This document shows positions 1 to 64,000 of a stretch of 64,000 bases of DNA, piece after piece. The translations under genes were made by a program, and so were the position numbers. The DNA lies in contig NZ_JABCQG010000003.1 of assembly GCF_015244565.1 (NCBI RefSeq), forward strand, positions 124,001 to 188,000. The letters run 5' to 3'. This stretch comes from Gluconobacter vitians (lineage in GTDB: Bacteria > Pseudomonadota > Alphaproteobacteria > Acetobacterales > Acetobacteraceae). The notes beneath the pieces are model-generated. The model was not told the DNA's origin. It searched no databases and saw only the letters and a list, made by a program, of their open reading frames with translations. Position 1 is the stretch's first letter, and each line of letters opens with the position of its first letter.

Positions 1-1262
1 CGGAGCTGGACAAAAAGCATCCCGTCGGCCGCAGGCATCTGGCCGAGTGTGGCAGCTTTCCTGATGCTTTGGCCACCCGAAACATTCAGTTGTCCCAGTC
101 CGGAAAGTACGAAGCGGTAATTCCGCCCGCAGTCCAGGATCAGCATCTGTCCGAAGGAGCGGAAGGGACCGGCAAATTCGACTCGGCCCGTGCAAGGGGC
201 CTGTACGGGCGCGGAGGAGAGGGCCGCATAGGTGATGCCAGTTGCGGGACCAGCTTCCGTCGTCTGGCCCCAGCGGACGGAAACATGACCTGAGACGGGG
301 GCATGGCCACTGCCGCTTGAGACGCCCTGTCCGGCCGAAGACAGGGCCTGGGCCTGCGACCGTGCATGGCGGGCGCGTTCGAGCTGGTGCTGCCGGGCCA
401 GAGCAGCAGCTTCCTTTTCCAGTTCGGCGCGGGCCTGGGCTTCCTGCCGGACAAGCGTGTCGATTTCGGCGGACAGATCCGCTGCGGCCTGCATGGCGTC
501 GGCAACGGCCTTGCGGGCTTTCTGGGCGCCCTGATCCGCGACGGCTTCCTGGCGTGCTGCAACTTTGGTCCGGGCTGCGGCTGCATTGCGCTCGCGGGTC
601 TGCTGCGCAAGCAGGTCTGCGAGTTCTTTCTGTCGGTTGTCCAGATCGACACCGATGGCATGGAGTTCGTCTTCGCGGGACTGCAATGCCTGCGCCCGCT
701 GCTGGGTCAGGCGCGAGAAACCACCAAGAACGGACAGTGCCGTTACGCTTTCGGACGCTGTTTCAGGCGAGGCCAGCAGTGCCGCATCCGGTGCGATGGA
801 TAGGCGGGCTGCGACGGGAAGCAGGGGCTGAAGCGCATCATTCTGGTGGCGAATATCTGCTTCAACAGTCGCCCGCTTGTCCATCAGTTCCGCAATATTG
901 GCCTTGAGTGCAAGAATACGGCTCTGGGTCGTGTCCACGGCAGACTGTGCCGTATGGGTCTGGGCCGTGAAGGCAAGGGTGCGTGCGTTGTCCTGACGGG
1001 CTTTTGCTTCGGCCTGTGCCGAGGCGATCTGTTTTGCCTTCAGGACCGCAGCTTCATCCGCCTGCCGTTTTTCCAGAGCTCTGCGCGCGGCCTGGGCACG
1101 GGCGAGGGCTTTCTGTCCCTCGCTGGGCGCGGCGACCGCCGGTTTTTCTGTATGGCGGGTGTGATGATGGGACGCGTGATGCGCTGCCGCCCAGCCGGGC
1201 GACAGGACCAGAACGAGCGGCAGAAACGGCCGTAGATCAGGCGCTTTCAAGCAGGGAAACAC
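1..1262 (-). CDS. envC: Murein hydrolase activator EnvC, 3' end outside window
   Basis: This is a periplasmic activator of peptidoglycan amidases needed for cell separation. The reading frame is open from a GTG at 1262 (overlapping the end of gpmI by 26 bases) to the window edge, so the C-terminus is missing; a TTG at 1250 is an alternative start. The N-terminus is a signal peptide (LRPFLPLVLVL...GWAAA), followed by a long Ala/Gln/Glu/Arg-rich coiled coil and then a LytM/M23-like domain. That domain is degenerate: the motif normally reading D-H-G is LILDCG, and the Y-A-H-L strand is FVLSGL, so metal-binding residues are missing, as expected for EnvC-type activators rather than active endopeptidases. 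The order gpmI-envC is common in Alphaproteobacteria. The family call is secure; the exact start is not. Confidence 0.85.
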   Translation of the reverse strand, partial: MFPCLKAPDLRPFLPLVLVLSPGWAAAHHASHHHTRHTEKPAVAAPSEGQKALARAQAARRALEKRQADEAAVLKAKQIASAQAEAKARQDNARTLAFTAQTHTAQSAVDTTQSRILALKANIAELMDKRATVEADIRHQNDALQPLLPVAARLSIAPDAALLASPETASESVTALSVLGGFSRLTQQRAQALQSREDELHAIGVDLDNRQKELADLLAQQTRERNAAAARTKVAARQEAVADQGAQKARKAVADAMQAAADLSAEIDTLVRQEAQARAELEKEAAALARQHQLERARHARSQAQALSSAGQGVSSGSGHAPVSGHVSVRWGQTTEAGPATGITYAALSSAPVQAPCTGRVEFAGPFRSFGQMLILDCGRNYRFVLSGLGQLNVSGGQSIRKAATLGQMPAADGMLFVQL

Positions 1263-2769
1263 CCGTCATGGCTTCAGGCTGTTTCACGCCCATCAGGGCC
1301 AGCATGGTGGGAGCCAGATCAGCCAGACGGCCGTCATGGATGGTCCGGCCGTCCGCATGTGCCAGAATGACAGGCACGACGTTCAGCGTGTGAGACGTGT
1401 GTGCACCGCCCGTCACGGGATCGCGCATGGTCTCGCAGTTGCCGTGATCCGCTGTGACAAGCAGGCTGCCGCCTGCCTTGACGATGGCGTCGTTGATGCG
1501 GCCCAGCCCCTGATCGACGGTCTCACAGGCCTTGATGGCGGCGGACAGGGAGCCGGTATGGCCGACCATGTCCGGATTGGCGAAGTTCAGCACGATCATG
1601 TCGAATTTGCCGCTTTCGATGGCGGCAACGGCCTTGTCCGTCAGCTCTGGGGCGGACATTTCGGGCTGCAGATCATAGGTCGCGACTTTGGGGGACGGGA
1701 CCAGAATGCGCTCTTCGCCTTCGAACTGCACTTCGCGACCGCCATTCAGGAAGTAGGTGACGTGCGGGTATTTTTCCGTCTCCGCCATGCGAAGCTGTGT
1801 CTTGCCGGCTTTGGACACGACATCGCCCAGCAGGTCGTCAAGCGAGACCTTGGCAAACAGGACGCTCATATGTGGGGCCAGATGGTCGGAATAGCGCGAC
1901 ATGCCGCAGACGGACGCGAACTTCACTTTCCGGCCGCTGTCGTAATCCGCAAAATCGGGCAGGACGAGGACGTCCAGAAGCTGGCGGATGCGGTCTGCGC
2001 GGAAATTGCAGGCCAGGATGCCGTCGCCATCCTTCATGCCGGCATAGTCACCCAGAACGGTGGGGAGAACGAATTCATCCCCCTTGTCAGCGTCGTAGCT
2101 GGCCCTGAGGGCGGAAAGCGCATCCGGAGCGTGAGGGCCTTTCGCATCACGGATGGCATCGACCGCAAGAGCCACGCGTTCCCAGCGGCGGTCGCGGTCC
2201 ATCGCATAATAGCGGCCGCTCAGAGTTGCGATTTTGACGCTGTCAGGCAAATCCTTGAGGAATTTGCCGATGAATTCCTTACCCGAACGCGGCGCAGTAT
2301 CGCGGCCGTCACTGAAAATATGCACGGCAACCGGAACGCCGGCTTCGCTGACGATCTTCGCGAGTGCGACGACATGGTCCTGATGGGCATGGACGCCGCC
2401 GGGCGAGATCAGGCCCATGAGATGGCAGGTGCCGCCCGAAGCCTTCAGGGAGGCAATGAAGTCCAGAAGGACCGGGTTCTGTGCCAGCGAGCCATCACGG
2501 GCGCTGCGGGAAATGCGTGGCAGCTCCTGCATGACAACACGACCGGCGCCGATATTCAGATGGCCGACTTCGGAATTGCCCATCTGGCCGTCGGGCAGGC
2601 CAACGTCTTCACCTGACGTTTTCAGGAAGGCATGGGGACTGGTGGCCCAGAGATGGTCGAATGTCGGGATATTGGCGAGACGGACCGCATTGTCGGATTC
2701 ATCCTCGCGCCAGCCGAAGCCGTCGAGAATGACGAGCATGACGGGGCGGGGGATCGGGGATGTGGACAT
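1237..2769 (-). CDS. gpmI: 2,3-bisphosphoglycerate-independent phosphoglycerate mutase
   Basis: This cytoplasmic enzyme interconverts 3- and 2-phosphoglycerate through a phosphoserine intermediate using two Mn2+ ions. Its 510 residues are the normal length for the iPGM family. The N-terminal metal Asp lies in VILDGFGW (D16), and the catalytic serine lies in GQMGNSEVGHLNIGAGRVV (S66). Late metal ligands are visible in FANPDMVGHTG and TADHGNCE. The ATG is preceded by GCAGGAGA, a good ribosome-binding site. The gene is first in a pair with envC, whose start lies inside its 3' end, suggesting cotranscription. A 7-base inverted repeat sits 26-44 bases upstream of the start. Confidence 0.97.
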   Translation of the reverse strand: MSTSPIPRPVMLVILDGFGWREDESDNAVRLANIPTFDHLWATSPHAFLKTSGEDVGLPDGQMGNSEVGHLNIGAGRVVMQELPRISRSARDGSLAQNPVLLDFIASLKASGGTCHLMGLISPGGVHAHQDHVVALAKIVSEAGVPVAVHIFSDGRDTAPRSGKEFIGKFLKDLPDSVKIATLSGRYYAMDRDRRWERVALAVDAIRDAKGPHAPDALSALRASYDADKGDEFVLPTVLGDYAGMKDGDGILACNFRADRIRQLLDVLVLPDFADYDSGRKVKFASVCGMSRYSDHLAPHMSVLFAKVSLDDLLGDVVSKAGKTQLRMAETEKYPHVTYFLNGGREVQFEGEERILVPSPKVATYDLQPEMSAPELTDKAVAAIESGKFDMIVLNFANPDMVGHTGSLSAAIKACETVDQGLGRINDAIVKAGGSLLVTADHGNCETMRDPVTGGAHTSHTLNVVPVILAHADGRTIHDGRLADLAPTMLALMGVKQPEAMTGVSLLESA

Positions 2770-2794
2770 GGGCTGTCTCCTGCCGGGAAGGAGG

Positions 2795-2813
2795 GATGGG
2801 ACTGTTTCCCATC
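2795..2813. promoter_or_regulatory. 7-bp inverted repeat upstream of gpmI
   Basis: GATGGGA and TCCCATC are perfect inverted arms separated by CTGTT. The site lies 26-44 bases upstream of the gpmI start codon, so it could be an operator or a leader hairpin. Nothing in the sequence identifies its binding partner. Confidence 0.4.
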
Positions 2814-2839
2814 ATGCCATCATTCCATACAAATGCGAA

Positions 2840-2860
2840 CGCCCGCCATGAAGGCGGGCG
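2840..2860 (-). terminator. Hairpin after csbD
   Basis: Perfect 8-bp arms CGCCCGCC and GGCGGGCG with a five-base ATGAA loop lie 26 bases beyond the csbD stop. There is no clear U-tract on the minus strand, so intrinsic termination is plausible but unproven. Confidence 0.5.
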
Positions 2861-2885
2861 CTGCATCGTGATCAGTGCGTCAGCG

Positions 2886-3077
2886 TCAGATCTTGTCGAC
2901 GCCGCTCTTAACCGCGTCCTTGGCATCGCCGGTGGTCTGCTGGACCTTGCCCTTGATGTTCTGGGCCACGCCCTCACCTTCAAGTTTCTTGTCGTTGGTG
3001 ACGTGACCGACTTCTTCCTTGACCTTGCCGATAGCCTGGTTGGCAACGCCTTTGATTTTGTCTTCCATGGAGCTCAT
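2886..3077 (-). CDS. CsbD-family stress protein
   Basis: This 63-residue hydrophilic protein belongs to the CsbD family, small proteins often induced by general stress and without an established biochemical role. It shows the family pattern of a helix-rich, Lys/Gly/Asp-rich chain: EDKIKGVANQAIGKVKEEVG at the N-terminus and GKVQQTTGDAKDAVK near the C-terminus. The ATG at 3077 is preceded by AAGGATGCGATC, an acceptable ribosome-binding site. The gene stands alone between gpmI and msrB and is probably monocistronic, ending at the hairpin at 2840-2860. Confidence 0.9.
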   Translation of the reverse strand: MSSMEDKIKGVANQAIGKVKEEVGHVTNDKKLEGEGVAQNIKGKVQQTTGDAKDAVKSGVDKI

Positions 3078-3253
3078 GATCGCATCCTTTCGTCTTCAGG
3101 TGTGTTGACGATAACGGTCAGCGATGCGGCAGGTTGCGTCCTGACAGTTTAAGATGCGTGACAAAATACGGCGGCGCTTACATACATCCCCACAGAAGCC
3201 CTTTTACAGAAGCCCTGCCTGAAGACGTCCTCAAGATTTTCCGGAGAACCAGC

Positions 3254-3670
3254 ATGACCCAGAGTTGCGGCCCGAACGGGCAGACCGGTGGCGGTTGCGG
3301 TGTTGGCCTGACACCGGAGCAGCGGCGTATCCTCCATGAACATGGAACGGAACGCCCCGGCTCCAGTCCTCTCAATGACGAGAAGCGTACGGGGATCTAT
3401 GCCTGCGCGGCCTGCGGACGGGAGCTGTTTTCTTCGGATACGAAATATGACAGCGGAAGCGGCTGGCCGTCTTTCTTCCAGGCGCTGCCCGATGGTGTCG
3501 AAACCACACAGGACAGCCGCTATGGCATGGTCCGCACCGAGGTTCACTGTGCGAACTGCAAGGGGCATCTGGGGCATGTCTTCCCCGATGGGCCACCGCC
3601 CACGGGACTTCGTTACTGCATGAACGGTCTGGCGCTCGATTTCCGCCCGGCCGAAGGAGAAAAAGCATGA
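3254..3670 (+). CDS. msrB: Peptide-methionine (R)-S-oxide reductase MsrB
   Basis: This enzyme reduces the R-epimer of methionine sulfoxide in oxidised proteins. I place the start at the ATG at 3254, which follows GGAGA with good spacing; the frame is open further upstream, but those residues do not resemble the family. The protein is 138 residues, normal for MsrB. Four structural zinc cysteines are visible as C51/C54 (YACAAC) and C99/C102 (HCANC). The catalytic cysteine is C122 in RYCMNG, after the family signature [11 protein letters not shown]. It overlaps upp by four bases (ATGA), so the two are translationally coupled. Confidence 0.96.
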
Positions 3671-4305
3671 GTCAGGCGCTGCCGCCTATCGTTCTCGACC
3701 ACCCGCTGGTGCGCCACAAGCTGACCCGTCTGCGTGACCGCAATACATCCACGGCCGGGTTCCGCCGCCTGACGCGCGAACTCAGCCTGCTGCTGGCCTA
3801 TGAAGCCACACGCAACCTGTCACTGGTGCCGCGTCATATCGAGGCCCCGAGCGGCCCGATGGAAGGTGAGGAACTGGACGGCAAGAAGCTCTGCTTTGTC
3901 TCCATCCTGCGCGCCGGCAATGGTCTGCTGGACGGTATGCTGGATCTGGTGCCGTCCGCACGTGTCGGACATATCGGTCTGCGCCGCGATCATGAGACGC
4001 TGGAAGTCAGCGAGTACTACTTCAACATGCCAAGCGACGTTCCGGGCCGAACCTGCATCGTGCTTGATCCAATGCTGGCGACCGGACATTCCGCCGCTGC
4101 GGCCATCACCCGCGTGAAGGCGGCTGGTGCCAAGGATCCGGTTTTCGCCTGCCTGCTGGCCGTGCCGGAAGGGATCGCGCATGTGCAGGGACTGCATCCT
4201 GATGTGCAGATCGTAACCTGTTCCATCGACAGTCATCTGGACGAGCACGGCTATATCGTTCCGGGCCTCGGCGATGCGGGTGACCGTCTGTTCGGTACGC
4301 GCTGA
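3667..4305 (+). CDS. upp: Uracil phosphoribosyltransferase
   Basis: This pyrimidine-salvage enzyme makes UMP from uracil and PRPP. Its 212 residues fit the family. The PRPP-binding segment reads [17 protein letters not shown], and the C-terminal uracil-binding region contains [12 protein letters not shown]. The start overlaps the msrB stop (ATGA), so it is expressed with msrB. No terminator with a U-run is evident downstream; a short GCACAC/GTGTGC stem at 4313-4330 is the only hairpin seen. Confidence 0.97.
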
Positions 4306-4386
4306 GGCGTCGGCACACGCTCTTGTGTGCTGAAAGTTGCGGTGTTTTGTGGCGGGTATGGAGGCTCATCCTGAGGAGAGCATTCC

Positions 4387-4674
4387 ATGCCTGCCTATGC
4401 CGTATTCATTCGTGAAAAACTGACCGATCCGGCCGAATTCCAGAAATATTCGGAATTGGTCGGTGAGACCTTCAAGGGCTTTCCGGCCAAGATCCTCGCA
4501 GCTTATGGCAAGCAGGAAAAACTCGAAGGCACTGAGCCTGATGGTGTCGTGATTATTGAGTTTCCGGACGCGGCTTCAGCCCGGGCCTGGTATGAAAGCC
4601 CGGCCTATCAGAAAGCCGCCGCGCATCGCTGGAAAGCCGGGCCCTATAACGTTGTTATCGTGGACGGTCTCTGA
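4387..4674 (+). CDS. DUF1330 family protein
   Basis: This 95-residue cytoplasmic protein has the ferredoxin-like alpha/beta fold predicted for DUF1330 (dimeric alpha-beta barrel superfamily). Typical features are the N-terminal strand AYAVFIREKLTDP, the segment VVIIEFPDAASARAWYESPAYQ, and the closing strand YNVVIVDGL. The function is unknown; relatives are often annotated only by domain. The ATG is preceded by AGGAGAG. It converges on ilvA with only three bases between the two stop codons, leaving no room for a separate terminator. Confidence 0.9.
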   Translation: MPAYAVFIREKLTDPAEFQKYSELVGETFKGFPAKILAAYGKQEKLEGTEPDGVVIIEFPDAASARAWYESPAYQKAAAHRWKAGPYNVVIVDGL

Positions 4675-4677
4675 AAA

Positions 4678-5904
4678 TCAGTCGCGCCGGACGATGTAAT
4701 GCCGCGCCAGATCGGTCTCGATCTGGTGGGCATGTTCGGTGTCGCGGGCTTCCACCATCACCAGCAGTTCTGCCGTCTGAACGGAGGGGGACGCGAACAG
4801 GCGGTGATGGGAGACCTCGATGATGTTCCCGCCGTAATTGCCGATACGGGCCGAAATATCCGCCAGCATGCCCGGACGGTCGGGGATCTGGAAGATCAGA
4901 CGCAGGATCCGTCCGTCCCGGAGGAGGGAGCGCAGGATCGTGTTGGCGAGGATGCGGGCGTTGATATTGCCGCCAGACAGGGGCAGGGCAACACGGCGTC
5001 CCTTGAACAGCTCCGGATAGGCCAGAACGGCTGCAAGGCCCGTGGCACCTGCACCTTCACAGACCTGCTTGGCCTTTTCGGCCAGTGTCGTAATGGCGCT
5101 TTCGACCTGAAGCTCGCTGACGACAAGGATCTTCGAGATCTTGTTGCGAAAGGCGTTCAGACAGTGATCGCCAAGCCTTGTGACGGCGATACCTTCGGCA
5201 ATGGTCGAACCGCCCTGCGTCGGGCCGTCTTCCTGCGGATAATTTGACAGGGAGGCATAAGCCTCGACCTGGACGCCAATGACCTCGACATCCGGGCGAA
5301 GCGCCGCCATGACGGTCGCAAAACCACCGATCAGTCCGCCGCCGCCTACAGGGACGACGACCGTGTCGATATCCGGGGCATCCTGCAGAAGTTCAAGTGC
5401 GGCTGTCCCCTGACCGGCAATGACGGCCGGGTCATTGAACGGGTGGACGAGGACGCGGCCATCCTGCTTCTGCAACTCGGCAGCAGTCTCGCTGGCCTGC
5501 GCGAAATCGTCACCCGCGAGTACGACATTCGCGCCCCAGGCCTGCGTTGCCGCGACCTTGGTGGCCGGCGTGAAGCGCGGCATGACGATGGTGGCGTCAA
5601 TGCCAAGAAGACTGGCCTGACGGGCCACACCCTGTGCGTGATTGCCTGCCGAGACGGTAATAACGCCGCGTGCCCGCTCTTCCGGCGTCAGAAGGGCCAT
5701 CTTGTTGGCCGCTCCGCGCTCCTTGAAGGAGCCGATCGCCTGAAGGTTTTCGAGCTTGAGCGTAATCTCCGCGCCTGTCAGCCGGGAAAGGGCCGGGCAG
5801 GCGATGGTCGGTGTGCGGACCACCGTGGACGCGATGCGCTCATGGGCGCTCTCGATATCCGCGATGCTCACGACAGGGGTGGTGGACGCCAGGACGTCAG
5901 ACAT
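4678..5904 (-). CDS. ilvA: Threonine ammonia-lyase with C-terminal ACT domain
   Basis: This PLP enzyme deaminates threonine to 2-oxobutyrate, the first step to isoleucine. The pyridoxal-phosphate lysine is K61 in GSFKERGA, and the phosphate-binding glycine loop reads VPVGGGGLIGG. A single ACT-like domain follows (about residues 330-408: FQIPDRPGMLADI onwards). At 408 residues it is the short single-ACT type rather than the roughly 510-residue enterobacterial IlvA, so allosteric behaviour towards isoleucine may differ. Its ATG shares one base with the greA stop (TGATG), implying translational coupling to greA. Confidence 0.93.
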   Translation of the reverse strand: MSDVLASTTPVVSIADIESAHERIASTVVRTPTIACPALSRLTGAEITLKLENLQAIGSFKERGAANKMALLTPEERARGVITVSAGNHAQGVARQASLLGIDATIVMPRFTPATKVAATQAWGANVVLAGDDFAQASETAAELQKQDGRVLVHPFNDPAVIAGQGTAALELLQDAPDIDTVVVPVGGGGLIGGFATVMAALRPDVEVIGVQVEAYASLSNYPQEDGPTQGGSTIAEGIAVTRLGDHCLNAFRNKISKILVVSELQVESAITTLAEKAKQVCEGAGATGLAAVLAYPELFKGRRVALPLSGGNINARILANTILRSLLRDGRILRLIFQIPDRPGMLADISARIGNYGGNIIEVSHHRLFASPSVQTAELLVMVEARDTEHAHQIETDLARHYIVRRD

Positions 5905-6377
5905 CAGCGATATGCGACCTTGAGGATTTCGTAGGTCCGGTCGCCGCCGGGGGCAGGGACGGAGACGGTATCACCGACATCCTTGCCGATCAGCGCCTTG
6001 GCCAGCGGAGACGAGATCGAGATCAGGCCCTGCTTGATGTCGGCCTCATGGACGCCCACGATCTGGTACAGGGATTCCTTGTCGGTTTCTTCGTCGATAA
6101 GTTCGATATGCGCGCCAAAACGGACGCGCGTTCCGGTCAGCGTCGAAGGATCGATCACCTCGGCATTGGAGATGATGCCTTCCAGCTCCAGAACGCGGCC
6201 TTCGATGAAGGACTGGCGGTCACGGGCGGCGTGGTACTCGGCGTTTTCGGACAGGTCACCGTGCTCGCGGGCTTCGGCGATGGCACGGATGACAGCAGGG
6301 CGGTCGACGCTCTTGAGGGTCCGCAGTTCGTCTTCGAGACGCTGTAGTCCCTTTGCGGTCATGGGGATCTTCTGCAC
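5904..6377 (-). CDS. greA: Transcription elongation factor GreA
   Basis: GreA rescues backtracked RNA polymerase by stimulating transcript cleavage through the secondary channel. The 157-residue chain has the N-terminal coiled coil with the tip acidic motif (EAREHGDLSENAEYHAARDRQ) and the C-terminal FKBP-like domain (SPLAKALIGKDVGDTV). The start is a GTG at 6377, eight bases after GAGGA; an ATG five codons later is less well placed. It overlaps ilvA by one base. The promoter should lie in the AT-rich stretch shared with the divergent small regulator gene, where a 17-base inverted repeat occurs. Confidence 0.96.
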   Translation of the reverse strand: MQKIPMTAKGLQRLEDELRTLKSVDRPAVIRAIAEAREHGDLSENAEYHAARDRQSFIEGRVLELEGIISNAEVIDPSTLTGTRVRFGAHIELIDEETDKESLYQIVGVHEADIKQGLISISSPLAKALIGKDVGDTVSVPAPGGDRTYEILKVAYR

Positions 6378-6469
6378 TCTGAAATCCTCGGAAAAGCGTG
6401 ACTGAAACTGTGATGAAGCCAGACAATCTAGGGTTTGCGGGGGTTTTTTGCAAGATGGGGCGGTTTTTA

Positions 6470-6532
6470 TTATTGATATTCGATAATCGTCCTGTCTTGG
6501 ATAACCGGCATGAATTTATCGAAAATCAATAA
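6470..6532. promoter_or_regulatory. 17-bp inverted repeat between greA and XRE regulator
   Basis: Two 17-base arms (6470-6486 TTATTGATATTCGATAA and 6516-6532 TTATCGAAAATCAATAA) are inverted copies matching at 16 of 17 positions, 29 bases apart. The stretch is strikingly AT-rich for this genome and lies between the divergent greA and XRE genes. I infer paired operator half-regions, plausibly bound by the neighbouring XRE protein. Confidence 0.6.
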
Positions 6533-6580
6533 CCTGCTCTTGCTTCTGCCACGTCAATCAGCGTGCCACGGAGAGGCGTG

Positions 6581-6787
6581 ATGCCCGTTCGTGTCAGGCT
6601 GGATGATGTTCTCAGGAACCGGAACATGTCCCTGACGGAACTGTCGGAACGTGTCGGTCTGACGATGGCCAATCTGTCCATTCTCAAGACGGGTAAAGCC
6701 AGAGCAATCCGCTTTTCCACGCTTGAGGCGATCTGTCGCGTGCTGGACTGTCAGCCCGGAGACATTCTTGATCTGGCCCAGGACTGA
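6581..6787 (+). CDS. Small XRE/Cro-type helix-turn-helix regulator
   Basis: This 68-residue protein is essentially one Cro/CI-type DNA-binding domain (YozG-like): VRLDDVLRNRNMSLTELSERV, then the recognition-helix region MANLSILKTGKARAI, then STLEAICRVLDCQPGDIL. I chose the ATG at 6581 because GGAGAGG lies just upstream; a GTG 18 bases earlier lacks one. There is no ligand-binding domain, so it should act as a dimeric repressor or activator. The long inverted repeat 49 bases upstream suggests autoregulation and possibly control of greA-ilvA, but this is inference. Confidence 0.88.
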   Translation: MPVRVRLDDVLRNRNMSLTELSERVGLTMANLSILKTGKARAIRFSTLEAICRVLDCQPGDILDLAQD

Positions 6788-6820
6788 AAAACCCCGGCGG
6801 AGAGGATCTCCACCGAGGTT
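6786..6820 (-). terminator. Rho-independent terminator of carAB
   Basis: On the minus strand a 14-bp stem (AACCTCGGTGGAGA with TCTCCGCCGGGGTT, two G-U wobbles) with a three-base loop is followed by a run of T. It lies just beyond the carB stop and also touches the end of the convergent XRE gene. Confidence 0.85.
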
Positions 6821-6849
6821 TCTGTTGCTTCAGGCCCGGGACTGACGGG

Positions 6850-10104
<3,255 letters not shown>

Positions 10105-10107
10105 GGC

Positions 10108-11487
10108 TCAGGCTCCTGCTTTAGCGCGACGGTCCATGACCGCGACGAAACGCTCGAAAAGATAGAAACTGTCAGACGGGCCGGGGCTCGCCTCGGGGTG
10201 GTACTGGACGGAGAAGGCGTCCTTCGTGGTGGAGGCGATGCCTTCGTTGGAGCCATCGAACAGGCTCACATGCGTCACCTTCACATCAGCCGGAAGGGAT
10301 TTTTCGTCCACCGCAAAGCCATGGTTCTGGCTGGTGATTTCCACGCGGCCGGTCTCGATGTCCTTGACCGGCTGGTTTGCGCCGCGATGGCCGCGCTCCA
10401 GCTTGTAGGTCTTGCCGCCCAAAGCCTGCGCGAGAAGCTGGTGACCGAGGCAGATGCCGAAGACGGGGACGTTCGCGTCCAGCACCGTGCGGATCGCGGG
10501 GACGGCATAGGTGCCGGTCGCGGCCGGATCGCCGGGGCCGTTAGAGAGGAACACGCCTTCGGGCTTGAGTTCCAGAATTTCTTCGGCGGTGGCCGTGGCG
10601 GGCAGGACGGTGACGTCACATCCGGCGGTCACGAGGCAGCGCAGGATGTTGTCCTTGGCGCCGTAATCCATGGCGACAACGCGGCGGCGGTTTTCGGTCC
10701 GGGCCGGGCGGGTGGTTTCCCACACGCCCTGTGTCCAGACGCGCTTGGGCTGGGTCACCTCTTTGGCGAGGTCCATGCCTTCGAGGCCGGGCCACTGGCG
10801 GGCGCGGTTCAGTAGGCTGTCCGTGTCGATACGGCCGTTTTCCGGGAAGGCGAGGATGGCGGTCTGCGGGCCGTTGTCGCGCAGGGTGCGTGTGATGGCG
10901 CGGGTGTCAATGCCGCTGATGCCGGCACGACCGTGATCGCGGAGCCATGCGGCGAAGGGCTCGTGGGAGCGCCAGCTTGCCGGGGCGGTAATGTCTTCCT
11001 TCACGACGGCGCCGAGGGCCGCCATCTTCGGGGCCTCGTTGTCATCGGCGTTCGTGCCGACATTGCCGATATGCGGGAAGGTGAAGGTCACGATCTGTCC
11101 GGCGAAGGACGGGTCGGTCAGGGTTTCCTGATAGCCGGTCATGCCGGTGGAGAAGCAGAGCTCACCGACGGCGCCTTCTGTATGGGCGCCGAAGCCGCGG
11201 CCCCACAGGACTGTCCCGTCTGCAAGGACAAGGGCGGCGTTGGCGCCGGGAGGGCAGGGATTGGACACGTCCGTCTCTCTTTCTTGTTCTTGTGGGGTTT
11301 CAGTCGTGGTGAGGTCTGCTGTCAGATCCTGAAGGGCGATTCCCGGTACGCGCAGCAGGGCTGGCCAGTGTTTGGTGGGGACCATGCGGGACTGGCGCCA
11401 TTTGCGTACGGCTTCCAGTCCGACGCCGGCGAGAGCGGCGATTTCGTCCGCGCCTCCGGCTTTTTCGATGATTCTGTCGATGTCCAT
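10108..11487 (-). CDS. carA: Carbamoyl-phosphate synthase small subunit with N-terminal HTH domain
   Basis: The glutaminase subunit occupies roughly residues 80-459, with the triad cysteine C346 (FGICLGHQ) and the His/Glu pair in QYHPEASPGPSD. In the same frame, starting at ATG 11487 after GGGGCGACC, is an extra domain of about 55 residues that looks like a Cro/YdaS-type helix-turn-helix: IIEKAGGADEIAALAGVGL, AVRKWRQSRMVPTKHWPALL. A Thr/Glu/Gln-rich linker follows. A GTG at 11268 (residue 74) could start a conventional CarA, but its ribosome-binding site is weak. With no stop codon between, translation from the ATG must give a fusion. Two palindromes upstream may be its operators. CarA identity is certain; the HTH reading is strong pattern evidence. 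Confidence 0.92.
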   Translation of the reverse strand: MDIDRIIEKAGGADEIAALAGVGLEAVRKWRQSRMVPTKHWPALLRVPGIALQDLTADLTTTETPQEQERETDVSNPCPPGANAALVLADGTVLWGRGFGAHTEGAVGELCFSTGMTGYQETLTDPSFAGQIVTFTFPHIGNVGTNADDNEAPKMAALGAVVKEDITAPASWRSHEPFAAWLRDHGRAGISGIDTRAITRTLRDNGPQTAILAFPENGRIDTDSLLNRARQWPGLEGMDLAKEVTQPKRVWTQGVWETTRPARTENRRRVVAMDYGAKDNILRCLVTAGCDVTVLPATATAEEILELKPEGVFLSNGPGDPAATGTYAVPAIRTVLDANVPVFGICLGHQLLAQALGGKTYKLERGHRGANQPVKDIETGRVEITSQNHGFAVDEKSLPADVKVTHVSLFDGSNEGIASTTKDAFSVQYHPEASPGPSDSFYLFERFVAVMDRRAKAGA

Positions 11488-11552
11488 GGTCGCCCCGTTG
11501 CTGGCTGCCGGATGTCCTTCTGGAGCCTCTGAATACGGGATCGGAAACGGAA

Positions 11553-11569
11553 TGGGAAGTTTTTTCCCA
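11553..11569. promoter_or_regulatory. Operator-like palindrome 1 upstream of carA
   Basis: TGGGAAGTTTTTTCCCA has perfect six-base inverted arms (TGGGAA/TTCCCA) around GTTTT. It lies 66 bases upstream of the carA ATG in the region shared with the divergent yqeY. A near-identical copy lies 44 bases further on. Confidence 0.6.
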
Positions 11570-11596
11570 CTGCACGTTCTGTATACCAGGAGCGGG

Positions 11597-11613
11597 TGGG
11601 AAGTTTTTTCCGA
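11597..11613. promoter_or_regulatory. Operator-like palindrome 2 upstream of carA
   Basis: The first 15 bases (TGGGAAGTTTTTTCC) are identical to the copy at 11553 and the right arm ends GA instead of CA, so the inverted repeat is slightly imperfect. Start-to-start spacing is 44 bp, about four helical turns, placing both sites on the same DNA face. A TATACA hexamer (11585-11580, minus strand) lies between them as a possible weak -10 element. Confidence 0.6.
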
Positions 11614-11748
11614 ATGGCTCGTTTCGTGTGCTGGGAGGCTGCCGGATTGTTGCAATCCGGCTTTTGTGCGATTTTGCCGCCATTCACGGAAAGAGGGATG
11701 GCTCGCCGAGGGAGTTTCCTGCGGGCCGTCCAATGAAGGAGAACGGCG

Positions 11749-12204
11749 ATGTCGCTTCGCAAGCAGATCATGGATGACCTCAAGACGGCAATGAAGGCCG
11801 GTCAGTCCGAGACGGTCGCGCAGATCCGCGGGATCACGGCCAAGATCAAGGATCTGGACGTTGCAGCCCGTGCCAAGACGGGCGAAGTGACGGATACGGA
11901 TATCATTTCCGCCCTGCGCTCCATGATCAAGTCCCGTACGGAATCCGCCACGATGTATCGTGAGGGTGGCCGTCCGGAGCTGGCGGAAAAGGAAGAGGGC
12001 GAGATCGCGACGATCAAGTCCTACCTGCCGCCGGAGCTGGATGAAGCCACTCTGAAGGCCGGGATTGAAGACGCCGTGAAGAAGACGGAAGCGGCCGGCA
12101 TGAAGGACATGGGCAAGGTCATGGCCGCGCTGAAGGAGCGTTTTGGCGCGGATCTGGATCCGGCGAAGGCCAGTGCGCTGGTGAAGGCGCATCTTTCGGC
12201 CTGA
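11749..12204 (+). CDS. GatB/YqeY domain-containing protein
   Basis: This 151-residue protein matches the YqeY family, which resembles the C-terminal tRNA-binding region of the GatB amidotransferase subunit. Visible hallmarks are the N-terminal SLRKQIMDDLKTAMKAGQ, the middle RPELAEKEEGEIATIKSYLP, and the C-terminal MKDMGKVMAALKERFGADLD. The precise role is unsettled; family members are suspected of acting in tRNA-linked amidation. AAGGAGAA precedes the ATG. It is divergent from carA and ends at a bidirectional hairpin before the AraC gene. Confidence 0.92.
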   Translation: MSLRKQIMDDLKTAMKAGQSETVAQIRGITAKIKDLDVAARAKTGEVTDTDIISALRSMIKSRTESATMYREGGRPELAEKEEGEIATIKSYLPPELDEATLKAGIEDAVKKTEAAGMKDMGKVMAALKERFGADLDPAKASALVKAHLSA

Positions 12205-12227
12205 TCCGTCGATCAAGTCGCACGATG

Positions 12228-12255
12228 AAAAGCCGCTCCTTCGGGGGCGGCTTTT
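12228..12255. terminator. Bidirectional terminator between yqeY and araC-type gene
   Basis: AAAAGCCGC and GCGGCTTTT form a nine-base stem around TCCTTCGGGG. It has T-rich flanks on both strands and lies between two convergent stop codons. Confidence 0.85.
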
Positions 12256-12261
12256 CTGTTT

Positions 12262-13059
12262 TCAGGGTGTCCGGCAGAGCCTGGCGTAATCGCTGGGACG
12301 GTAGCCCGTGTTTTTATAGAAGGTCGTGGCGAAGGCGCCGAGGCTTTCATAACCGACGTCCAGTGCCACGCTGGCCACGCTTTCGCCGCGGGCCAGTTTT
12401 TCCTGTGCGTTCAGGATGCGCAGGCGTTGCCGCCATACGGAGAACGGCAGGCCCGTCTCAAGCGTGAAATGGCGGACGAAGGAGCGGAGCGACATGGCGG
12501 CGAGTTCGGCCCAGTCTTTCTGGTCACGGGAATCTGCCGGGTTGTCGCTCAGGGTGTTGGCAACGCGGCAGAGTTTCTCGCTTTGGGGGAAGGGCAGGGA
12601 CACGGAGGCGCGGGGGGCGGTCAGGAATTCGTGCCAGAAGCATTCCGCGAGGCGGCTGATCTGGGCGTCCCATCGTGTTTCGTCGGCGTCGTGGGAGAGA
12701 CGGTCCGCCAGAGCGGTGAGGAGACGTGTGCCGCCTGCGAGAAAGGGGTCTTTCGGGAGGCCGGAGCATTTTGCTGCGCTGACATACAGGCTCCAGCCTG
12801 CGACGGCGCCGTGGGAGCGGGCTTCGTGCGGAATATGGGGCGGGAGCCCGAGGCACTGGCCGGGGCCGATCAGCCAGTAGGCGTGCTCGGTACGGATGGC
12901 CATGACGCCGCTTTCAATACCGAAGATCTGGCCGCGTGCATGGGCGTGGCGTTCGGCGATCCGGCGCGTGTCCTGCTTTATGTGTCCGCCAAGCAGCCAC
13001 GGCGTTTCGGCGTCTGGACGGTCTGCGGCGGCAGGGGTCATGAAGGAATTGGCGCACAT
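12262..13059 (-). CDS. AraC-family transcriptional regulator
   Basis: The C-terminal third carries the two helix-turn-helix motifs of AraC/XylS proteins (LAAMSLRSFVRHFTLETGLP; SVASVALDVGYESLGAFATT, ending in the typical F-Y-K-N-x-G-x-x-P-S-D-Y). The N-terminal half looks like a cupin sensing domain (ERHAHARGQIFGIESG, GPGQCLGLPPHIPHEA), placing it with RmlC-cupin AraC regulators. I use the ATG at 13059; another at 13041 and an upstream TTG at 13095 are possible, and none has a good ribosome-binding site. It is divergent from the dehydrogenase at 13172, a plausible target. The effector is unknown. Confidence 0.88.
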   Translation of the reverse strand: MCANSFMTPAAADRPDAETPWLLGGHIKQDTRRIAERHAHARGQIFGIESGVMAIRTEHAYWLIGPGQCLGLPPHIPHEARSHGAVAGWSLYVSAAKCSGLPKDPFLAGGTRLLTALADRLSHDADETRWDAQISRLAECFWHEFLTAPRASVSLPFPQSEKLCRVANTLSDNPADSRDQKDWAELAAMSLRSFVRHFTLETGLPFSVWRQRLRILNAQEKLARGESVASVALDVGYESLGAFATTFYKNTGYRPSDYARLCRTP

Positions 13060-13171
13060 GAGTCGAACTATGGCCTGAGAGCGTGAGAACGCCAAAATGA
13101 CTTTCGTTAGAACTGTGGTGTCCGGGCGGGTTTGAAACCCTGAACGGAGTGTTCAGCGGGAGATCAGGATC

Positions 13172-14053
13172 ATGAAAGTCGGCTTTGTGGGCCTTGGGGC
13201 CATGGGACATGCGATGGCGGAGCGTCTTCTCAAGGGAGGGCATGAGCTTGTCGTGACCAACAGGACGCGCGCGAAGGCGGATGATCTGGTGGCGCAGGGG
13301 GCTGTTTTTGCCGAAACACCTGCGGATGTGGCGCGGCAGGTGGAGGTCGTGTTCTCCATGCTGTTCGATGATGCGAGCACGGAAGAGACTGTTTTCGGAG
13401 AACACGGAATTGCAACGGCTCTGGCGCCGGGCGGCATTCATGCGTGCAGCAGTACGCTGTCCCTGGAGCAGGCGCGCCGTCTGCGGGACGGTCATGCGGA
13501 GCATGGGCAGGTCTATGTCAGTGCCAATGTGCTGGGGCGCCCGCCAGCCGCAAAGGCGGGTGAACTCTTCGTGGTGACGGCAGGCGCGGATGAGGCGCTG
13601 AAGCGTCTGCGGCCTTTGCTGGAGTGTTTTGGCTCAAAGCTTTTCGAAGTGGGGCAGGATCCGGTTCGGGCCAATCTGGCCAAGCTGTCTCTGAACTTCA
13701 TGATCTATTCGACGATCGAGCAGATGGCGGAAGTTTTTGCGCTGAATGAAAAGGCCGGGACGGATCCGCATAAGATTTTCGAGATCATGACGGGCAGTTT
13801 CTACAACGCGCCGGTTCATAAGAATTACGGAAAGCTGATGGTCGATCATGAATACGACCATCCGGGCGCGCCGGTGACGCTGGGGCTCAAGGACATGGAG
13901 ATGTTCCTCAAGGCGGGGGGTGAGCATGCTGTGCCGCTGCCTTACGCCTCGGTGGTGCGGGACCGGCTGCTGAGCGCGATCAGTGCCGGGGATGCCGAGC
14001 GGGATTTCGTCGTGCTGCTGGAGCGTGTGCGGCAGGATAGCGGGCTGAAATAG
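13172..14053 (+). CDS. NAD(P)-dependent 3-hydroxyisobutyrate dehydrogenase-family enzyme
   Basis: This 293-residue beta-hydroxyacid dehydrogenase has an N-terminal Rossmann motif (VGFVGLGAMGHAMAERLL) followed by NRTRAKADDL; the Asn-Arg pair after the second strand suggests preference for NADPH. The catalytic lysine lies in LAKLSLNFM (about residue 170), and the all-alpha dimerisation domain follows. Substrates of this superfamily include 3-hydroxyisobutyrate, tartronate semialdehyde and glyoxylate, and I cannot decide among them. GGGAGATCAGGA precedes the ATG. The next gene begins directly after its stop, so the two form an operon. Confidence 0.9.
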   Translation: MKVGFVGLGAMGHAMAERLLKGGHELVVTNRTRAKADDLVAQGAVFAETPADVARQVEVVFSMLFDDASTEETVFGEHGIATALAPGGIHACSSTLSLEQARRLRDGHAEHGQVYVSANVLGRPPAAKAGELFVVTAGADEALKRLRPLLECFGSKLFEVGQDPVRANLAKLSLNFMIYSTIEQMAEVFALNEKAGTDPHKIFEIMTGSFYNAPVHKNYGKLMVDHEYDHPGAPVTLGLKDMEMFLKAGGEHAVPLPYASVVRDRLLSAISAGDAERDFVVLLERVRQDSGLK

Positions 14054-14467
14054 ATGTCAGGACATATTGAAGCGTCCCGTCATGCTCCGGAAAGGATCAT
14101 CCGGGACATGTTCGCCATGTTTACGGATTTCGGGTCCGATCTGGATGCGTTGACGGCATTCATGACGCCCGATTATCGGCAGCTTGTGGATGGGCGGGAG
14201 ATGAATCTTGCGGATTTTCGGGCCCATGCGCTGGCTCTGCGGGACGGGCTTTCGTCTCTGGAAATCGAGATCCTGCATCTGGTCTGTGAGACGGATCGGG
14301 CGGCGACGGTTCATCTGGCTTCGGCGATCCGTCCTTGTGGGGCGCGGAGTGTGATCCGGGTGGTGGCGTTCTATCAGTTCCGTGACGGGCGGCTCTGTCT
14401 GGTGGATGAACTGACGCGTGTTCAGGAGGGCCATGAGGGCGATGATGCGCTCGGAAGCCTGCAATAG
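14054..14467 (+). CDS. SnoaL/NTF2-like protein
   Basis: This 137-residue protein shows the cone-shaped NTF2-like pattern: an N-terminal helix (APERIIRDMFAMFTDFGSDLDAL), the segment TPDYRQLVDGREMNLADFRAHA, and closing strands with RVVAFYQFRDGRLCLVDEL. Such proteins act as isomerases, dehydratases or ligand-binding partners, and no catalytic assignment is possible here. It starts at the base after the upstream dehydrogenase stop, so expression is tightly linked and a shared substrate is likely. Confidence 0.8.
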   Translation: MSGHIEASRHAPERIIRDMFAMFTDFGSDLDALTAFMTPDYRQLVDGREMNLADFRAHALALRDGLSSLEIEILHLVCETDRAATVHLASAIRPCGARSVIRVVAFYQFRDGRLCLVDELTRVQEGHEGDDALGSLQ

Positions 14468-14537
14468 CGTGGGGCGGGTTTGACAGCGCGGCGGCGAGGC
14501 CCTCACTCTGAAATCCTGTTTTGCGGATGAGGCCAGA

Positions 14538-15500
14538 ATGTCGGCAGGTGGTTCAACGAAGGTCGTTTTCATTGCGCTGGGGGTCAATCTTGCGATTGCC
14601 TGCGTGAAAGGGGCGGCCGCGCTGCTGACCGGGTCGGCGGCCATGCTGGCGGAAACGGTCCATTCCTTCGTGGACTGCGGCAATCAGCTTCTCCTGCTGG
14701 TTGGCATGAAACGGGCTGAGGCGCCGGCGACGCGGGATCATCCGCTTGGCCATCACCGGGAGCTCTATTTCTGGACGCTGGTTGTGGCGGGCGCGCTGTT
14801 CGTTGGCGGTGGTGTTGCGTCCCTGCATGAGGGCTGGGAGAAGGTCTGGCATCCGGCGGCGATGGAGCCGATCCATGTGCTGGGGCATGTCTTTCCCGGC
14901 TGGTGGCTGAATGTCGCCATTCTTGTGATTTCGGGCAGCATGGAGGGCTATGGTTTCCTAGCGGCCATGAAGTCCCTGCCTTCGGGCAAGGGGTCGCTGT
15001 GGACCCTGATCCGCCGCAGTACCGATCCAGGGCTGTTTGTCGTGCTGTTCGAGGACGGGGCGGCGCTGGTCAGTCTGATGATCGCGCTGGTCTTTACCGT
15101 GCTCTCCGTTGTGACGGGGTTGCATGTGCTTGATGGTGTGGCATCGCTGCTGATCGGGGTGGTTCTGGTCATTGTCGCGGTGCTGCTGACGAACGAGACG
15201 CGCTCGCTGCTGGTCGGGGAGAGCAGCCCGGAAATCGATGCGTTCGTGCGGGAGCAGGCGGCGAAGCTGCCGGGCGTGGTTGGCGTCAACGAGGTCGTGA
15301 CCGAAACGCGGGGACCGGGGAGCGTGATTGTCCTGCTGTCGCTGGACTGGGAAGATACGTTGACGGCCGGGCAGGTGGAGCGGGGTGTGTCTGCGCTGGA
15401 GCGGAAGGTCCGGGAGCGGTTTCCGGCTGTGCTGCGGATGTATGTGGAAGCGCAGGACAAGCGGGACAGTGCCCCGGATATTGCCATACAGCAGCTCTGA
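14538..15500 (+). CDS. Cation diffusion facilitator (CDF) metal exporter
   Basis: This 320-residue inner-membrane protein should exchange divalent metal ions such as Zn2+ or Fe2+ for protons. It has about six membrane helices, with the CDF metal motif in helix 2 (HSFVDCGNQ, H-x-x-x-D), the HPLGH-like loop DHPLGHHRELYFW, and a second candidate site around DGVASLLIG in helix 5. A cytoplasmic C-terminal domain of about 90 residues follows (VREQAAKLPGVVGVNEVVTE), as in dimeric CDF proteins. It appears to be expressed alone. The metal cannot be deduced. Confidence 0.92.
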   Translation: MSAGGSTKVVFIALGVNLAIACVKGAAALLTGSAAMLAETVHSFVDCGNQLLLLVGMKRAEAPATRDHPLGHHRELYFWTLVVAGALFVGGGVASLHEGWEKVWHPAAMEPIHVLGHVFPGWWLNVAILVISGSMEGYGFLAAMKSLPSGKGSLWTLIRRSTDPGLFVVLFEDGAALVSLMIALVFTVLSVVTGLHVLDGVASLLIGVVLVIVAVLLTNETRSLLVGESSPEIDAFVREQAAKLPGVVGVNEVVTETRGPGSVIVLLSLDWEDTLTAGQVERGVSALERKVRERFPAVLRMYVEAQDKRDSAPDIAIQQL

Positions 15501-15507
15501 ATGCAGA

Positions 15508-15531
15508 TCGGGCCCCCTTTCGGGAGCCCGA
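15508..15531. terminator. Hairpin after CDF exporter
   Basis: TCGGGC and GCCCGA arms with a further CCC/GGG inner pairing form a stem just past the CDF stop, between convergent genes. There is no U-tract, so termination efficiency is uncertain. Confidence 0.5.
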
Positions 15532-15561
15532 CACCGTCAGTCGTAACGGACTGGCAGGATG

Positions 15562-15942
15562 TTACTGCTGCGGCTGTGCGGCCGGAGTTCCCGGAGCCGG
15601 AGCGGCAGTGCCCGGCTGGGTCGTGCTGTTCATCTGGCCGGGGGATGTGGAGTGTTCCACGTCATAGGCCGTAGCCTTTTCCTCGTAGGAACCCTTCGCG
15701 CCCGGATGTTCCTTGTCATACAGGGCAGCCTTTGCGCGGGCTTCCTTGCGGTAGCGGTGACGCACATACATGCCGGTCGCACAACCGCCCATGGCGCCGA
15801 GGACACCGTGATGGTTGGCGACGTGTCCACCGACGGCGCCGGCAGCGCCGTATTTGAGGCAGCCGCCCGGTTCTGCTTCCGCCGTGGTGATCGATGTCGC
15901 CAGCAGACCGGCTGCGGCGGCAAGCATCAGGTACTTTTTCAT
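15562..15942 (-). CDS. Small secreted glycine-zipper-like protein
   Basis: This 126-residue protein begins with a clear signal peptide (KKYLMLAAAAGLLATSITTAEA). The mature part has a Gly/Ala-rich stretch with two cysteines (GGCLKYGAAGAVGGHVANHH, VLGAMGGCATGMYV) resembling a glycine-zipper segment, then a basic RHRYRKEARAK region and a Pro/Ala/Gln-rich low-complexity tail. It is probably periplasmic or outer-membrane associated. AGGAAG precedes the ATG at 15942. I do not recognise a named family. The frame is open further upstream, but that region is the end of the histidine kinase gene read in another frame. Confidence 0.78.
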   Translation of the reverse strand: MKKYLMLAAAAGLLATSITTAEAEPGGCLKYGAAGAVGGHVANHHGVLGAMGGCATGMYVRHRYRKEARAKAALYDKEHPGAKGSYEEKATAYDVEHSTSPGQMNSTTQPGTAAPAPGTPAAQPQQ

Positions 15943-16019
15943 GAACGCTTCCTGTTTTCCAAAGCTGCCGGAGCACCCGGTAGCAGAGAGACAGAGCCGA
16001 GCATGCCCCAATCCTGCGT

Positions 16020-17399
16020 TCAGAACAATCGGGACGGGCAGCGCACGACATTTTCGGCCGGGGCGCTGAAGGTCCAGATGGTGCCGTCCGGTTCGTGGGA
16101 GCAGGAGACGCTCGCGCCGGGGATGGAGCGGGGATTGTGTTCGATAACGATTGATCCGAAGCCACGGCGTTCCGGTCGGGTGACGGTGGGGCCGCCGCTT
16201 TCCTTCCAGCACATCCGGAAAACGGGGCCGTCTTCTTCGTTCCGCAGATCCCAGCTGACGGTCACGGTTCCAGTGTCGTTCGACAGGGCGCCGTATTTGA
16301 TGGCGTTGGTGGTCAGTTCGTAGATCGCCAGACCGATACGGTCGGCGGTGTCGGGGACGAACTGGAGGTCCGGATCGCCCTCGATCCGCAGGCGCGTGGC
16401 GGGGAAGTCTCCGGCGACAACGGTCTGGGATGTGACAACATCGCGGACTGTAGCACCCGTCCATTCACCGTGGATCAGAAGGTCCTGACTTCTGGCGATG
16501 GACGTGATGCGCTGTTCCAGAACCTTGACGAAGGGGGCCGTGGGATCGGGGACAGTGCGCCGGATCAGGGCCTGGAAGATCGCGAGCATGTTTTTCGAGC
16601 GATGGTTCAACTCGTTGAGCAGCAGGGCGATCCGCTGTTCATGCTCGCGCTGGATCGTCACGTCGCGCGAAACGCAGAGAATGGCCTCGACGCCCTGATC
16701 GGGGTTCAGGAGCGGGGTCAGCATGTTGTCCCAGTGCCGGACGGGCTGATCGGGGAGCTGGCTGGCGCCCACGAAGCGGACGTTCTGTCCTTCAGCGGCG
16801 TCCCTGAGGGCTGCATTGCCGGGAGCCTGGGCTTCCGGCGGGAGCAGGTCGAGCCAGCGCATGCCGAAGCCTGAGGTACTGTCGACGCCAAGGGCGTCAC
16901 AGCCGACCGCGTTCATGTGGACCAGTGTGCCGTCCGTTGCGATTTCCTTGATGCAGTCCACGCTGACATTGAGCATGCGGTCGCGGATATCGGCTTTCTG
17001 AAGCAGGGCCTTTTCGCGGCGTTTCTGCTCGTGGATGTCAGTCAGGATCAGGAGGCGGGAGGGGGTGTCGCATCCGGGTGCCGCTCGATGGATGATGCGC
17101 AGGAGAAACCAGCGGTACTGCCCGTCGGGATAGCGGATGCGGAATGTTGCGCTCCGGGTCGTGTCGGGCGCCGTGCTTTCGCGAAGGGCGCGGGTGACGT
17201 CGGCCTGATCGGGCGGAAGGACGATCGGGATCCATTTCGAAAAATCATCCGGGATGCCCAGGCCGGAGGCGTGGCGTTTCCAGGCCGTGTTGAAATGGCG
17301 CGAGCCTGCACTATTGGCAGAATCCACGCAGATCGGGTCTGGAAGCAGGTCAAAGGCGAGATAGGAAGCGTCTCGTGGCAGGGTCTGTGTCTGTCCCAT
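16020..17399 (-). CDS. PAS-containing HWE-family sensor histidine kinase
   Basis: This cytoplasmic kinase of about 459 residues has two PAS-like segments (the second ends CVSRDVTIQREHEQ) and an HWE-type transmitter. The H-box reads LLNELNHRSKNMLAIFQAL, with the phospho-accepting His in NHRSKN; the N-box is GLAIYELTTNAIKYGAL. The family-defining Trp-Glu pair is in CWKESGGPTV, followed by RRGFGSIVIE. No membrane helix is evident. I use the ATG at 17399 (preceded by AGAGAGA) over one 45 bases upstream. HWE kinases often feed the PhyR general stress response, but no response regulator lies nearby, so its partner is unknown. Confidence 0.9.
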   Translation of the reverse strand: MGQTQTLPRDASYLAFDLLPDPICVDSANSAGSRHFNTAWKRHASGLGIPDDFSKWIPIVLPPDQADVTRALRESTAPDTTRSATFRIRYPDGQYRWFLLRIIHRAAPGCDTPSRLLILTDIHEQKRREKALLQKADIRDRMLNVSVDCIKEIATDGTLVHMNAVGCDALGVDSTSGFGMRWLDLLPPEAQAPGNAALRDAAEGQNVRFVGASQLPDQPVRHWDNMLTPLLNPDQGVEAILCVSRDVTIQREHEQRIALLLNELNHRSKNMLAIFQALIRRTVPDPTAPFVKVLEQRITSIARSQDLLIHGEWTGATVRDVVTSQTVVAGDFPATRLRIEGDPDLQFVPDTADRIGLAIYELTTNAIKYGALSNDTGTVTVSWDLRNEEDGPVFRMCWKESGGPTVTRPERRGFGSIVIEHNPRSIPGASVSCSHEPDGTIWTFSAPAENVVRCPSRLF

Positions 17400-17524
17400 A
17401 TCTCTCTCTGACGGCAAGGCGCAGGTTTGCGACGGTTTGTGCATCCATGCGCGACGTGTGCCGTCGCGCTGTGCAGCATGTATTCCGAAAGTTAGCTTTT
17501 CCGAAACCTGTTTTCCGGTGCCAG

Positions 17525-18508
17525 TCAGGGCAGAAGGACTGCGGCACCGTCAAATCGACCGTGGCGGAGGTCATCGAGGGCCTGATTGGCGTCCTTGAGG
17601 GCATAGGGTGTGTTGGTCACCTTGATGCCGACTTCCGGGGCGATTTTCAGGAACTCCAGACCGTCCTGACGGGTCAGGTTGGCGACGGAGACGATTTCGC
17701 GCTCTTCCCAAAGCGTGTCGTAGGAAAAGGCCGGGATTTCGCTCATGTGGATGCCGCCGCACACGACTTTACCACCCTTGCGAATGGCCTTGAGACCCGC
17801 AGGAAGCAGGGCGCCGACGGGGGCAAATAGGATCACGGCGTCCAGCGGTTCGGGTGGGAGTTCGTCCGAGCCTCCCGCCCAGACGGCACCGAGGGAGCGG
17901 GCGAAATCCTGTTTCTGTGTATCGCCGGGGGACGTGAAGGCATAGACCTTGCGGCCCTGCCAGCGCAGGACCTGCGTGATGATATGGGCGGCGGCACCAA
18001 AACCGTAGAGCCCGATCTTCTTGCCGTCCCCGGCCTTGTTCAGGCAGCGCCAGCCGATCAGCCCGGCGCAGAGCAGAGGGGCCAGATCCTTGTCCTCACC
18101 CCTGTCGCCCATCGGGAAGGCGTAACGGGCATCGGCGACCGTCATGGTCGCGTAGCCGCCATTGCGGGTGAAGCCTGTGAAAAGGGGATGGTCACAGAGA
18201 TTTTCCATCCCGTGCGTGCAGTAATAGCAGTGCCCGCAGGTATGTCCGAGCCAGGGCACGCCGACCCTCTCGCCCACCGACAGACCGGTGACATTGCTGC
18301 CCAGTTTGTCGATCCGGCCGACGATTTCGTGGCCGGGGATGATGGGGAGGGTGGCGTGCGGGAGTTCGCCATCCACAACATGCAGGTCCGTCCGGCACAC
18401 GCCGCAGGCGCCGATCCGGATGCGGATTTCATCGGGGCCGGGTTCGGGATCGGGGAGTTCGACCCATTCCAGAGGGGTGTGATGGGCTTTGAGCTGCATG
18501 GCGAACAT
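17525..18508 (-). CDS. Zinc-dependent alcohol dehydrogenase family protein
   Basis: This is a 327-residue medium-chain dehydrogenase. Catalytic zinc ligands are in ACGVCRTDLH and PGHEIVG, and the structural zinc loop has four cysteines in CGHCYYCTHGMENLC. The cofactor-binding segment is unusual: IGLYGFGAAAHIITQVLRW has G-x-G-x-x-A. It resembles the YjgB/AdhA-like aldehyde-reducing branch more than classical ADH; substrates are unknown. It lies 25 bases downstream of adhP and probably shares the transcript beginning at the transhydrogenase genes, which would link NAD(P)H supply with carbonyl reduction. Confidence 0.9.
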   Translation of the reverse strand: MFAMQLKAHHTPLEWVELPDPEPGPDEIRIRIGACGVCRTDLHVVDGELPHATLPIIPGHEIVGRIDKLGSNVTGLSVGERVGVPWLGHTCGHCYYCTHGMENLCDHPLFTGFTRNGGYATMTVADARYAFPMGDRGEDKDLAPLLCAGLIGWRCLNKAGDGKKIGLYGFGAAAHIITQVLRWQGRKVYAFTSPGDTQKQDFARSLGAVWAGGSDELPPEPLDAVILFAPVGALLPAGLKAIRKGGKVVCGGIHMSEIPAFSYDTLWEEREIVSVANLTRQDGLEFLKIAPEVGIKVTNTPYALKDANQALDDLRHGRFDGAAVLLP

Positions 18509-18533
18509 GGCGTGTTCTCCTGTGGCTTATAGT

Positions 18534-19565
18534 TCAGGACCGGAAGTCGAGCACTGTCCGGCCTTCGAGGCGACCATTCTGCAGATCGTCGAAGATCGTA
18601 TTGATGTTTTCAAGTTTTCCGGGGGTGACGACGGATTTGACCTTGCCGCGGGCGAAGAAATCCATGGCTTCGATCATGTCCAGCCGCGTGCCGACGATGG
18701 AGCCGCGGATGGTGGTGCCGTTCATGACCATGTCGAAGATCGAGACCGGGAAATCGCCGGGCGGCAGGCCGTTCAGGACGATGGTGCCGCCGCGGCGGGC
18801 ATAGCCCATGGCCTGCGAAAACGCCGTCCGTCCGACAGCGGTGACGAGGGCGCCATGTGCGCCGCCGATCTGCTGCTGGATGAACTTTGCCGGGTCCGTA
18901 TCCTTGGCGTTGACCGTCAGGGACGCGCCGAGCTTCTTGGCCGTGGCGAGTTTTTCATCATCGATGTCCACGGCGACGACATTCATGCCCATGGCGACGG
19001 CATACTGCACGGCCATCTGGCCGAGGCCGCCGACGCCCGAGACTGCGACCCACTGGCCGGGTCGGGCCTCGGTCATTTTCAGGCCCTTATAGACCGTCAG
19101 GCCTGCGCACAGGACGGGAGAGGCCTGAAGCGGGTCGATGGTCGAGGGCAGGTGTGCGACGTAGTTCGGGTCTGCCACGACATATTCGGCGAAGCAGCCA
19201 TTGACGGTGTAGCCGGTGTCGTCCTGCTTTTCGCAGAGTGTTTCCCAGCCGCCCAGACAGTGTTCGCAGTGACCGCAGGCGGAATAGAGCCAGGGCACGC
19301 CCACAACATCGCCGGTCTTGACGAAATCGCCGACCTGACTGCCGACGGCGACGATGTGGCCCACACCTTCATGGCCGGGAATGAACGGCGGGTTGGGCTT
19401 GGACGGCCAGTCCCCGCGCGCGGCGTGCAGGTCAGTGTGGCAGACGCCGCAGGTATCGACCTTCACGAGAATCTGGTGGGGCTTGATGTCCGGGATGGGC
19501 AGCCGCTCGATGGAGAGCGGCTTGCCGAATTCACGGACGACGGCGGCGAGCATTGTATCAGCCAT
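18534..19565 (-). CDS. adhP: Alcohol dehydrogenase, AdhP type
   Basis: This 343-residue cytoplasmic NAD-dependent enzyme interconverts alcohols and aldehydes. Catalytic zinc residues lie in DTCGVCHTDLHAARGDWP and PGHEGVGHIVAVG. Structural zinc cysteines are in ACGHCEHCLGGWETLC. The NAD fold is VSGVGGLGQMAVQYAVAMG, followed by VVAVDIDDEK, whose Asp after the second strand favours NAD(H). The chain resembles AdhP of enterobacteria along its full length. It lies 24 bases downstream of pntB and 25 upstream of a second ADH, all on one strand. Confidence 0.94.
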   Translation of the reverse strand: MADTMLAAVVREFGKPLSIERLPIPDIKPHQILVKVDTCGVCHTDLHAARGDWPSKPNPPFIPGHEGVGHIVAVGSQVGDFVKTGDVVGVPWLYSACGHCEHCLGGWETLCEKQDDTGYTVNGCFAEYVVADPNYVAHLPSTIDPLQASPVLCAGLTVYKGLKMTEARPGQWVAVSGVGGLGQMAVQYAVAMGMNVVAVDIDDEKLATAKKLGASLTVNAKDTDPAKFIQQQIGGAHGALVTAVGRTAFSQAMGYARRGGTIVLNGLPPGDFPVSIFDMVMNGTTIRGSIVGTRLDMIEAMDFFARGKVKSVVTPGKLENINTIFDDLQNGRLEGRTVLDFRS

Positions 19566-19589
19566 GGGAAAGGCTCCTTCTGGCGGGTG

Positions 19590-21011
19590 TTACGAGGCGG
19601 AGAGGCCCTTGACGGCCTCCACCATCTTGGAAAGCACGGCCTGCGCATCGCCAAAGACCATGGCGCAGTTGTCCTGGAAGAACAGCGGGTTCTGGACGGC
19701 GGAGTAGCCCATGCCCATGCCGCGCTTGATGACAAAGACCTGACGGGCCTTGTCGGCATTCAAGATCGGCATGCCGTAGATCGGAGAGGACTTGTCCGTC
19801 CGGGCGGAGGGGTTCACCACGTCGTTCGCGCCGATGACGAGGGCGACGTCGGTATCGGCGAAGCTGTCGTTGATGTCGTCCATGTCGTAGATCATGTCGT
19901 ACGGCACGCCCGCTTCGGCGAGCAGCACGTTCATGTGGCCCGGCATGCGTCCGGCGACAGGGTGGATCGCGAATTTCACGTCCACGCCTGCGGCCTGGAG
20001 CAGTTTGACGAACTCGTAGAGCTTGCCCTGGGCCTGTGCGACGGCAAGACCATAGCCCGGCACGATGATGACCGTGGAGGCATAGCGCATCGTGGTCGCG
20101 GCATCGCTGGGGCTGACGGATTTGGCTTCCTTCTGCGGGCCACTGGCAGTGGCTTTGGTGGCTTCGCCGAAATTGCTGAACAGGACATTGGTGATGGAGC
20201 GGTTCATGCCTTTGGCCATCATGACGGTCAGCAGCGTACCGGCCGAACCCACGACCATACCGGCGATCATCAGGGCCGGATCGGCCATGACATAGCCTTC
20301 AAGCCCGACGGCAAGACCCGTGAAGGCGTTGTACAGCGAGATCACGACCGGCATGTCCGCACCGCCGATGGGGACGGTCATGCAGATGCCGCAGAGCAGG
20401 GCGCCGATGAAGAACAGCAGGGCAAGCAGCCCGCCGCCGGGCTGATGATACAGGGCGACAGCCATGACACCGAGCAGGACCGTCAGCATGAAGACGGCGG
20501 CGTTGACGATGCGCTGTCCGCCGAAGCGGATCGGCTTGTTCATGCGGCCATCGAGCTTGGCCCAGGCGATCAGCGAGCCAGAGAGCGACATGCTGCCGAT
20601 CAGGCCACCGGCGACGGTGACGAGGAGCTGGCCCACGCCGGTGTCTTTCGGGCCGGTTAGGGCGATGACGGACACGGCCGCGGCAGCGCCGCCGCCCATG
20701 CCGTTAAAGAGGGCGACCATCTGTGGCATCGCGGTCATGGCGACGCTGCGGCCTTTCCAGCCGGCCCAGCCGCCACCGATGAGCAGTGCGAGCAGGGCCA
20801 GGATGACGTTCACGACGATATGGGGCTGGGCCGCGTCGGAAACGCTGAAGATCTGCAGAAAGCTGGCCGCGACGACGAACAGCATACCCCAGCCTGCGGT
20901 CACGATGCCGGAAACGGCCGTGACGGGAGAGGACATGCGTTTGAGGCCGTAGACCAGCAGGCCGGAAGCGACCAGGCCGCTGAGGGCCACGATATAGGCG
21001 AGCAGGATCAT
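19590..21011 (-). CDS. pntB: NAD(P) transhydrogenase subunit beta
   Basis: PntB provides the NADP(H)-binding domain III and part of the proton channel of the membrane transhydrogenase, which uses the proton gradient to make NADPH. Of its 473 residues, about the first 280 form membrane helices. The C-terminal domain carries the nucleotide motif VPGYGLAVAQAQ and the conserved segments FAIHPVAGRMPGHMNVLLAEA and VIGANDVVNP. The four-base overlap with pntA2 shows translational coupling. In a bacterium with strong periplasmic oxidation and a pentose phosphate pathway, this complex may serve redox balancing in either direction (inference). Confidence 0.97.
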   Translation of the reverse strand: MILLAYIVALSGLVASGLLVYGLKRMSSPVTAVSGIVTAGWGMLFVVAASFLQIFSVSDAAQPHIVVNVILALLALLIGGGWAGWKGRSVAMTAMPQMVALFNGMGGGAAAAVSVIALTGPKDTGVGQLLVTVAGGLIGSMSLSGSLIAWAKLDGRMNKPIRFGGQRIVNAAVFMLTVLLGVMAVALYHQPGGGLLALLFFIGALLCGICMTVPIGGADMPVVISLYNAFTGLAVGLEGYVMADPALMIAGMVVGSAGTLLTVMMAKGMNRSITNVLFSNFGEATKATASGPQKEAKSVSPSDAATTMRYASTVIIVPGYGLAVAQAQGKLYEFVKLLQAAGVDVKFAIHPVAGRMPGHMNVLLAEAGVPYDMIYDMDDINDSFADTDVALVIGANDVVNPSARTDKSSPIYGMPILNADKARQVFVIKRGMGMGYSAVQNPLFFQDNCAMVFGDAQAVLSKMVEAVKGLSAS

Positions 21012-21337
21012 GACTTGGCTCCTGATGCCGGAGCTGATGCTGCGGGTTTTGTGCTGGGCTTGAACATGGCCAGCATCCGGTCGGTCACGACATAGCCGCC
21101 GACTACGTTACCGGCGCCGAGCATGACGCCCAGAAAGCCGACGACCTGTTCCAGAACGGAGGACGCGTTGAACAACGCGCCGAGGGCGCCGACGACCACG
21201 ATGCCGTGCACGAAGTTCGAGCCAGACATGAGCGGCGTGTGCAGAATGGAGGGGACGCGGCTGATGACCTCATAGCCCGTGAAAGCCGCGAGCATGAAGA
21301 TGTACAGGGCGATGACGAATGTCATTGCGGTAATCAT
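21008..21337 (-). CDS. pntAB: NAD(P) transhydrogenase subunit alpha part 2
   Basis: This 109-residue membrane protein corresponds to the membrane portion (part of domain II) that is fused to PntA in enterobacteria but separate in many Alphaproteobacteria. It has three to four hydrophobic segments (FVIALYIFMLAAFTGYEVIS; GIVVVGALGALF; VGFLGVMLGAGNVVGGYVV) and a Pro/Ala/Ser-rich tail. It overlaps both neighbours by four bases, giving an obligately coupled three-gene unit. Confidence 0.95.
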   Translation of the reverse strand: MITAMTFVIALYIFMLAAFTGYEVISRVPSILHTPLMSGSNFVHGIVVVGALGALFNASSVLEQVVGFLGVMLGAGNVVGGYVVTDRMLAMFKPSTKPAASAPASGAKS

Positions 21338-22560
21338 TTTGCGGTCTCCTTGCCTGTATCGTTTGCGGCGGGAGCTGTCGGCGCGGGAGTGGCAGCAGGC
21401 GTGGGGGCAGGTGCGGGCGGAGCTGGCGAATTCGGATCCACGGCTTTGCGGATGCCGTCATTCGTGATGGTGCCGTCATGCGTGAGCGCGGTGCCGGAGA
21501 TGACTTCGTCCGTGAAGTCCAGCGCCAGGCCTTTGTCCTTGGTGATGATCTGCTGGAGCAGATGCATGATGTTCTTGGAGTAGAGTTCGCTGGCCTGTTC
21601 GGCGAGCATGGACGGGACGTTAATTGGCCCTACGATGGTCGTGGGGCCGACCTGAACGGTCTGTCCGGCCTGTGTGCCTTCGCAGTTGCCGCCGCTTTCG
21701 GCGCCAAGGTCGATGATGACCGCGCCGGGCTTCATGGCCTTGATCTGTTCGGCGTCGATCAGGCGGGGTGCGCGTTTGCCGGGGACAGCGGCCGTTGTGA
21801 CGATCAGGTCCGAGCGGGCGATATGGTCGCTCAGCGCCTTGCGGACCTTCTGTTTTTCGTCATCCGTCAGTTCGCGGGCATAGCCGCCCTGACCGGTGGC
21901 ATCGACGCCGGTATCGACGAATTTCGCGCCCAGAGACTGCGCTTCTTCCTTGGTTTCGGGGCGAACGTCATAGCCTTCGGTGATGGCGCCAAGGCGCTTG
22001 GCGGTTGCCAGGGACTGGAGCCCGGCCACACCAAGGCCCATGACCAGAACCTGTGCGGCGCGCAGGGAGCCGACGGCTGTGGTCATCATGGGCAGGATCT
22101 TGGGCATGTGCACCGCGCCCATCAGAACGGCGTAATAGCCGGCCAGCGTGGCCTGACTGGACAGGGCGTCCATGGCCTGTGCGCGGGAAATACGGGGCAC
22201 CAGTTCCATGGCGAAACAGGTGATCTTCCCGTCCCGCAGGGCCTTCACCAGATCCGGATTGTTGCGGCCATAGATGAAGGAAATGAGGATGGCGCCGGGC
22301 TTCATGGCCTTCACCGTTTCCAACGTCGGGGGCTGGACGGCGAGGAGGATGTCGGCATCCGCGGCAAGGGCGTTGCGGTCCGACGAGAAGGTAACGTCCT
22401 TGTAGGTGCTGTCGGGATAAGACGATGCGACGCCTGCACTCGTCTCCATGGAAAAGCTGATCCCGAGCGGGGTCAGTCTTTCGACAACCTGCGGGATGAG
22501 GGCGACGCGGCGTTCCCCGCCTTCGTCGCGTTCTTTCAGGACTGAGATTTTGACAGTCAT
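21334..22560 (-). CDS. pntAA: NAD(P) transhydrogenase subunit alpha part 1
   Basis: This is the NAD(H)-binding domain I of transhydrogenase, 408 residues, peripheral on the cytoplasmic face. Key segments are KISVLKERDEGGERRVALIP at the N-terminus and the dinucleotide fold VMGLGVAGLQSLATAKRLGA followed by YDVRPE. The mobile-loop region around EQIKAMKPGAVIIDLGAESGG is also present. The last 40 residues are an Ala/Pro-rich linker (about PAPPAPAPTPAATP), standing where the membrane part would follow in fused PntA. AGGA precedes the ATG. The promoter lies in the 343-base region upstream, where a TATAAT sits beside a TetR-type palindrome. Confidence 0.96.
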   Translation of the reverse strand: MTVKISVLKERDEGGERRVALIPQVVERLTPLGISFSMETSAGVASSYPDSTYKDVTFSSDRNALAADADILLAVQPPTLETVKAMKPGAILISFIYGRNNPDLVKALRDGKITCFAMELVPRISRAQAMDALSSQATLAGYYAVLMGAVHMPKILPMMTTAVGSLRAAQVLVMGLGVAGLQSLATAKRLGAITEGYDVRPETKEEAQSLGAKFVDTGVDATGQGGYARELTDDEKQKVRKALSDHIARSDLIVTTAAVPGKRAPRLIDAEQIKAMKPGAVIIDLGAESGGNCEGTQAGQTVQVGPTTIVGPINVPSMLAEQASELYSKNIMHLLQQIITKDKGLALDFTDEVISGTALTHDGTITNDGIRKAVDPNSPAPPAPAPTPAATPAPTAPAANDTGKETAK

Positions 22561-22698
22561 TGGCTGTGATCCTGTGTCTGTCGTCGGGCGCGGGCTGTCG
22601 CCGAAGGAAAGGCGGAGCAGGAGGGCCCGTGCCCCGGTTCAGCGCCACCATGACGCTTCTTCAGGGTGGAAACCATTGATGGATATCAAAAGGAAGAA

Positions 22699-22704
22699 AT
22701 TATA
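22699..22704 (-). promoter_or_regulatory. -10 element (TATAAT) of the pnt operon
   Basis: The minus strand reads GATATAATTTC here, a perfect sigma-70 -10 hexamer in a GC-rich genome. No consensus -35 is found 16-18 bases upstream; that position is adjacent to and partly within the first TetR-type palindrome. Confidence 0.55.
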
Positions 22705-22724
22705 TCTGCTTGAAAACTGTTCGA

Positions 22725-22742
22725 AATGACCGATCGGTCATT
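22725..22742. promoter_or_regulatory. TetR-type operator 1
   Basis: AATGACCGATCGGTCATT is a perfect 18-bp palindrome sharing the core TGACCGATCGGTCA with the second copy. It covers the -35 zone expected for the pnt TATAAT. Cores of this form are typical for TetR/AcrR-family repressors; no such regulator gene lies in the window. Confidence 0.7.
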
Positions 22743-22758
22743 ATGATTTTATGACAGG

Positions 22759-22776
22759 ACTGACCGATCGGTCAGT
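22759..22776. promoter_or_regulatory. TetR-type operator 2
   Basis: ACTGACCGATCGGTCAGT is a perfect 18-bp palindrome centred 34 bases from operator 1 with the same 14-bp core. It is on the dnaG side, so a bound repressor could affect both divergent transcripts. Confidence 0.7.
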
Positions 22777-22903
22777 TTCCTGTGACCCATCGGGAGGGTA
22801 CGCGCGGTGGATTTCGGAAAAAAGTTTCCTTTAAACAGAAGGACTGGCGCTGTATTCGCTCGTGGACCTTCTTTCCAACCCGCATGAAAGGCTCTTCCTG
22901 CCC

Positions 22904-24748
22904 ATGGCAATTGATGCTGCTTTTCTGGATGAACTGCGTAACCGGACTCCGCTTCCGTCGCTGATCGGGCGGCGTAACAAGCTGGTGAGGTCCGGACGTA
23001 ACTGGAAAACCTGCTGCCCGTTTCATGGCGAGAAGACGCCGTCCTTCTATATTTACGACGATCATTTCCACTGCTTCGGCTGTGGCGTGCATGGTGATGC
23101 CATCAGCTATGTGATGCAGAGCGAGGGTCGCAGCTTTCCGGAAGCGGTCGAACAGCTTGCGTCAGAAGCGGGACTCGAGGTTCCGAAAGCGGACCCCCGG
23201 ACGGAAGCCCGGGCTCGGGAAGCGCAGTCGCTCGGGGATGTGCTCAATCTCGTGCAGGAGAGCTATCGGCGGCGGCTTTATCGGCCTGAAGGGCGCGAGG
23301 GGCTGGCCTATCTCAAAGGGCGCGGGCTGACGGATCAGACGATCGAACGGTTCGGTCTGGGCTGGTCCGGTGACGGGCGGCAGCTTCTGGACGAGTTGCG
23401 GCCGCATGGGGTGACGGTCGAGATGCTGATCCGGGCTGGTGTCATGCGCGTGGATGAGCAGGGGGCTCCGAAGGGGGAACTGTTCTTCAATCGCGTAACA
23501 TTCCCGATCCGGGACCGGCGGGGGCGCATCATGTCCTTCGGTGCACGGACGCTGGGGGACGGGCAGCCTAAGTATCTGAACGGTCCCGAGACGGCCCTGT
23601 TCTCCAAACGACGCACGCTGTTCAATCTCGATCTTGCGCGCGAGGCCGTGCATCGCGGGGCGGAACTCGTGGTGGTCGAGGGGTACATGGACGTCATTGC
23701 CCTGGATCAGGCGGGGTTTGGCGGGGGCGTTGCTCCTCTGGGCACTGCGATGGGCGAGGAGCAGCTTGAGCTGCTGTGGCGCATGTCGCCGTCACCGATC
23801 CTGTGTCTGGATGGCGATGCGGCGGGCGCGCGGGCGGCGCTGCGGGTCTGTGAGGTTTCGCTGCCGCTCCTGTCGCCGGAGCGGACGATCCGGTTCTGCC
23901 GGCTGGACCCGAAAGACGATCCGGACAGTCTGATCCGAAGCCGCGGACCGAGAGCCATGCAGGAGGTTCTTTCGGGCGCGACGTCCATGGCGGAGGAACT
24001 GTTCGGGCTGCTGACGGTGGGGCTGGTGGATCCGGGGCCGGACCAGCGGGCGGCGCTGCGTGAAAAGCTGGTGGCGCTGTCGCGGCTTATTCCGGACAAG
24101 GCACTGGCATCGGAATATCGCAGTACGCTGCTCGACATGTTCTTTGCCCGCTTCCGGCGGAAAAAGAATTTTCAGCGCAAGGGGGGCGAGAGCCTGCCGC
24201 TTTCCACGCAGGCGCCCGGAGCAATGCGCGATGTGGAGTCGGGAAATCTGGAGCGGCTGAACATCATGACGGCGATGCTGCTCCATCATCCGGATATCCT
24301 TCCGGAAGTGGAACAGGCTTACAGCGGTCTGCCTCTGCCGCCTGAACTGGACCGGTTGCGGTCAGCGCTGCTGGACTGGTCATGTCAGGAAGAGGGGCAG
24401 GACGGACTGTCTGAAGACGGATGCATGACCTGGCTGGAAGATCATGGGCTTGCGGATCTGGCGGTTGCGGTGAAAAGCGGGCCGCTGCCCCGGGGCGTGG
24501 GAGACGAGAAAGTCCGCGACGAGATCCTGAAGGTGGATGTCATTGAAAGCTGGTGGCATTTTTACGGTCTCGTCAATTTCCAGACCTTCGAGCGTGAGGT
24601 GACGGCGGACATCCAGAACACCATCATGCAGCTCTATTCGCAGGATGCGCCGGCTGCGGATGGTGCGGATGCGGGGCCGACTTTTCCGGAAGGACTGCTG
24701 GCTCGGATGCGGGCGCTGGAGGCGCTGCGCCGGGGCGAGGTCGTCTAG
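22904..24748 (+). CDS. dnaG: DNA primase
   Basis: DnaG synthesises RNA primers at the replication fork. The 614-residue product starts at ATG 22904 (AIDAAFLDELRNRTPLPSLI, a typical primase N-terminus); a GTG 42 bases upstream is in frame but unlikely. The CHC2 zinc finger is complete: C38 and H41 (CPFH), C57 and C60 (HCFGC). The TOPRIM domain follows with VVVEGYMDVIAL and CLDGDAAGARAA. The C-terminal part should bind DnaB helicase. It lies 147 bases upstream of rpoD, forming the alphaproteobacterial version of the macromolecular-synthesis operon without rpsU. Confidence 0.97.
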   Translation: MAIDAAFLDELRNRTPLPSLIGRRNKLVRSGRNWKTCCPFHGEKTPSFYIYDDHFHCFGCGVHGDAISYVMQSEGRSFPEAVEQLASEAGLEVPKADPRTEARAREAQSLGDVLNLVQESYRRRLYRPEGREGLAYLKGRGLTDQTIERFGLGWSGDGRQLLDELRPHGVTVEMLIRAGVMRVDEQGAPKGELFFNRVTFPIRDRRGRIMSFGARTLGDGQPKYLNGPETALFSKRRTLFNLDLAREAVHRGAELVVVEGYMDVIALDQAGFGGGVAPLGTAMGEEQLELLWRMSPSPILCLDGDAAGARAALRVCEVSLPLLSPERTIRFCRLDPKDDPDSLIRSRGPRAMQEVLSGATSMAEELFGLLTVGLVDPGPDQRAALREKLVALSRLIPDKALASEYRSTLLDMFFARFRRKKNFQRKGGESLPLSTQAPGAMRDVESGNLERLNIMTAMLLHHPDILPEVEQAYSGLPLPPELDRLRSALLDWSCQEEGQDGLSEDGCMTWLEDHGLADLAVAVKSGPLPRGVGDEKVRDEILKVDVIESWWHFYGLVNFQTFEREVTADIQNTIMQLYSQDAPAADGADAGPTFPEGLLARMRALEALRRGEVV

Positions 24749-24895
24749 GAAACGAGCGGCTGCAAACGGCAACGTAATGTTTTTTATTCCCGAAAGGTTG
24801 CATTCTTTGGAGTGCCAATCTTGACTTCGGGCGAAGGATCGACCACCTGCACGCTGCCGGATTGCTAACTCGCGGCGGAGTTGACGGAGAGACGA

Positions 24896-26854
24896 ATGGC
24901 GACGAAAACAGCCTCTGGAACGGATCGGAACGCGCAGGAACAGGAGGGGGATACCACTCTCCTCGATACGCAGTCCGCTGCCGTCAAGCGGCTGATCGCC
25001 AAAGGGCGTGAACGCGGGCATATCACCTTTGACGAACTGAATGCTGTCCTGCCGCAGGACCAGATGTCTTCGGAGCAGATCGAGGACGTCATGGCGGCGC
25101 TGTCCGAAATGGGCATTCAGGTCATCGAGAATGAAGAGCAGGATGACGCCGAGGCTCCTGCTGAGAAGGAAGCCGAAGGCGAGTCCGAAGAGGCCGAAGG
25201 GCCGCAGGGCGGTAACGTCGATGCCGAGGCCGCCAGCCGCACGGATGATCCGGTCCGGATGTATCTACGCGAGATGGGCTCGGTCGAGCTGCTGTCGCGT
25301 GAGGGCGAAATTGCGATCGCCAAGCGGATCGAGGCCGGCCGCGACGAGATGATCGGCGGTCTCTGCGAAAGCCCGCTGACGATTCGCGCCATCATCTCCT
25401 GGCATGAGCGCCTCAAGGACGGTGAGATGCTCCTGCGTGACATCGTGGATCTTGAGGCCAGTCAGGGCGGCGGTCCGGACCCCGAGGCGGTCGAGGGCGA
25501 GGAAGGTGACGAGGCTTCTGAAGAGGAAGACTCCACCGAGGACGAGAACGAAGAGGGTGAAGGCGATCAGCAGGAAGGCAGCGGCCTGTCCCTGTCCGCT
25601 CTGGAAGAGAAGCTGAAGCCGGAAATCCTGGCACGCTTCGAAGCCATCGAGCCGCTTTATCACAAGCTGCGCAAGCTCCAGATCAAGCGCATCGAAGCCC
25701 TGACGGGTGGCGAGGATCATTCGGACAAGTCCGAGCAGACCTACGAGAAGCTGCGCCATGAACTGGTCAGTCTCGTTGAACAGGTGCATCTGCACAACAA
25801 CCGGATCGAAGAGCTGGTTGCGCAGATCAAGATGCAGGTTCAGAAGCTGAACAATGTCGAAGGCCGGATGATGCGTCTGGCTGAGAACTGCAAGATCTCG
25901 CGTGATGACTTCCTCATCAAGTATCGCAGCCGCGAACTTGACCCGACTTGGCTGGACAGCATTTCCGCGCTGCCGGGCAAGGGCTGGAAGAACCTGACGA
26001 CCAAGCACATGGACCAGCTGCGCAACCTGCGTGGCGAGATTGCGGCCCTGTCGCATGAGACGGGTCTGCCGGTCGGTGAGTTCCGCCGGGTCTATGCCAC
26101 CATTTCCCGTGGCGAGCGTGATTCCACACGTGCCAAGAAGGAAATGATCGAGGCGAACCTGCGTCTGGTGATCTCGATTGCCAAGAAATACACGAACCGT
26201 GGCCTGCAGTTCCTGGATCTGATTCAGGAAGGCAACATCGGTCTCATGAAGGCCGTGGACAAGTTCGAGTACCGTCGTGGCTACAAGTTCTCGACCTATG
26301 CGACCTGGTGGATCCGTCAGGCGATCACGCGTTCCATCGCGGATCAGGCCAAGACGATCCGTATTCCGGTCCACATGATCGAGACGATCAACAAGCTTGT
26401 CCGGACATCGCGCCAGATGCTGCATGAGATCGGGCGTGAGCCGGCTCCGGAAGAGCTGGCTGAGAAGCTCGGCATGCCGCTGGAGAAGGTCCGCAAGGTC
26501 CTGAAAATCGCCAAGGAGCCGATCTCTCTCGAAACGCCAATAGGTGACGAGGAAGACAGCCATCTCGGTGACTTTATCGAGGACAAGACGGCCGTCATTC
26601 CGCTGGATGCTGCGATCCAGACGAACCTGCGTGAAGCCACGACGCGCGTTCTGGCGTCGCTCACGCCGCGTGAAGAGCGCGTGCTGCGGATGCGCTTTGG
26701 TATTGGCATGAACACGGACCACACCCTTGAGGAAGTGGGCCAGCAGTTCAACGTCACCCGTGAGCGTATCCGTCAGATCGAGGCGAAGGCCCTGCGCAAG
26801 CTCAAGCACCCGAGCCGCTCGCGCAAGCTGCGGTCCTTCCTCGACGACAACTGA
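24896..26854 (+). CDS. rpoD: RNA polymerase primary sigma factor RpoD
   Basis: This is the housekeeping sigma-70, 652 residues. Region 1.1 is at about residues 20-90, and region 1.2 includes [23 protein letters not shown] non-conserved insert contains an extremely acidic stretch at about residues 200-230 ([20 protein letters not shown]). Region 2 carries the -10 recognition segment ([40 protein letters not shown]), region 3 follows, and region 4 has the -35 HTH ([20 protein letters not shown]). GGAGAGACGA precedes ATG 24896; an in-frame TTG at 24881 lacks one. A separate promoter in the 147-base gap after dnaG is likely. Confidence 0.98.
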
Positions 26855-26912
26855 TCGTCAGGCGGTGCTGCCCGGCTGGCTCCGACCCAAAGGGGCATCC
26901 ACCCGTCTTGCG

Positions 26913-27440
26913 GTGGATGTCACCTTTCTGGAGACGCGTACTGCGTGTCCTTCGCCCGTCCTGCCGGACGGGTTTTTCCTGACCCGTATGACTGGCAGCG
27001 ATGCCGTGCCGCTCTATCGTGCCCTGTATGCAGGGGTGGGGCAGGAGTATTGCTGGTGGATGCGGCGTTCGATGCCGGATCAGGATCTCGCAGATATCCT
27101 TCATGATCCCGCCGTTCATTTCATGGTTCTACGCGACAGTTCGAGCAGTCCTGTCGGGTTCTACGAACTTGATCTGAGGCGGGGCGGGGACGCCAATCTG
27201 GCTTATTTCGGTCTGCTGTCGCAGGCGATGGGGCGTGGCCTGGGGCGCATGCTGCTGGATCATGCGGTGGCGCGGGCCTTTGATGCCGGAAGCTGGCGGT
27301 TGCGGGTCAATACCTGCACGCTGGACCATTCCCATGCTCTGCCGAATTACCAGCGGGCAGGTTTTGTGATCCGGAACGTGGTGTCCGAAACCTGGGACGT
27401 TCCGGACGAATATGTCCCGGAAAGACTGAGGCGACTCTAA
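26913..27440 (+). CDS. GNAT-family N-acetyltransferase
   Basis: This roughly 175-residue protein has the GNAT fold. The acetyl-CoA loop is in GLLSQAMGRGLGRMLLDHAV (R/Q-x-x-G-x-G/A pattern), preceded by strands GFYELDLR and NLAYFG and followed by LRVNTCTLDHSHALPNYQRAGF. The substrate is unknown. The start is uncertain: GTG 26913 gives the family-like N-terminus VDVTFLE, while a GTG at 26865, eleven bases after the rpoD stop, would add 16 residues. It sits directly behind rpoD and may be cotranscribed. The composition is normal for the region. Confidence 0.85.
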   Translation: MDVTFLETRTACPSPVLPDGFFLTRMTGSDAVPLYRALYAGVGQEYCWWMRRSMPDQDLADILHDPAVHFMVLRDSSSSPVGFYELDLRRGGDANLAYFGLLSQAMGRGLGRMLLDHAVARAFDAGSWRLRVNTCTLDHSHALPNYQRAGFVIRNVVSETWDVPDEYVPERLRRL

Positions 27441-27545
27441 GGCAGGACTTGCCTTGAGACGCATGGTGTGATTAATGCCGCCTTTCCCTGCCGGGCGATG
27501 TGGCATCGCACCGGCTATACCCGTGCCCTGAAACATGGGCCCTGT

Positions 27546-27563
27546 CTCCGGCATGGGCCGGAG
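27546..27563 (+). promoter_or_regulatory. Hairpin in rpsF leader, possible S6:S18 autoregulatory element
   Basis: CTCCGG and CCGGAG form a perfect 6-bp stem with a six-base loop, 37 bases before the rpsF start. Many bacteria have an mRNA structure here that binds the S6:S18 heterodimer. I see the stem but cannot confirm the conserved bulge. Confidence 0.35.
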
Positions 27564-27599
27564 CCAGTTTCGGGTTGACCTCATCCGAAGGGAGTATTC

Positions 27600-28082
27600 A
27601 TGCCATTGTATGAAAGCGTGCTCATCGCACGTAACGATGTGTCGCAGGCTCAGGTGGAAACCCTGGTCGAGACCATCGAAACCCTGCTCAAGGACAACGG
27701 CGGTTCTATCCAGAAGCGCGAATTCTGGGGCCTGCGTTCCCTCGCATACCGCATCAAGAAGAACCGCAAGGGCCATTACGTCCTGCTGGGCCTTGACTGC
27801 ACCCCCGACACGCTGCGCGAGCTGGAGCGTCAGCTGGGCCTGAACGAAGACGTGCTGCGCGTCCTCACGCTGCGCGTTGACGAGATCGACGAGAACCCGT
27901 CTCCGGTTCTGGCGCGCAAGAGCGATGATCGTGGCGATCGCGGCAACTTCCGTGGCGGCTCCAAGCCGGCCGGTCGTTTCGAGAGCGGCCGTGGCGGTCC
28001 CCGTCGCAGCAGCGAAGACCGTGAAGAATATCGTGCACGTGGCGAGCAGGACGATGCTCGTGAGACGGCCGGAGCGGAGTAA
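27600..28082 (+). CDS. rpsF: 30S ribosomal protein S6
   Basis: S6 binds S18 and the central domain of 16S rRNA. The first 100 residues are the conserved ferredoxin-like fold ([57 protein letters not shown]). A roughly 55-residue basic and acidic Gly/Arg/Ser-rich tail follows ([20 protein letters not shown]), a common alphaproteobacterial extension. GAAGGGAG precedes the ATG. It is the first gene of rpsF-rpsR-rplI. Confidence 0.98.
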
Positions 28083-28087
28083 GAAAC

Positions 28088-28378
28088 ATGTCCGAGACCA
28101 ACACTCCCGACGTCAACGAAGTGAACCCCGCTGCCCGTCGTACGGCAGTTGGCGCACGTCGTCCGTTCTACCGTCGTCGCAAGTCCTGCCCGTTCTCCGG
28201 CCCGAATGCGCCGAAGATCGACTACAAGGACGTGCGTCTGCTGAGCCGCTTCCTTTCGGAGCGTGGCAAGATCGTGCCGAGCCGCATCACGGCCGTTTCG
28301 GCCAAGAAGCAGCGTGAGCTGGCACAGGCGATCAAGCGCGCCCGTTTCCTCGCCCTGCTCCCCTACGTCGTGAACTGA
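28088..28378 (+). CDS. rpsR: 30S ribosomal protein S18
   Basis: S18 partners S6 in the small-subunit platform. This 96-residue protein has a basic N-terminal tail ([20 protein letters not shown]) and the conserved core ([51 protein letters not shown]). It lies five bases after rpsF, with AAGAAAC as its weak ribosome-binding region, so coupling with S6 is expected. Confidence 0.98.
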
Positions 28379-28388
28379 GGAGAGCATC

Positions 28389-28985
28389 ATGTCCCAGACC
28401 GCACTGATCCTGCTGCAGCGGGTCGAGCATCTCGGCCAGATGGGCGACCTGGTGCACGTGAAGCCGGGTTATGCCCGTAACTTCCTGCTGCCCCAGGCCA
28501 AGGCCATGCGCGCCACGGCTGCCAACAAGAAGCGTTTCGAGACCGAGCGCGCCCAGCTTGAGGCCCAGAACCTCAAGAAGCGTGAAGAGGCCGAGCGTCT
28601 TGCCGAACGTATGCACGAGCTGTCCGTCGTCATCATCCGTCAGGCTGGTGACAGCGGAAGCCTGTACGGTTCCGTCAGCACCCGCGACATCGCGGCTGCC
28701 GCCACGGAAGCCGGTCTGACGATCTCGCGTCAGCAGGTTGTCCTGGCACACCCGATCAAGCAGCTTGGCCTGACGGAAGCACGCATCGTGCTGCATCCGG
28801 AAGTGTCCATCCCGCTGACGGTCAACGTTGCCCGTTCCGCTGAAGAAGCAGAGCGTCAGGCTCGTGGCGAAGCCATCGGCGTGCAGGACGAGGATGAGAA
28901 CATCCTTGGCGAACTGCAGGCTGAGAACGCCGCCGAAGAGGCTGCTGCCGAAGCTGCCGAGGCATCGGAAGAAGCCGAAGGCTGA
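28389..28985 (+). CDS. rplI: 50S ribosomal protein L9
   Basis: L9 is a two-domain large-subunit protein with an N-terminal globular domain containing the family signature ([20 protein letters not shown], then PQAKAMRAT). A long connecting helix and a C-terminal domain ([36 protein letters not shown]) follow. At 198 residues it is longer than the roughly 150 typical of E. coli because of a Glu/Ala-rich acidic C-terminal tail. TGAGGAGAG precedes the ATG. It is the last gene of the unit and ends at a strong terminator. Confidence 0.98.
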
Positions 28986-29005
28986 TACCGCTGACCTTGT
29001 CCAGG

Positions 29006-29044
29006 AAAACCCGGCCGGGAGTAATCCCGAGCCGGGTTTTTTTG
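29006..29044 (+). terminator. Rho-independent terminator of rpsF-rpsR-rplI
   Basis: AAACCCGGC and GCCGGGTTT form a perfect nine-base stem with further CGGGA/TCCCG pairing inside, followed by a run of seven T. It lies 21 bases after the rplI stop. Confidence 0.92.
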
Positions 29045-29118
29045 TGCCTGTTTGACTGGCAGGATACAACTCCAGCACTGCTCGGGCTTTTTCCCGATAT
29101 TGGATACAGGAGATCGGC

Positions 29119-30339
29119 ATGAAGCAAATTCTGGATTTTGTCCTGAAGAAATTCATCCAGACAGGAAGCCTGCGGGTAACCTTCAGCGATGGCGTTGTCC
29201 GTACCTATCGCGGACGCAAACCGGGGCTGGAAGCCGGACTTCATCTGCTGAACAAGCAGGCAGAGCGCGCCCTGATCATCAATTCGGGTCTGGCATTCGG
29301 CGAGGAATACATGGCGGGCAGTATCGTGCCCGATGGCTGTACGCTCGAGACGCTGCTGACGGTCCTGATGGAAAACATCAACGGACATGGGCACGTCTTC
29401 GAAGAGATCGAGGACCGTCTGCGTTATGTGACGCGCGCGTGGAAGACTCTCAATTCGCTCAAGAAATCCCGCAGCAATGTCGCGCATCACTATGATCTGA
29501 ACGGCAAGCTGTACGATCTGTTCCTGGACAAGGACCGGCAGTATTCCTGCGCCTATTTCGCGCGTGAGGACATGACGCTGGAGGAGGCGCAGGTCGCCAA
29601 GAAGCGGCATATCGCCTCCAAGCTCAATCTGGATCGTCCGGGGCTTGAGGTGCTGGATATCGGCTGTGGCTGGGGTGGCATGGCCCTGACGCTAGCGAAA
29701 GATTATGGCGCAAAGGTTCTGGGCATTACGCTGTCACGCGAGCAGCTTGAGGTGGCACGTCAGCGGGCGAAGGATGAAGGGCTTGAAGGACAGGTGCGGT
29801 TCGAGCTGATTGATTACCGCAATCTGCGCCAGCAGTTTGACCGGATTGTTTCGGTGGGCATGTTCGAGCATGTTGGTCCGCCGCAGTTTGAAGCGTTTTT
29901 CAAACAGCTGAAGGCCTGTCTGAAGCCGGATGGGGTGGCGCTGATCCATTCCATCGGGCGTATGGACGGGCCGGGAACGACCAATCCCTGGATTCAGAAA
30001 TACATTTTCCCGGGTGGCTATTCGCCGGCGCTGAGCGAGACGCTGGCGGCGATTGAACGCTCGGGACTGTGGATGACGGACTGCGAGGTGCTGCGTCTGC
30101 ATTATGCGCGCACGCTGGCGGAATGGCGCAAGCGTTTTGATGCCAATCGTGACAAGATCCTGGCGCTTTATGACGAGCGGTTTGTCCGGATGTTCGAGTT
30201 CTATCTCGTGGGGGCCGAACTGGCGTTCCGCGTGCAGGGGCACATGAACTTCCAGCTTCAGCTGACCCGGTCGATCGACGCCGTGCCGTTTACGCGGGAT
30301 TATATGTTCGAGCGCGAACGCGAAAGCGCGAAGTCGTAA
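29119..30339 (+). CDS. cfa: Cyclopropane-fatty-acyl-phospholipid synthase
   Basis: This enzyme methylenates unsaturated acyl chains of membrane phospholipids using S-adenosylmethionine, which helps acid and solvent tolerance. The 406-residue protein has an N-terminal lipid-binding region, then the SAM motif (VLDIGCGWGGMALTLAKDYG, then VLGITLSREQL) and the active-site segment IVSVGMFEHVGPPQFEAFF. The C-terminal CFA signature region includes GGYSPAL and RTLAEWRKRF. AGGAGATCGGC precedes the ATG. It is separated from the ribosomal operon by a terminator and converges on ksgA with six bases between. Confidence 0.95.
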   Translation: MKQILDFVLKKFIQTGSLRVTFSDGVVRTYRGRKPGLEAGLHLLNKQAERALIINSGLAFGEEYMAGSIVPDGCTLETLLTVLMENINGHGHVFEEIEDRLRYVTRAWKTLNSLKKSRSNVAHHYDLNGKLYDLFLDKDRQYSCAYFAREDMTLEEAQVAKKRHIASKLNLDRPGLEVLDIGCGWGGMALTLAKDYGAKVLGITLSREQLEVARQRAKDEGLEGQVRFELIDYRNLRQQFDRIVSVGMFEHVGPPQFEAFFKQLKACLKPDGVALIHSIGRMDGPGTTNPWIQKYIFPGGYSPALSETLAAIERSGLWMTDCEVLRLHYARTLAEWRKRFDANRDKILALYDERFVRMFEFYLVGAELAFRVQGHMNFQLQLTRSIDAVPFTRDYMFERERESAKS

Positions 30340-30345
30340 GAAGCT

Positions 30346-31164
30346 TCAGCGGCTGGCGAGATTCAGTTCCGCCAGCCGCGCGAATTCGGCGACTGACAGT
30401 GTTTCGGCCCGGCGGGTCGGTTCAATTTCGGCCTGTTCCAGCAGGCGTTCGCCACCAATGGATTTTAGCGAAGAACGCAGCATCTTGCGGCGCTGTCCGA
30501 AAGCGGCGGCTGTGACCTGTTCCATGGCGCGGAACAATTGTGGAGACGGCTGCTCGGCATGCGGGATGATGACGGCCACTGCGGAATGGACCTTGGGTGG
30601 CGGTGAGAAGGCGGCCGGGGGAATGCGCAGGGCGACCGAGCATGAGGCGCACCACTGGGCCAGCACGGCAAGACGACCGTAAGCCGAGCTTCCCGGCGCG
30701 GCACAGATGCGCTCGGCGACTTCCAGCTGGAACATCAGCGACAGGCGTTCCCACTGCGAGGCCTGACGCAGCCAGCCTACGAGCAGGGGCGTGGCGACGT
30801 TATAGGGCAGGTTCGCAATGATCTGGCGCGGGGCAGGGGCCAGAGTGGCCGCGTCCAGCTTCAGGGCGTCCTGACGGACGACGTGCAGGCGGTCCGGGTA
30901 ATAGGTTGCCAGTTCATCCAGCAGGGGCCAGGCGCGTTCGTCGATTTCCACGACATCGACGCGGCTGGCGGGGGTGTCCAGCAGGGCTCGGGTCAGGCCG
31001 CCGGGGCCGGGGCCGATTTCGACGACGCTGCGACCGGTCAGGTCTCCACCCAGAGCCGCGATGCGGGCGCAGATGCCCGGATCGAGAAGGAAGTGCTGGC
31101 CAAGGGATTTCTTTGCATCCAGACCATGGGCTTGGATGGTGTCACGCAGTGAGGGAAGGGACAC
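30346..31164 (-). CDS. rsmA: 16S rRNA (adenine1518-N6/adenine1519-N6)-dimethyltransferase
   Basis: KsgA/RsmA dimethylates two adenines in helix 45 of 16S rRNA late in 30S assembly. I place the start at GTG 31164, giving 272 residues beginning SLPSLRDTIQAHGLDAKKSL. This matches the family N-terminus (KKSLGQHFL) and sits one base after the surA stop; the frame is open 60 bases further up but that part overlaps surA. SAM motif I is VVEIGPGPGGLTRALL; the catalytic motif is NLPYNVATPLL. It is the last gene of the lptF-lptG-lptD-surA unit. Confidence 0.96.
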   Translation of the reverse strand: MSLPSLRDTIQAHGLDAKKSLGQHFLLDPGICARIAALGGDLTGRSVVEIGPGPGGLTRALLDTPASRVDVVEIDERAWPLLDELATYYPDRLHVVRQDALKLDAATLAPAPRQIIANLPYNVATPLLVGWLRQASQWERLSLMFQLEVAERICAAPGSSAYGRLAVLAQWCASCSVALRIPPAAFSPPPKVHSAVAVIIPHAEQPSPQLFRAMEQVTAAAFGQRRKMLRSSLKSIGGERLLEQAEIEPTRRAETLSVAEFARLAELNLASR

Positions 31165-31165
31165 G

Positions 31166-32527
31166 TCAGTTGGTGGCCTTGGCGGCGGGGCGCATCTCGA
31201 TGATTGCACGGCGCTGAAGGTCACGCTGAAGCTGGCGGGAGGCCTGTTCGACGCGTTCGTTCATAAGCTGATCGGCAATTTCGCTCGGGCTCTGCTGGGC
31301 CAGGTTCTTCTGCTGGCGGTCGCAGATCATCAGCAGGGCAATGCCGTCCATCGAGACGAGCGGGCGGCTGACCTTGTTGGGCGGAAGCGTCTCAAGGATG
31401 GCCTTCATCTGGGGCATCAGGCGTTCGAGAACCTGTGCACCTGGATTGCTGGGGCGCTTTTCACCCAGAGACTTGTTGAGCGCTTCCATTTCCGGGCAGC
31501 TATGGGTGTTCTGGATAGCGGCTGTGGCATGTTGCAGTGCCATTTTCTGCTGGTCGGTCGGGTTCTGCGGATTAAGCGGCGCATCGAACGGGAAAAAGGC
31601 CTGTCGCAGGTCGAGAAGGGTTCCCATCTGCTTGCCAACCACGCGCTTGGCCTGAACCGTGGCGATCACGAAGCCGCCCGCAACCTGGATCGGGTTGGAA
31701 ATGGCGCCGATCGGCATCTGGCGGACGATGCTGACGACCTGCGGATCGAGGCTGTCTTCCTGCACCCAGCCCATGGAGCCACCATCGAGGGCTGACTGGG
31801 CCTGCGAGAACTGCGCCGCCACGATCGGGAAAGGCGCACCTTCGCGGAGCTGGGAAATGATGGTCTTGGTGAAGGCGAGTTCGTTCTCGTCATGGCGCGG
31901 ATCGGCCACGGGAACGAAAATCTCGCTCATGAAGTACTGGGCACGACCCTGCTCGGCCTGAAGGGCCTGCTCGCGCTGGCTGATCTGGGTGGCGGTGATC
32001 CGGCCTTCTTCGCCCAGCTTTTCACGAAGAACCTGCATCCAGCCGATCTGCACGCGGATCTGGTCGATCAGCGTCGTCAGGGACACGCCATCCGTTGCGA
32101 GACGGTCACGCAGGGCATGTTTGGGCATGCCATTGCGCTGTTCAATGTTGGAGATGGCGCCGGCGATCTGGTCAGGCTCCACGTTGATGTGGCGCTTGAG
32201 GATTTCCTGTGTCTTCAGGCGCTCGTCGATCAGCTGATGGATGATCTGGCCGCGCATGCGGTTCATGATCTCCGGGCTGATGGGCAGGCCGGTGGAGAGC
32301 ACGAAGAGCTTTGCGCGGTTGTCCACGTCACGCTGAGTCAGGACCTGGCCGTTGATGACGGCCAGGATCTGGTCCTCAGGCGGCTTGACCGGAGCAGCTG
32401 CTGGTTTGGCCGCTGCAGGCTTCGCCTCTGTTTTGTGATGATGGGGGGCGGCCATGGCCGGCAGGACTGCCGAGAAGGCGAGCAGGGCAGCCAGGGCCGT
32501 TGATGCGGTGCAATGGGTCTTGGACAT
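31166..32527 (-). CDS. surA: Periplasmic peptidyl-prolyl isomerase SurA
   Basis: SurA chaperones outer-membrane beta-barrel proteins through the periplasm. The 453-residue precursor has a signal peptide (TASTALAALLAFSAVLPAMAA), a His/Lys/Ala/Pro-rich spacer, the N-terminal chaperone core (EDQILAVINGQVLTQRDVDN; ERLKTQEILKRHI), and one clear parvulin-type PPIase domain (GAPFPIVAAQFSQAQSALDG; GSMGWVQ; LRQAFF). A second PPIase domain is degenerate or absent. ATG 32527 lies two bases after the lptD stop. Being directly downstream of lptD, one of its known clients in E. coli, it fits an outer-membrane assembly operon. Confidence 0.94.
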   Translation of the reverse strand: MSKTHCTASTALAALLAFSAVLPAMAAPHHHKTEAKPAAAKPAAAPVKPPEDQILAVINGQVLTQRDVDNRAKLFVLSTGLPISPEIMNRMRGQIIHQLIDERLKTQEILKRHINVEPDQIAGAISNIEQRNGMPKHALRDRLATDGVSLTTLIDQIRVQIGWMQVLREKLGEEGRITATQISQREQALQAEQGRAQYFMSEIFVPVADPRHDENELAFTKTIISQLREGAPFPIVAAQFSQAQSALDGGSMGWVQEDSLDPQVVSIVRQMPIGAISNPIQVAGGFVIATVQAKRVVGKQMGTLLDLRQAFFPFDAPLNPQNPTDQQKMALQHATAAIQNTHSCPEMEALNKSLGEKRPSNPGAQVLERLMPQMKAILETLPPNKVSRPLVSMDGIALLMICDRQQKNLAQQSPSEIADQLMNERVEQASRQLQRDLQRRAIIEMRPAAKATN

Positions 32528-32529
32528 GC

Positions 32530-34854
32530 TCAACCGTTGATTCCGAATGTGCCGATCGTCTTGAACGTAAAGTTGAACAGGATGGTCTCGTTACGCTGTT
32601 CGCCGCCAATACGGGTGTATTGCTTGATATACATGATATCCAGCCCGAAACAGTCATTGGAATAGCCGATCGTCCCGCCATTTGCGACGAACTGTTTCCG
32701 CGACAGGCTGCGACGGAAGAAACCCGACGCATGGTAATTGCGCCAGTGCGTTGAGAAACCGCCTGTCACTTCGCTGGTCTTGACCATGTAGGGCGCGTTT
32801 GGACCGTACTGGCGGAAGTTCGTTGCGTAATAATAATAGGGTGTCACGGGCGCGTAGACATAGCCGCCTGTCAGGCGGAACATCGGAACGCCCGTGCTGA
32901 TGAGGCCTTCACCGTAATCGAACTGGTGCGTCCAGGGATTGAAACGGCCGCGGGCCGTGACATCGACATACTGGTTCGGACTGACGCGCACACGGCCCAC
33001 CGGATCCGACAGGTGATGGTCGAGGCCGGAATAGGGCAGGCGGTTGTGATCGATATGTTCCTGGAAGCTTTCGCCAACGAGCATGTCGATGGCGTGGCCG
33101 TTCCAGGACCAGTTCTGGTGGATGCCCACATTCGCGCGGATGCCGCCATCGAGACGGTCAGTGCCGAGATAGCGGTTGAGGGAAAACAGCGTCGTATCCG
33201 TGAATTCGTAGGACAGGCTGTCTTCGTTGGGCAGGTGGCGGTTCTGCGAATTGCCGGTATTGGGAGAAGCGATGATCTGGGCGATCGGTTCAAGGATCTG
33301 CGAACCATGTCCCTTGGCGAAGCTGCGCAGGAACGGCCAGTTCATGCGCAGGGCGATGGTTGGCTGGACCTGTCCGACAACATGGTTGCCACCCGCACCC
33401 GTGTAATAGGTTGGCTGCTGATAGGCCTGGGTGGCGTGATAGATCATCGAATCAAGCCGTGCCGTCAGCAGGAACTGCTGGCCGAGCTTGTTGTGGAACG
33501 GGCGGTCCCACTGGGCGGCCACTTCGCCGCGCTGATCGTTAATGCCGTTCTTTCGGTACAGGTTGAAGTTTGTCGTCTGGACGCTGAGGCGGCCGCCGAA
33601 CATGTCGGGCTGCCCCTGGTAGGCATAAGTCAGTCGCGGAAGGGCCCAGGGAAGATCCGCGTTACGGATGGTACCCTGGTTCAGGCCCTGATAGGCCTGT
33701 CCGTCAAAGCGCAGATAGGAGCCGATGCCGTATCCTTCGAGGAAGACGTTGGAATTCAGCATTTCCTGACCGTAGCCCGGAACACGGTAGTCACGCATGT
33801 AGTTGGCGGAACTGGCGACGTTGATGTTGGCGCCGGCCTGCCAGTTGCGGTCGATGACGAAGTTGGCCCGGCCGAACACATATCCCTGCACGCCGTATTC
33901 GCTGGAAGCGCCGACATTGTTGCCGAACGTGTTCGTGTAACGGCTTTCGTCATGCGTATCGTAGGCAATACCGCCCGTCACATCGACTGATCCGAAATTG
34001 AGGCGGTTGCGGTACTGCGCCGTCAGTTCGGGGCCGGTCTTGGTGGAGACGAGGCCGCGGACGGTCAGGTCCTGCTGTTCGTCAATGGCCCAGAAATAGG
34101 GGAGCGTGAAATAGGTGCCGAGATAGCGGTCATGCGGGCTGATGCCCGGCATCAGGAAGCCGCTCTGCCGTTTGACGGATGGATCGGTCATGGAGAAGAA
34201 CGGGAAGTAGAAAACCGGCAGGCCGAGCATTTTCAGCCAGGCATGATCGAATTCGAGACGCTTGTGCTGCACGTCCTGCGTCGCATCGAACGCCTGGAAC
34301 TGCCAGAAGGGGGGCAGGTCGGGGTTTTTCTCGCAGATCTTGCAGGCCGTGTAGACGGCGTGCGTCAGGTCGTTGAGCATCCCGTTCGTGCGGCGCATGC
34401 CGTTGCCGGCGAGCTTGGCGTTGTCTTCCATGCGGATGTAGATGCCGCTGCCGATGCCGTCATGCATGCCATGGCTGAACTCGACGTAATCGGCATAGGT
34501 CGTGCTGCCATCGGGTTCCACGACGGCGACATGGCCCTTGGCCGACAGGATGCCGGTGCTGCGGTCATAGGTCACGCGGTCGGCGCGCATGGCGTGATCG
34601 CCCTGCCAGACCCGGACATTGCCATCCCATGTGATCAGGCCGTTCTTGGCGTAGCTTTCGCTATCCGCAAGATAGGTCAGGGGATCAGTCTGGGACGTTG
34701 GCTTGCCGATGACGATGACATGGGAGTTGTCGCGCTGCATCGTATTGGCAGACATCTTCTGCGGCGCCACGAGCGCGGTTCCAGCCATCAGCGTGGCCCC
34801 GACGAACGAAGCGCGTCTGCGGGCGCGTGTTGGGAGCCACAGGGGCACCGTCAT
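32530..34854 (-). CDS. lptD: LPS-assembly protein LptD
   Basis: LptD is the outer-membrane barrel that inserts lipopolysaccharide into the outer leaflet. The 774-residue precursor starts at ATG 34854, which shares one base with the lptG stop. The N-terminus has a basic stretch and hydrophobic signal (RRRASFVGATLMAGTALVA). An OstA/LptA-like domain follows (about residues 55-160: AKNGLITWDGNVRVWQGDHA). The large remaining part is the beta-barrel, ending with alternating strands and a terminal hydrophobic strand (LFNFTFKTIGTFGING). Few cysteines are present (VYTACKICEKN, NDCFGLD), so the disulfide pattern differs from E. coli. Confidence 0.95.
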   Translation of the reverse strand: MTVPLWLPTRARRRASFVGATLMAGTALVAPQKMSANTMQRDNSHVIVIGKPTSQTDPLTYLADSESYAKNGLITWDGNVRVWQGDHAMRADRVTYDRSTGILSAKGHVAVVEPDGSTTYADYVEFSHGMHDGIGSGIYIRMEDNAKLAGNGMRRTNGMLNDLTHAVYTACKICEKNPDLPPFWQFQAFDATQDVQHKRLEFDHAWLKMLGLPVFYFPFFSMTDPSVKRQSGFLMPGISPHDRYLGTYFTLPYFWAIDEQQDLTVRGLVSTKTGPELTAQYRNRLNFGSVDVTGGIAYDTHDESRYTNTFGNNVGASSEYGVQGYVFGRANFVIDRNWQAGANINVASSANYMRDYRVPGYGQEMLNSNVFLEGYGIGSYLRFDGQAYQGLNQGTIRNADLPWALPRLTYAYQGQPDMFGGRLSVQTTNFNLYRKNGINDQRGEVAAQWDRPFHNKLGQQFLLTARLDSMIYHATQAYQQPTYYTGAGGNHVVGQVQPTIALRMNWPFLRSFAKGHGSQILEPIAQIIASPNTGNSQNRHLPNEDSLSYEFTDTTLFSLNRYLGTDRLDGGIRANVGIHQNWSWNGHAIDMLVGESFQEHIDHNRLPYSGLDHHLSDPVGRVRVSPNQYVDVTARGRFNPWTHQFDYGEGLISTGVPMFRLTGGYVYAPVTPYYYYATNFRQYGPNAPYMVKTSEVTGGFSTHWRNYHASGFFRRSLSRKQFVANGGTIGYSNDCFGLDIMYIKQYTRIGGEQRNETILFNFTFKTIGTFGING

Positions 34855-36044
34855 CAACCATCCTCCATGTGCAGCAAAAGGGCCACCGCGAGGCAGAGCC
34901 CCGCACCTGTCGGCGCCCATGCGGCAAGAACCGGCGGCAGGGCGCCGGATTCACCAAACTGTTCGGCCACTTTCGAGATGGTGAACAGCGCAAAGCCTGC
35001 GGCGATTCCCGATCCCAGCATCCGGGCCACACCGCCGCGCCGTGTCGGACGCATCGAGAAGCCTGCGGATACCAATGCCATGGTCCCGGCCAGAATGGGA
35101 AGGGCCAGTAGTGACTGGAAATGAAGTCTGTGCCGGATTGAAGGAAAACCGGAGCGTTCCAGCAGGTTGATGAACCCCGGAAGCGCGAAGACGGAGAGGG
35201 TATCCGGCGATGCGAAACTTTCCTGCACGCGGCCGACGGTAAGGTCGGATGGCAGGGTCATGTCGCCGATCTGCTGGGGCAGGTGATCCGGATGCAGCAG
35301 GGACGTTCCATGAAGGATCCACTGATGATTGCCAAGGGCACCGCTGGGCGCTTCCACGCGGACGATCAGGCGGTCATGGTCGTCGAGACGGAAGATCGAG
35401 ACACCTGAAACCTTCAGTTCGCCGCTGACAAGATGGACGTCCTGGGCATGCAGGATGGCAACGCCATGGGGCACCAGACCGTCATCGGCCTGCCTGAGCC
35501 AGAGCGCGCCGCCATTCAGTGTCAGGGGGCCACCACCGGTGCGTAGATAGGTCTGATCCAGCATTTCGGCGCTGCGGAACATGTCCGAGGACAGAGCGGA
35601 AATGCCGGTTGTCGTCAGCAGGCCGGTCAGCAGGGCGCAAGCCAGCGGGCTGGCAAGGAACTGCCATGCTGAGATGCCGGCGGCGCGTGCCACGATCAGT
35701 TCGGACGAGCGTGTCAGGCGCGAGAAACAGACGATTCCGCCCAACAGGATGCCGAAAGGCAGGACGTAGATGACGTAATACGGGACATGCAGGGCCGCGA
35801 TCTTGACGACGAGGCTGGCCGGAACATTCGGGCGGGTGGCCGCACGGCGCAGCAGATCGATGAAGTCGAACAGCGACACCAGCCCGGTCAGGGCAAGCAC
35901 CATGGAGAGCGTGCTGAGCATGAACTGGCGTGCGATGTAAATCGCGAGTGTCGTGGAGAATCCTGCGTGATCGTCGCGGGTCCTGAAGACCTGAAACAGG
36001 GAGGTCAGCCACGGGCCCGGGCGGAAGGTGGATGCAGCCCTCAT
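34854..36044 (-). CDS. lptG: LPS export ABC transporter permease LptG
   Basis: LptG is one of two inner-membrane permeases of the LptB2FG exporter that extracts LPS into the periplasmic bridge. The 396-residue protein shows the family plan: three N-terminal helices (FMLSTLSMVLALTGLVSLFD; VPYYVIYVLPFGILLGGIVC), a large periplasmic jellyroll region (about residues 130-290), and three C-terminal helices (LLALPILAGTMALVSAGFSM onwards). It overlaps lptF by four bases and touches lptD by one, showing tight coupling. Confidence 0.95.
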   Translation of the reverse strand: MRAASTFRPGPWLTSLFQVFRTRDDHAGFSTTLAIYIARQFMLSTLSMVLALTGLVSLFDFIDLLRRAATRPNVPASLVVKIAALHVPYYVIYVLPFGILLGGIVCFSRLTRSSELIVARAAGISAWQFLASPLACALLTGLLTTTGISALSSDMFRSAEMLDQTYLRTGGGPLTLNGGALWLRQADDGLVPHGVAILHAQDVHLVSGELKVSGVSIFRLDDHDRLIVRVEAPSGALGNHQWILHGTSLLHPDHLPQQIGDMTLPSDLTVGRVQESFASPDTLSVFALPGFINLLERSGFPSIRHRLHFQSLLALPILAGTMALVSAGFSMRPTRRGGVARMLGSGIAAGFALFTISKVAEQFGESGALPPVLAAWAPTGAGLCLAVALLLHMEDG

Positions 36045-37210
36045 CGGGCGGCCTCCGCGGAATTCGGGGCAGAGGCAGGTTCACGCACGTTCCCGGTCCA
36101 CTGTTCGAGAAACAGGAGCACCGCGCAGACCACGGCGGGCAGGATGGCTTCAATCCAGATCAGCGGGACCAGAATGAGATGTCGTCCGGCGAGATTCTGG
36201 AGCATGAGCGAAATGGCCAGCAGGCCCACGACCGTCAGGATGGCCGTCAGGGGACGGGTGATGTTGCCATGTCGCGAAAAAGCCCCCCGCAGCACGGTCA
36301 CAAGTCCGATCATCGCAAAGGACAGGGCTGTCAGTGGTGAGGTGAGCCGACGCCATGCCACGACGATGTTCTTGCCACGGTCCCGTTCGGAGACTTCATG
36401 AGGATCGGGATGGAACAGTTCGTGGAGCGACATCTCGTCCGGGTCCCGGTCTTCATGGTTGTTCCGGCGCGAGGAGGTGAGGTCGATCGTGTTGCGTCCG
36501 AAAGTCAGGACGTTCAGTCGGCCGGTGTGACGATCGATTTCCTCACGCGATCCGTCATACAGGACGACGCGGGGCTGGTCATTCACCACGACCATGGTGC
36601 CGCGCTCTGCCAGGACCGTCGTGTGGGAATCGGGATCGCGGTCATCCTCGACCAGCACGCCATGCAACTGGCCGTCACTGGTCCGGCCCCGCACATAGAC
36701 CGTCATGTCGCTGGACAGGCTGGTGAAAACCCCGTCCTGAAGCAGGAAGGCGGCCATGCGGTTGCGGATCTGAAACTCGTAACGGTGGAACGCATGATAG
36801 GAGACCGGCGCGAGCCACAGGGTCAGGATATAGCACAGGATCACGGAGAAGCCCGCGCAGAGCAGGCCGGGACGGGCAAGCTCCAGCGGTGAGCGGCCGG
36901 CCGCGCGCATGACCGTGAGTTCCCGGTCGCCGACCATCCGCTGATAGGTGAAGAGCACGACCAGAAAGGTCGTGATGGGCAGGATGACGGCGATGAAGGA
37001 TGGCAGCATCAGCGAGGTGAGCTGGATGAAAACCCGCAGAGACAGGCCGTGCTGGACCACCATCGAGACGAAATGCAGCGACTGGGTCAGCCAGATCAGT
37101 GCCGTCGCGCCTCCTGTCAGCGCCAGCAGGGCGATGAGGAGCTGACGGAGAATATAGCGGTCGAGCAAAGGCAGGATCTGCCGCCCGGAAGTACCGGAGG
37201 ATGAGGCCAT
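36041..37210 (-). CDS. lptF: LPS export ABC transporter permease LptF
   Basis: LptF is the second permease of the LPS exporter. The 389-residue chain begins with LLDRYILRQLLIALLALTG, typical of this family, followed by two more helices, a periplasmic beta-rich domain (about residues 120-270) and three closing helices (LTSPLTALSFAMIGLVTVLR onwards). It is the first gene of lptF-lptG-lptD-surA-ksgA. The ATPase LptB is not in the window. The promoter should lie in the 57-base gap before it or further upstream. Confidence 0.95.
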   Translation of the reverse strand: MASSSGTSGRQILPLLDRYILRQLLIALLALTGGATALIWLTQSLHFVSMVVQHGLSLRVFIQLTSLMLPSFIAVILPITTFLVVLFTYQRMVGDRELTVMRAAGRSPLELARPGLLCAGFSVILCYILTLWLAPVSYHAFHRYEFQIRNRMAAFLLQDGVFTSLSSDMTVYVRGRTSDGQLHGVLVEDDRDPDSHTTVLAERGTMVVVNDQPRVVLYDGSREEIDRHTGRLNVLTFGRNTIDLTSSRRNNHEDRDPDEMSLHELFHPDPHEVSERDRGKNIVVAWRRLTSPLTALSFAMIGLVTVLRGAFSRHGNITRPLTAILTVVGLLAISLMLQNLAGRHLILVPLIWIEAILPAVVCAVLLFLEQWTGNVREPASAPNSAEAAR

Positions 37211-37267
37211 GGCCCTTCATCTATCCCTAGCGCGTGGCGGGAGGAAGGCGAAAAAACGAAACAGTTT

Positions 37268-37750
37268 CTATCGCAGATAGGAGGCCCGGTCGATGGGCGG
37301 CCTTGTGGGTGTCAGGCTGTGATAGAGTTCTGTCGCGGCAATACCGACCAGAAGTCCCGCACCAACCGCAAAGACGAGCGCAAGATAACGCCAGGGTTTC
37401 TGTGTTCGCACGGTGGCCATCTCCATCTGAAGCATTCCCACATCCATCTGGCATCGGCCTAGACGTAACTGGGCGGTGCGGGTGTCCGCTTCGCTTTGTC
37501 TGAGGCGGCGCTCCAGCGTGGAAATCCGCTCCCGCAGTCCCTGTTCGCGGTCAGACGTGTCCTTGGGCGGCGCCGTTCCGATGCGGGTCATGAACAGGTT
37601 TTTCAGCGCGCCACCCGTGACGCCATCGCGCCGGGCCATCTGACGGATCCGTTCCAGCGCCGTGGCGGCATGACCGGGCTGTTCGTCCAGCACCAGGGCC
37701 AGGATATCGGACAGGATCTTGATTTCCCTGGGGTCTGGAGCGCGGGCCAT
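37268..37750 (-). CDS. Uncharacterised coiled-coil membrane protein
   Basis: I do not recognise a family for this 160-residue protein. The N-terminal half is helical with no membrane segment (EIKILSDILALVLDEQPGHA; ALERIRQMARRDGVTG). The middle is a likely coiled coil (REQGLRERISTLERRLRQSE) followed by AQLRLGRCQMDVGMLQMEM. One transmembrane helix lies near the C-terminus (WRYLALVFAVGAGLLVGIAA), ending with a short Pro-rich tail. The topology suggests a cytoplasmic coiled coil anchored to the inner membrane. It starts two bases after the tsaC stop and is upstream of lptF on the same strand, so it may be part of that transcript. Confidence 0.75.
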   Translation of the reverse strand: MARAPDPREIKILSDILALVLDEQPGHAATALERIRQMARRDGVTGGALKNLFMTRIGTAPPKDTSDREQGLRERISTLERRLRQSEADTRTAQLRLGRCQMDVGMLQMEMATVRTQKPWRYLALVFAVGAGLLVGIAATELYHSLTPTRPPIDRASYLR

Positions 37751-37752
37751 GT

Positions 37753-38766
37753 TCAGGAGAGCGTCGCAGCATCCGTGCGCGGTTCTGCGGCACGGCGAAG
37801 GCGGTCACGGATGGCGAGGCCAAGCCCGTGACGCGGGATCGGCTGGGCGGCGATGGTTTTCAGACCGCGGCGGGTTCCTTCCGCATCCAGAAAGCGCAGT
37901 CCGGCGAAGAGACGGGCCGCGGCTTCCTCAAGATCGCCGCTCTCACTCAGGTTCCAGGTCAGTCCGGCGCCGGGCAGCGGTGCGCCGAAAGCAAGCTGGG
38001 CTTCATCGGAGGCGACGGAGGTTGCATCCAGTCTGACGGGTAGGCCGGGCGCATAATGCGAGGCCAGGCGGCCGGGAGAGGCCGGAGCAATTTCGGAAAA
38101 ATCGTCCGGATGGCGGATCGGGCCGCAAAGCGCGGTCAATTCTTCGAGTGTCACGCCCCCCGGGCGCAGGAGGACGGGCACCTCGCGGGTCAGGTCGAGA
38201 ACCGTGCTTTCCACGCCGATGGAGCAGGGGCCGGAATCCAGAACCACGTCGATCCGGCCATCGAGCGAGCGCAGGACGTGGAACGCATCGGACGGACTGA
38301 CAGTGCCCGAGACGTTTGCGGATGGTGCGGCCACAGGAGCGCCAACTTCACGGAGCAGGGCCAGAGCCGTCTTGCCGCGCGGAACACGCAGCGCCAGCGT
38401 GGACAGGCCGGCGGCGGCGAGATCGGAGACGGTCGAGTCCGGGGAGCGGGGAAGCACCATCGTCAGCGGGCCGGGCCAGAAACGGTCGGCCAGGGCATGT
38501 GCGATGTCTTGCATTCTGCCGCTGAGTGAAGCCTGTGCGAAAGCGCTTTCAGCGTCGGGAAGGTGGCTGATGAGCGGGTTGAAGCGCGGGCGTCCCTTGG
38601 CGGCGAAGATTTTTGCGACAGCCGTATCGGACGAGGCAATGGCACCCAGGCCATAGACGGTTTCGGTTCCGAACGCGACGAGCTTGCCGGCTTTCAGAAG
38701 TTCAGCCGCGCGACGGATCCCTTCGGGTGTGGCTGTCAGACGTTCGGTATGCGGCGTGTCGCTCAA
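37753..38766 (-). CDS. L-threonylcarbamoyladenylate synthase (Sua5/YrdC)
   Basis: This enzyme makes threonylcarbamoyl-AMP from threonine, bicarbonate and ATP for the t6A37 modification of tRNAs. I place the start at TTG 38766: GGAGG lies six bases upstream and the TTG overlaps the cysQ stop by two bases. The ORF is open further upstream only as a shadow of cysQ. The 337-residue protein has the YrdC domain (LVAFGTETVYGLGAIAS; KGRPRFNPLISHL; VPRGKTALALLREVGAPVAA; PSANVSGTVSPS) plus the C-terminal Sua5 domain, so it is the long Sua5 form rather than TsaC proper. Confidence 0.94.
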   Translation of the reverse strand: MSDTPHTERLTATPEGIRRAAELLKAGKLVAFGTETVYGLGAIASSDTAVAKIFAAKGRPRFNPLISHLPDAESAFAQASLSGRMQDIAHALADRFWPGPLTMVLPRSPDSTVSDLAAAGLSTLALRVPRGKTALALLREVGAPVAAPSANVSGTVSPSDAFHVLRSLDGRIDVVLDSGPCSIGVESTVLDLTREVPVLLRPGGVTLEELTALCGPIRHPDDFSEIAPASPGRLASHYAPGLPVRLDATSVASDEAQLAFGAPLPGAGLTWNLSESGDLEEAAARLFAGLRFLDAEGTRRGLKTIAAQPIPRHGLGLAIRDRLRRAAEPRTDAATLS

Positions 38767-39560
38767 GATGCGCCTCCGGTGCAGTAGAAAGATGAGTTCA
38801 GCCGGTCCGGCTTGCCGTAGCGCAGGGGTTTTCCGTGCTCGTCCAGAAGGGCGCCGCCTGCGGCTTCCAGAATAGCCTGGGGGGCGGCCGTATCCCATTC
38901 CATGGTGGGTCCGAAACGGGGATAGAAATCGGCAGCGCCTTCGGCGACCCGCATGAACTTGACCGAGGAGGACAGCTTTTCCACGGAGGCAACTTTCCGT
39001 CCTGCGAGCCAGCGCTCCAGCAGTTCCGGATTGCCATGGTGGCTGGATGCCAGAACGCGCAGACCCTCGGCCGAGGGTGTGGCGGTCCGGATCGGTGTGC
39101 TGTGGGTCCCGTCCGAGCGGTGAGCACCAAGGCCCTGTCCGCCGCTATAGATCAGGCCGTAGCCGGGAAGGGCCACGACGCCCAGAACCGGGCGGTCGTG
39201 TCGGACAAGGCCAATATTGACAGTGAAATCTTTCCCCCCTGTGGCAAAGCCGCGGGTGCCGTCGAGCGGATCGACCAGCCAGTAGGCGTCTTCTGCATTG
39301 ACCCGGATTCCAGCCGACATTTCTTCCTCGCCAATGGCGGGAATGGACGGGCAGGCTGCGCGCAGGCCGGACAGGATGTGCCGCTCGGAAGCATGGTCCG
39401 CTTCCGTGACGGGGGAGGCATCGGTCTTGATGTCCGTTTTGAACCCTCGGGCGCGGATGGCATTGATGATGTCCGAGGCTTCGGATGCGAGCCGGAAGGC
39501 CAGGGCCAGAAGGGCGCGGTCATCGTCCGCGCCGACGGTGATGGGGGGGGCAGATGTCAT
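38763..39560 (-). CDS. cysQ: 3'(2'),5'-bisphosphate nucleotidase CysQ
   Basis: CysQ hydrolyses 3'-phosphoadenosine 5'-phosphate, removing the by-product of sulfate assimilation. The 265-residue protein belongs to the inositol monophosphatase superfamily. Metal-binding motifs are visible as PAIGEEEM, DPLDGTRGFATGGKDFTVNI and the C-terminal WDTAAPQAILEAAGG. The ATG is preceded by GGGGAA. The last bases overlap the TTG start of the downstream Sua5 gene, so the pair is translationally coupled. Confidence 0.94.
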   Translation of the reverse strand: MTSAPPITVGADDDRALLALAFRLASEASDIINAIRARGFKTDIKTDASPVTEADHASERHILSGLRAACPSIPAIGEEEMSAGIRVNAEDAYWLVDPLDGTRGFATGGKDFTVNIGLVRHDRPVLGVVALPGYGLIYSGGQGLGAHRSDGTHSTPIRTATPSAEGLRVLASSHHGNPELLERWLAGRKVASVEKLSSSVKFMRVAEGAADFYPRFGPTMEWDTAAPQAILEAAGGALLDEHGKPLRYGKPDRLNSSFYCTGGAS

Positions 39561-39614
39561 TTCCCCAGACTACTCCAAGATGCTTTTTGCGTCATGTGCT
39601 GATGAAGGCGGGTG

Positions 39615-40253
39615 TCACCACGGGCAGGTCGGTATGGGCGCATCATGGCCATTCCATTTTGCAAACGGGATCTTTGTTGCGGCACTCAGCGCGATGTCCG
39701 CGTGGCAGGTTGTAACCGGGGATGCGAGCGTGGTCCTGAGTGCGAAATAGAATGGCGTGGTGCCGGGTTCCCCGTCTCCGCGCGTCAACTGATAGATCCG
39801 GACATGCGCCGGACTGGGCTGTGGAACAGGATGGGCGCCGGTGTCGCGGGTGGTTACGAACAGCAGGAAGGCTGGTTTCCCGTTGGCCCGGGCGAAGGCA
39901 AAATGAATGGTCTGGATGGCATCTTCGCCGGTATGCGGAATGTCGCGCAACACATCGAGAAGTTGACCACCATTATCCGGGTCTTCCGTATCCACGAGGC
40001 TTGTGCGGTCGGGTTGTTCTGTATCGCGGGTGCTGACGGCATATAGCGTGTAGCTCCATGCATTGCCGTTTTCGCGCCATAGCGGCGTGATGGTCACGTC
40101 AGGAAAACCTGCCGGATGAAGCGTGACAGGACGGTTGTTGATCACGATCGGGTGGATGTCGGTAATCTCTGCACTGACCGTGGCAGCGCGTCCCTGTGTG
40201 GTTCCGAAAGCCAGACCGGAGCAGAGCAGGATCTTCACAAGAGCGCGACGCAT
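39615..40253 (-). CDS. Uncharacterised secreted protein
   Basis: This 212-residue protein has a signal peptide (RRALVKILLCSGLAFGTTQGRAA) and should be periplasmic or secreted. The mature part looks mainly beta-structured (ITDIHPIVINNRPVTLHPAG; VTITPLWRENGNAWSYTLYA; AFLLFVTTRDTGAHPVPQPS). Two cysteines near the C-terminus (TTCHADIAL and PTCPW) could form a disulfide. I recognise no domain. It lies between cysQ and the divergent pepA, with its own start 103 bases from the pepA ATG. Confidence 0.75.
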   Translation of the reverse strand: MRRALVKILLCSGLAFGTTQGRAATVSAEITDIHPIVINNRPVTLHPAGFPDVTITPLWRENGNAWSYTLYAVSTRDTEQPDRTSLVDTEDPDNGGQLLDVLRDIPHTGEDAIQTIHFAFARANGKPAFLLFVTTRDTGAHPVPQPSPAHVRIYQLTRGDGEPGTTPFYFALRTTLASPVTTCHADIALSAATKIPFAKWNGHDAPIPTCPW

Positions 40254-40356
40254 GGAATGGTCTTTCTTCAGGCCGGACGTGCAGAGGGCTTGTATGGGCG
40301 GTTGGTGTTCCCGATAACGGTGACAACGACTTCATGTTCCAGACGACAGGACCATC

Positions 40357-41829
40357 ATGCTTTCAGTGATTTTCGATTCCCTTCCAGCCTTTTCTGCGGA
40401 TGCGCCCAAGGCTGTCGTTCTGTTGTGTGACGTGGCCGCTGGCGAGATTTTCGCAGCGCTGGACAAGGCTTCGGCGGGGGCGGTTTCGCGCGCTGTTGCG
40501 CTGAAGGGGTTCAGGGGCGAGGCCGGGCAGAGCGTGGTGCTTCCGGCGCCGGCCGAAGGGCTGTCGCAGATCGTGCTCGCTGGTGTAAAACCCAAGGGTG
40601 GGGCTGCTGTGGATGCCGTGGCCATCGAGAACGCTGCGGGTCGGGCCGTTCGTCTGCTGGATGGTGTCGAGGGCGCGGTTCTGGCGCTTTCCGAAGGGCT
40701 GGAGCAATTTGCTCCGGACGCGGCTCTGGGCGCGCGTCTGTCGTCCTATGATTTTGATCTGTACCGCACGAAAAAATCCGACAGCCGTCCGGTTCTGAAC
40801 AGGCTGCATGTTGCGGTCTCTGATGTTGCGGCAGTGCAGACGCGGTGGGCGGCTCTGGATGCGGTCTCGCATGGTGTGATCCTGACGCGGGATCTCGTGA
40901 GCGAGCCGCCGAATGTGCTTTATCCTCAGACCTTTACGCAGCGTATCGAAGAACTGCGTGAACTTGGCCTGACGGTTGAAGTTCTCGACGAAAAGGCCAT
41001 GACGGAGCTGGGCTTTGGCGCGCTTCTGGGTGTGGCGCAGGGCAGTGTGCACAAGCCGCGCACGGTGATCGTCCGTCATAATGGTGGTGGCAGCGAGGCG
41101 CCTCTGGCCTTCATCGGCAAGGGCGTGACCTTCGACAGCGGTGGCATTTCCATCAAGCCTGCGGCCGGTATGGACGAAATGAAGACCGATATGGGTGGCG
41201 CTGCGACCGTGATCGGTCTGATGAGCACGCTGGCCCGTCGCAAGGCGCCGGTCAATGCGATCGGTGTGGTCGGCCTGGTTGAGAACATGGTGTCCGGCGG
41301 GGCGCAGCGTCCGGGCGATATCGTGCGGGCTTATGACGGCCAGACGATCGAGGTTCTCAATACCGACGCGGAGGGACGTCTCGTTCTGGCGGATGTCCTG
41401 TCCTACACGCGGACGCGCTTCAACCCGAAGCTGATGGTCAATCTGGCGACGCTGACGGGTGCGATCGTGGTCAGCCTTGGCTACGAGAATGCCGGTCTGT
41501 TCAGCAACAGCGATACGCTGGCGAAGGGTCTGGCCGAGGCCGGGGCGCAGGTTGGGGAAGGTCTGTGGCGGATGCCGATGGGCGAGGCCTATAATCGCCA
41601 GATTGATTCCGATATCGCGGATATGAAGAACATTGGCGGTCGTCCGGGCAGTGCGATCCTGGCGGCCGAGTTCCTCAAGCGCTTCGTGGGCGACACGGAC
41701 TGGGCGCATCTGGATATCGCGGGCACGGCCTGGAAGACCAAGGCGTCCGCTATTGCGCCGAAGGGTGCCACGGGCTTTGGCGTTCGTCTGCTGGACCGGT
41801 TTGTGAAGGCGCACGAAGCCAGCGCCTGA
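40357..41829 (+). CDS. pepA: Leucyl aminopeptidase (M17)
   Basis: This cytosolic two-metal aminopeptidase, 490 residues, is normal length for M17. The N-terminal macro-like domain is followed by the catalytic domain with IGKGVTFDSGGISIKPAAGM (metal Lys and Asp), MKTDMGGAA, and the signature NTDAEGRLVLADVLSY (Asp and Glu ligands, catalytic Arg). Near the end, GRPGSAILAAEFLKRFVG is typical. AGGA lies upstream of the ATG. In E. coli the homologue also acts in DNA recombination and carAB regulation; whether that applies here is unknown. It is followed by holC after 16 bases, as in many bacteria. Confidence 0.97.
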   Translation: MLSVIFDSLPAFSADAPKAVVLLCDVAAGEIFAALDKASAGAVSRAVALKGFRGEAGQSVVLPAPAEGLSQIVLAGVKPKGGAAVDAVAIENAAGRAVRLLDGVEGAVLALSEGLEQFAPDAALGARLSSYDFDLYRTKKSDSRPVLNRLHVAVSDVAAVQTRWAALDAVSHGVILTRDLVSEPPNVLYPQTFTQRIEELRELGLTVEVLDEKAMTELGFGALLGVAQGSVHKPRTVIVRHNGGGSEAPLAFIGKGVTFDSGGISIKPAAGMDEMKTDMGGAATVIGLMSTLARRKAPVNAIGVVGLVENMVSGGAQRPGDIVRAYDGQTIEVLNTDAEGRLVLADVLSYTRTRFNPKLMVNLATLTGAIVVSLGYENAGLFSNSDTLAKGLAEAGAQVGEGLWRMPMGEAYNRQIDSDIADMKNIGGRPGSAILAAEFLKRFVGDTDWAHLDIAGTAWKTKASAIAPKGATGFGVRLLDRFVKAHEASA

Positions 41830-41845
41830 GGAGCGGGATAACGCC

Positions 41846-42289
41846 GTGGATGTCGGGTTCTATCATCTGACGCGCACGCCGCTTGAGCAGGCGCTTCCGG
41901 CCCTACTGGGCCGGACGCTGGATGCGGGGGAGCGTGCGGTCGTGCGATGCCCGGATGCGGCTGCGGTCATGGCGCTGGATGCGGCGCTTTGGGCGTGCCG
42001 GGATCCGGTCTGGCTGCCGCATGGCACGGCAAAGAGCGGCCATGCGGCCCGGCAGCCGATCTGGCTGACCGAAGGCGAGGACGTACCGAACGAGGCACGG
42101 TTTCTGTTTCGGGTAGATGGCGCGGGGAGCGATGAATTCGCGCCCTTTACGCGGATTTTCGATCTGTTTGACGGTGGAAATCCGCAATCCGTTCAGCGGG
42201 CAAGAGAACGCTGGGTCGCGATGAAATCTTCTGGTCACAATCTCGTGTACTGGAAACAGGAAGAGCGGGGCTGGAAAAAGGCGGGGTAA
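41846..42289 (+). CDS. holC: DNA polymerase III subunit chi
   Basis: Chi links the clamp-loader complex to single-stranded-DNA-binding protein. This 147-residue protein starts at a GTG preceded by GAGGAGCGGG. It shows the HolC pattern: DVGFYHLTRTPLEQALPALL at the N-terminus, then VWLPHGTAKSGHAARQPIWL and the C-terminal RIFDLFDGGNP with ARERWVAMKSSGHNLVYWKQ. The pepA-holC pairing supports the assignment. Confidence 0.93.
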   Translation: MDVGFYHLTRTPLEQALPALLGRTLDAGERAVVRCPDAAAVMALDAALWACRDPVWLPHGTAKSGHAARQPIWLTEGEDVPNEARFLFRVDGAGSDEFAPFTRIFDLFDGGNPQSVQRARERWVAMKSSGHNLVYWKQEERGWKKAG

Positions 42290-42373
42290 GGTTTCAAATT
42301 GTGTCTGAAACCATTGATGGAAGACGCTCCGTAACCGGAGTGCCGTTCATTGCACTGGAGAGGACGCCCGACT

Positions 42374-43498
42374 GTGCCAGACCCCATGACTTCTTCCCCC
42401 GCATCTCCGAAAACTGACCTTCGCCGCGTCGATATCAATCCCGACTTCTGGTATCCGCTGGCCTGGTCGAAGGATCTCAAGCGCGGCAAGACGATCGGGC
42501 GGCGGTTCGGGCGCTTTCCCATTGCACTGGTGCGGCCCGAGGAAGGGAGCGTCTTTGCACTTGAAGACCGCTGCGCGCACCGTCAGGTTCCGCTCAGCCT
42601 CGGCAAGGTCAGCGGTGAGGCGGTTCAGTGCTGTTATCATGGCTGGGCTTATGGCCGCTCCGGGCGGTGTATTGATGTGCCGTATCTGGGGAAGGGCAAG
42701 CTGCCGAATGGTGTGAAGACGTATCCCTGTCGTGAGGCAGGCGGCATGATCTTCGTTTTCCCTGGTGATGCGAGCAAGGCGGAGAGCGTGCCTCTGCCGC
42801 CGCTGGCACAGGTGAACAATCCGGCGTTCAAGACACGGCATTTCAGTCCGGTCGTGAAATGCCACTACACGTTCCTGCATGAGAACCTGATGGACATGAA
42901 CCATCAGTTCCTGCACCGCCGTCAGATGGGGCAGATCAAGGCGCGTTTTCTGGGGCAGGACGCAGGCGAGAACTTTATTGAGGCACGGTACAGCTTCGCG
43001 CGGACGGGAAACCAGCAGCCGCTGGCGGAACGTCTGATTTTCGGCAAGCATCACGATGATCCGAACCGGGAGCAGCCGGTCGAGGAAATCGTCAGCATCC
43101 GCACGACCTATCCGTATCAAAGCCTGAAAATCCACGACAAGGATGGCGATCTGATCATGGAGCTGTTCAGTGTTTATGTTCCGAACACGGCGGACGGGAT
43201 GAGCACGCAGACTTTCGGTCTGCTGTCGGTACTGCGGCCGAAGACGCCGTTCCTGATTGATTTGATCTGGCCGGCGCTGGGCATCTTCACGCACAGGATC
43301 TTTGAAGAAGACCGCGAAATCATGGAACTGGAGCAGAACGCCTGGCGTGAACTGGGCGGCGATCATAACGTTGAGGTCTTCCCGATCGTGCGGAAATTGC
43401 GGGATCTTCTGGCGGCCAATGGTGTGGCGCCGGGAACGGATACGACGGCACAGGCTGAAGTTTCGAGGGAACAGCCGGCTGATCCTGTCGTTGTCTAA
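42374..43498 (+). CDS. Rieske 2Fe-2S non-heme iron oxygenase
   Basis: This oxygenase alpha-subunit-type protein has about 374 residues. The Rieske cluster ligands are in RCAHRQVPL and CCYHGWAYG (C-x-H and C-x-x-H). The C-terminal half is the helix-grip domain binding mononuclear iron, with NLMDMNHQFLH as the likely His-His part of the facial triad. I start it at GTG 42374, nine bases after GGAGAGGA; ATG 42386 is possible. The substrate is unknown; relatives include VanA-like demethylases and other ring hydroxylases. No dedicated reductase lies nearby. An aldo/keto reductase follows after 21 bases. Confidence 0.88.
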   Translation: MPDPMTSSPASPKTDLRRVDINPDFWYPLAWSKDLKRGKTIGRRFGRFPIALVRPEEGSVFALEDRCAHRQVPLSLGKVSGEAVQCCYHGWAYGRSGRCIDVPYLGKGKLPNGVKTYPCREAGGMIFVFPGDASKAESVPLPPLAQVNNPAFKTRHFSPVVKCHYTFLHENLMDMNHQFLHRRQMGQIKARFLGQDAGENFIEARYSFARTGNQQPLAERLIFGKHHDDPNREQPVEEIVSIRTTYPYQSLKIHDKDGDLIMELFSVYVPNTADGMSTQTFGLLSVLRPKTPFLIDLIWPALGIFTHRIFEEDREIMELEQNAWRELGGDHNVEVFPIVRKLRDLLAANGVAPGTDTTAQAEVSREQPADPVVV

Positions 43499-43519
43499 AG
43501 ACACAGACAGGAAACAGTC

Positions 43520-44365
43520 ATGAAGACAGTCACACTCAGGAATGGTGTTACGGTTCCCGCGCTTGGAATGGGAACCTGGAATGTCGGCGACAGTGCGGCC
43601 CGGCATACGGATGAGGTCGAGAGCCTGCGCAAGGGGCTTGAGGCTGGTCTGCGGGTTATTGATACAGCCGAGATGTATGGCAATGGCCGGTCGGAAAAGC
43701 TGGTGGGTGAGGCCATCGCGGATGTGCGTGATGACGTCTATCTCGTCAGCAAGGTCGTGCCGTCAAATGCGTCCTATGACGGTGTACACAAGGCGTGCCG
43801 GCGTTCGCTGAAGCATCTCGATACGGACTGGCTGGATCTTTATCTGCTGCACTGGCGCGGGGGTACGCCGCTGGAAGAGACGATCCGGGCGTTCGAAGAT
43901 CTGAAGGATGACGGGCTGATCCGTGGATGGGGTGTCTCGAATTTCGATGTCGATGACATGGAGGAAATCGAGAACCTGTCGGGCAACTGTCTGGTCAATC
44001 AGGTGCTCTATAATCTGGAGCATCGCGGAACCGAATTCGATCTTCTGGAACACGATTTGAAGTCCGAAACCGTGACGATGGCCTACTCGCCATTGGGGCA
44101 GGGAGGCGAGCTTCTGGATCATCTGGCGCTCAAGGAAGTGGCATCGCGGCATGAGACGTCGCTTGGCCCGGCGGATACGGCCCAGATCGCTCTGGCCTGG
44201 GTGCTGCGGCGACCGAATATCATGGCGATCCCGAAGGCCGGCTCTCCGAAGCATGTGGCTGGAAATATTGCCAGTCTGGAAATCAGCCTGACGGATGAGG
44301 ATCTCAAAACGCTCGACAGCGCTTTTCCTCCGCCGAAACGCAAGGTATCTCTCGCCATGATCTGA
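43520..44365 (+). CDS. Aldo/keto reductase
   Basis: This is a 281-residue NADPH-dependent TIM-barrel reductase. The catalytic tetrad is recognisable: Asp and Tyr in VIDTAEMYGNGRSE, Lys in LVSKVVPSN, and His in LYLLHWRG. The signature GLIRGWGVSNFD and the C-terminal cofactor segment AIPKAGSPKHVAGN are present. The NADPH-binding loop suggests NADPH preference. AGGAAACAGTC precedes the ATG. It is probably cotranscribed with the upstream Rieske oxygenase, which may indicate a short oxidation/reduction route, but the substrate is unknown. Confidence 0.93.
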   Translation: MKTVTLRNGVTVPALGMGTWNVGDSAARHTDEVESLRKGLEAGLRVIDTAEMYGNGRSEKLVGEAIADVRDDVYLVSKVVPSNASYDGVHKACRRSLKHLDTDWLDLYLLHWRGGTPLEETIRAFEDLKDDGLIRGWGVSNFDVDDMEEIENLSGNCLVNQVLYNLEHRGTEFDLLEHDLKSETVTMAYSPLGQGGELLDHLALKEVASRHETSLGPADTAQIALAWVLRRPNIMAIPKAGSPKHVAGNIASLEISLTDEDLKTLDSAFPPPKRKVSLAMI

Positions 44366-44498
44366 CGGTCGTGGTGGTATGCGGTCCGTTTTCACTTAAC
44401 CTGCGGACCGCGCCCTGCATATTTTCTCCACCCTGTTTTACGCCGATCCGGTATCTCTCTGCCTTGCGGTTCTGGCCATTCCTGCCTGTCTGCAGGCG

Positions 44499-45716
44499 AT
44501 GGAAGCCGGACGCGGGACACGATCGGTGGTTATCTGTATTGCGGCACTGGCTGCGATACTGGCGCTGTCTCCGGCTGTTCTGGCTGTTGCGCTTGGCGTG
44601 ATCGTTGCACAGGACCGGGATGCGTGTCCGGCAGTCTGGACGGTTCCGGCCCTGCTGTTGAGCGTCCTTTTCCCTGCACACACCTTCGTTTTACTAGCCC
44701 TGCTACCGGTTCTGTTCTGGTCTTCGCTTGTGCGACGGCGGGACGGGATCTGTCCTGCCGGCATGAGTATTCTCGGCGTCTCGCTGATCTGGCATGCGCC
44801 TTCGGCAGTTCCGGCAGAACTTGTGGCCGGTCTGGGGGCTGCGGTGTGCGGGCTGGTTGGCTGGTCCGTTCTTGGGGCGTCCCGCCCCGGAAATCTGGGG
44901 CTTTTGCGGCCAGTTCTTCTGATGGTTTTGGTCGTGGCGGCGCAGGCCGAAAGCCTTGCGGTTTGCGCGCGGATCGCGCTGGAGGCGCTGCTTCTTGATC
45001 TGGCGCTGCTGGTGCTTACGGCTGCATTGGGACAAAAATTCCCTGTGCTTGCCGTGCTGCGTCTGCCGTTCCCGCTCTTGCCCGGACTGGTTGTGCTGTG
45101 GCTCGGGATTCATGCGGCTCTTGGCATGGCGGCGGGCGTGGAGGGCTGGAGCGTCCTTGGCATGGTTGTCGCTCTGCTGCTTGGGCTTTTGAGCCTCTCG
45201 AACATTCTGGAAGTGGGAAGCCTGTTCCTTGCGCGACGTGAAGTCGTTTCAGGCACATCTGTTCTGCTGCTGGGTGCGGGAAGTCTTCTCATGCCCGCTC
45301 TTGTGTTTGGACTGACGAGCCCTGTGCTGCACGCCATGGGGGGAGAGTGGGTCTGGCCCGTCTGGAGCATCGGTGCGGGGGATGGGGCGCATCTGCTGCT
45401 GCCAGCGTTCATTCTGACTGGTGCGGGGATCTGGATTGTTCTTGTGCGACCCTGGCGGGTTATGGGTGGTGTGGTGCAGGCGGCATCCCTGCTTGTGCCA
45501 GCGCTCGGGAAACTGCTGACGATCGGGGATGGGCTGTTTGACGAGGCGCCTTCCCTGAACTGGATGCTGCGTCGTGTCATCGCGGGTGGGCGGCTGCGTC
45601 TCCGAGGTTTGCGGAATATGAGGGCGCCCGTGCTTCCTGATCTGCGTCAGGGTGCTGTCGGACTCTGGCTTGTGCTGCTCGGTCTCGTCCTGGCGGTGCT
45701 GGGAGTGATGGCGTGA
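44499..45716 (+). CDS. Short antiporter-like membrane subunit (HyfB position) of a hydrogenase-4-like complex
   Basis: This 405-residue, almost entirely hydrophobic protein has roughly 10-12 predicted helices. It occupies the HyfB position. The segment PFPLLPGLVVLWLGIHAAL resembles the P-x-x-x-F-x-x-K-W-L-L region of Mrp/NuoL-type subunits, but the usual lysine is missing, and HyfB is about 670 residues. Charged residues inside helices are scarce. The ATG at 44499 is the first in-frame ATG/GTG; the frame is open back to 44400 and the extra codons encode another hydrophobic helix, so a non-standard start (for example CTG 44415) is possible. The next gene's ATG shares one base with its stop. 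Family assignment rests mainly on operon context. Confidence 0.6.
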   Translation: MEAGRGTRSVVICIAALAAILALSPAVLAVALGVIVAQDRDACPAVWTVPALLLSVLFPAHTFVLLALLPVLFWSSLVRRRDGICPAGMSILGVSLIWHAPSAVPAELVAGLGAAVCGLVGWSVLGASRPGNLGLLRPVLLMVLVVAAQAESLAVCARIALEALLLDLALLVLTAALGQKFPVLAVLRLPFPLLPGLVVLWLGIHAALGMAAGVEGWSVLGMVVALLLGLLSLSNILEVGSLFLARREVVSGTSVLLLGAGSLLMPALVFGLTSPVLHAMGGEWVWPVWSIGAGDGAHLLLPAFILTGAGIWIVLVRPWRVMGGVVQAASLLVPALGKLLTIGDGLFDEAPSLNWMLRRVIAGGRLRLRGLRNMRAPVLPDLRQGAVGLWLVLLGLVLAVLGVMA

Positions 45717-46585
45717 TGGCGCATGAGATCGGGATGGTCCTGCTGGCGATGCTGGAGGCGCTCTTTCAGCTGGGCCTGCTTCTTGTGCTGGCGCCTGTTA
45801 TCGGATGGTGTCTGGATGATCTGCCGTTCCTGCTGACTGGACGAACGGTCGGGCCGGTGCGGTTTCGTCTTCTACAGGCCGGGCGCTTCTGGAAAACATT
45901 GTTCCGCGCTCCGCTGGGTGGGCGACCAGCGCTGGCGTTGACGGCTGGCATTCTGACGCTTCTGTGCCTGCCTGCGGTCACGACAGGATCGGTCTTTTCG
46001 TCTCTGGCGGACCCGCTGGTCATCGGGCTGGTGGTTTTGCTGGGACGCGGATTTGTGGGGCAGAGTCTGTTGCCGGGTGAGGCGGGGCGGTTCATCCCTG
46101 CCGTTCTGCTGCTGTGCCTGACCGAGGCGCTGATTGCGCTGGCAGCTCCGGGAACGGATGGGCTGGGAGGCTTGTGTGCAATGCTGCATATCGAACCGGA
46201 GCCTGGTCTGGAAGGCGCGCTTGCCGCCTGTGCCCTGGCGCTGGGGATCGCGTGTCCTCCCCTGCGGGCGCAGGATGTCACGGGAATGCTGTCCGGCATC
46301 CGGGACCGACAGGAGCGTGAGGCCGCCCGGAGCATTGCCGATGTGCTGAACTGTAGCTGGCTGCTTCTACTGTCCGATCTGGCACTGCCGGTGAGTGTTG
46401 GGCTGGCGCAGGGCGGTGTACAGGGCTGGTGGATGGGGCTGGTGGCTCTGGTCGGGCGTCTGGCGCTGACGGTTGCGGTGGCGGTTGGGCTGCGGCTCAT
46501 GGCGCAGGAGCGGAGTGCACGTCTGACGGCCCTGTTTGCAGGTGTTGCGCTTCTGCTGGCTCTGGCGGGGAGGTTCGGCACATGA
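45716..46585 (+). CDS. NuoH/HyfC-like membrane subunit
   Basis: This 289-residue membrane protein sits at the HyfC/HycD position (complex I subunit 1 family). The loop after the first helix, LLTGRTVGPVRFRLLQAGRFW, resembles the family segment around G-R-x-G-P-x-x-x-x-Q-x-x-x-D-x-x-K. The conserved acid is replaced and the region is divergent. About eight helices are predicted. ATG 45716 shares one base with the previous stop; its own stop overlaps the next start by four bases. NuoH-type subunits form the membrane anchor for the hydrophilic module; whether ion transfer is retained here is doubtful. Confidence 0.65.
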   Translation: MAHEIGMVLLAMLEALFQLGLLLVLAPVIGWCLDDLPFLLTGRTVGPVRFRLLQAGRFWKTLFRAPLGGRPALALTAGILTLLCLPAVTTGSVFSSLADPLVIGLVVLLGRGFVGQSLLPGEAGRFIPAVLLLCLTEALIALAAPGTDGLGGLCAMLHIEPEPGLEGALAACALALGIACPPLRAQDVTGMLSGIRDRQEREAARSIADVLNCSWLLLLSDLALPVSVGLAQGGVQGWWMGLVALVGRLALTVAVAVGLRLMAQERSARLTALFAGVALLLALAGRFGT

Positions 46586-47103
46586 TCGTCGGGTTTGGAT
46601 TGCTGCTGCTTCTGGCGCTTGCGGGGCTGGGCAAGGATGGGCGGGGTTTGCCGCTCTATGGGGCGGTCTGCGCTTTTGCAGGGGCGACAGTCTGTTCGGG
46701 GCTGATGGCGCTTCTGACGTCTGTGGCGCTGATCGGGCTGAATGGTCTGGCCTGGGCATGGCTGCGGCGGTTTGCGGCGGAAGCGCCGGACCGGGCGGCT
46801 GTCCTGCCGGTTGTGGGGACGCTTGTGCTCCTGCTGGCACTTGGGCTGTCCGGTGCGGGACTTGGACTGGCGCCGGTTCTGGGCGCGGGCGCGGTTCTGG
46901 CCGGGCTGTGTGGTGCGGCATGGGGCGCGCCGCTGGTGCAGTTCACCGGTCTGCTGCGGGCTGCGGACGGGCTTATTGTCGTGTCCTGCGTTCTGCATTC
47001 CTGGCCGCTTTTCATGGCGGCTCTGAGCCTTTGGGGCGTGCTGGCGGCCCTTGGCGTCACGCTTCTGCCGCGTCTGGCCTGGCGTCGGGTGGAGGAGGTC
47101 TGA
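46582..47103 (+). CDS. Small HyfE-like membrane subunit
   Basis: This 173-residue membrane protein has about five to six helices (IVGFGLLLLLALAGLGKDGR; VLPVVGTLVLLLALGLSGAG; ADGLIVVSCVLHSWPLFMAA). Its position between the HyfC-like and HyfF-like genes matches HyfE. Sequence resemblance is weak and the call is mostly contextual. The ATG overlaps the previous stop (ATGA) and its TGA shares a base with the next ATG (TGATG). Confidence 0.55.
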   Translation: MIVGFGLLLLLALAGLGKDGRGLPLYGAVCAFAGATVCSGLMALLTSVALIGLNGLAWAWLRRFAAEAPDRAAVLPVVGTLVLLLALGLSGAGLGLAPVLGAGAVLAGLCGAAWGAPLVQFTGLLRAADGLIVVSCVLHSWPLFMAALSLWGVLAALGVTLLPRLAWRRVEEV

Positions 47104-48191
47104 TGCATCCGCTTGCCCCGATCGGAACGCTGTTTGCCGTGACCGTCTGGCCGCTTCTGGCGGCGTTTCTGCTGCTTCTGACGCCTGAAAACCGTCAGGC
47201 CGCCAGCAGTCTGACTTTTGCCGTGGCTGGACTGGTTATCACACCGCTGGCTGTCTGGCTGATGCCGGGAACGGACGCACTGGCGGCAGCCTGTTCGTGC
47301 ATCGTGACGGCCATTCCGCTTTTACTCCCGCCAGCACAGGACCGGACCGGCCGGGTTCTGCCATTTCTTGTCACGGGCTGTGCGCTTCTGGCGCTGAACA
47401 TCCATTCGGCCTTTGCCGTGACTGTATTGTGTGGTGCGGGCACGGTTCTTCTGGCCTGGCGGGAAGGTCGGGGGCGGCGGAAGGCTCTGGTCGTGTGGGA
47501 CATCGCGCGCAGCAGGCTGGGTGGCGTCGTGCTGGGGCTTCTGGGGGCGTCGCTTCTGCCAATGCCGCAGTCCTCGCTGGGGGCGGTATTACTGACGGTC
47601 GGGCTGTGCATGGTGGCGGGACTCGGGCCATCGCCTGCGCCTGCACCCGAGGCGGCTCTGCTGGATACAGGGCTGCGGTTTTCGGCGCTGATGCTGATGT
47701 TTCGTCTGAGTGCGTATCCGCTGGTTCATCTGCTGATGCTGATCGCGGGGTTCGGAACGATCCTCATGCTGGTGACAGCGCGCTCCTCCGGCCGGGTCGT
47801 CTCACTGCCGATGTTGTCTGCGTTCGGTGCGCTGGCCGCGGCGACCGGGGAAGGGACGGAAATCGTTCTGCTGCTGCTGGCAGCACTGGGGCTGGCCGTT
47901 CTGGATCTGCGCGGTGCCGAGGGGACTGATGCGATTGCGGCGGGGGCTGCACCCTGGCCGGTGTTCTGTGCGCTTGTTGGCATCGGACGCTCGCTTGAGA
48001 CGGGGCAACTGATTCTGCTGATCGTATGCCTGCTCCCGGTTCTGTGGTTGGTGCGTCCTGCGACGCTTCTGCCGGCGTTCGGGCGTGGAGAGCGCGGCAT
48101 GGTGGCCGTGATGCAGGCGGTTCTGCTGCTGGGAGGGCTGTGCGGGCCGCTGTTTCTTGCCTGGCATCCGATGACGGGATGGCGGCCATGA
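47103..48191 (+). CDS. Short antiporter-like membrane subunit (HyfF position)
   Basis: This 362-residue polytopic membrane protein has around 10-11 helices and occupies the HyfF (NuoN/Mrp-like) place in the operon. HyfF is about 520 residues and carries membrane-embedded Lys/Glu residues for proton transfer. Here the helices contain very few ionisable residues (for example AEGTDAIAAG and VGIGRSLETGQLILL in the second half). MHPLAPIGTLFAVTVWPLLA is the N-terminus. A longer open frame upstream overlaps the previous gene and is not the start. The stop overlaps the next ATG by four bases. Confidence 0.55.
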   Translation: MHPLAPIGTLFAVTVWPLLAAFLLLLTPENRQAASSLTFAVAGLVITPLAVWLMPGTDALAAACSCIVTAIPLLLPPAQDRTGRVLPFLVTGCALLALNIHSAFAVTVLCGAGTVLLAWREGRGRRKALVVWDIARSRLGGVVLGLLGASLLPMPQSSLGAVLLTVGLCMVAGLGPSPAPAPEAALLDTGLRFSALMLMFRLSAYPLVHLLMLIAGFGTILMLVTARSSGRVVSLPMLSAFGALAAATGEGTEIVLLLLAALGLAVLDLRGAEGTDAIAAGAAPWPVFCALVGIGRSLETGQLILLIVCLLPVLWLVRPATLLPAFGRGERGMVAVMQAVLLLGGLCGPLFLAWHPMTGWRP

Positions 48192-49627
48192 GAAGCATGG
48201 GACGGATCATTCGCAGTGGCGAGCGGGTCGCGCTGTCGCATTATCATCTTGATCCCGCGCAGTGGAGCGAGATGCTGACGGCGCCGGGAACGACGCTGCC
48301 GCTGATTTCCTGCTGGGCGGATGATGCCCGCGCTTACGTGCTTCTGTTGGAGGGGGACTGTCCGCTTCTGGCGAGTACAATCGTGGAAGACCGGCGCTAT
48401 CTTGCCCCGTCCTCGCGCTTTGCCGGCGCGGAATGGGGCGAGCGGGTGTCATATGATCTTTACGGCGTGGAAGCGATGGATGCCCGTGGGAACGGGGCTC
48501 CCGCGCTGGATGAAGGGGGCTGGACCTCGACCTGGCCGCTGTCCTCCCGTCCCGGACCTGCGGCAGGTGGGTTGCGGCCGCTGGCTGGGAGTCATTTGCT
48601 GCGTCCCGAGCAGACCGGACTGAGTGGCCCGCTGGAATTGTCCTTTGAGGTTCTGAAGGGGAAAATCCGGGACGTGGAGGTCTGCGCCGGGGCCGCGCAT
48701 CGCGGTCTGGTAGCCCGGCTGGTAGGAAAGACGCCGGAAGAGGCGATGCCGCTGGTGTCGCGTGTGACGGCGGGCGGGTTTGTGGCGCATCCGCTGGCTT
48801 TTGCCCGGGCCGTCGCACAGGCGCGCGGGCTGGTTCCGGGACCGGGGATCCGGGATGTCTGGATGATCCTGCTGGAGATCGAGCGGATCTCGATCCATCT
48901 GTTCGACATGGCGCGGACGGCACGCGGCGTGGATGCGGAGCTTCTGGCGACCCATTGCGATCATGCGCGGGAGGCGATTGCGAGGGCCTGTTCGGAGCAG
49001 GGTGTTTCGCGTCGGCTGATGGATATGGTGACCTGTGACGGGTTTCGCGACGGGCTGGAAATCGTGCCACTGGCGCAGGCTGTCCATGCGGCCATGCAGC
49101 CGCGTCTTGCGGCGCTGGAAGAGCTTCACCGGGTTTTTGCGCCGCGTCTGGACGGGGTCGCGACGCTGGATGCGCGACTGGCGGAGTGTTTTGCCGTGGG
49201 GGGCGTGACCGGGCGTGCGAGTGCTCGCAGCATGGACATGCGGCGGCGGGAAGCCGGGATGCGGCTGGAGGCATTGCGGGCGACGGGTTCGAGCCGGGGA
49301 GATGCCCGGGCGCGCGAAGGGCTTCGGCTTGCGGAAATCCGGGATTCGCTGGCGCTGATGGAGCGTATTCTGGGAAGTATCGGTCTGGAGGATGATGAGC
49401 CTGCGCCGGACCGGACGGAAGAAGGGATCGGTGTGGCTGAAGGCGCGCGCGGAGACGTCTGGTACTGGGTACGTCTGAAGGACGGGCGGATCGAAAGCCT
49501 GCATGTCCGCGATCCCGGCGTTTCCCTGCTGCCCGTTCTGGGAGCGATGCTGCGGGGTTACGCTGTCGATCGCGTTCCGGCGGCGCTGGGCTCGATCGGG
49601 CTGTCACCGGCGGGGATTGCGTTATGA
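48188..49627 (+). CDS. HyfG/NuoD-like large subunit lacking NiFe ligands
   Basis: This 479-residue soluble subunit fuses a NuoC-like N-terminal domain (to about residue 150) with a NuoD/hydrogenase-large-subunit domain. Alignment by eye to HyfG/HycE is good around AAHRGLVARLVGKTPEEAMP and IRDVWMILLEIERISIHLFD. The first metal motif (R-x-C-G-x-C..H) reads R192-V-T-A-G-G-F-V-A-H201 and has no cysteine. The second (D-P-C-x-x-C) is replaced by GSIGLSPAGIAL at the C-terminus. The NuoD quinone-loop histidine is also not evident. It cannot bind a NiFe centre. Start and stop overlap both neighbours (ATGA), so the gene is maintained in an operon. Confidence 0.8.
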   Translation: MRSMGRIIRSGERVALSHYHLDPAQWSEMLTAPGTTLPLISCWADDARAYVLLLEGDCPLLASTIVEDRRYLAPSSRFAGAEWGERVSYDLYGVEAMDARGNGAPALDEGGWTSTWPLSSRPGPAAGGLRPLAGSHLLRPEQTGLSGPLELSFEVLKGKIRDVEVCAGAAHRGLVARLVGKTPEEAMPLVSRVTAGGFVAHPLAFARAVAQARGLVPGPGIRDVWMILLEIERISIHLFDMARTARGVDAELLATHCDHAREAIARACSEQGVSRRLMDMVTCDGFRDGLEIVPLAQAVHAAMQPRLAALEELHRVFAPRLDGVATLDARLAECFAVGGVTGRASARSMDMRRREAGMRLEALRATGSSRGDARAREGLRLAEIRDSLALMERILGSIGLEDDEPAPDRTEEGIGVAEGARGDVWYWVRLKDGRIESLHVRDPGVSLLPVLGAMLRGYAVDRVPAALGSIGLSPAGIAL

Positions 49628-50109
49628 GCGGTGTGAGACGCGCAGGGCCTTTGAGCCTGCTTTATGCGTTCATGGATGCGACACGCTGGCGTCCGTCCAT
49701 GCAGGAAACGGCTCCGCGCCGGGAGCGTCCCATCGGGCTGTATGTGCTCGAGACCGGAGGGTGCGAGGGCTGCTTCATGGAAATCGAGTCTCTGAACGGG
49801 AGTGCCTTTGCGCTGGAGCAGGCCGGGTTTGTCTGTGTGACAGATCCGGCGGATGCGGACTGGCTGCTGCTGACGGGGGCCGTGACACGGGTCTGTGCTG
49901 AAATGGTGGACCGGGTGTGGCGGGCGATGCCACCGGGAAGATGCCTGATTGCGGTAGGGGCCTGCGCGGTGGATGGCGGCCCTTTTCCGGCCGGTTATGC
50001 GACGCTGGGCGGATTGCAGGCCCTGACGCCGGTGCGGCGTTCGATTGCGGGGTGTCCGCCATCGCCGGAAGACCTGCTGCGGGCCTTGCAGGAGCTTGCG
50101 CGGGGCTGA
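49624..50109 (+). CDS. HyfI/NuoB-like iron-sulfur small subunit
   Basis: This 161-residue protein matches the NuoB/HyfI/HycG small subunit carrying the proximal [4Fe-4S] cluster. Four cysteines are in the expected places: C47 and C50 (GGCEGC), C114 (VGACAVDGG) and C144 (IAGCPPSPEDLLRAL). It is the best-conserved member of the operon. The ferredoxin-like HyfH gene normally found just before HyfI is absent, so the route of electrons to this cluster is unclear. Its ATG overlaps the upstream stop. No hyp maturation genes or protease lie nearby. Confidence 0.85.
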   Translation: MSGVRRAGPLSLLYAFMDATRWRPSMQETAPRRERPIGLYVLETGGCEGCFMEIESLNGSAFALEQAGFVCVTDPADADWLLLTGAVTRVCAEMVDRVWRAMPPGRCLIAVGACAVDGGPFPAGYATLGGLQALTPVRRSIAGCPPSPEDLLRALQELARG

Positions 50110-50274
50110 AGTTCCTGTCTGCAGGCCGGAATTTTCCTGAAACAACGAAGTTTTGTCCCCGGACGACTTGCCGTAACACGGTTTCGCGTTAAAGCAGACG
50201 GACGCACTGGGTGCGTTTTCCATGAGGTTCGGTCGCCTGATACTCAGGTCACCGTATAGAGCACAGGGCTAGAG

Positions 50275-51210
50275 ATGGCTGATTATCGCCTTGGAATTGA
50301 TCTTGGTGGCACGAAGATCGAAATCGCGGTTCTGAATCGTTCGGGCGATCTCGTCCTGCGTGAACGCATTCCCAACCCCGGCATCTATAATGAAGCCGTG
50401 CTGGCCATTCGTGATCTGGTCACGGATGTGGACCACCGTCTGGGTGCGGTGCCGAGCCATCGCGTCTCGGCAGGGCAGCATACCTCCACGCTGGGTATCG
50501 GAATTCCGGGCTCCATCTCGCCCGAGACCGGTCTGATCAAAAACGCCAATGCGACCTGGCTGAACAACCAGCCTTTCGGTCATGATCTGGAATCCGCGCT
50601 TGCGCGTCCGGTCCGGACGGAAAATGACGCGAACTGCTTTGCGCTGTCCGAAGCGGCCGATGGCGCGGCCAAGGGTATGCTGACGGTGTTCGGTGTCATC
50701 ATCGGCACGGGCATGGGTGCGGGTATCGTCAATAACGGTCGCGTTCTTGAAGGACGTCACCACATTGCGGGCGAATGGGGTCATCTGCCTCTGCCCTGGC
50801 CGACGGAAGAAGACATGCCTGCGCGTGACTGTTTCTGTGGGAACAAGGGCTGCATGGAGCGCTATCTGTGCGGTCCGGCTCTGGCGGCAGACTGGAAAGG
50901 TCCGGGTCACCGTAACACGGCCGGGATCGAGGATGCGGCGGCCAATGGCGATCAGGCCGCGATTGCCGCTCTGGGCCGTTATACCGAGCGTTTTGCCCGG
51001 GCCTGCGCGATGGTCATCAACTTCCTTGATCCGGATGTGATCGTGCTCGGTGGCGGCGTGTCCAACCTGCATACGCTGTATGAGCGCGTGCCGCCGCTTC
51101 TGGCCAAGCATGTGATCACGCCGGTCTGCACGACGCCGATCGTGCGCAACAAGCATGGCGACAGCTCGGGCGTGCGTGGCGCGGCATGGCTGTGGGATGT
51201 GACGGAGTAA
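50275..51210 (+). CDS. ROK-family sugar kinase (fructokinase-like)
   Basis: This 311-residue cytoplasmic kinase has the ATP-phosphate motif GIDLGGTKIEIAVL and the ROK zinc signature CFCGNKGCMERYLCGPAL. Sugar-contact residues are in NDANCFALSEA and GEWGHLPLPWP, the latter typical of bacterial ROK fructokinases such as Mak. Fructose or glucose is the likely substrate, consistent with sugar entering the pentose phosphate pathway. AGGGCTAGAG precedes the ATG. The gene stands alone and ends at a strong hairpin. Confidence 0.9.
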   Translation: MADYRLGIDLGGTKIEIAVLNRSGDLVLRERIPNPGIYNEAVLAIRDLVTDVDHRLGAVPSHRVSAGQHTSTLGIGIPGSISPETGLIKNANATWLNNQPFGHDLESALARPVRTENDANCFALSEAADGAAKGMLTVFGVIIGTGMGAGIVNNGRVLEGRHHIAGEWGHLPLPWPTEEDMPARDCFCGNKGCMERYLCGPALAADWKGPGHRNTAGIEDAAANGDQAAIAALGRYTERFARACAMVINFLDPDVIVLGGGVSNLHTLYERVPPLLAKHVITPVCTTPIVRNKHGDSSGVRGAAWLWDVTE

Positions 51211-51231
51211 GCCAGTTCCTCGCTGGATATG

Positions 51232-51266
51232 AAAAAGGCCGCCCGATCATCCGGGCGGCCTTTTTT
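51232..51266. terminator. Bidirectional terminator between ROK kinase and pssA
   Basis: AAAAAGGCCGCCCG and CGGGCGGCCTTTTT flank a short ATCATC loop, with T-runs on both strands between convergent genes. Confidence 0.93.
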
Positions 51267-51282
51267 GTTGGCTTGTTTTCGT

Positions 51283-52164
51283 TCAGGCGGGCTCTTCTTC
51301 CACCGTTTCCGACATCTCCTCTGCCGCCTGTTTCAGGCGGTGATAGGAGCGGCGGGAGAAGGGCAGGATCGCGATATAGAGCAGTCCTGCACCGGCAAGC
51401 GCGCCCCAGGGGTCTGCGACCAGAAGGGCGGCATAGAGGCCGGTTCCGAGCATCAGGGGCAGGACATAGCGCGCCGGGACCTTGAAGTTCTTGAAGGACC
51501 AGACCGGCAGCGTCGAGACCAGCAGCAGGCCTGTGACGATCAGGCAGACGGCCGAGACAAGCGGCAGCCGGGCAAAGGCTGCCAGACCTTCGGCATGCAG
51601 GCGATCGGCTTCGAGGCCGAGGAAGACCGGGAACAGCACCAGTCCGGCTCCGGCCGGGGCCGGGACACCCGTAAAGAAGCTGTAGGAGTATTCCGGCTTG
51701 TCTTCGTCATCGAGGCTTGCATTGAAGCGGGCGAGCCGCAGTGCCATGCAGACCGTGAACAGGATGCAGGGGACGAACGCGTAGCGTCCGGCATGTTCGA
51801 GCGACCACATCAGCAGCACGAAGGACGGTGCCACGCCGAAGCAGACGAAGTCCGACAGGCTGTCGAACTCGGCGCCAAAGCGGGTGGCGCCCTTGAGCAG
51901 GCGCGCAATGCGCCCGTCCAGTCCGTCGATACAGGCCGCGATCAGCAGGGCCACGGCCGCGGGTTCGAACTGGTGTTCGAGCGCAAACCGCATGCCGCTG
52001 AGCCCGGCGCAGAGGCCGAGCATCGTCATGATGTTGGGGATGAGGCGGTTGAACGACGGCCCCCGCACGCGGGTGCGGGGATTGCGCCCCATGCGTCGGA
52101 GCCTGCGTCGGATGCGGCGTCTTTTAGCGGGGCGGATGGGTTCAACCGTTGGCGGTGTGGTCAT
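51283..52164 (-). CDS. pssA: CDP-diacylglycerol-serine O-phosphatidyltransferase
   Basis: PssA makes phosphatidylserine from CDP-diacylglycerol and serine. The 293-residue membrane protein carries the CDP-alcohol phosphotransferase motif DGLDGRIARLLKGATRFGAE followed by FDSLSD (D-x2-D-G-x2-A-R-x8-G-x3-D-x3-D). About eight helices are predicted. The N-terminus is very basic (RPAKRRRIRRRLRRMGRNPR). It starts 14 bases after psd, so the two consecutive steps to phosphatidylethanolamine are encoded together. Confidence 0.95.
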   Translation of the reverse strand: MTTPPTVEPIRPAKRRRIRRRLRRMGRNPRTRVRGPSFNRLIPNIMTMLGLCAGLSGMRFALEHQFEPAAVALLIAACIDGLDGRIARLLKGATRFGAEFDSLSDFVCFGVAPSFVLLMWSLEHAGRYAFVPCILFTVCMALRLARFNASLDDEDKPEYSYSFFTGVPAPAGAGLVLFPVFLGLEADRLHAEGLAAFARLPLVSAVCLIVTGLLLVSTLPVWSFKNFKVPARYVLPLMLGTGLYAALLVADPWGALAGAGLLYIAILPFSRRSYHRLKQAAEEMSETVEEEPA

Positions 52165-52178
52165 GAAAGGCGTCTGGC

Positions 52179-52856
52179 TCAGAGCTTCGCCAGGACAGTT
52201 TCGCCACCAACCATGGTCTGCCCTTCCACAACCAGGGGTTCAACGCCGGGCGGCAGGTAGACATCGGTGCGGGAGCCGAAGCGGATCAGGCCGAAACGCT
52301 CGCCGGCTTCCACGCGGTCGCCTTCTTCAACGAAGCACAGGATGCGGCGGGCGATCAGTCCGGCGATCTGGACAACACCGATATTGCGACCGTCCGGCAG
52401 GGTCAGGCGCAGTTCGTTGCGCTCGTTGTGTTCAGACGCCTTGTCGAGGCTGGCATTGAGGAACTTGCCGGCGTGATAGGCAATCTTCGTCACTTCACCG
52501 GCCGCTGGCATGCGGTTGATGTGGACGTTCAGCACGGAGAGGAACGTCGAGACACGCCAGACCGGGGTGTGGCCCATTTCCAGAGCGGCGGGCGGGGTGA
52601 CGAGCGCCACGGATGTGACGCGGCCATCAGCGGAGGCCAGCACCAGATCGGCGCGCGGTGGCGGGACGCGCTTGGGGTCGCGGAAGAAGTAGAGGCAGAA
52701 CGCCGTAAAGGCGATGCCGGCATTGCCCAGCAGGCGCGTGGGACGCCAGGGCGTGGCCCGTCCGAGCAGCCCGACGAGCGAACCCGCGAGGAGGAAGGGA
52801 GTCGCGGCGCGATGCGGCGGCGACAGGACAAGCTTGAAGGACTGGATCAGCGACAT
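52179..52856 (-). CDS. psd: Phosphatidylserine decarboxylase proenzyme
   Basis: Psd converts phosphatidylserine to phosphatidylethanolamine and is made as a proenzyme that self-cleaves to form a pyruvoyl group. At 225 residues it is the short alphaproteobacterial type. Membrane segments are near the N-terminus ([32 protein letters not shown]), followed by [20 protein letters not shown]. The cleavage site is Gly-Ser in [14 protein letters not shown] start at ATG 52856 ([20 protein letters not shown]); the upstream open frame has no resemblance. It is the first gene of psd-pssA. Confidence 0.95.
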
Positions 52857-52945
52857 GGAACGCACTCTTACGGCACACGGCGGGAGGGTCAAGAATTCGC
52901 CACAAAGAAGGCGTTTTTCAGGCAGGTTTTCTGCTTCCGCCGCCT

Positions 52946-53662
52946 TCAGGCGGGCTCGGCCACCTGTCGGGGGAGCGGGGCGCACAGTTTTTCGTCGATC
53001 AGGGGCGTGCCTGCATAGACGTTCTTGCGGGCCGTGACGACATGCACTCCGCCGCAGGGCAGGCGCAGTGCGCGGCCTGCCCGTTCCATCAGGCGACCCT
53101 GCGTGACTGACAGTGCGGCGGGTGGAGTCATCAGCGCGGAGGAATGGTGTTCGATCCGGAACAGGGTCTGGTCGAGCAAGCGGGTCAGCTGGCCGCTGCT
53201 GTAAGGGATGCCGTGACCGAACGGTGTGGCGTCGGTATGGGCCCAGTAGCCCGAGCGGTTGGGGACCACCAGCGTCAGGACGCCGTCATCAGTAAGCGTG
53301 CGCCAGATGGCCCGCAGGAAATCCGGAGCAAAGCGGGTGAATTCGAGCCCGTGGACCACGAGGACACCGTCCATCGACAGGTCATCGAAGGGCAGGCGGC
53401 CGCTGTCGACGATGCAATCCCTGCGGGAGGGGCGAATGATTTTCTGCGTCTGCGGGTGGAGAAGGCGGGCGGACACCGCGCAGTCGGCACTGTCTGGAAG
53501 GTAGGGCGCCGTGTAGCCGATCCCCAGGATGCGGCGGCCCCGCATGGGGGGCATGAGGCTTTGCAAACGGTCATTGAGGAGCAGGGCCGTGCGCTGACCC
53601 TGCCGACTTTCATAGAAAGTGGTGGCATCATCGGAACGGGTGCGGGCCAGAGACGTCAGCAT
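52946..53662 (-). CDS. Class I SAM-dependent methyltransferase
   Basis: This 238-residue protein looks like a Rossmann-type methyltransferase. Motif I is [13 protein letters not shown], acidic and later motifs include [20 protein letters not shown], and [20 protein letters not shown] matches the usual post-motif III region. The motif I glycines are less regular than the E-x-G-x-G-x-G consensus. The substrate is unknown. It is divergent from gloB (40 bases between the starts), an arrangement seen in other Alphaproteobacteria. AGGTAA precedes the ATG. Confidence 0.85.
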
Positions 53663-53702
53663 GCAGTTACCTAATCAGCAAGACAGTCCAAGGGGAACAG
53701 TC

Positions 53703-54419
53703 ATGCCACTCGATATCAAGCCGATTCCGGTTCTCTCAGACAATTATGCCTGGCTGCTGACTTCGACCGAGGGGCCGCGCGCCATTGTGGACCCCGGCGA
53801 GGCGGGGCCGATCATGGACGAGATCGGAGAGGGGCGGCTGGATATGATCCTGCTGACCCATCACCATGCCGATCATACGGGCGGGACGGATGCGCTGCGG
53901 GAGCGTTATGGCGCGAAAGTCTATGGGCCGCGCCAGAACAGGGAATGGCTGCCCCGGCTGGATCATGACGTTGAGGACGGAGAGAGCTTCCCGCTGGGGA
54001 ACACGCAGATCCGCGTTCTCTCAACACCGGGTCATGCGGTCGGTCATGTGTCCTATGTCGTGCCCGATGTGCCTGCGCTGTTCTGCGGCGATGTGCTGTT
54101 CAGTCTGGGCTGTGGACGTCTGCTGGAAGGGACGGTGCAGGAACTGTTCGACAGTCTGCACCGCTATGACAGTCTGCCGGACCGGACGCTTGTCTGTGCG
54201 GGGCATGAATATACCCGCTCCAATCTGGCTTTTGCGCTGCATGTTGATCCCGATAACGAGGCGTTGAAGGCGCGTGCCGGAGAAATCGAGCGTCTGCTGG
54301 AAGCGGGGCGGCCGACGCTGCCGGTAACATTGGGGATGGAACGAAAGACCAATCCTTTCCTGCGCGCACCGGATGTCGCGACCTTCGCACGGCTGCGAAA
54401 GGAAAAGGACAGCTTCTGA
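53703..54419 (+). CDS. gloB: Hydroxyacylglutathione hydrolase / GloB-like metallo-beta-lactamase
   Basis: Glyoxalase II hydrolyses S-lactoylglutathione to lactate and glutathione, completing methylglyoxal detoxification. The 238-residue protein has the binuclear metal motif LTHHHADHTGG, further ligands TPGHAVGHVSY and FCGDVLFSLGCGRL, and the C-terminal histidine in CAGHEYTRSN. The C-terminal helices (DPDNEALKARAGEIERL; ERKTNPFLR) match the GloB substrate domain. AGGGGAA precedes ATG 53703, so the 84-base upstream extension of the frame is not used. Confidence 0.93.
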   Translation: MPLDIKPIPVLSDNYAWLLTSTEGPRAIVDPGEAGPIMDEIGEGRLDMILLTHHHADHTGGTDALRERYGAKVYGPRQNREWLPRLDHDVEDGESFPLGNTQIRVLSTPGHAVGHVSYVVPDVPALFCGDVLFSLGCGRLLEGTVQELFDSLHRYDSLPDRTLVCAGHEYTRSNLAFALHVDPDNEALKARAGEIERLLEAGRPTLPVTLGMERKTNPFLRAPDVATFARLRKEKDSF

Positions 54420-54426
54420 GGATACG

Positions 54427-54461
54427 AAAAAAGCCCCGTCTCTTTTGAGCGGGGCTTTTTT
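54427..54461. terminator. Bidirectional terminator between gloB and the cyd operon
   Basis: AAAAAGCCCCG and CGGGGCTTTTT form the stem around TCTCTTTTGAG, with A/T runs on both sides, serving convergent transcripts. Confidence 0.93.
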
Positions 54462-54480
54462 ATGAAGCAGCTTCAGGCTG

Positions 54481-54630
54481 TTACCAGCCGAAGATGACCT
54501 TCTTGAGCAGTTCGGCTCCAAGGCCGACGACGACAACGCCGCCAGCCCAGATGGCCACGAACCAGCCCACACGTTTCATCCAGTTCAGGAACCCCGTCTT
54601 CTGATCGGGCTGTCCGTATTCGATGCGCAT
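54481..54630 (-). CDS. DUF2474 family small membrane protein (CydX-like)
   Basis: This 49-residue protein begins RIEYGQPDQKTGFLNWMKRV, has one transmembrane helix (GWFVAIWAGGVVVVGLGAEL), and ends LLKKVIFGW. It starts 18 bases after the cydB stop, with AGGGA nine bases before its ATG, and is followed by the operon terminator. Small proteins of this kind (DUF2474) commonly follow cyanide-insensitive cydAB genes and are thought to be analogous to CydX, stabilising the oxidase. The function here is inferred from position and topology. Confidence 0.85.
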   Translation of the reverse strand: MRIEYGQPDQKTGFLNWMKRVGWFVAIWAGGVVVVGLGAELLKKVIFGW

Positions 54631-54648
54631 GGGCCGGGTTCCCTGTTC

Positions 54649-55674
54649 TTAATGGTAATGGTGTCCAGCGGACATTTTCCCGCGGAACACGTAGTACGAG
54701 TAGGCCGTGTAGGAGAGGATCAGCGGCAGCAGGAACATCGTACCGACCAGCAGGAAGGTCTGGCTCTCCGGCGGAGAGGAAGCCTGCCAGATGGTGATGG
54801 TCGGCGGCACGATATACGGCCACACATTGATGCCCAGACCGCTGAAGCACAGGAAGAACAGGCCCAGTGTTGCGACGAAGGGCAGCAGGTGCGAGCGCGG
54901 GTTGCGCAGGCCGAAGAACAGGACACCTGCCAGCACCACGACGGCCACCGGAACCGGAGCGACCAGTGCGAGCTGCGGCATGGCAAGCCAGTGCTGCATG
55001 TACGTGGTGTGCAGCATCGGGGTCCAAGCGGAGACCAGCGCGATTGTGATCAGCATCAGCGCACCGAGACCGAAGGAGACCCTGCGCATCGTATCGTGCA
55101 GTTCACCTTCGCAGCGCCAGAGCAGCCACGTTGCACCCAGAAGACCGTAGCCGATAACCACGGCCAGTCCGCAGAACAGTGCGAAAGGGGAGACCCAGTC
55201 GAAGCTGGAGCCCACGAACACATTGTTCTCGACCTTGATCCCCTGAATGAGGGTTCCGAGGATAACGCCCTGCATGAAGGCCGCCACGAAGGAGCCCGCG
55301 CAGAATGCCGTGTCCCAGAAGAACTGGCTCATCGGGGATTCCGCCTTGAAGCGGAACTCGAAGGACACGCCGCGCAGGATCAGGGACAGCAGCATGAACA
55401 GGACCGGCAGGTAAAGCGCCGGGAGGATCGTGCCGTAGGCAACGGGGAAGACACCGTAGAGTGCGGCGCCTCCGAAGATCATCCAGGTCTCGTTGCCGTC
55501 CCAGACGGGAGCGACGGTGTTGACCATGAGGTTACGGTGATCGTGGTCCTTTTCCTTGAGGAAAAGGATGCCGATCCCGAGGTCGAAACCGTCAAGGCAG
55601 ATATAGAGGAAGATGGAGGTTGCTGCGAGCAGCGCCCAGACAACGGGGAGCCAGAAGCCGGCTGTTTCTGTCAT
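54649..55674 (-). CDS. cydB: Cytochrome bd-type quinol oxidase subunit II
   Basis: CydB is the second integral subunit of the bd-type oxidase that reduces oxygen with electrons from ubiquinol. The 341-residue protein has about eight helices. Recognisable segments are WALLAATSIFLYICLDGFDL, GNETWMIFGGAALYGVFPVA, FRFKAESPMSQFFWDTAFCA and PPTITIWQASSPPESQTFL. Its length and sequence fit the cyanide-insensitive (CIO) branch known from Gluconobacter and Pseudomonas. It starts five bases after the cydA stop. Confidence 0.96.
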   Translation of the reverse strand: MTETAGFWLPVVWALLAATSIFLYICLDGFDLGIGILFLKEKDHDHRNLMVNTVAPVWDGNETWMIFGGAALYGVFPVAYGTILPALYLPVLFMLLSLILRGVSFEFRFKAESPMSQFFWDTAFCAGSFVAAFMQGVILGTLIQGIKVENNVFVGSSFDWVSPFALFCGLAVVIGYGLLGATWLLWRCEGELHDTMRRVSFGLGALMLITIALVSAWTPMLHTTYMQHWLAMPQLALVAPVPVAVVVLAGVLFFGLRNPRSHLLPFVATLGLFFLCFSGLGINVWPYIVPPTITIWQASSPPESQTFLLVGTMFLLPLILSYTAYSYYVFRGKMSAGHHYH

Positions 55675-55679
55675 GGTTC

Positions 55680-57107
55680 TTACTCCGCCATGCCAGCGTC
55701 GGGCTGGGGCTGATGGGAGACCTGTGTTGTTCCAGCAGCACGCTGGGGCTGATCTTCAGCCGGGCCGTGCTGATCGGGATGGGGTTCTTCAGCGAAAGTC
55801 CGCAGCAGGATGGTGATGCCGCCAGCGAACACGATGAAATAGACGACCACAAAGGCGATCATCGACGTTGCGATGTTCGGAAGTGCGATCGGCGAGACGC
55901 TGTCGGTCGTTCTAAGCAGGCCATAGACCGTGAAAGGCTGACGGCCGACTTCAGTCGTGACCCAGCCGCAGAGCAGGGCCAGGAAGCCTGCGGGCGACAT
56001 GAACAGCGCGATCCGGTGCAGAAGCGGCGTGTCGTACAGCTTGCCTTTCCAGCGCAGATACAGCGACCACAGGCCGACCAGCACCATCAGCATGCCAAGG
56101 GCGATCATGATGCGGAAAGAGAAGAACAGCAGCGGTGAGTAAGGACGATCTTCCTTCGGATAGTCCTTAAGACCCGGCACCTTGCCGTTGAGACTATGCG
56201 TCAGGATCAGCGAGCCCATGTAGGGGATGGCGATCTTGAAATGCGTGGTCTCGTTCTTCATGTCCGGGATGCCGAACAGAAGTTCAGGCGCACGGCTTTC
56301 AGAATCCCAGTCGCCTTCGAGGGCTGCGATCTTGGCCGGCTGGTATTCCAGCGTATTCAGGCCCTGCGTATCACCGGCCAGAACCTGGATCGGAGCGACG
56401 ATGGCGGCCATCCACATGGCCATCGAGAACATCAGGCGGACCTGTTCGGAGGCCTGACGGCCTTCACGACGGGCCTTCAGAAGGTGCCATCCGGCAACGC
56501 CAGCCACAATGAACGCCACGCAGAGGAAGGCTGCGAGGCCCATATGCACGAGGCGGTACGGGAAAGACGGATTGAAGACGATCTGCCACCAGTCAACCGG
56601 CAGGAACCGGCCGGTCGCCTCGTCGACACGATAGCCGCGCGGTGTCTGCATCCAGGAGTTGGATGACAGGATCCAGCTCATGGAGATCAGGGTGCCGATC
56701 GAGACCATGCAGGTGGCCGCGAAGTGCAGTCCTTTGCCGACGCGGTTGAGGCCGAACATCATGACGCCGAGGAACCCGGCTTCAAGGAAGAAGGCCGTCA
56801 TGACCTCATAGGCCAGCATCGGGCCAAGGATTGGACCAGCTTTCTGTGCGAATGCCGACCAGTTGGTCCCGAATTCGTAAGACATGACAAGGCCGGAGAC
56901 CACGCCCATGCCGAAAACGACTGAAAAGACTTTCAGCCAGTATTTGAAGAGATCAAGGTAGGCGTCCCGTCCCGTCTTGAGCCAGAGCCCTTCGAGAACG
57001 GCGAGATAGGCCGCCAGACCGATTGAAAATGCCGGGAACACGATGTGAAACCCGACGGTAAACGCGAATTGAAATCGCGCCAGGAATAGAGCCGACAAGC
57101 CAAACAT
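55680..57107 (-). CDS. cydA: Cytochrome bd-type quinol oxidase subunit I (CIO type)
   Basis: CydA binds the three hemes and quinol. I start it at ATG 57107 (FGLSALFLARFQFAFTVGFH, the canonical N-terminus, after AGAAGG). The 475-residue chain keeps predicted heme ligands H21 (GFHIVFPAFSIGLA), a histidine in YRLVHMGLAAFL and the Met in FRIM. GRQPFTVYGLL is the usual C-terminal motif. The periplasmic Q-loop is short, placing it in the cyanide-insensitive oxidase group. The tail is a Pro/Gln/His-rich extension. In acetic acid bacteria this oxidase runs beside cytochrome bo3 and lowers energy coupling. Confidence 0.96.
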   Translation of the reverse strand: MFGLSALFLARFQFAFTVGFHIVFPAFSIGLAAYLAVLEGLWLKTGRDAYLDLFKYWLKVFSVVFGMGVVSGLVMSYEFGTNWSAFAQKAGPILGPMLAYEVMTAFFLEAGFLGVMMFGLNRVGKGLHFAATCMVSIGTLISMSWILSSNSWMQTPRGYRVDEATGRFLPVDWWQIVFNPSFPYRLVHMGLAAFLCVAFIVAGVAGWHLLKARREGRQASEQVRLMFSMAMWMAAIVAPIQVLAGDTQGLNTLEYQPAKIAALEGDWDSESRAPELLFGIPDMKNETTHFKIAIPYMGSLILTHSLNGKVPGLKDYPKEDRPYSPLLFFSFRIMIALGMLMVLVGLWSLYLRWKGKLYDTPLLHRIALFMSPAGFLALLCGWVTTEVGRQPFTVYGLLRTTDSVSPIALPNIATSMIAFVVVYFIVFAGGITILLRTFAEEPHPDQHGPAEDQPQRAAGTTQVSHQPQPDAGMAE

Positions 57108-57326
57108 GTCGATTGCCTTCTGGGTAGATGGCGAGACGAAGGAACCGTCAGGAGGAGTGTCGGACCCCCGGGGGACCTCCGCACGCACAACAGGATAACG
57201 GAGTTGTGATCACTTCGCGTGTTGCTGTCTTGTGAACCTTCTTAACGCATTTATCCAGAAAAAGTTTGTTACCCCGGCCATGATTTTAACAGAAATCAAT
57301 GCGTTCGCGTCAATTTTTTCAACTGC
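57108..57326 (-). promoter_or_regulatory. Upstream region of the cyd operon
   Basis: This 219-base non-coding stretch lies between the DUF2125 gene and cydA on the same strand. It should contain the cydA promoter. It turns AT-rich around 57240-57320; I found no convincing -35/-10 pair or FNR-type palindrome. Confidence 0.4.
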
Positions 57327-58391
57327 TTATGGCGTCTGGAACTTACTGTTGAGAAGTGCCGAAAAGGCCTGTGTGTCCGGGAGCATCCGGCCATTAATGA
57401 CTGGAACGGACAGAGCGAGCGGTCGTTCCCTGAGACCCGGTGCGACAGATATTTTTTTCACCATCGTCTGTAGTGCTGTCTGAAGGTCCGGTGCGAGATG
57501 CGACTCTATGTCCGGGCGCTCAAGCAGGCGGATGGCGAGGTCATGCCATCCGGTGAGGGTGAGGGTGAGTGTCCCGTTCGCATCGGGCAGGTCCAGACCG
57601 CCAGACAGTCCAATGCGACTGTCCGGAGAGAGGGAGGCCGGAGAAGCGGAGGCCTCCTGCAGCAGAAGGCGACCATAAGAGGCGGGGTCGAGAAGCGAGA
57701 GATCGCTGGAGACGCGCGATGCCGTCAGGGCGATCGCAAGGCGGACAGTCTTCAGATCACCTGAAAGACCATAAGGCAGGGGGAAGCCGGTTACGCCTGC
57801 GGCCTGCGCAGCGAGGCCCAACCGGGTTGCATCTGCCGGGGCTTCGGGAAACCGGATGATACGTCCTGAAAGAGCGTTGAGGAAGACCTGCTTCTCAGGC
57901 CAGAGACCGGAAAATGTCAGATCCAGTCTCGTGGTCGAAAAAGACAGGCTGCCCGGATTTGCGACGCGGATCTGGAAGGCCGGAGTAAGAGCGGTCAGGA
58001 TATTTCCATTCTGCACAAGACGCGCGGCCTGATGTCCCGTCATTGAGAGCGTCATGCCCGAACGCAGCAATGTGATCCACGAGCCGCCAAGACGAATGTG
58101 TTCCCCGGCCCAGCCTGCATCATAGGGCGCGCCTGTGGAGGCGTGATGTATCGCGTTCAGGCGGTCCAGTTCGACCCAGGCGCCAAAAGGCCAGCCGCCT
58201 CTCCGCAATGGAGTCGTCTCAATGACCCAGCCATTTTTGTGGGTGCTGGCCAGAGCCGTCCGGGCCGAGGCTTCCAGCCTCTGGGTCGTACGATGCCAGA
58301 AAACTGTATCAAGAACGGCTGATATTGCGAGAAGCGCAATCAATACCAGAACAGCTCTGCTGTAACGGACAGTAAAAAACGGTCGATCCAT
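57327..58391 (-). CDS. DUF2125 family protein
   Basis: This 354-residue protein has an N-terminal signal-anchor (RAVLVLIALLAISAVLDTVF) and a periplasmic body. Typical DUF2125 features are the Trp-rich early segment (VIETTPLRRGGWPFGAWVEL), repeated beta-strand patterns (IRLGGSWITLLRSGMTLSMT; TRLDLTFSGLWPEKQVFL) and a final helix before SVPVINGRML. The function of this alphaproteobacterial family is unknown. I use ATG 58391, preceded by GGAAAAG. It is separated from cydA by 219 bases and probably transcribed independently. Confidence 0.85.
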   Translation of the reverse strand: MDRPFFTVRYSRAVLVLIALLAISAVLDTVFWHRTTQRLEASARTALASTHKNGWVIETTPLRRGGWPFGAWVELDRLNAIHHASTGAPYDAGWAGEHIRLGGSWITLLRSGMTLSMTGHQAARLVQNGNILTALTPAFQIRVANPGSLSFSTTRLDLTFSGLWPEKQVFLNALSGRIIRFPEAPADATRLGLAAQAAGVTGFPLPYGLSGDLKTVRLAIALTASRVSSDLSLLDPASYGRLLLQEASASPASLSPDSRIGLSGGLDLPDANGTLTLTLTGWHDLAIRLLERPDIESHLAPDLQTALQTMVKKISVAPGLRERPLALSVPVINGRMLPDTQAFSALLNSKFQTP

Positions 58392-58640
58392 TGGGCATGT
58401 CTTTTCCGGTGGAGCTTGGGGATTGGTCAAGTCCCACCTGTTTTATCCCCAGCCATTCAGAGCGCTTCCGGAACGCGGGAAAATGCTCACGAAGGCGTGA
58501 TTGTCGCCGAAATCCCTGTAACCGGCGGATCATGGAAACCGCGGAAGATCAAGGGATGTGGATGTTCTGTAAGTGATCGGGTGTCAGGATCGCGTCGGAG
58601 ACGAAAGAGCGTTGAAAGATTTCAGTTTTTTGCAGACCGG

Positions 58641-59393
58641 TCATGCATTTTTCAGGTCCACAGAGTTATCCACAGGATCGCGGGGCAGGACATGGGTTGT
58701 GCACAGTTCGTCCCATGCGCTTTCCAGTGCCTGTGTGAAAGCCTTGCGTTCCTGCTGCGGTGCAAGAGGCTGGCCGATGACGACATGCAGAACGCCCGGG
58801 TTTTTGAGCCATGGACTGCGGTCCCAGAACAGGCCTGAATCAGTCGCGACGGGTACAACAGGAACGTCTGCCTGTCGTGCCAGGGCGATGATGCCCGGCT
58901 GGATTGGATGGCGCTCTCCGGGCAGGGTGCGCGTGCCCTCGGGGAAAATGATGATCTGGCGATTGTCAGCGTGGGCCGCCTTGGACGCCTGCATCATGTC
59001 GCGAAGGGCTTTTGAACCGGCTTTTCGGTCGACAGCGATCATGCCGGTCAGGAGCAGCATCGGACCCACGACGGGGATGCGGGTCAGCTCGGACTTGATG
59101 ATATAATCGGGCCGGTCAACGAGGTTCATCCAGATGAAACCATCGAAGAAGGACTGGTGCTGCGAGGCAATCAGCAGCGGGCCGGAAGGCAGGTTTTCCT
59201 GTCCCGTGATCTCGATGCGGACCGAGCAGATCCGGGTGAAGCCGGCGAGAACCGCCCGCGCCCAGAGTTTTGCGTAGGACAGCGCCAGATCCTGCCGTTT
59301 CATCAGGCGGATCGGAATGGTTCCGAGGCCCATGAACAGAGTGATCCAGAACAGATAGAGATTGAACAGGACGCCGCGCAGAATGCTCATCAT
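58641..59393 (-). CDS. plsC: 1-acyl-sn-glycerol-3-phosphate acyltransferase
   Basis: PlsC adds the second acyl chain to lysophosphatidic acid in phospholipid synthesis. The roughly 250-residue protein begins with a hydrophobic helix (LFNLYLFWITLFMGLGTIPI). The catalytic H-x4-D motif is ASQHQSFFDGF, the glycerophosphate-binding motif is IIFPEGTRTLPGE, and VPVVPVATDSG is the usual fourth block. I use the ATG at 59393 (MMSILRG); the ribosome-binding site is weak. It is the last gene of ftsE-ftsX-DUF218-plsC. Its 3' end contains a single DnaA-box-like TTATCCACA, probably fortuitous. Confidence 0.93.
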   Translation of the reverse strand: MMSILRGVLFNLYLFWITLFMGLGTIPIRLMKRQDLALSYAKLWARAVLAGFTRICSVRIEITGQENLPSGPLLIASQHQSFFDGFIWMNLVDRPDYIIKSELTRIPVVGPMLLLTGMIAVDRKAGSKALRDMMQASKAAHADNRQIIIFPEGTRTLPGERHPIQPGIIALARQADVPVVPVATDSGLFWDRSPWLKNPGVLHVVIGQPLAPQQERKAFTQALESAWDELCTTHVLPRDPVDNSVDLKNA

Positions 59394-59435
59394 GACCGTC
59401 TGCACACCAGAAAAGCGGATTGGACACAAGGATTT

Positions 59436-60029
59436 TCAGGCACCATCCAGCCCTTCACGCCCGTCAGGAAGGCCGGTGAGGGCTCCGATTTCCGCACCGA
59501 GAAGCTTGTTGTATTCGCGGAACATCAGAAACAGGGTTCGTCGGGACATCGGTCCCTGAAGAGCGAGGGGGACAACCGGGTAGGCCACGAGATCCAGATC
59601 GGGGGCCATGCGATGAATTTCGAGCATTGCGCGGCGAATATGGTAACCGGCCGTGACGATCAGGAGCCGCCGGAGATGGTTGTCGCGGGCCCATTGTGCG
59701 GTTTCATGGGCATTGCCGATCGTACTGGTGGCGCGGCGGCCGAGTGTGATCCGGTTTGCCAGCGGTGAGGACAGGGGGTCCTGCTGAAGATGCAGGATAT
59801 GCTGGAGCGTGACATGAGGCCCGACTCCCGAAATCAGGAGCAGATGCCCGTAACCGCCCCTGAGAAGCGAGATGGCGGTGTCAACGCGCTGCTCGCCTCC
59901 CGTCAGCGCCACGATGCCATCGCACATGGAAGCGGTTACGGACGTCTTGCCGGCGTCCTGAATGAACCAGCCGAATCCCGCCAGCCAGAGGCCTCCCAGC
60001 GCCAGACATGCCGAGAGCAGGCGCTTCAT
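59436..60029 (-). CDS. YdcF/DUF218 (ElyC/SanA-like) protein
   Basis: This 197-residue protein has an N-terminal membrane anchor (RLLSACLALGGLWLAGFGWF) and a DUF218 Rossmann-like domain: CDGIVALTGGEQRVDTAISL, HLLLISGVG, NAHETAQWARDNHLRRLLIV, and TAGYHIRRAMLEIHR. Family members such as ElyC and SanA influence envelope integrity and peptidoglycan or lipid-carrier metabolism; the reaction is unknown. It overlaps ftsX by four bases, supporting an envelope role. Confidence 0.9.
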   Translation of the reverse strand: MKRLLSACLALGGLWLAGFGWFIQDAGKTSVTASMCDGIVALTGGEQRVDTAISLLRGGYGHLLLISGVGPHVTLQHILHLQQDPLSSPLANRITLGRRATSTIGNAHETAQWARDNHLRRLLIVTAGYHIRRAMLEIHRMAPDLDLVAYPVVPLALQGPMSRRTLFLMFREYNKLLGAEIGALTGLPDGREGLDGA

Positions 60030-60931
60030 GGCAGACGCCGGAGCCAGACGAGAACAACGGTCTGGGCGGTCATCCAGCCCAGACAGGCGGCAATCAGGGG
60101 CAGGGCTCCGAGCTCTTCAAGTAACATGCGCGGCAGGACGTGCAGGGTTGCCCACCAGCTTGCGAATATGTCCGTCCATGTGTTCGTGGGAAGGGCCGGG
60201 CCTGTTTCGTGTGAAAAAGGCGCCAGTTTCCGGGCCAGCATGGTGATGACCGGGCTGAGGAACAGCAGGCCCGTGAGACCTCCGGCGAGGCTGAGCAGTG
60301 CTGCGCGCCCTGCGATCCTGCTGGAGATCGTCAGGTCTCCTGCGCCGAGGAAATGGACGATCTCGACGGCCTTGCGCTGGGCCATGACGGAGCGCCGTAC
60401 GGTCATGCCGACTGACAGGACTGCGATGGCTGCAATGAGGCTCACGGCCAGCCAGGCGCAGGCGACCAGACTGCTTCCCAGACCGTTCAGGCGTTCGCCC
60501 CAGCGGCGATCCTCTTCCACAACGGCTTCGGGAAGGGCTTCATGAACGACGGCGCCGAGATCAGGTGTTCCCGTATGCGCGACGATCAGGACGACGGGCA
60601 GGGAAAGCCCCGGCAGGTGTCCGCTGCTGGAAACCTGCCCCAGCCATGGCGCCAGAAGGGTCTGGACCTGCTGCGGGGAGAGTTCCCGGACGTTAGTGAC
60701 TTCCGCTGTCCTGTGCAGGGTCTGGATCAGGGTGTGGGTGCGGTCTTCGAGTTGAGGCGTATCGGACGGGATCTCGATCGTGGTGGCGTTACGGGCAGCA
60801 CTCGACCAGCCTTCGGCAAGAATCTGCACTCCCGTCAGTCCGGCGAGGGAGAGACCGGCCAACAGGGTCATCAGGGCCACAAGAAGGGGCAGGCTGCCGG
60901 AACGCAGGCCGGGTGAGACAGGCGCGCTCAC
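60026..60931 (-). CDS. ftsX: Cell division protein FtsX
   Basis: FtsX is the membrane partner of the ABC-type ATPase FtsE and relays division signals to peptidoglycan hydrolases through EnvC-like activators. The 301-residue protein has four helices: one near the N-terminus (SLPLLVALMTLLAGLSLAGL), then an extracytoplasmic domain, then three helices (VACAWLAVSLIAAIAVLSVG; SLAGGLTGLLFLSPVITML; and the C-terminal one). It overlaps ftsE and the DUF218 gene by four bases each. An EnvC homologue is encoded at the other end of this window. Confidence 0.94.
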   Translation of the reverse strand: MSAPVSPGLRSGSLPLLVALMTLLAGLSLAGLTGVQILAEGWSSAARNATTIEIPSDTPQLEDRTHTLIQTLHRTAEVTNVRELSPQQVQTLLAPWLGQVSSSGHLPGLSLPVVLIVAHTGTPDLGAVVHEALPEAVVEEDRRWGERLNGLGSSLVACAWLAVSLIAAIAVLSVGMTVRRSVMAQRKAVEIVHFLGAGDLTISSRIAGRAALLSLAGGLTGLLFLSPVITMLARKLAPFSHETGPALPTNTWTDIFASWWATLHVLPRMLLEELGALPLIAACLGWMTAQTVVLVWLRRLP

Positions 60932-61629
60932 AGGGTTCCGCTCCTGTGGAGTGCGGGCTCGTCCTGCGGGGCTGGGTCTGCGAGTGTGCCATCGCGAAGG
61001 ACGATGGATCTGGCTGGGGCTTCGCGGACCAAGGCCTCATTATGCGTGGCGACGATGACGGTCGTTCCCATATCTACCAGTTCCTGAAACGTGCTCAGGA
61101 GGCGGCGTGCCTGTGCGTCTTCCAGGGCGTTGGTAGGTTCGTCGGCGAGGAGCAGTTCCGGCCGGCCGATCAGGGCGCGGGCGATGGCGGCGCGCTGCTG
61201 TTCGCCGCCGGACAGCGTGCCGGGCCGCTTGTCCGCAAGATGTACGACATCCAGCCATTCCAGCACGGCGAAGGCCTCTCGCCGTGTGTCGCGTTCGGAG
61301 GCGCCGCGCAGTCTCAGCGGAAGGGCCACATTGTCGAACACCGTCCATTCCCCGATCAGGCGATAGTCCTGGGGCACAAATCCGATGCGACGGCGCAGAT
61401 TGCGCAGGGTGGATCGGCTGGCCTGGCTGACGGAAACGCCAAGCAGGTCCATCTGACCGGCTGAGGGGCGCGTTTCGAGCGTCAGGAGGCGAAGGAGACT
61501 CGACTTGCCGGCGCCCGATGGGCCGAGCAGCCAGCGGAACTCACCCTTTGGTACGGTGAGCGTCAGATTCCGCAGAACGGGCTGTCCTACGCCGGGAGGC
61601 ATCATCGAGACATTCAGAAGGCGGATCAT
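60928..61629 (-). CDS. ftsE: Cell division ATP-binding protein FtsE
   Basis: FtsE is the cytoplasmic ATPase of the FtsEX complex at the division septum. The 233-residue chain has a Walker A motif LLGPSGAGKSSLLRLL, Q-loop FVPQDYRLIGEWTVFDN, ABC signature LSGGEQQRAAIARALIGRP, Walker B ELLLADEPTNALE and the switch His in VIVATHNEALV. It is the first gene of ftsE-ftsX-DUF218-plsC. The 123-base AT-rich space to the divergent zinc-ribbon gene should hold promoters for both. Confidence 0.96.
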   Translation of the reverse strand: MIRLLNVSMMPPGVGQPVLRNLTLTVPKGEFRWLLGPSGAGKSSLLRLLTLETRPSAGQMDLLGVSVSQASRSTLRNLRRRIGFVPQDYRLIGEWTVFDNVALPLRLRGASERDTRREAFAVLEWLDVVHLADKRPGTLSGGEQQRAAIARALIGRPELLLADEPTNALEDAQARRLLSTFQELVDMGTTVIVATHNEALVREAPARSIVLRDGTLADPAPQDEPALHRSGTL

Positions 61630-61752
61630 AGCGCTTTCATTGAAAATACAGGCAATCTATTAACCATTTAATAACGATCTTTTCGTCATAACAGCGAGGC
61701 ACAAAGATCAGGCTATGCCGGATCAGAGCCGGCTGTCGAAGGGATTGATTGA
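61630..61752. promoter_or_regulatory. Divergent promoter region ftsE / zinc-ribbon gene
   Basis: This AT-rich 123-base stretch contains TTAACCATTTAATAA-type sequence on an otherwise GC-rich background and lies between two divergent starts. I cannot name individual -10 and -35 boxes with confidence. Confidence 0.45.
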
Positions 61753-62244
61753 ATGCGCATTGAATGCCCCCACTGTCATGCAGTCTTTGAGGTTCCGGAG
61801 GCGCGGGCAAAAGGGGTCAAGCGGCTGCGCTGCGCGAACTGCGGCGACAGTTGGGATATCGCATCGCCGGCTGTCGCAGCTGAATCGGCACCGGACGCCG
61901 GAGCGGCGGAACCTGCCGTCTTCGAAGTTCCGGAAGAACCAGAAGCTCAGGCTCCTGCCGTGGCCGAAGCGCCGGTGTCCAGAAACGGGACACCGGGGCC
62001 GGCAATCGGGAGCATGGCCAGCCGGAACAGTGCCCGTCGTTCTGCCGTGCTTCACTCGCGGTCTGCTGGCGATATCCGGACGCATACAGATAATGCCGGT
62101 CCGTCGATGATCGGGTCCACGGGCGCCTGGATTGCAGCCTGGGGCGCCAGTCTGGTTGTGGCGGGATCGGGTGTTGCCGCGCTGTGGTACTGCAAGGGCG
62201 CAGGTATTTTCGGTTTTCTGCCCGGGGCCGGCCATCTTTCCTGA
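61753..62244 (+). CDS. MJ0042-type zinc-ribbon membrane protein
   Basis: This 163-residue protein starts with a zinc ribbon (RIECPHCHAVFEVPEARAKG; LRCANCGDSWDI, two C-x-x-C knuckles), the MJ0042 pattern common in Alphaproteobacteria and Myxobacteria. A long Ala/Glu/Pro-rich linker follows, then one transmembrane helix (WIAAWGASLVVAGSGVAALW) and a short tail. It is probably anchored in the inner membrane with the zinc ribbon in the cytoplasm. The function is unknown; it is frequently found divergent to ftsE, as here. AAGGGATTGATTGA precedes the ATG. Confidence 0.85.
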   Translation: MRIECPHCHAVFEVPEARAKGVKRLRCANCGDSWDIASPAVAAESAPDAGAAEPAVFEVPEEPEAQAPAVAEAPVSRNGTPGPAIGSMASRNSARRSAVLHSRSAGDIRTHTDNAGPSMIGSTGAWIAAWGASLVVAGSGVAALWYCKGAGIFGFLPGAGHLS

Positions 62245-62256
62245 CCCCGGCGCCGC

Positions 62257-62667
62257 TTACATGTTGCGGGCGGCGAGAGCCGAGACCGTGGCGCCAATGG
62301 CGGCGATGGCCATAAGCAGGATGCCATCGAAAATGAGGGAACCCGGCGTGATCAGGTGACTGCCGATCTGCAGATGGTTCGGAAGCGTTCCGGCGACATG
62401 GTTCATGATGTCGCGGGCCTGGGGATCTGCGCTGGCCGCGCTTGTCGTAATGGCATTGACGATATGCGGAAGGATGTACCAGCCAAGTCCCAGAATGAGC
62501 AGCAGGGGCGCCATGAGTTCCGCAACCTGCTGGGCCAGATAGAACGCGAAATAGCAGACGGACCACACGCCCATCCGGATCATGGATGAGGTTGTCATCG
62601 ACGAATCACTTCGGCTTCTGCTGCCGAGCAGGCGGTCCGTGATATGGGGTGGGGGCTGCATGTCCAT
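62257..62667 (-). CDS. Uncharacterised small membrane protein
   Basis: This 136-residue protein belongs to no family I can name. It has a polar N-terminus (PPPHITDRLLGSRSRSDSS) and two or three hydrophobic segments: SVCYFAFYLAQQVAELMAPL running into LLILGLGWYILPHIV, and near the C-terminus LIFDGILLMAIAAIGATVSA. GGAAG lies about nine bases upstream of ATG 62667; the frame is open a further 84 bases but without support. It converges on the zinc-ribbon gene with 12 bases between the stops. Confidence 0.75.
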   Translation of the reverse strand: MDMQPPPHITDRLLGSRSRSDSSMTTSSMIRMGVWSVCYFAFYLAQQVAELMAPLLLILGLGWYILPHIVNAITTSAASADPQARDIMNHVAGTLPNHLQIGSHLITPGSLIFDGILLMAIAAIGATVSALAARNM

Positions 62668-62783
62668 AGATATGGCTTCCAGTGGTCCGGCAACGGGAGT
62701 TAGTCTTCGCCCCTGAAATCGGACGAATGGTTCACTTCGGACTAGCTGCAAGAGAACGCCAATGCAAACTTTCCCGTGCTGTC

Positions 62784-64000
62784 ATGCCTTTTCCTGAGTT
62801 TGAGATGCCTCCGGTGACGCCGAACATGCCCCGCGTCGTTCTGGTCGAGCCTGACTGTGATCATGCCCGCAAGATTGCCCGCGTTCTGGTCAAGGAAGGC
62901 TTTGCCCTAACCTGTGCCAGGAGCGGCGAAGAGGGGCTTGGTACGATCGAGGAGACCATGCCGGATCTGGTAGTCGCCTGCACCGAGCTGCCTGGCATGA
63001 GCGGAGGCCAGCTGGCGCGGCGGCTGCGTCTGGATGCGCTGACCCGCAATATCCCGATCCTGATGCTGACCGAGGATGCCTCGCCGGGCGTGGAGCGCGA
63101 GGGGCTGGAGAGTGGTGCGGACGCCTATATCTCCAAATCGGCTCATCCGGATCTGATGGTTCTGCGGATGCGCGCTCTTCTGCGCGAAGGACCGGAACTC
63201 CTGCAGGTTGATGAGGCCTCGCGGTTGCGGCGGTCGCGGATCGTCATCGTCAATTCTCCGCGCGAGGATGAGGACGAGGAAGATGTGGTCGAAGATGTGC
63301 CCGAGACCACGCTCGGCGAACTGCTCTGGCGTGACGGGCATACCGTGACATCCATCGAGCGGTCCGATGATCTGATCGAGGGCGGCTGGCTGCGGGGGGC
63401 GGATAGTCCGGACTGTCTGGTGCTTGAACTGGGCAGCGGAGAGGAGGACCTGAAGTTCTGCCGTCTTCTGGATGCGCGTCGGCAGGCGGTGCTGGAAGCG
63501 GGCGGGATTCCGTTCCGGACGCTGGGCATCGTGGAGGCGTCGCGTTTTCGGCGGCAGTCTTCCGGTGAGTTCTTTGAGGCCGGGATTGATGATCTTGTGC
63601 CCAGCGATATTGCGCTCGAAGCGCTGGCCATGCGGATCCGCACGCTGGCGCAGCGCAGGATGGCGCAGGACGAGTTCCGTCAGCAGGAAATCGAGCGTCA
63701 GCAGAACGCCCTGACGCTGGAGGCGGCTAGAGCAAAGGCGGAAATGGCCGAAGCATTGGCGCAGGCCAATATGGAACTGGCGCGAACGAACGAGCAGCTT
63801 CTTCAGGCTCAGTCCAAGCTCGTTCAGACGGCGAAAATGGCGTCGCTGGGTGAACTGGTGGCGGGGATAGCGCATGAGATCAACAATCCGCTCGCCTTCA
63901 CGATCGCGCATGCCGACACCGTGACGCGGACGCTCAAGCGGTTGCAGGGCGTGAATGCGTCTGACGAAGCGATGGCCCTGACGAAGAAGGGCATGTCCCG
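62784..64000 (+). CDS. Sensor histidine kinase with two receiver-like N-terminal domains, 3' end outside window
   Basis: The frame is open from ATG 62784 (ATG 62826 is an alternative) to the window edge. Residues about 17-130 are a receiver-like domain (RVVLVEPDCDHARKIARVLV), but the phosphoacceptor position holds C66 (PDLVVACTELPGMSG); the conserved Lys is kept (DAYISKS). Residues about 150-290 form a second, divergent receiver-like domain with an acidic insert, where the matching position is E215 (DCLVLELGS). A coiled coil follows (EIERQQNALTLEAARAKAEM), then a HisKA domain with H364 in LGELVAGIAHEINNPLAF. The ATPase domain would follow beyond the window. Soluble; its stimulus and partner are unknown. 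Confidence 0.88.
   Translation, partial: MPFPEFEMPPVTPNMPRVVLVEPDCDHARKIARVLVKEGFALTCARSGEEGLGTIEETMPDLVVACTELPGMSGGQLARRLRLDALTRNIPILMLTEDASPGVEREGLESGADAYISKSAHPDLMVLRMRALLREGPELLQVDEASRLRRSRIVIVNSPREDEDEEDVVEDVPETTLGELLWRDGHTVTSIERSDDLIEGGWLRGADSPDCLVLELGSGEEDLKFCRLLDARRQAVLEAGGIPFRTLGIVEASRFRRQSSGEFFEAGIDDLVPSDIALEALAMRIRTLAQRRMAQDEFRQQEIERQQNALTLEAARAKAEMAEALAQANMELARTNEQLLQAQSKLVQTAKMASLGELVAGIAHEINNPLAFTIAHADTVTRTLKRLQGVNASDEAMALTKKGMS

Follow-up and report, generated by a model that had tools for sequence, protein, structure and literature searches.

How redox chemistry is coupled to proton pumping in complex I is a long-standing question, and the locus described here raises it from the other side: what can a relative of complex I do once the NiFe cysteines and the residues thought to move protons are gone, and is what remains still held by selection? 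In the 64,000-nucleotide stretch of a Gluconobacter genome that was analysed (the window), positions 44499-50109 of the forward strand carry an intact six-gene operon of the hyfBCEFGI type, whose overlapping reading frames were all found in place:

44415..45716, forward strand: hyfB-like, an antiporter-like membrane subunit of the NuoL/HyfB type, shortened; ATG annotated at 44499, true start probably near 44415; profile match, no Pfam match.
45713..46585, forward strand: hyfC-like, NuoH/HycD type; start at GTG 45713 or ATG 45716; iterated HMM and profile match.
46582..47103, forward strand: hyfE-like; the iterated HMM takes in Ehr HyfE rows, profile probability only 26%.
47103..48191, forward strand: hyfF-like, a shortened antiporter-like (NuoN/HyfF type) membrane subunit without the canonical pump residues; profile and fold match.
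48188..49627, forward strand: hyfG-like, a large subunit of the NuoC-NuoD/HycE type in which the NiFe cysteines, the catalytic-loop acid and the canopy aspartate are all missing.
49624..50109, forward strand: hyfI-like, a small subunit of the NuoB/HycG type whose cluster ligands C47, C50, C114 and C144 follow the pattern CxxC...C...CP.

Neighboring genes share ATGA overlaps at C/E, F/G and G/I and TGATG overlaps at B/C and E/F. The original prediction, made from the sequence alone, had described a Hyf-like B-C-E-F-G-I operon joined by such overlaps, and this description holds except that the start of HyfB needs correction. Comparison among Gluconobacter species revealed a conserved in-frame stretch, LHIFxxLFxxDPVSLCLA, that reaches back to about 44415; hence the true start probably lies upstream of ATG 44499, near 44415, at a non-ATG and possibly non-canonical codon. 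The only near-start codons available to the extended frame in the window are CTG or ATT (in-frame coding 44400-44498). A promoter scan of 41700-50400 returned no sigma-70-like promoter (shuffles expect 1.6), and the 11 terminator-like matches in that interval, compared with 7.5 expected, are uninformative. Chance or artefactual reading frames are ruled out by conservation and dN/dS, as described below.

The two soluble subunits are readily assigned. HyfG is a fusion of a NuoC-like part, which is matched weakly (PF00329, 0.11), and a NuoD-like part, which matches Complex1_49kDa (PF00346, 4e-11), and the NuoB-like HyfI matches Oxidored_q6 (PF01058, 1.3e-23). HyfG and HyfI also match NuoD and NuoB models, respectively, and their closest solved structures are subunit 5 (2.7e-8) and subunit 7 (3.1e-20) of E. 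coli formate hydrogenlyase. Among named relatives, the G. roseus protein comes closest to HyfG (97% identity).

No Pfam or NCBIfam match above curated cut-offs was obtained for HyfB, HyfC, HyfE or HyfF, the same being true of the four membrane subunits of Acetobacter fallax (L050), and hhalign against single NuoL, NuoM, NuoN, NuoH and NuoK sequences gave no result for the membrane subunits. Profile comparison against E. coli-seeded sets returned probabilities of 98.7% for HyfB, 99.2% for HyfF and 99.5% for HyfC, and only 26% for HyfE. Iterated HMM searches joined the window HyfC with the C subunits of all 60 loci compared, including the true formate hydrogenlyase L088, and joined the window HyfF with rows that are also reached from E. 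coli HyfF (L072, L075 and L081). An AlphaFold (AF2) model of HyfF attained a pLDDT of 74 and a pTM of 0.80 (the other four models, 44-48), and its 15 Foldseek PDB matches at E <= 0.001 were all complex I or Mrp antiporter subunits. The AF2 model of HyfB was poor (pLDDT 51) and yielded no meaningful fold match. Position, iterated HMM and profile comparison therefore make it likely that B, C, E and F are Hyf-related, with only a weak link for HyfE and the added support of a predicted fold for HyfF.

The analysis drew on 60 loci, consisting of 40 regions from 39 surveyed genomes (one window-independent formate hydrogenlyase included) and 20 named loci. HyfG falls with the Ehr (energy-converting hydrogenase-related) class, already known, which has been described with function unknown or with ion pumping proposed (PMC6349859, PMC10284858). 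As in Ehr, the window large subunit is a group 4 hydrogenase/NuoD homolog without NiFe cysteines, the small subunit has the proximal [4Fe-4S] ligands, and the large subunit is nested in the Ehr tree. Specifically, a tree built from 49 large subunits (two E. coli rows added, 14 rows omitted as near copies or broken, midpoint root only) unites a derived group (24 rows, window included), a basal group (9 rows) and locus L089 with support of 100/99. This clade lies among Ehr-type loci of the same family, with NuoCD, Hyf and L088 apart; the deeper fork to L074/L083 is weak (62/99). The same compact B-C-E-F-G-I arrangement is present at L080, an ordinary Ehr locus of the family, indicating that gene content is not where the novelty lies. 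The mycobacterial Rv0082-Rv0087 set may be a similar unit.

A HyfG match was found in 135 of 150 genomes of the family, the Acetobacteraceae. Matches in 123 genomes were strong (E 4e-10 or better), with ordinary Ehr among them, and the remaining 12 were weak, at the level expected of NuoD; at most ten candidates were scored per genome, and the weak 12 were not individually checked. In acetic acid bacteria the operon mostly occupies a single site, preceded by pepA and holC and followed by pssA and psd. Locus L089, from outside the group, has it in the same pepA/holC-pssA/psd setting, and this shared setting suggests vertical descent.

Is the complex a hydrogenase? It resembles E. coli hydrogenase-4 and formate hydrogenlyase (Hyf, Hyc) in its homologous B, C, E, F, G and I subunits and their order, but the operon has no HyfA, HyfD, HyfH, HyfJ or NiFe cysteines. 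We compared canonical Ehr, intermediate (5), basal and derived rows, counting alignment gaps as residue absent. The four NiFe cysteine columns contain Cys in 0/37 derived, 0/8 canonical Ehr and 0/5 intermediate rows, with one stray Cys among the nine basal rows, and neither HypD nor HycI, the only two maturation families covered, has a match in the genome. A hydrogenase reading is thereby ruled out. The original prediction had stated that HyfG is without both NiFe cysteine pairs, that HyfI keeps C47, C50, C114 and C144, that HyfA, HyfD and HyfH are missing, and that no maturation genes are present. All of these statements held, the last genome-wide for HypD and HycI, but the missing subunits are nothing special, being likewise missing from Ehr locus L080.

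The likely novel part of this lineage lies beyond the NiFe cysteines, in the loss of the proton-pump residues, the E-channel and the catalytic loop, none of which the original prediction had seen. In canonical Ehr rows the loop Glu (8/8), the E-channel Glu (8-9/9, L088 included) and five HyfF sites (8/8) are intact, whereas the window lineage has lost all three features and is also shorter. In HyfG, the Glu of the catalytic b1-b2 loop falls from 8/8 canonical rows to 0/9 basal and 0/37 derived; the aligned quinone-ligand His of this loop is also missing. Two residues have been described as key across the superfamily (PMC9474812), the acid that donates protons from the b1-b2 loop and the canopy Asp, and the canopy Asp is absent from all of these Ehr-type rows, canonical ones included. 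The HyfC E-channel is similarly depleted: Glu146 is present in 9/9 canonical (L088 included), 1/9 basal and 0/37 derived rows, Glu210 in 9/9 (L088 included), 0/9 and 0/37, and Glu218 is retained in 4/37 derived rows.

The antiporter-like subunits are without the canonical Lys, Glu and His residues, clearly in HyfF and similarly, partly through gaps, in HyfB. HyfF sites E143, K232, H239, K351 and H347 are occupied in 8/8 canonical, 0/8 basal and 0/36 derived rows, and no gaps contribute to these counts. H246 (4/8 canonical, 31 gaps in derived rows) and E406 (7/8 canonical, 21 gaps) are likewise at 0/8 basal and 0/36 derived, and E248 goes from 7/8 canonical to 1/8 basal and 2/36 derived. Overall, seven of eight HyfF proton-transfer sites stand at 0/36 derived and 0/8 basal, compared with 4-8/8 canonical. 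An alignment-free check agrees with this loss: lysine is missing altogether from nine of the 36 derived HyfF rows and from two of the eight basal ones, and the window HyfF contains one. The seven HyfB sites drop from 8-9/9 canonical to 0/8 basal and 0-4/35 derived; this is weaker evidence of residue loss because two of them, E142 and H228, are gaps in 34-35/35 derived rows, and the window HyfB has two lysines in hydrophobic surroundings, which run counter to pump-residue loss. In acetic acid bacteria both HyfB and HyfF are shortened by roughly one third. Arginine might stand in for some of the lost lysines, though this is no more than a possibility.

Several features of the row sets define these counts. 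The 37 derived rows contain one duplicate (L051 = L049), which the HyfG and HyfC counts at n=37 retain; the HyfF counts (36 derived, 8 basal, 8 canonical) omit L051 as well as L071, a misassigned HyfB; and for HyfB, L038 is truncated by a contig end and L036 is without the gene. As 18 of the derived loci are Gluconobacter, the derived rows are not independent. Taken on its sequence, the membrane part made up of HyfC, HyfE, HyfF and HyfB is shortened and without the proton-carrying residues of complex I and hydrogenases.

These losses bear on the first rival explanation, that the complex is an ordinary Ehr, a redox-driven ion pump acting on an unknown substrate as has been proposed for the class. 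Its clear homology and a gene order identical to that of L080 favor this explanation, but the absence of five HyfF sites (0/36 derived, 0/8 basal) and of HyfC E146 and E210 (0/37 derived) speaks against it, and we consider it very unlikely, ranking it fourth of the readings discussed here. Residue loss need not abolish all function, because in E. coli HycC several such residues were changed singly and H2 output was not lowered (PMC9474812).

In contrast to these losses, the iron-sulphur module is retained. HyfI residues C47, C50, C114 and C144 are all present in 30/30 derived and 9/9 basal rows. On sequence evidence, HyfG and HyfI make up a soluble module that carries the ligands of a single [4Fe-4S] cluster. 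HyfG also keeps a charged network, for example H171, R192, E230, R352 and E418 in 37/37 derived rows. The operon is under strong purifying selection. Median dN/dS values are 0.181 (B), 0.130 (C), 0.062 (E), 0.100 (F), 0.085 (G) and 0.125 (I), hyfE being the most conserved of the six, and nine flanking genes lie at 0.031-0.131; HyfB exceeds all nine and thus evolves faster than every flank. The C, E, F, G and I frames are open in 19/19 Gluconobacter rows, and that of HyfB in 18, one being cut by a contig end.

The original prediction had also proposed an Ehr-related, one-cluster membrane complex under selection, to be abandoned if HyfG fell outside the NuoD/hydrogenase family or if dN/dS were near 1 with frameshifts. 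Profile search places HyfG inside that family, dN/dS is far below 1, and the proposal is supported by profile search, tree, dN/dS and cysteine conservation.

We also considered that the operon could be a functionless remnant in slow decay. In favor of this view are its stepwise shortening, one broken copy (genome G126) and a family known for deranged enzymes (PMC10715153). Against it stand dN/dS values of 0.06-0.18, the open frames in 19/19 Gluconobacter rows (HyfB 18) and the strong HyfG matches in 123/150 family genomes, though ordinary Ehr is counted among these. We therefore disfavor this explanation as very unlikely and rank it last.

The fates of hyfG and hyfI appear to be linked. Seven loci have no hyfI downstream of hyfG, and loss of hyfI in these relatives was considered and ruled out: hyfI was found in 12/12 genomes checked, including all seven, where it is sited elsewhere in the genome, away from the flanking genes searched. 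Six moved copies are intact and, by eye, have the four cysteines. In genome G126 (L085, L120), hyfG is split into three pieces and one stop interrupts the distant hyfI, with B, C, E and F open; in G046, of the same genus, hyfG and hyfI are both intact. Joint breakage in G126 is consistent with the two soluble subunits sharing a function, and the decay of its locus indicates that the complex is dispensable there. In a separate observation, the intermediate Ehr-type locus L083 (genome G100) has a HyfI without three of the four cluster cysteines, where the iron-sulphur cluster may possibly have been lost independently.

How does the complex compare with complex I itself? HyfG and HyfI match NuoD and NuoB models and the HyfF fold matches NuoN/NuoM, but the window HyfI has CxxC in place of tandem cysteines and HyfG is without the quinone-site His and the canopy Asp. 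The Gluconobacter genome has no match to NuoF, and so no NADH-oxidising module, nor to PF00361 antiporter subunits, and its sole NuoD-family match is HyfG itself. A second, NuoB-level match was found in 9/12 genomes checked and in none of the other three (G000, G054 and G118). Retention of the operon in these three of 12 genomes argues that it does not serve solely as a helper of complex I.

The rival that we rank second, and regard as possible, is a scaffold or assembly role in which the complex stabilises another membrane enzyme and electron transfer is irrelevant. There is precedent in the same family, where a deranged bc1 complex and a COX1-like protein have lost metal ligands and are believed to persist in a structural role (PMC10715153), and the catalytic and pump residues of the window operon are gone. 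Both cases are respiratory complexes retained despite lost residues, but metal-centre ligands are lost in the precedent, whereas the window operon keeps its iron-sulphur ligands and loses NiFe, proton-loop and pump residues. The scaffold reading does not account well for four cluster cysteines that are invariant in 30/30 derived rows, also where hyfI has moved, nor for an operon kept both in three genomes without a NuoB match beyond HyfI and in nine with one.

We favor instead the reading that the operon is a derived, repurposed member of the Ehr lineage acting as a non-pumping electron relay, while conceding that it falls short of being probable and that the reaction is inferred. In this model, the HyfG-HyfI module would still be docked on HyfC at the membrane, with the membrane subunits serving as anchor and frame. 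Because the operon has no HyfH (NuoI-type) subunit, the HyfI cluster would be open to a diffusible partner, such as a ferredoxin or flavin reductase, and would exchange electrons one at a time with a small acceptor, most likely ubiquinone/ubiquinol, inside the remodelled pocket and with no proton pumping. Electron partner, acceptor and assembled state are all inferences; no function has been measured and no partner found. What we infer from the sequence with more confidence is that the known means of H2 chemistry, ordinary quinone protonation and pumping have been lost and that the cluster site is kept under selection. A non-pumping role of some kind is therefore probable, even though the particular reaction is not identified. 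Several observations count against the favored reading. Loss of the catalytic loop and canopy Asp also speaks against ordinary quinone chemistry in the pocket, the dN/dS of HyfB is above that of all flanks, the G126 locus is decaying, and the HyfI of L083 is without three cysteines.

A redox or oxygen sensor, ranked third, would use an exposed [4Fe-4S] cluster, with the antiporter fold relaying a conformational signal or gating a small leak. A cluster site conserved without a catalytic centre and a conserved HyfG charged network away from the metal site are consistent with this idea, but the operon includes no regulator or signalling domain and its conserved neighbors are housekeeping genes and an aldo/keto reductase, making a sensor unlikely.

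A bolder form of the argument holds that this is a complex I relative stripped of pump and metal site and kept as a non-pumping iron-sulphur machine, whether relay or sensor; it is slightly more likely to prove wrong than right. If true, evolution would have run, throughout one branch of the acetic acid bacteria, a natural experiment in which the complex I redox core is set apart from pumping: the HyfF fold is kept, the residues thought to move protons are lost, and the iron-sulphur module remains under selection. The steps from canonical through intermediate and basal to derived rows would then show what the superfamily can do without, in a lineage that includes Gluconobacter, a widely used industrial genus whose genome analysed here has no other complex I-type enzyme.

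No paper on the operon in Gluconobacter or acetic acid bacteria was found in the open-licence PMC literature searched; this silence is weak evidence of novelty because subscription papers and preprints were outside the search. The passages of PMC10715153 that were consulted name neither Ehr nor Hyf, and the sole hydrogenase mentioned in that paper is a type 1 hydrogenase.

The surroundings of the operon offer further observations. An aldo/keto reductase gene (window 43520-44365, forward strand) stops a short way ahead of hyfB. In 36/60 loci, and also at L089, a homolog is located upstream in the same orientation; it is absent near others, such as L053-L058. The reductase may possibly be co-transcribed with the operon or act as its partner. 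A Rieske-type oxygenase-like reading frame (window 42362-43498, forward strand), so named from its sequence alone, separates holC from the reductase in 12 Gluconobacter rows and was not found in L043-L047. In L057 and L058, a large gene (a 955-956 aa reading frame) stands between hyfG and hyfI.
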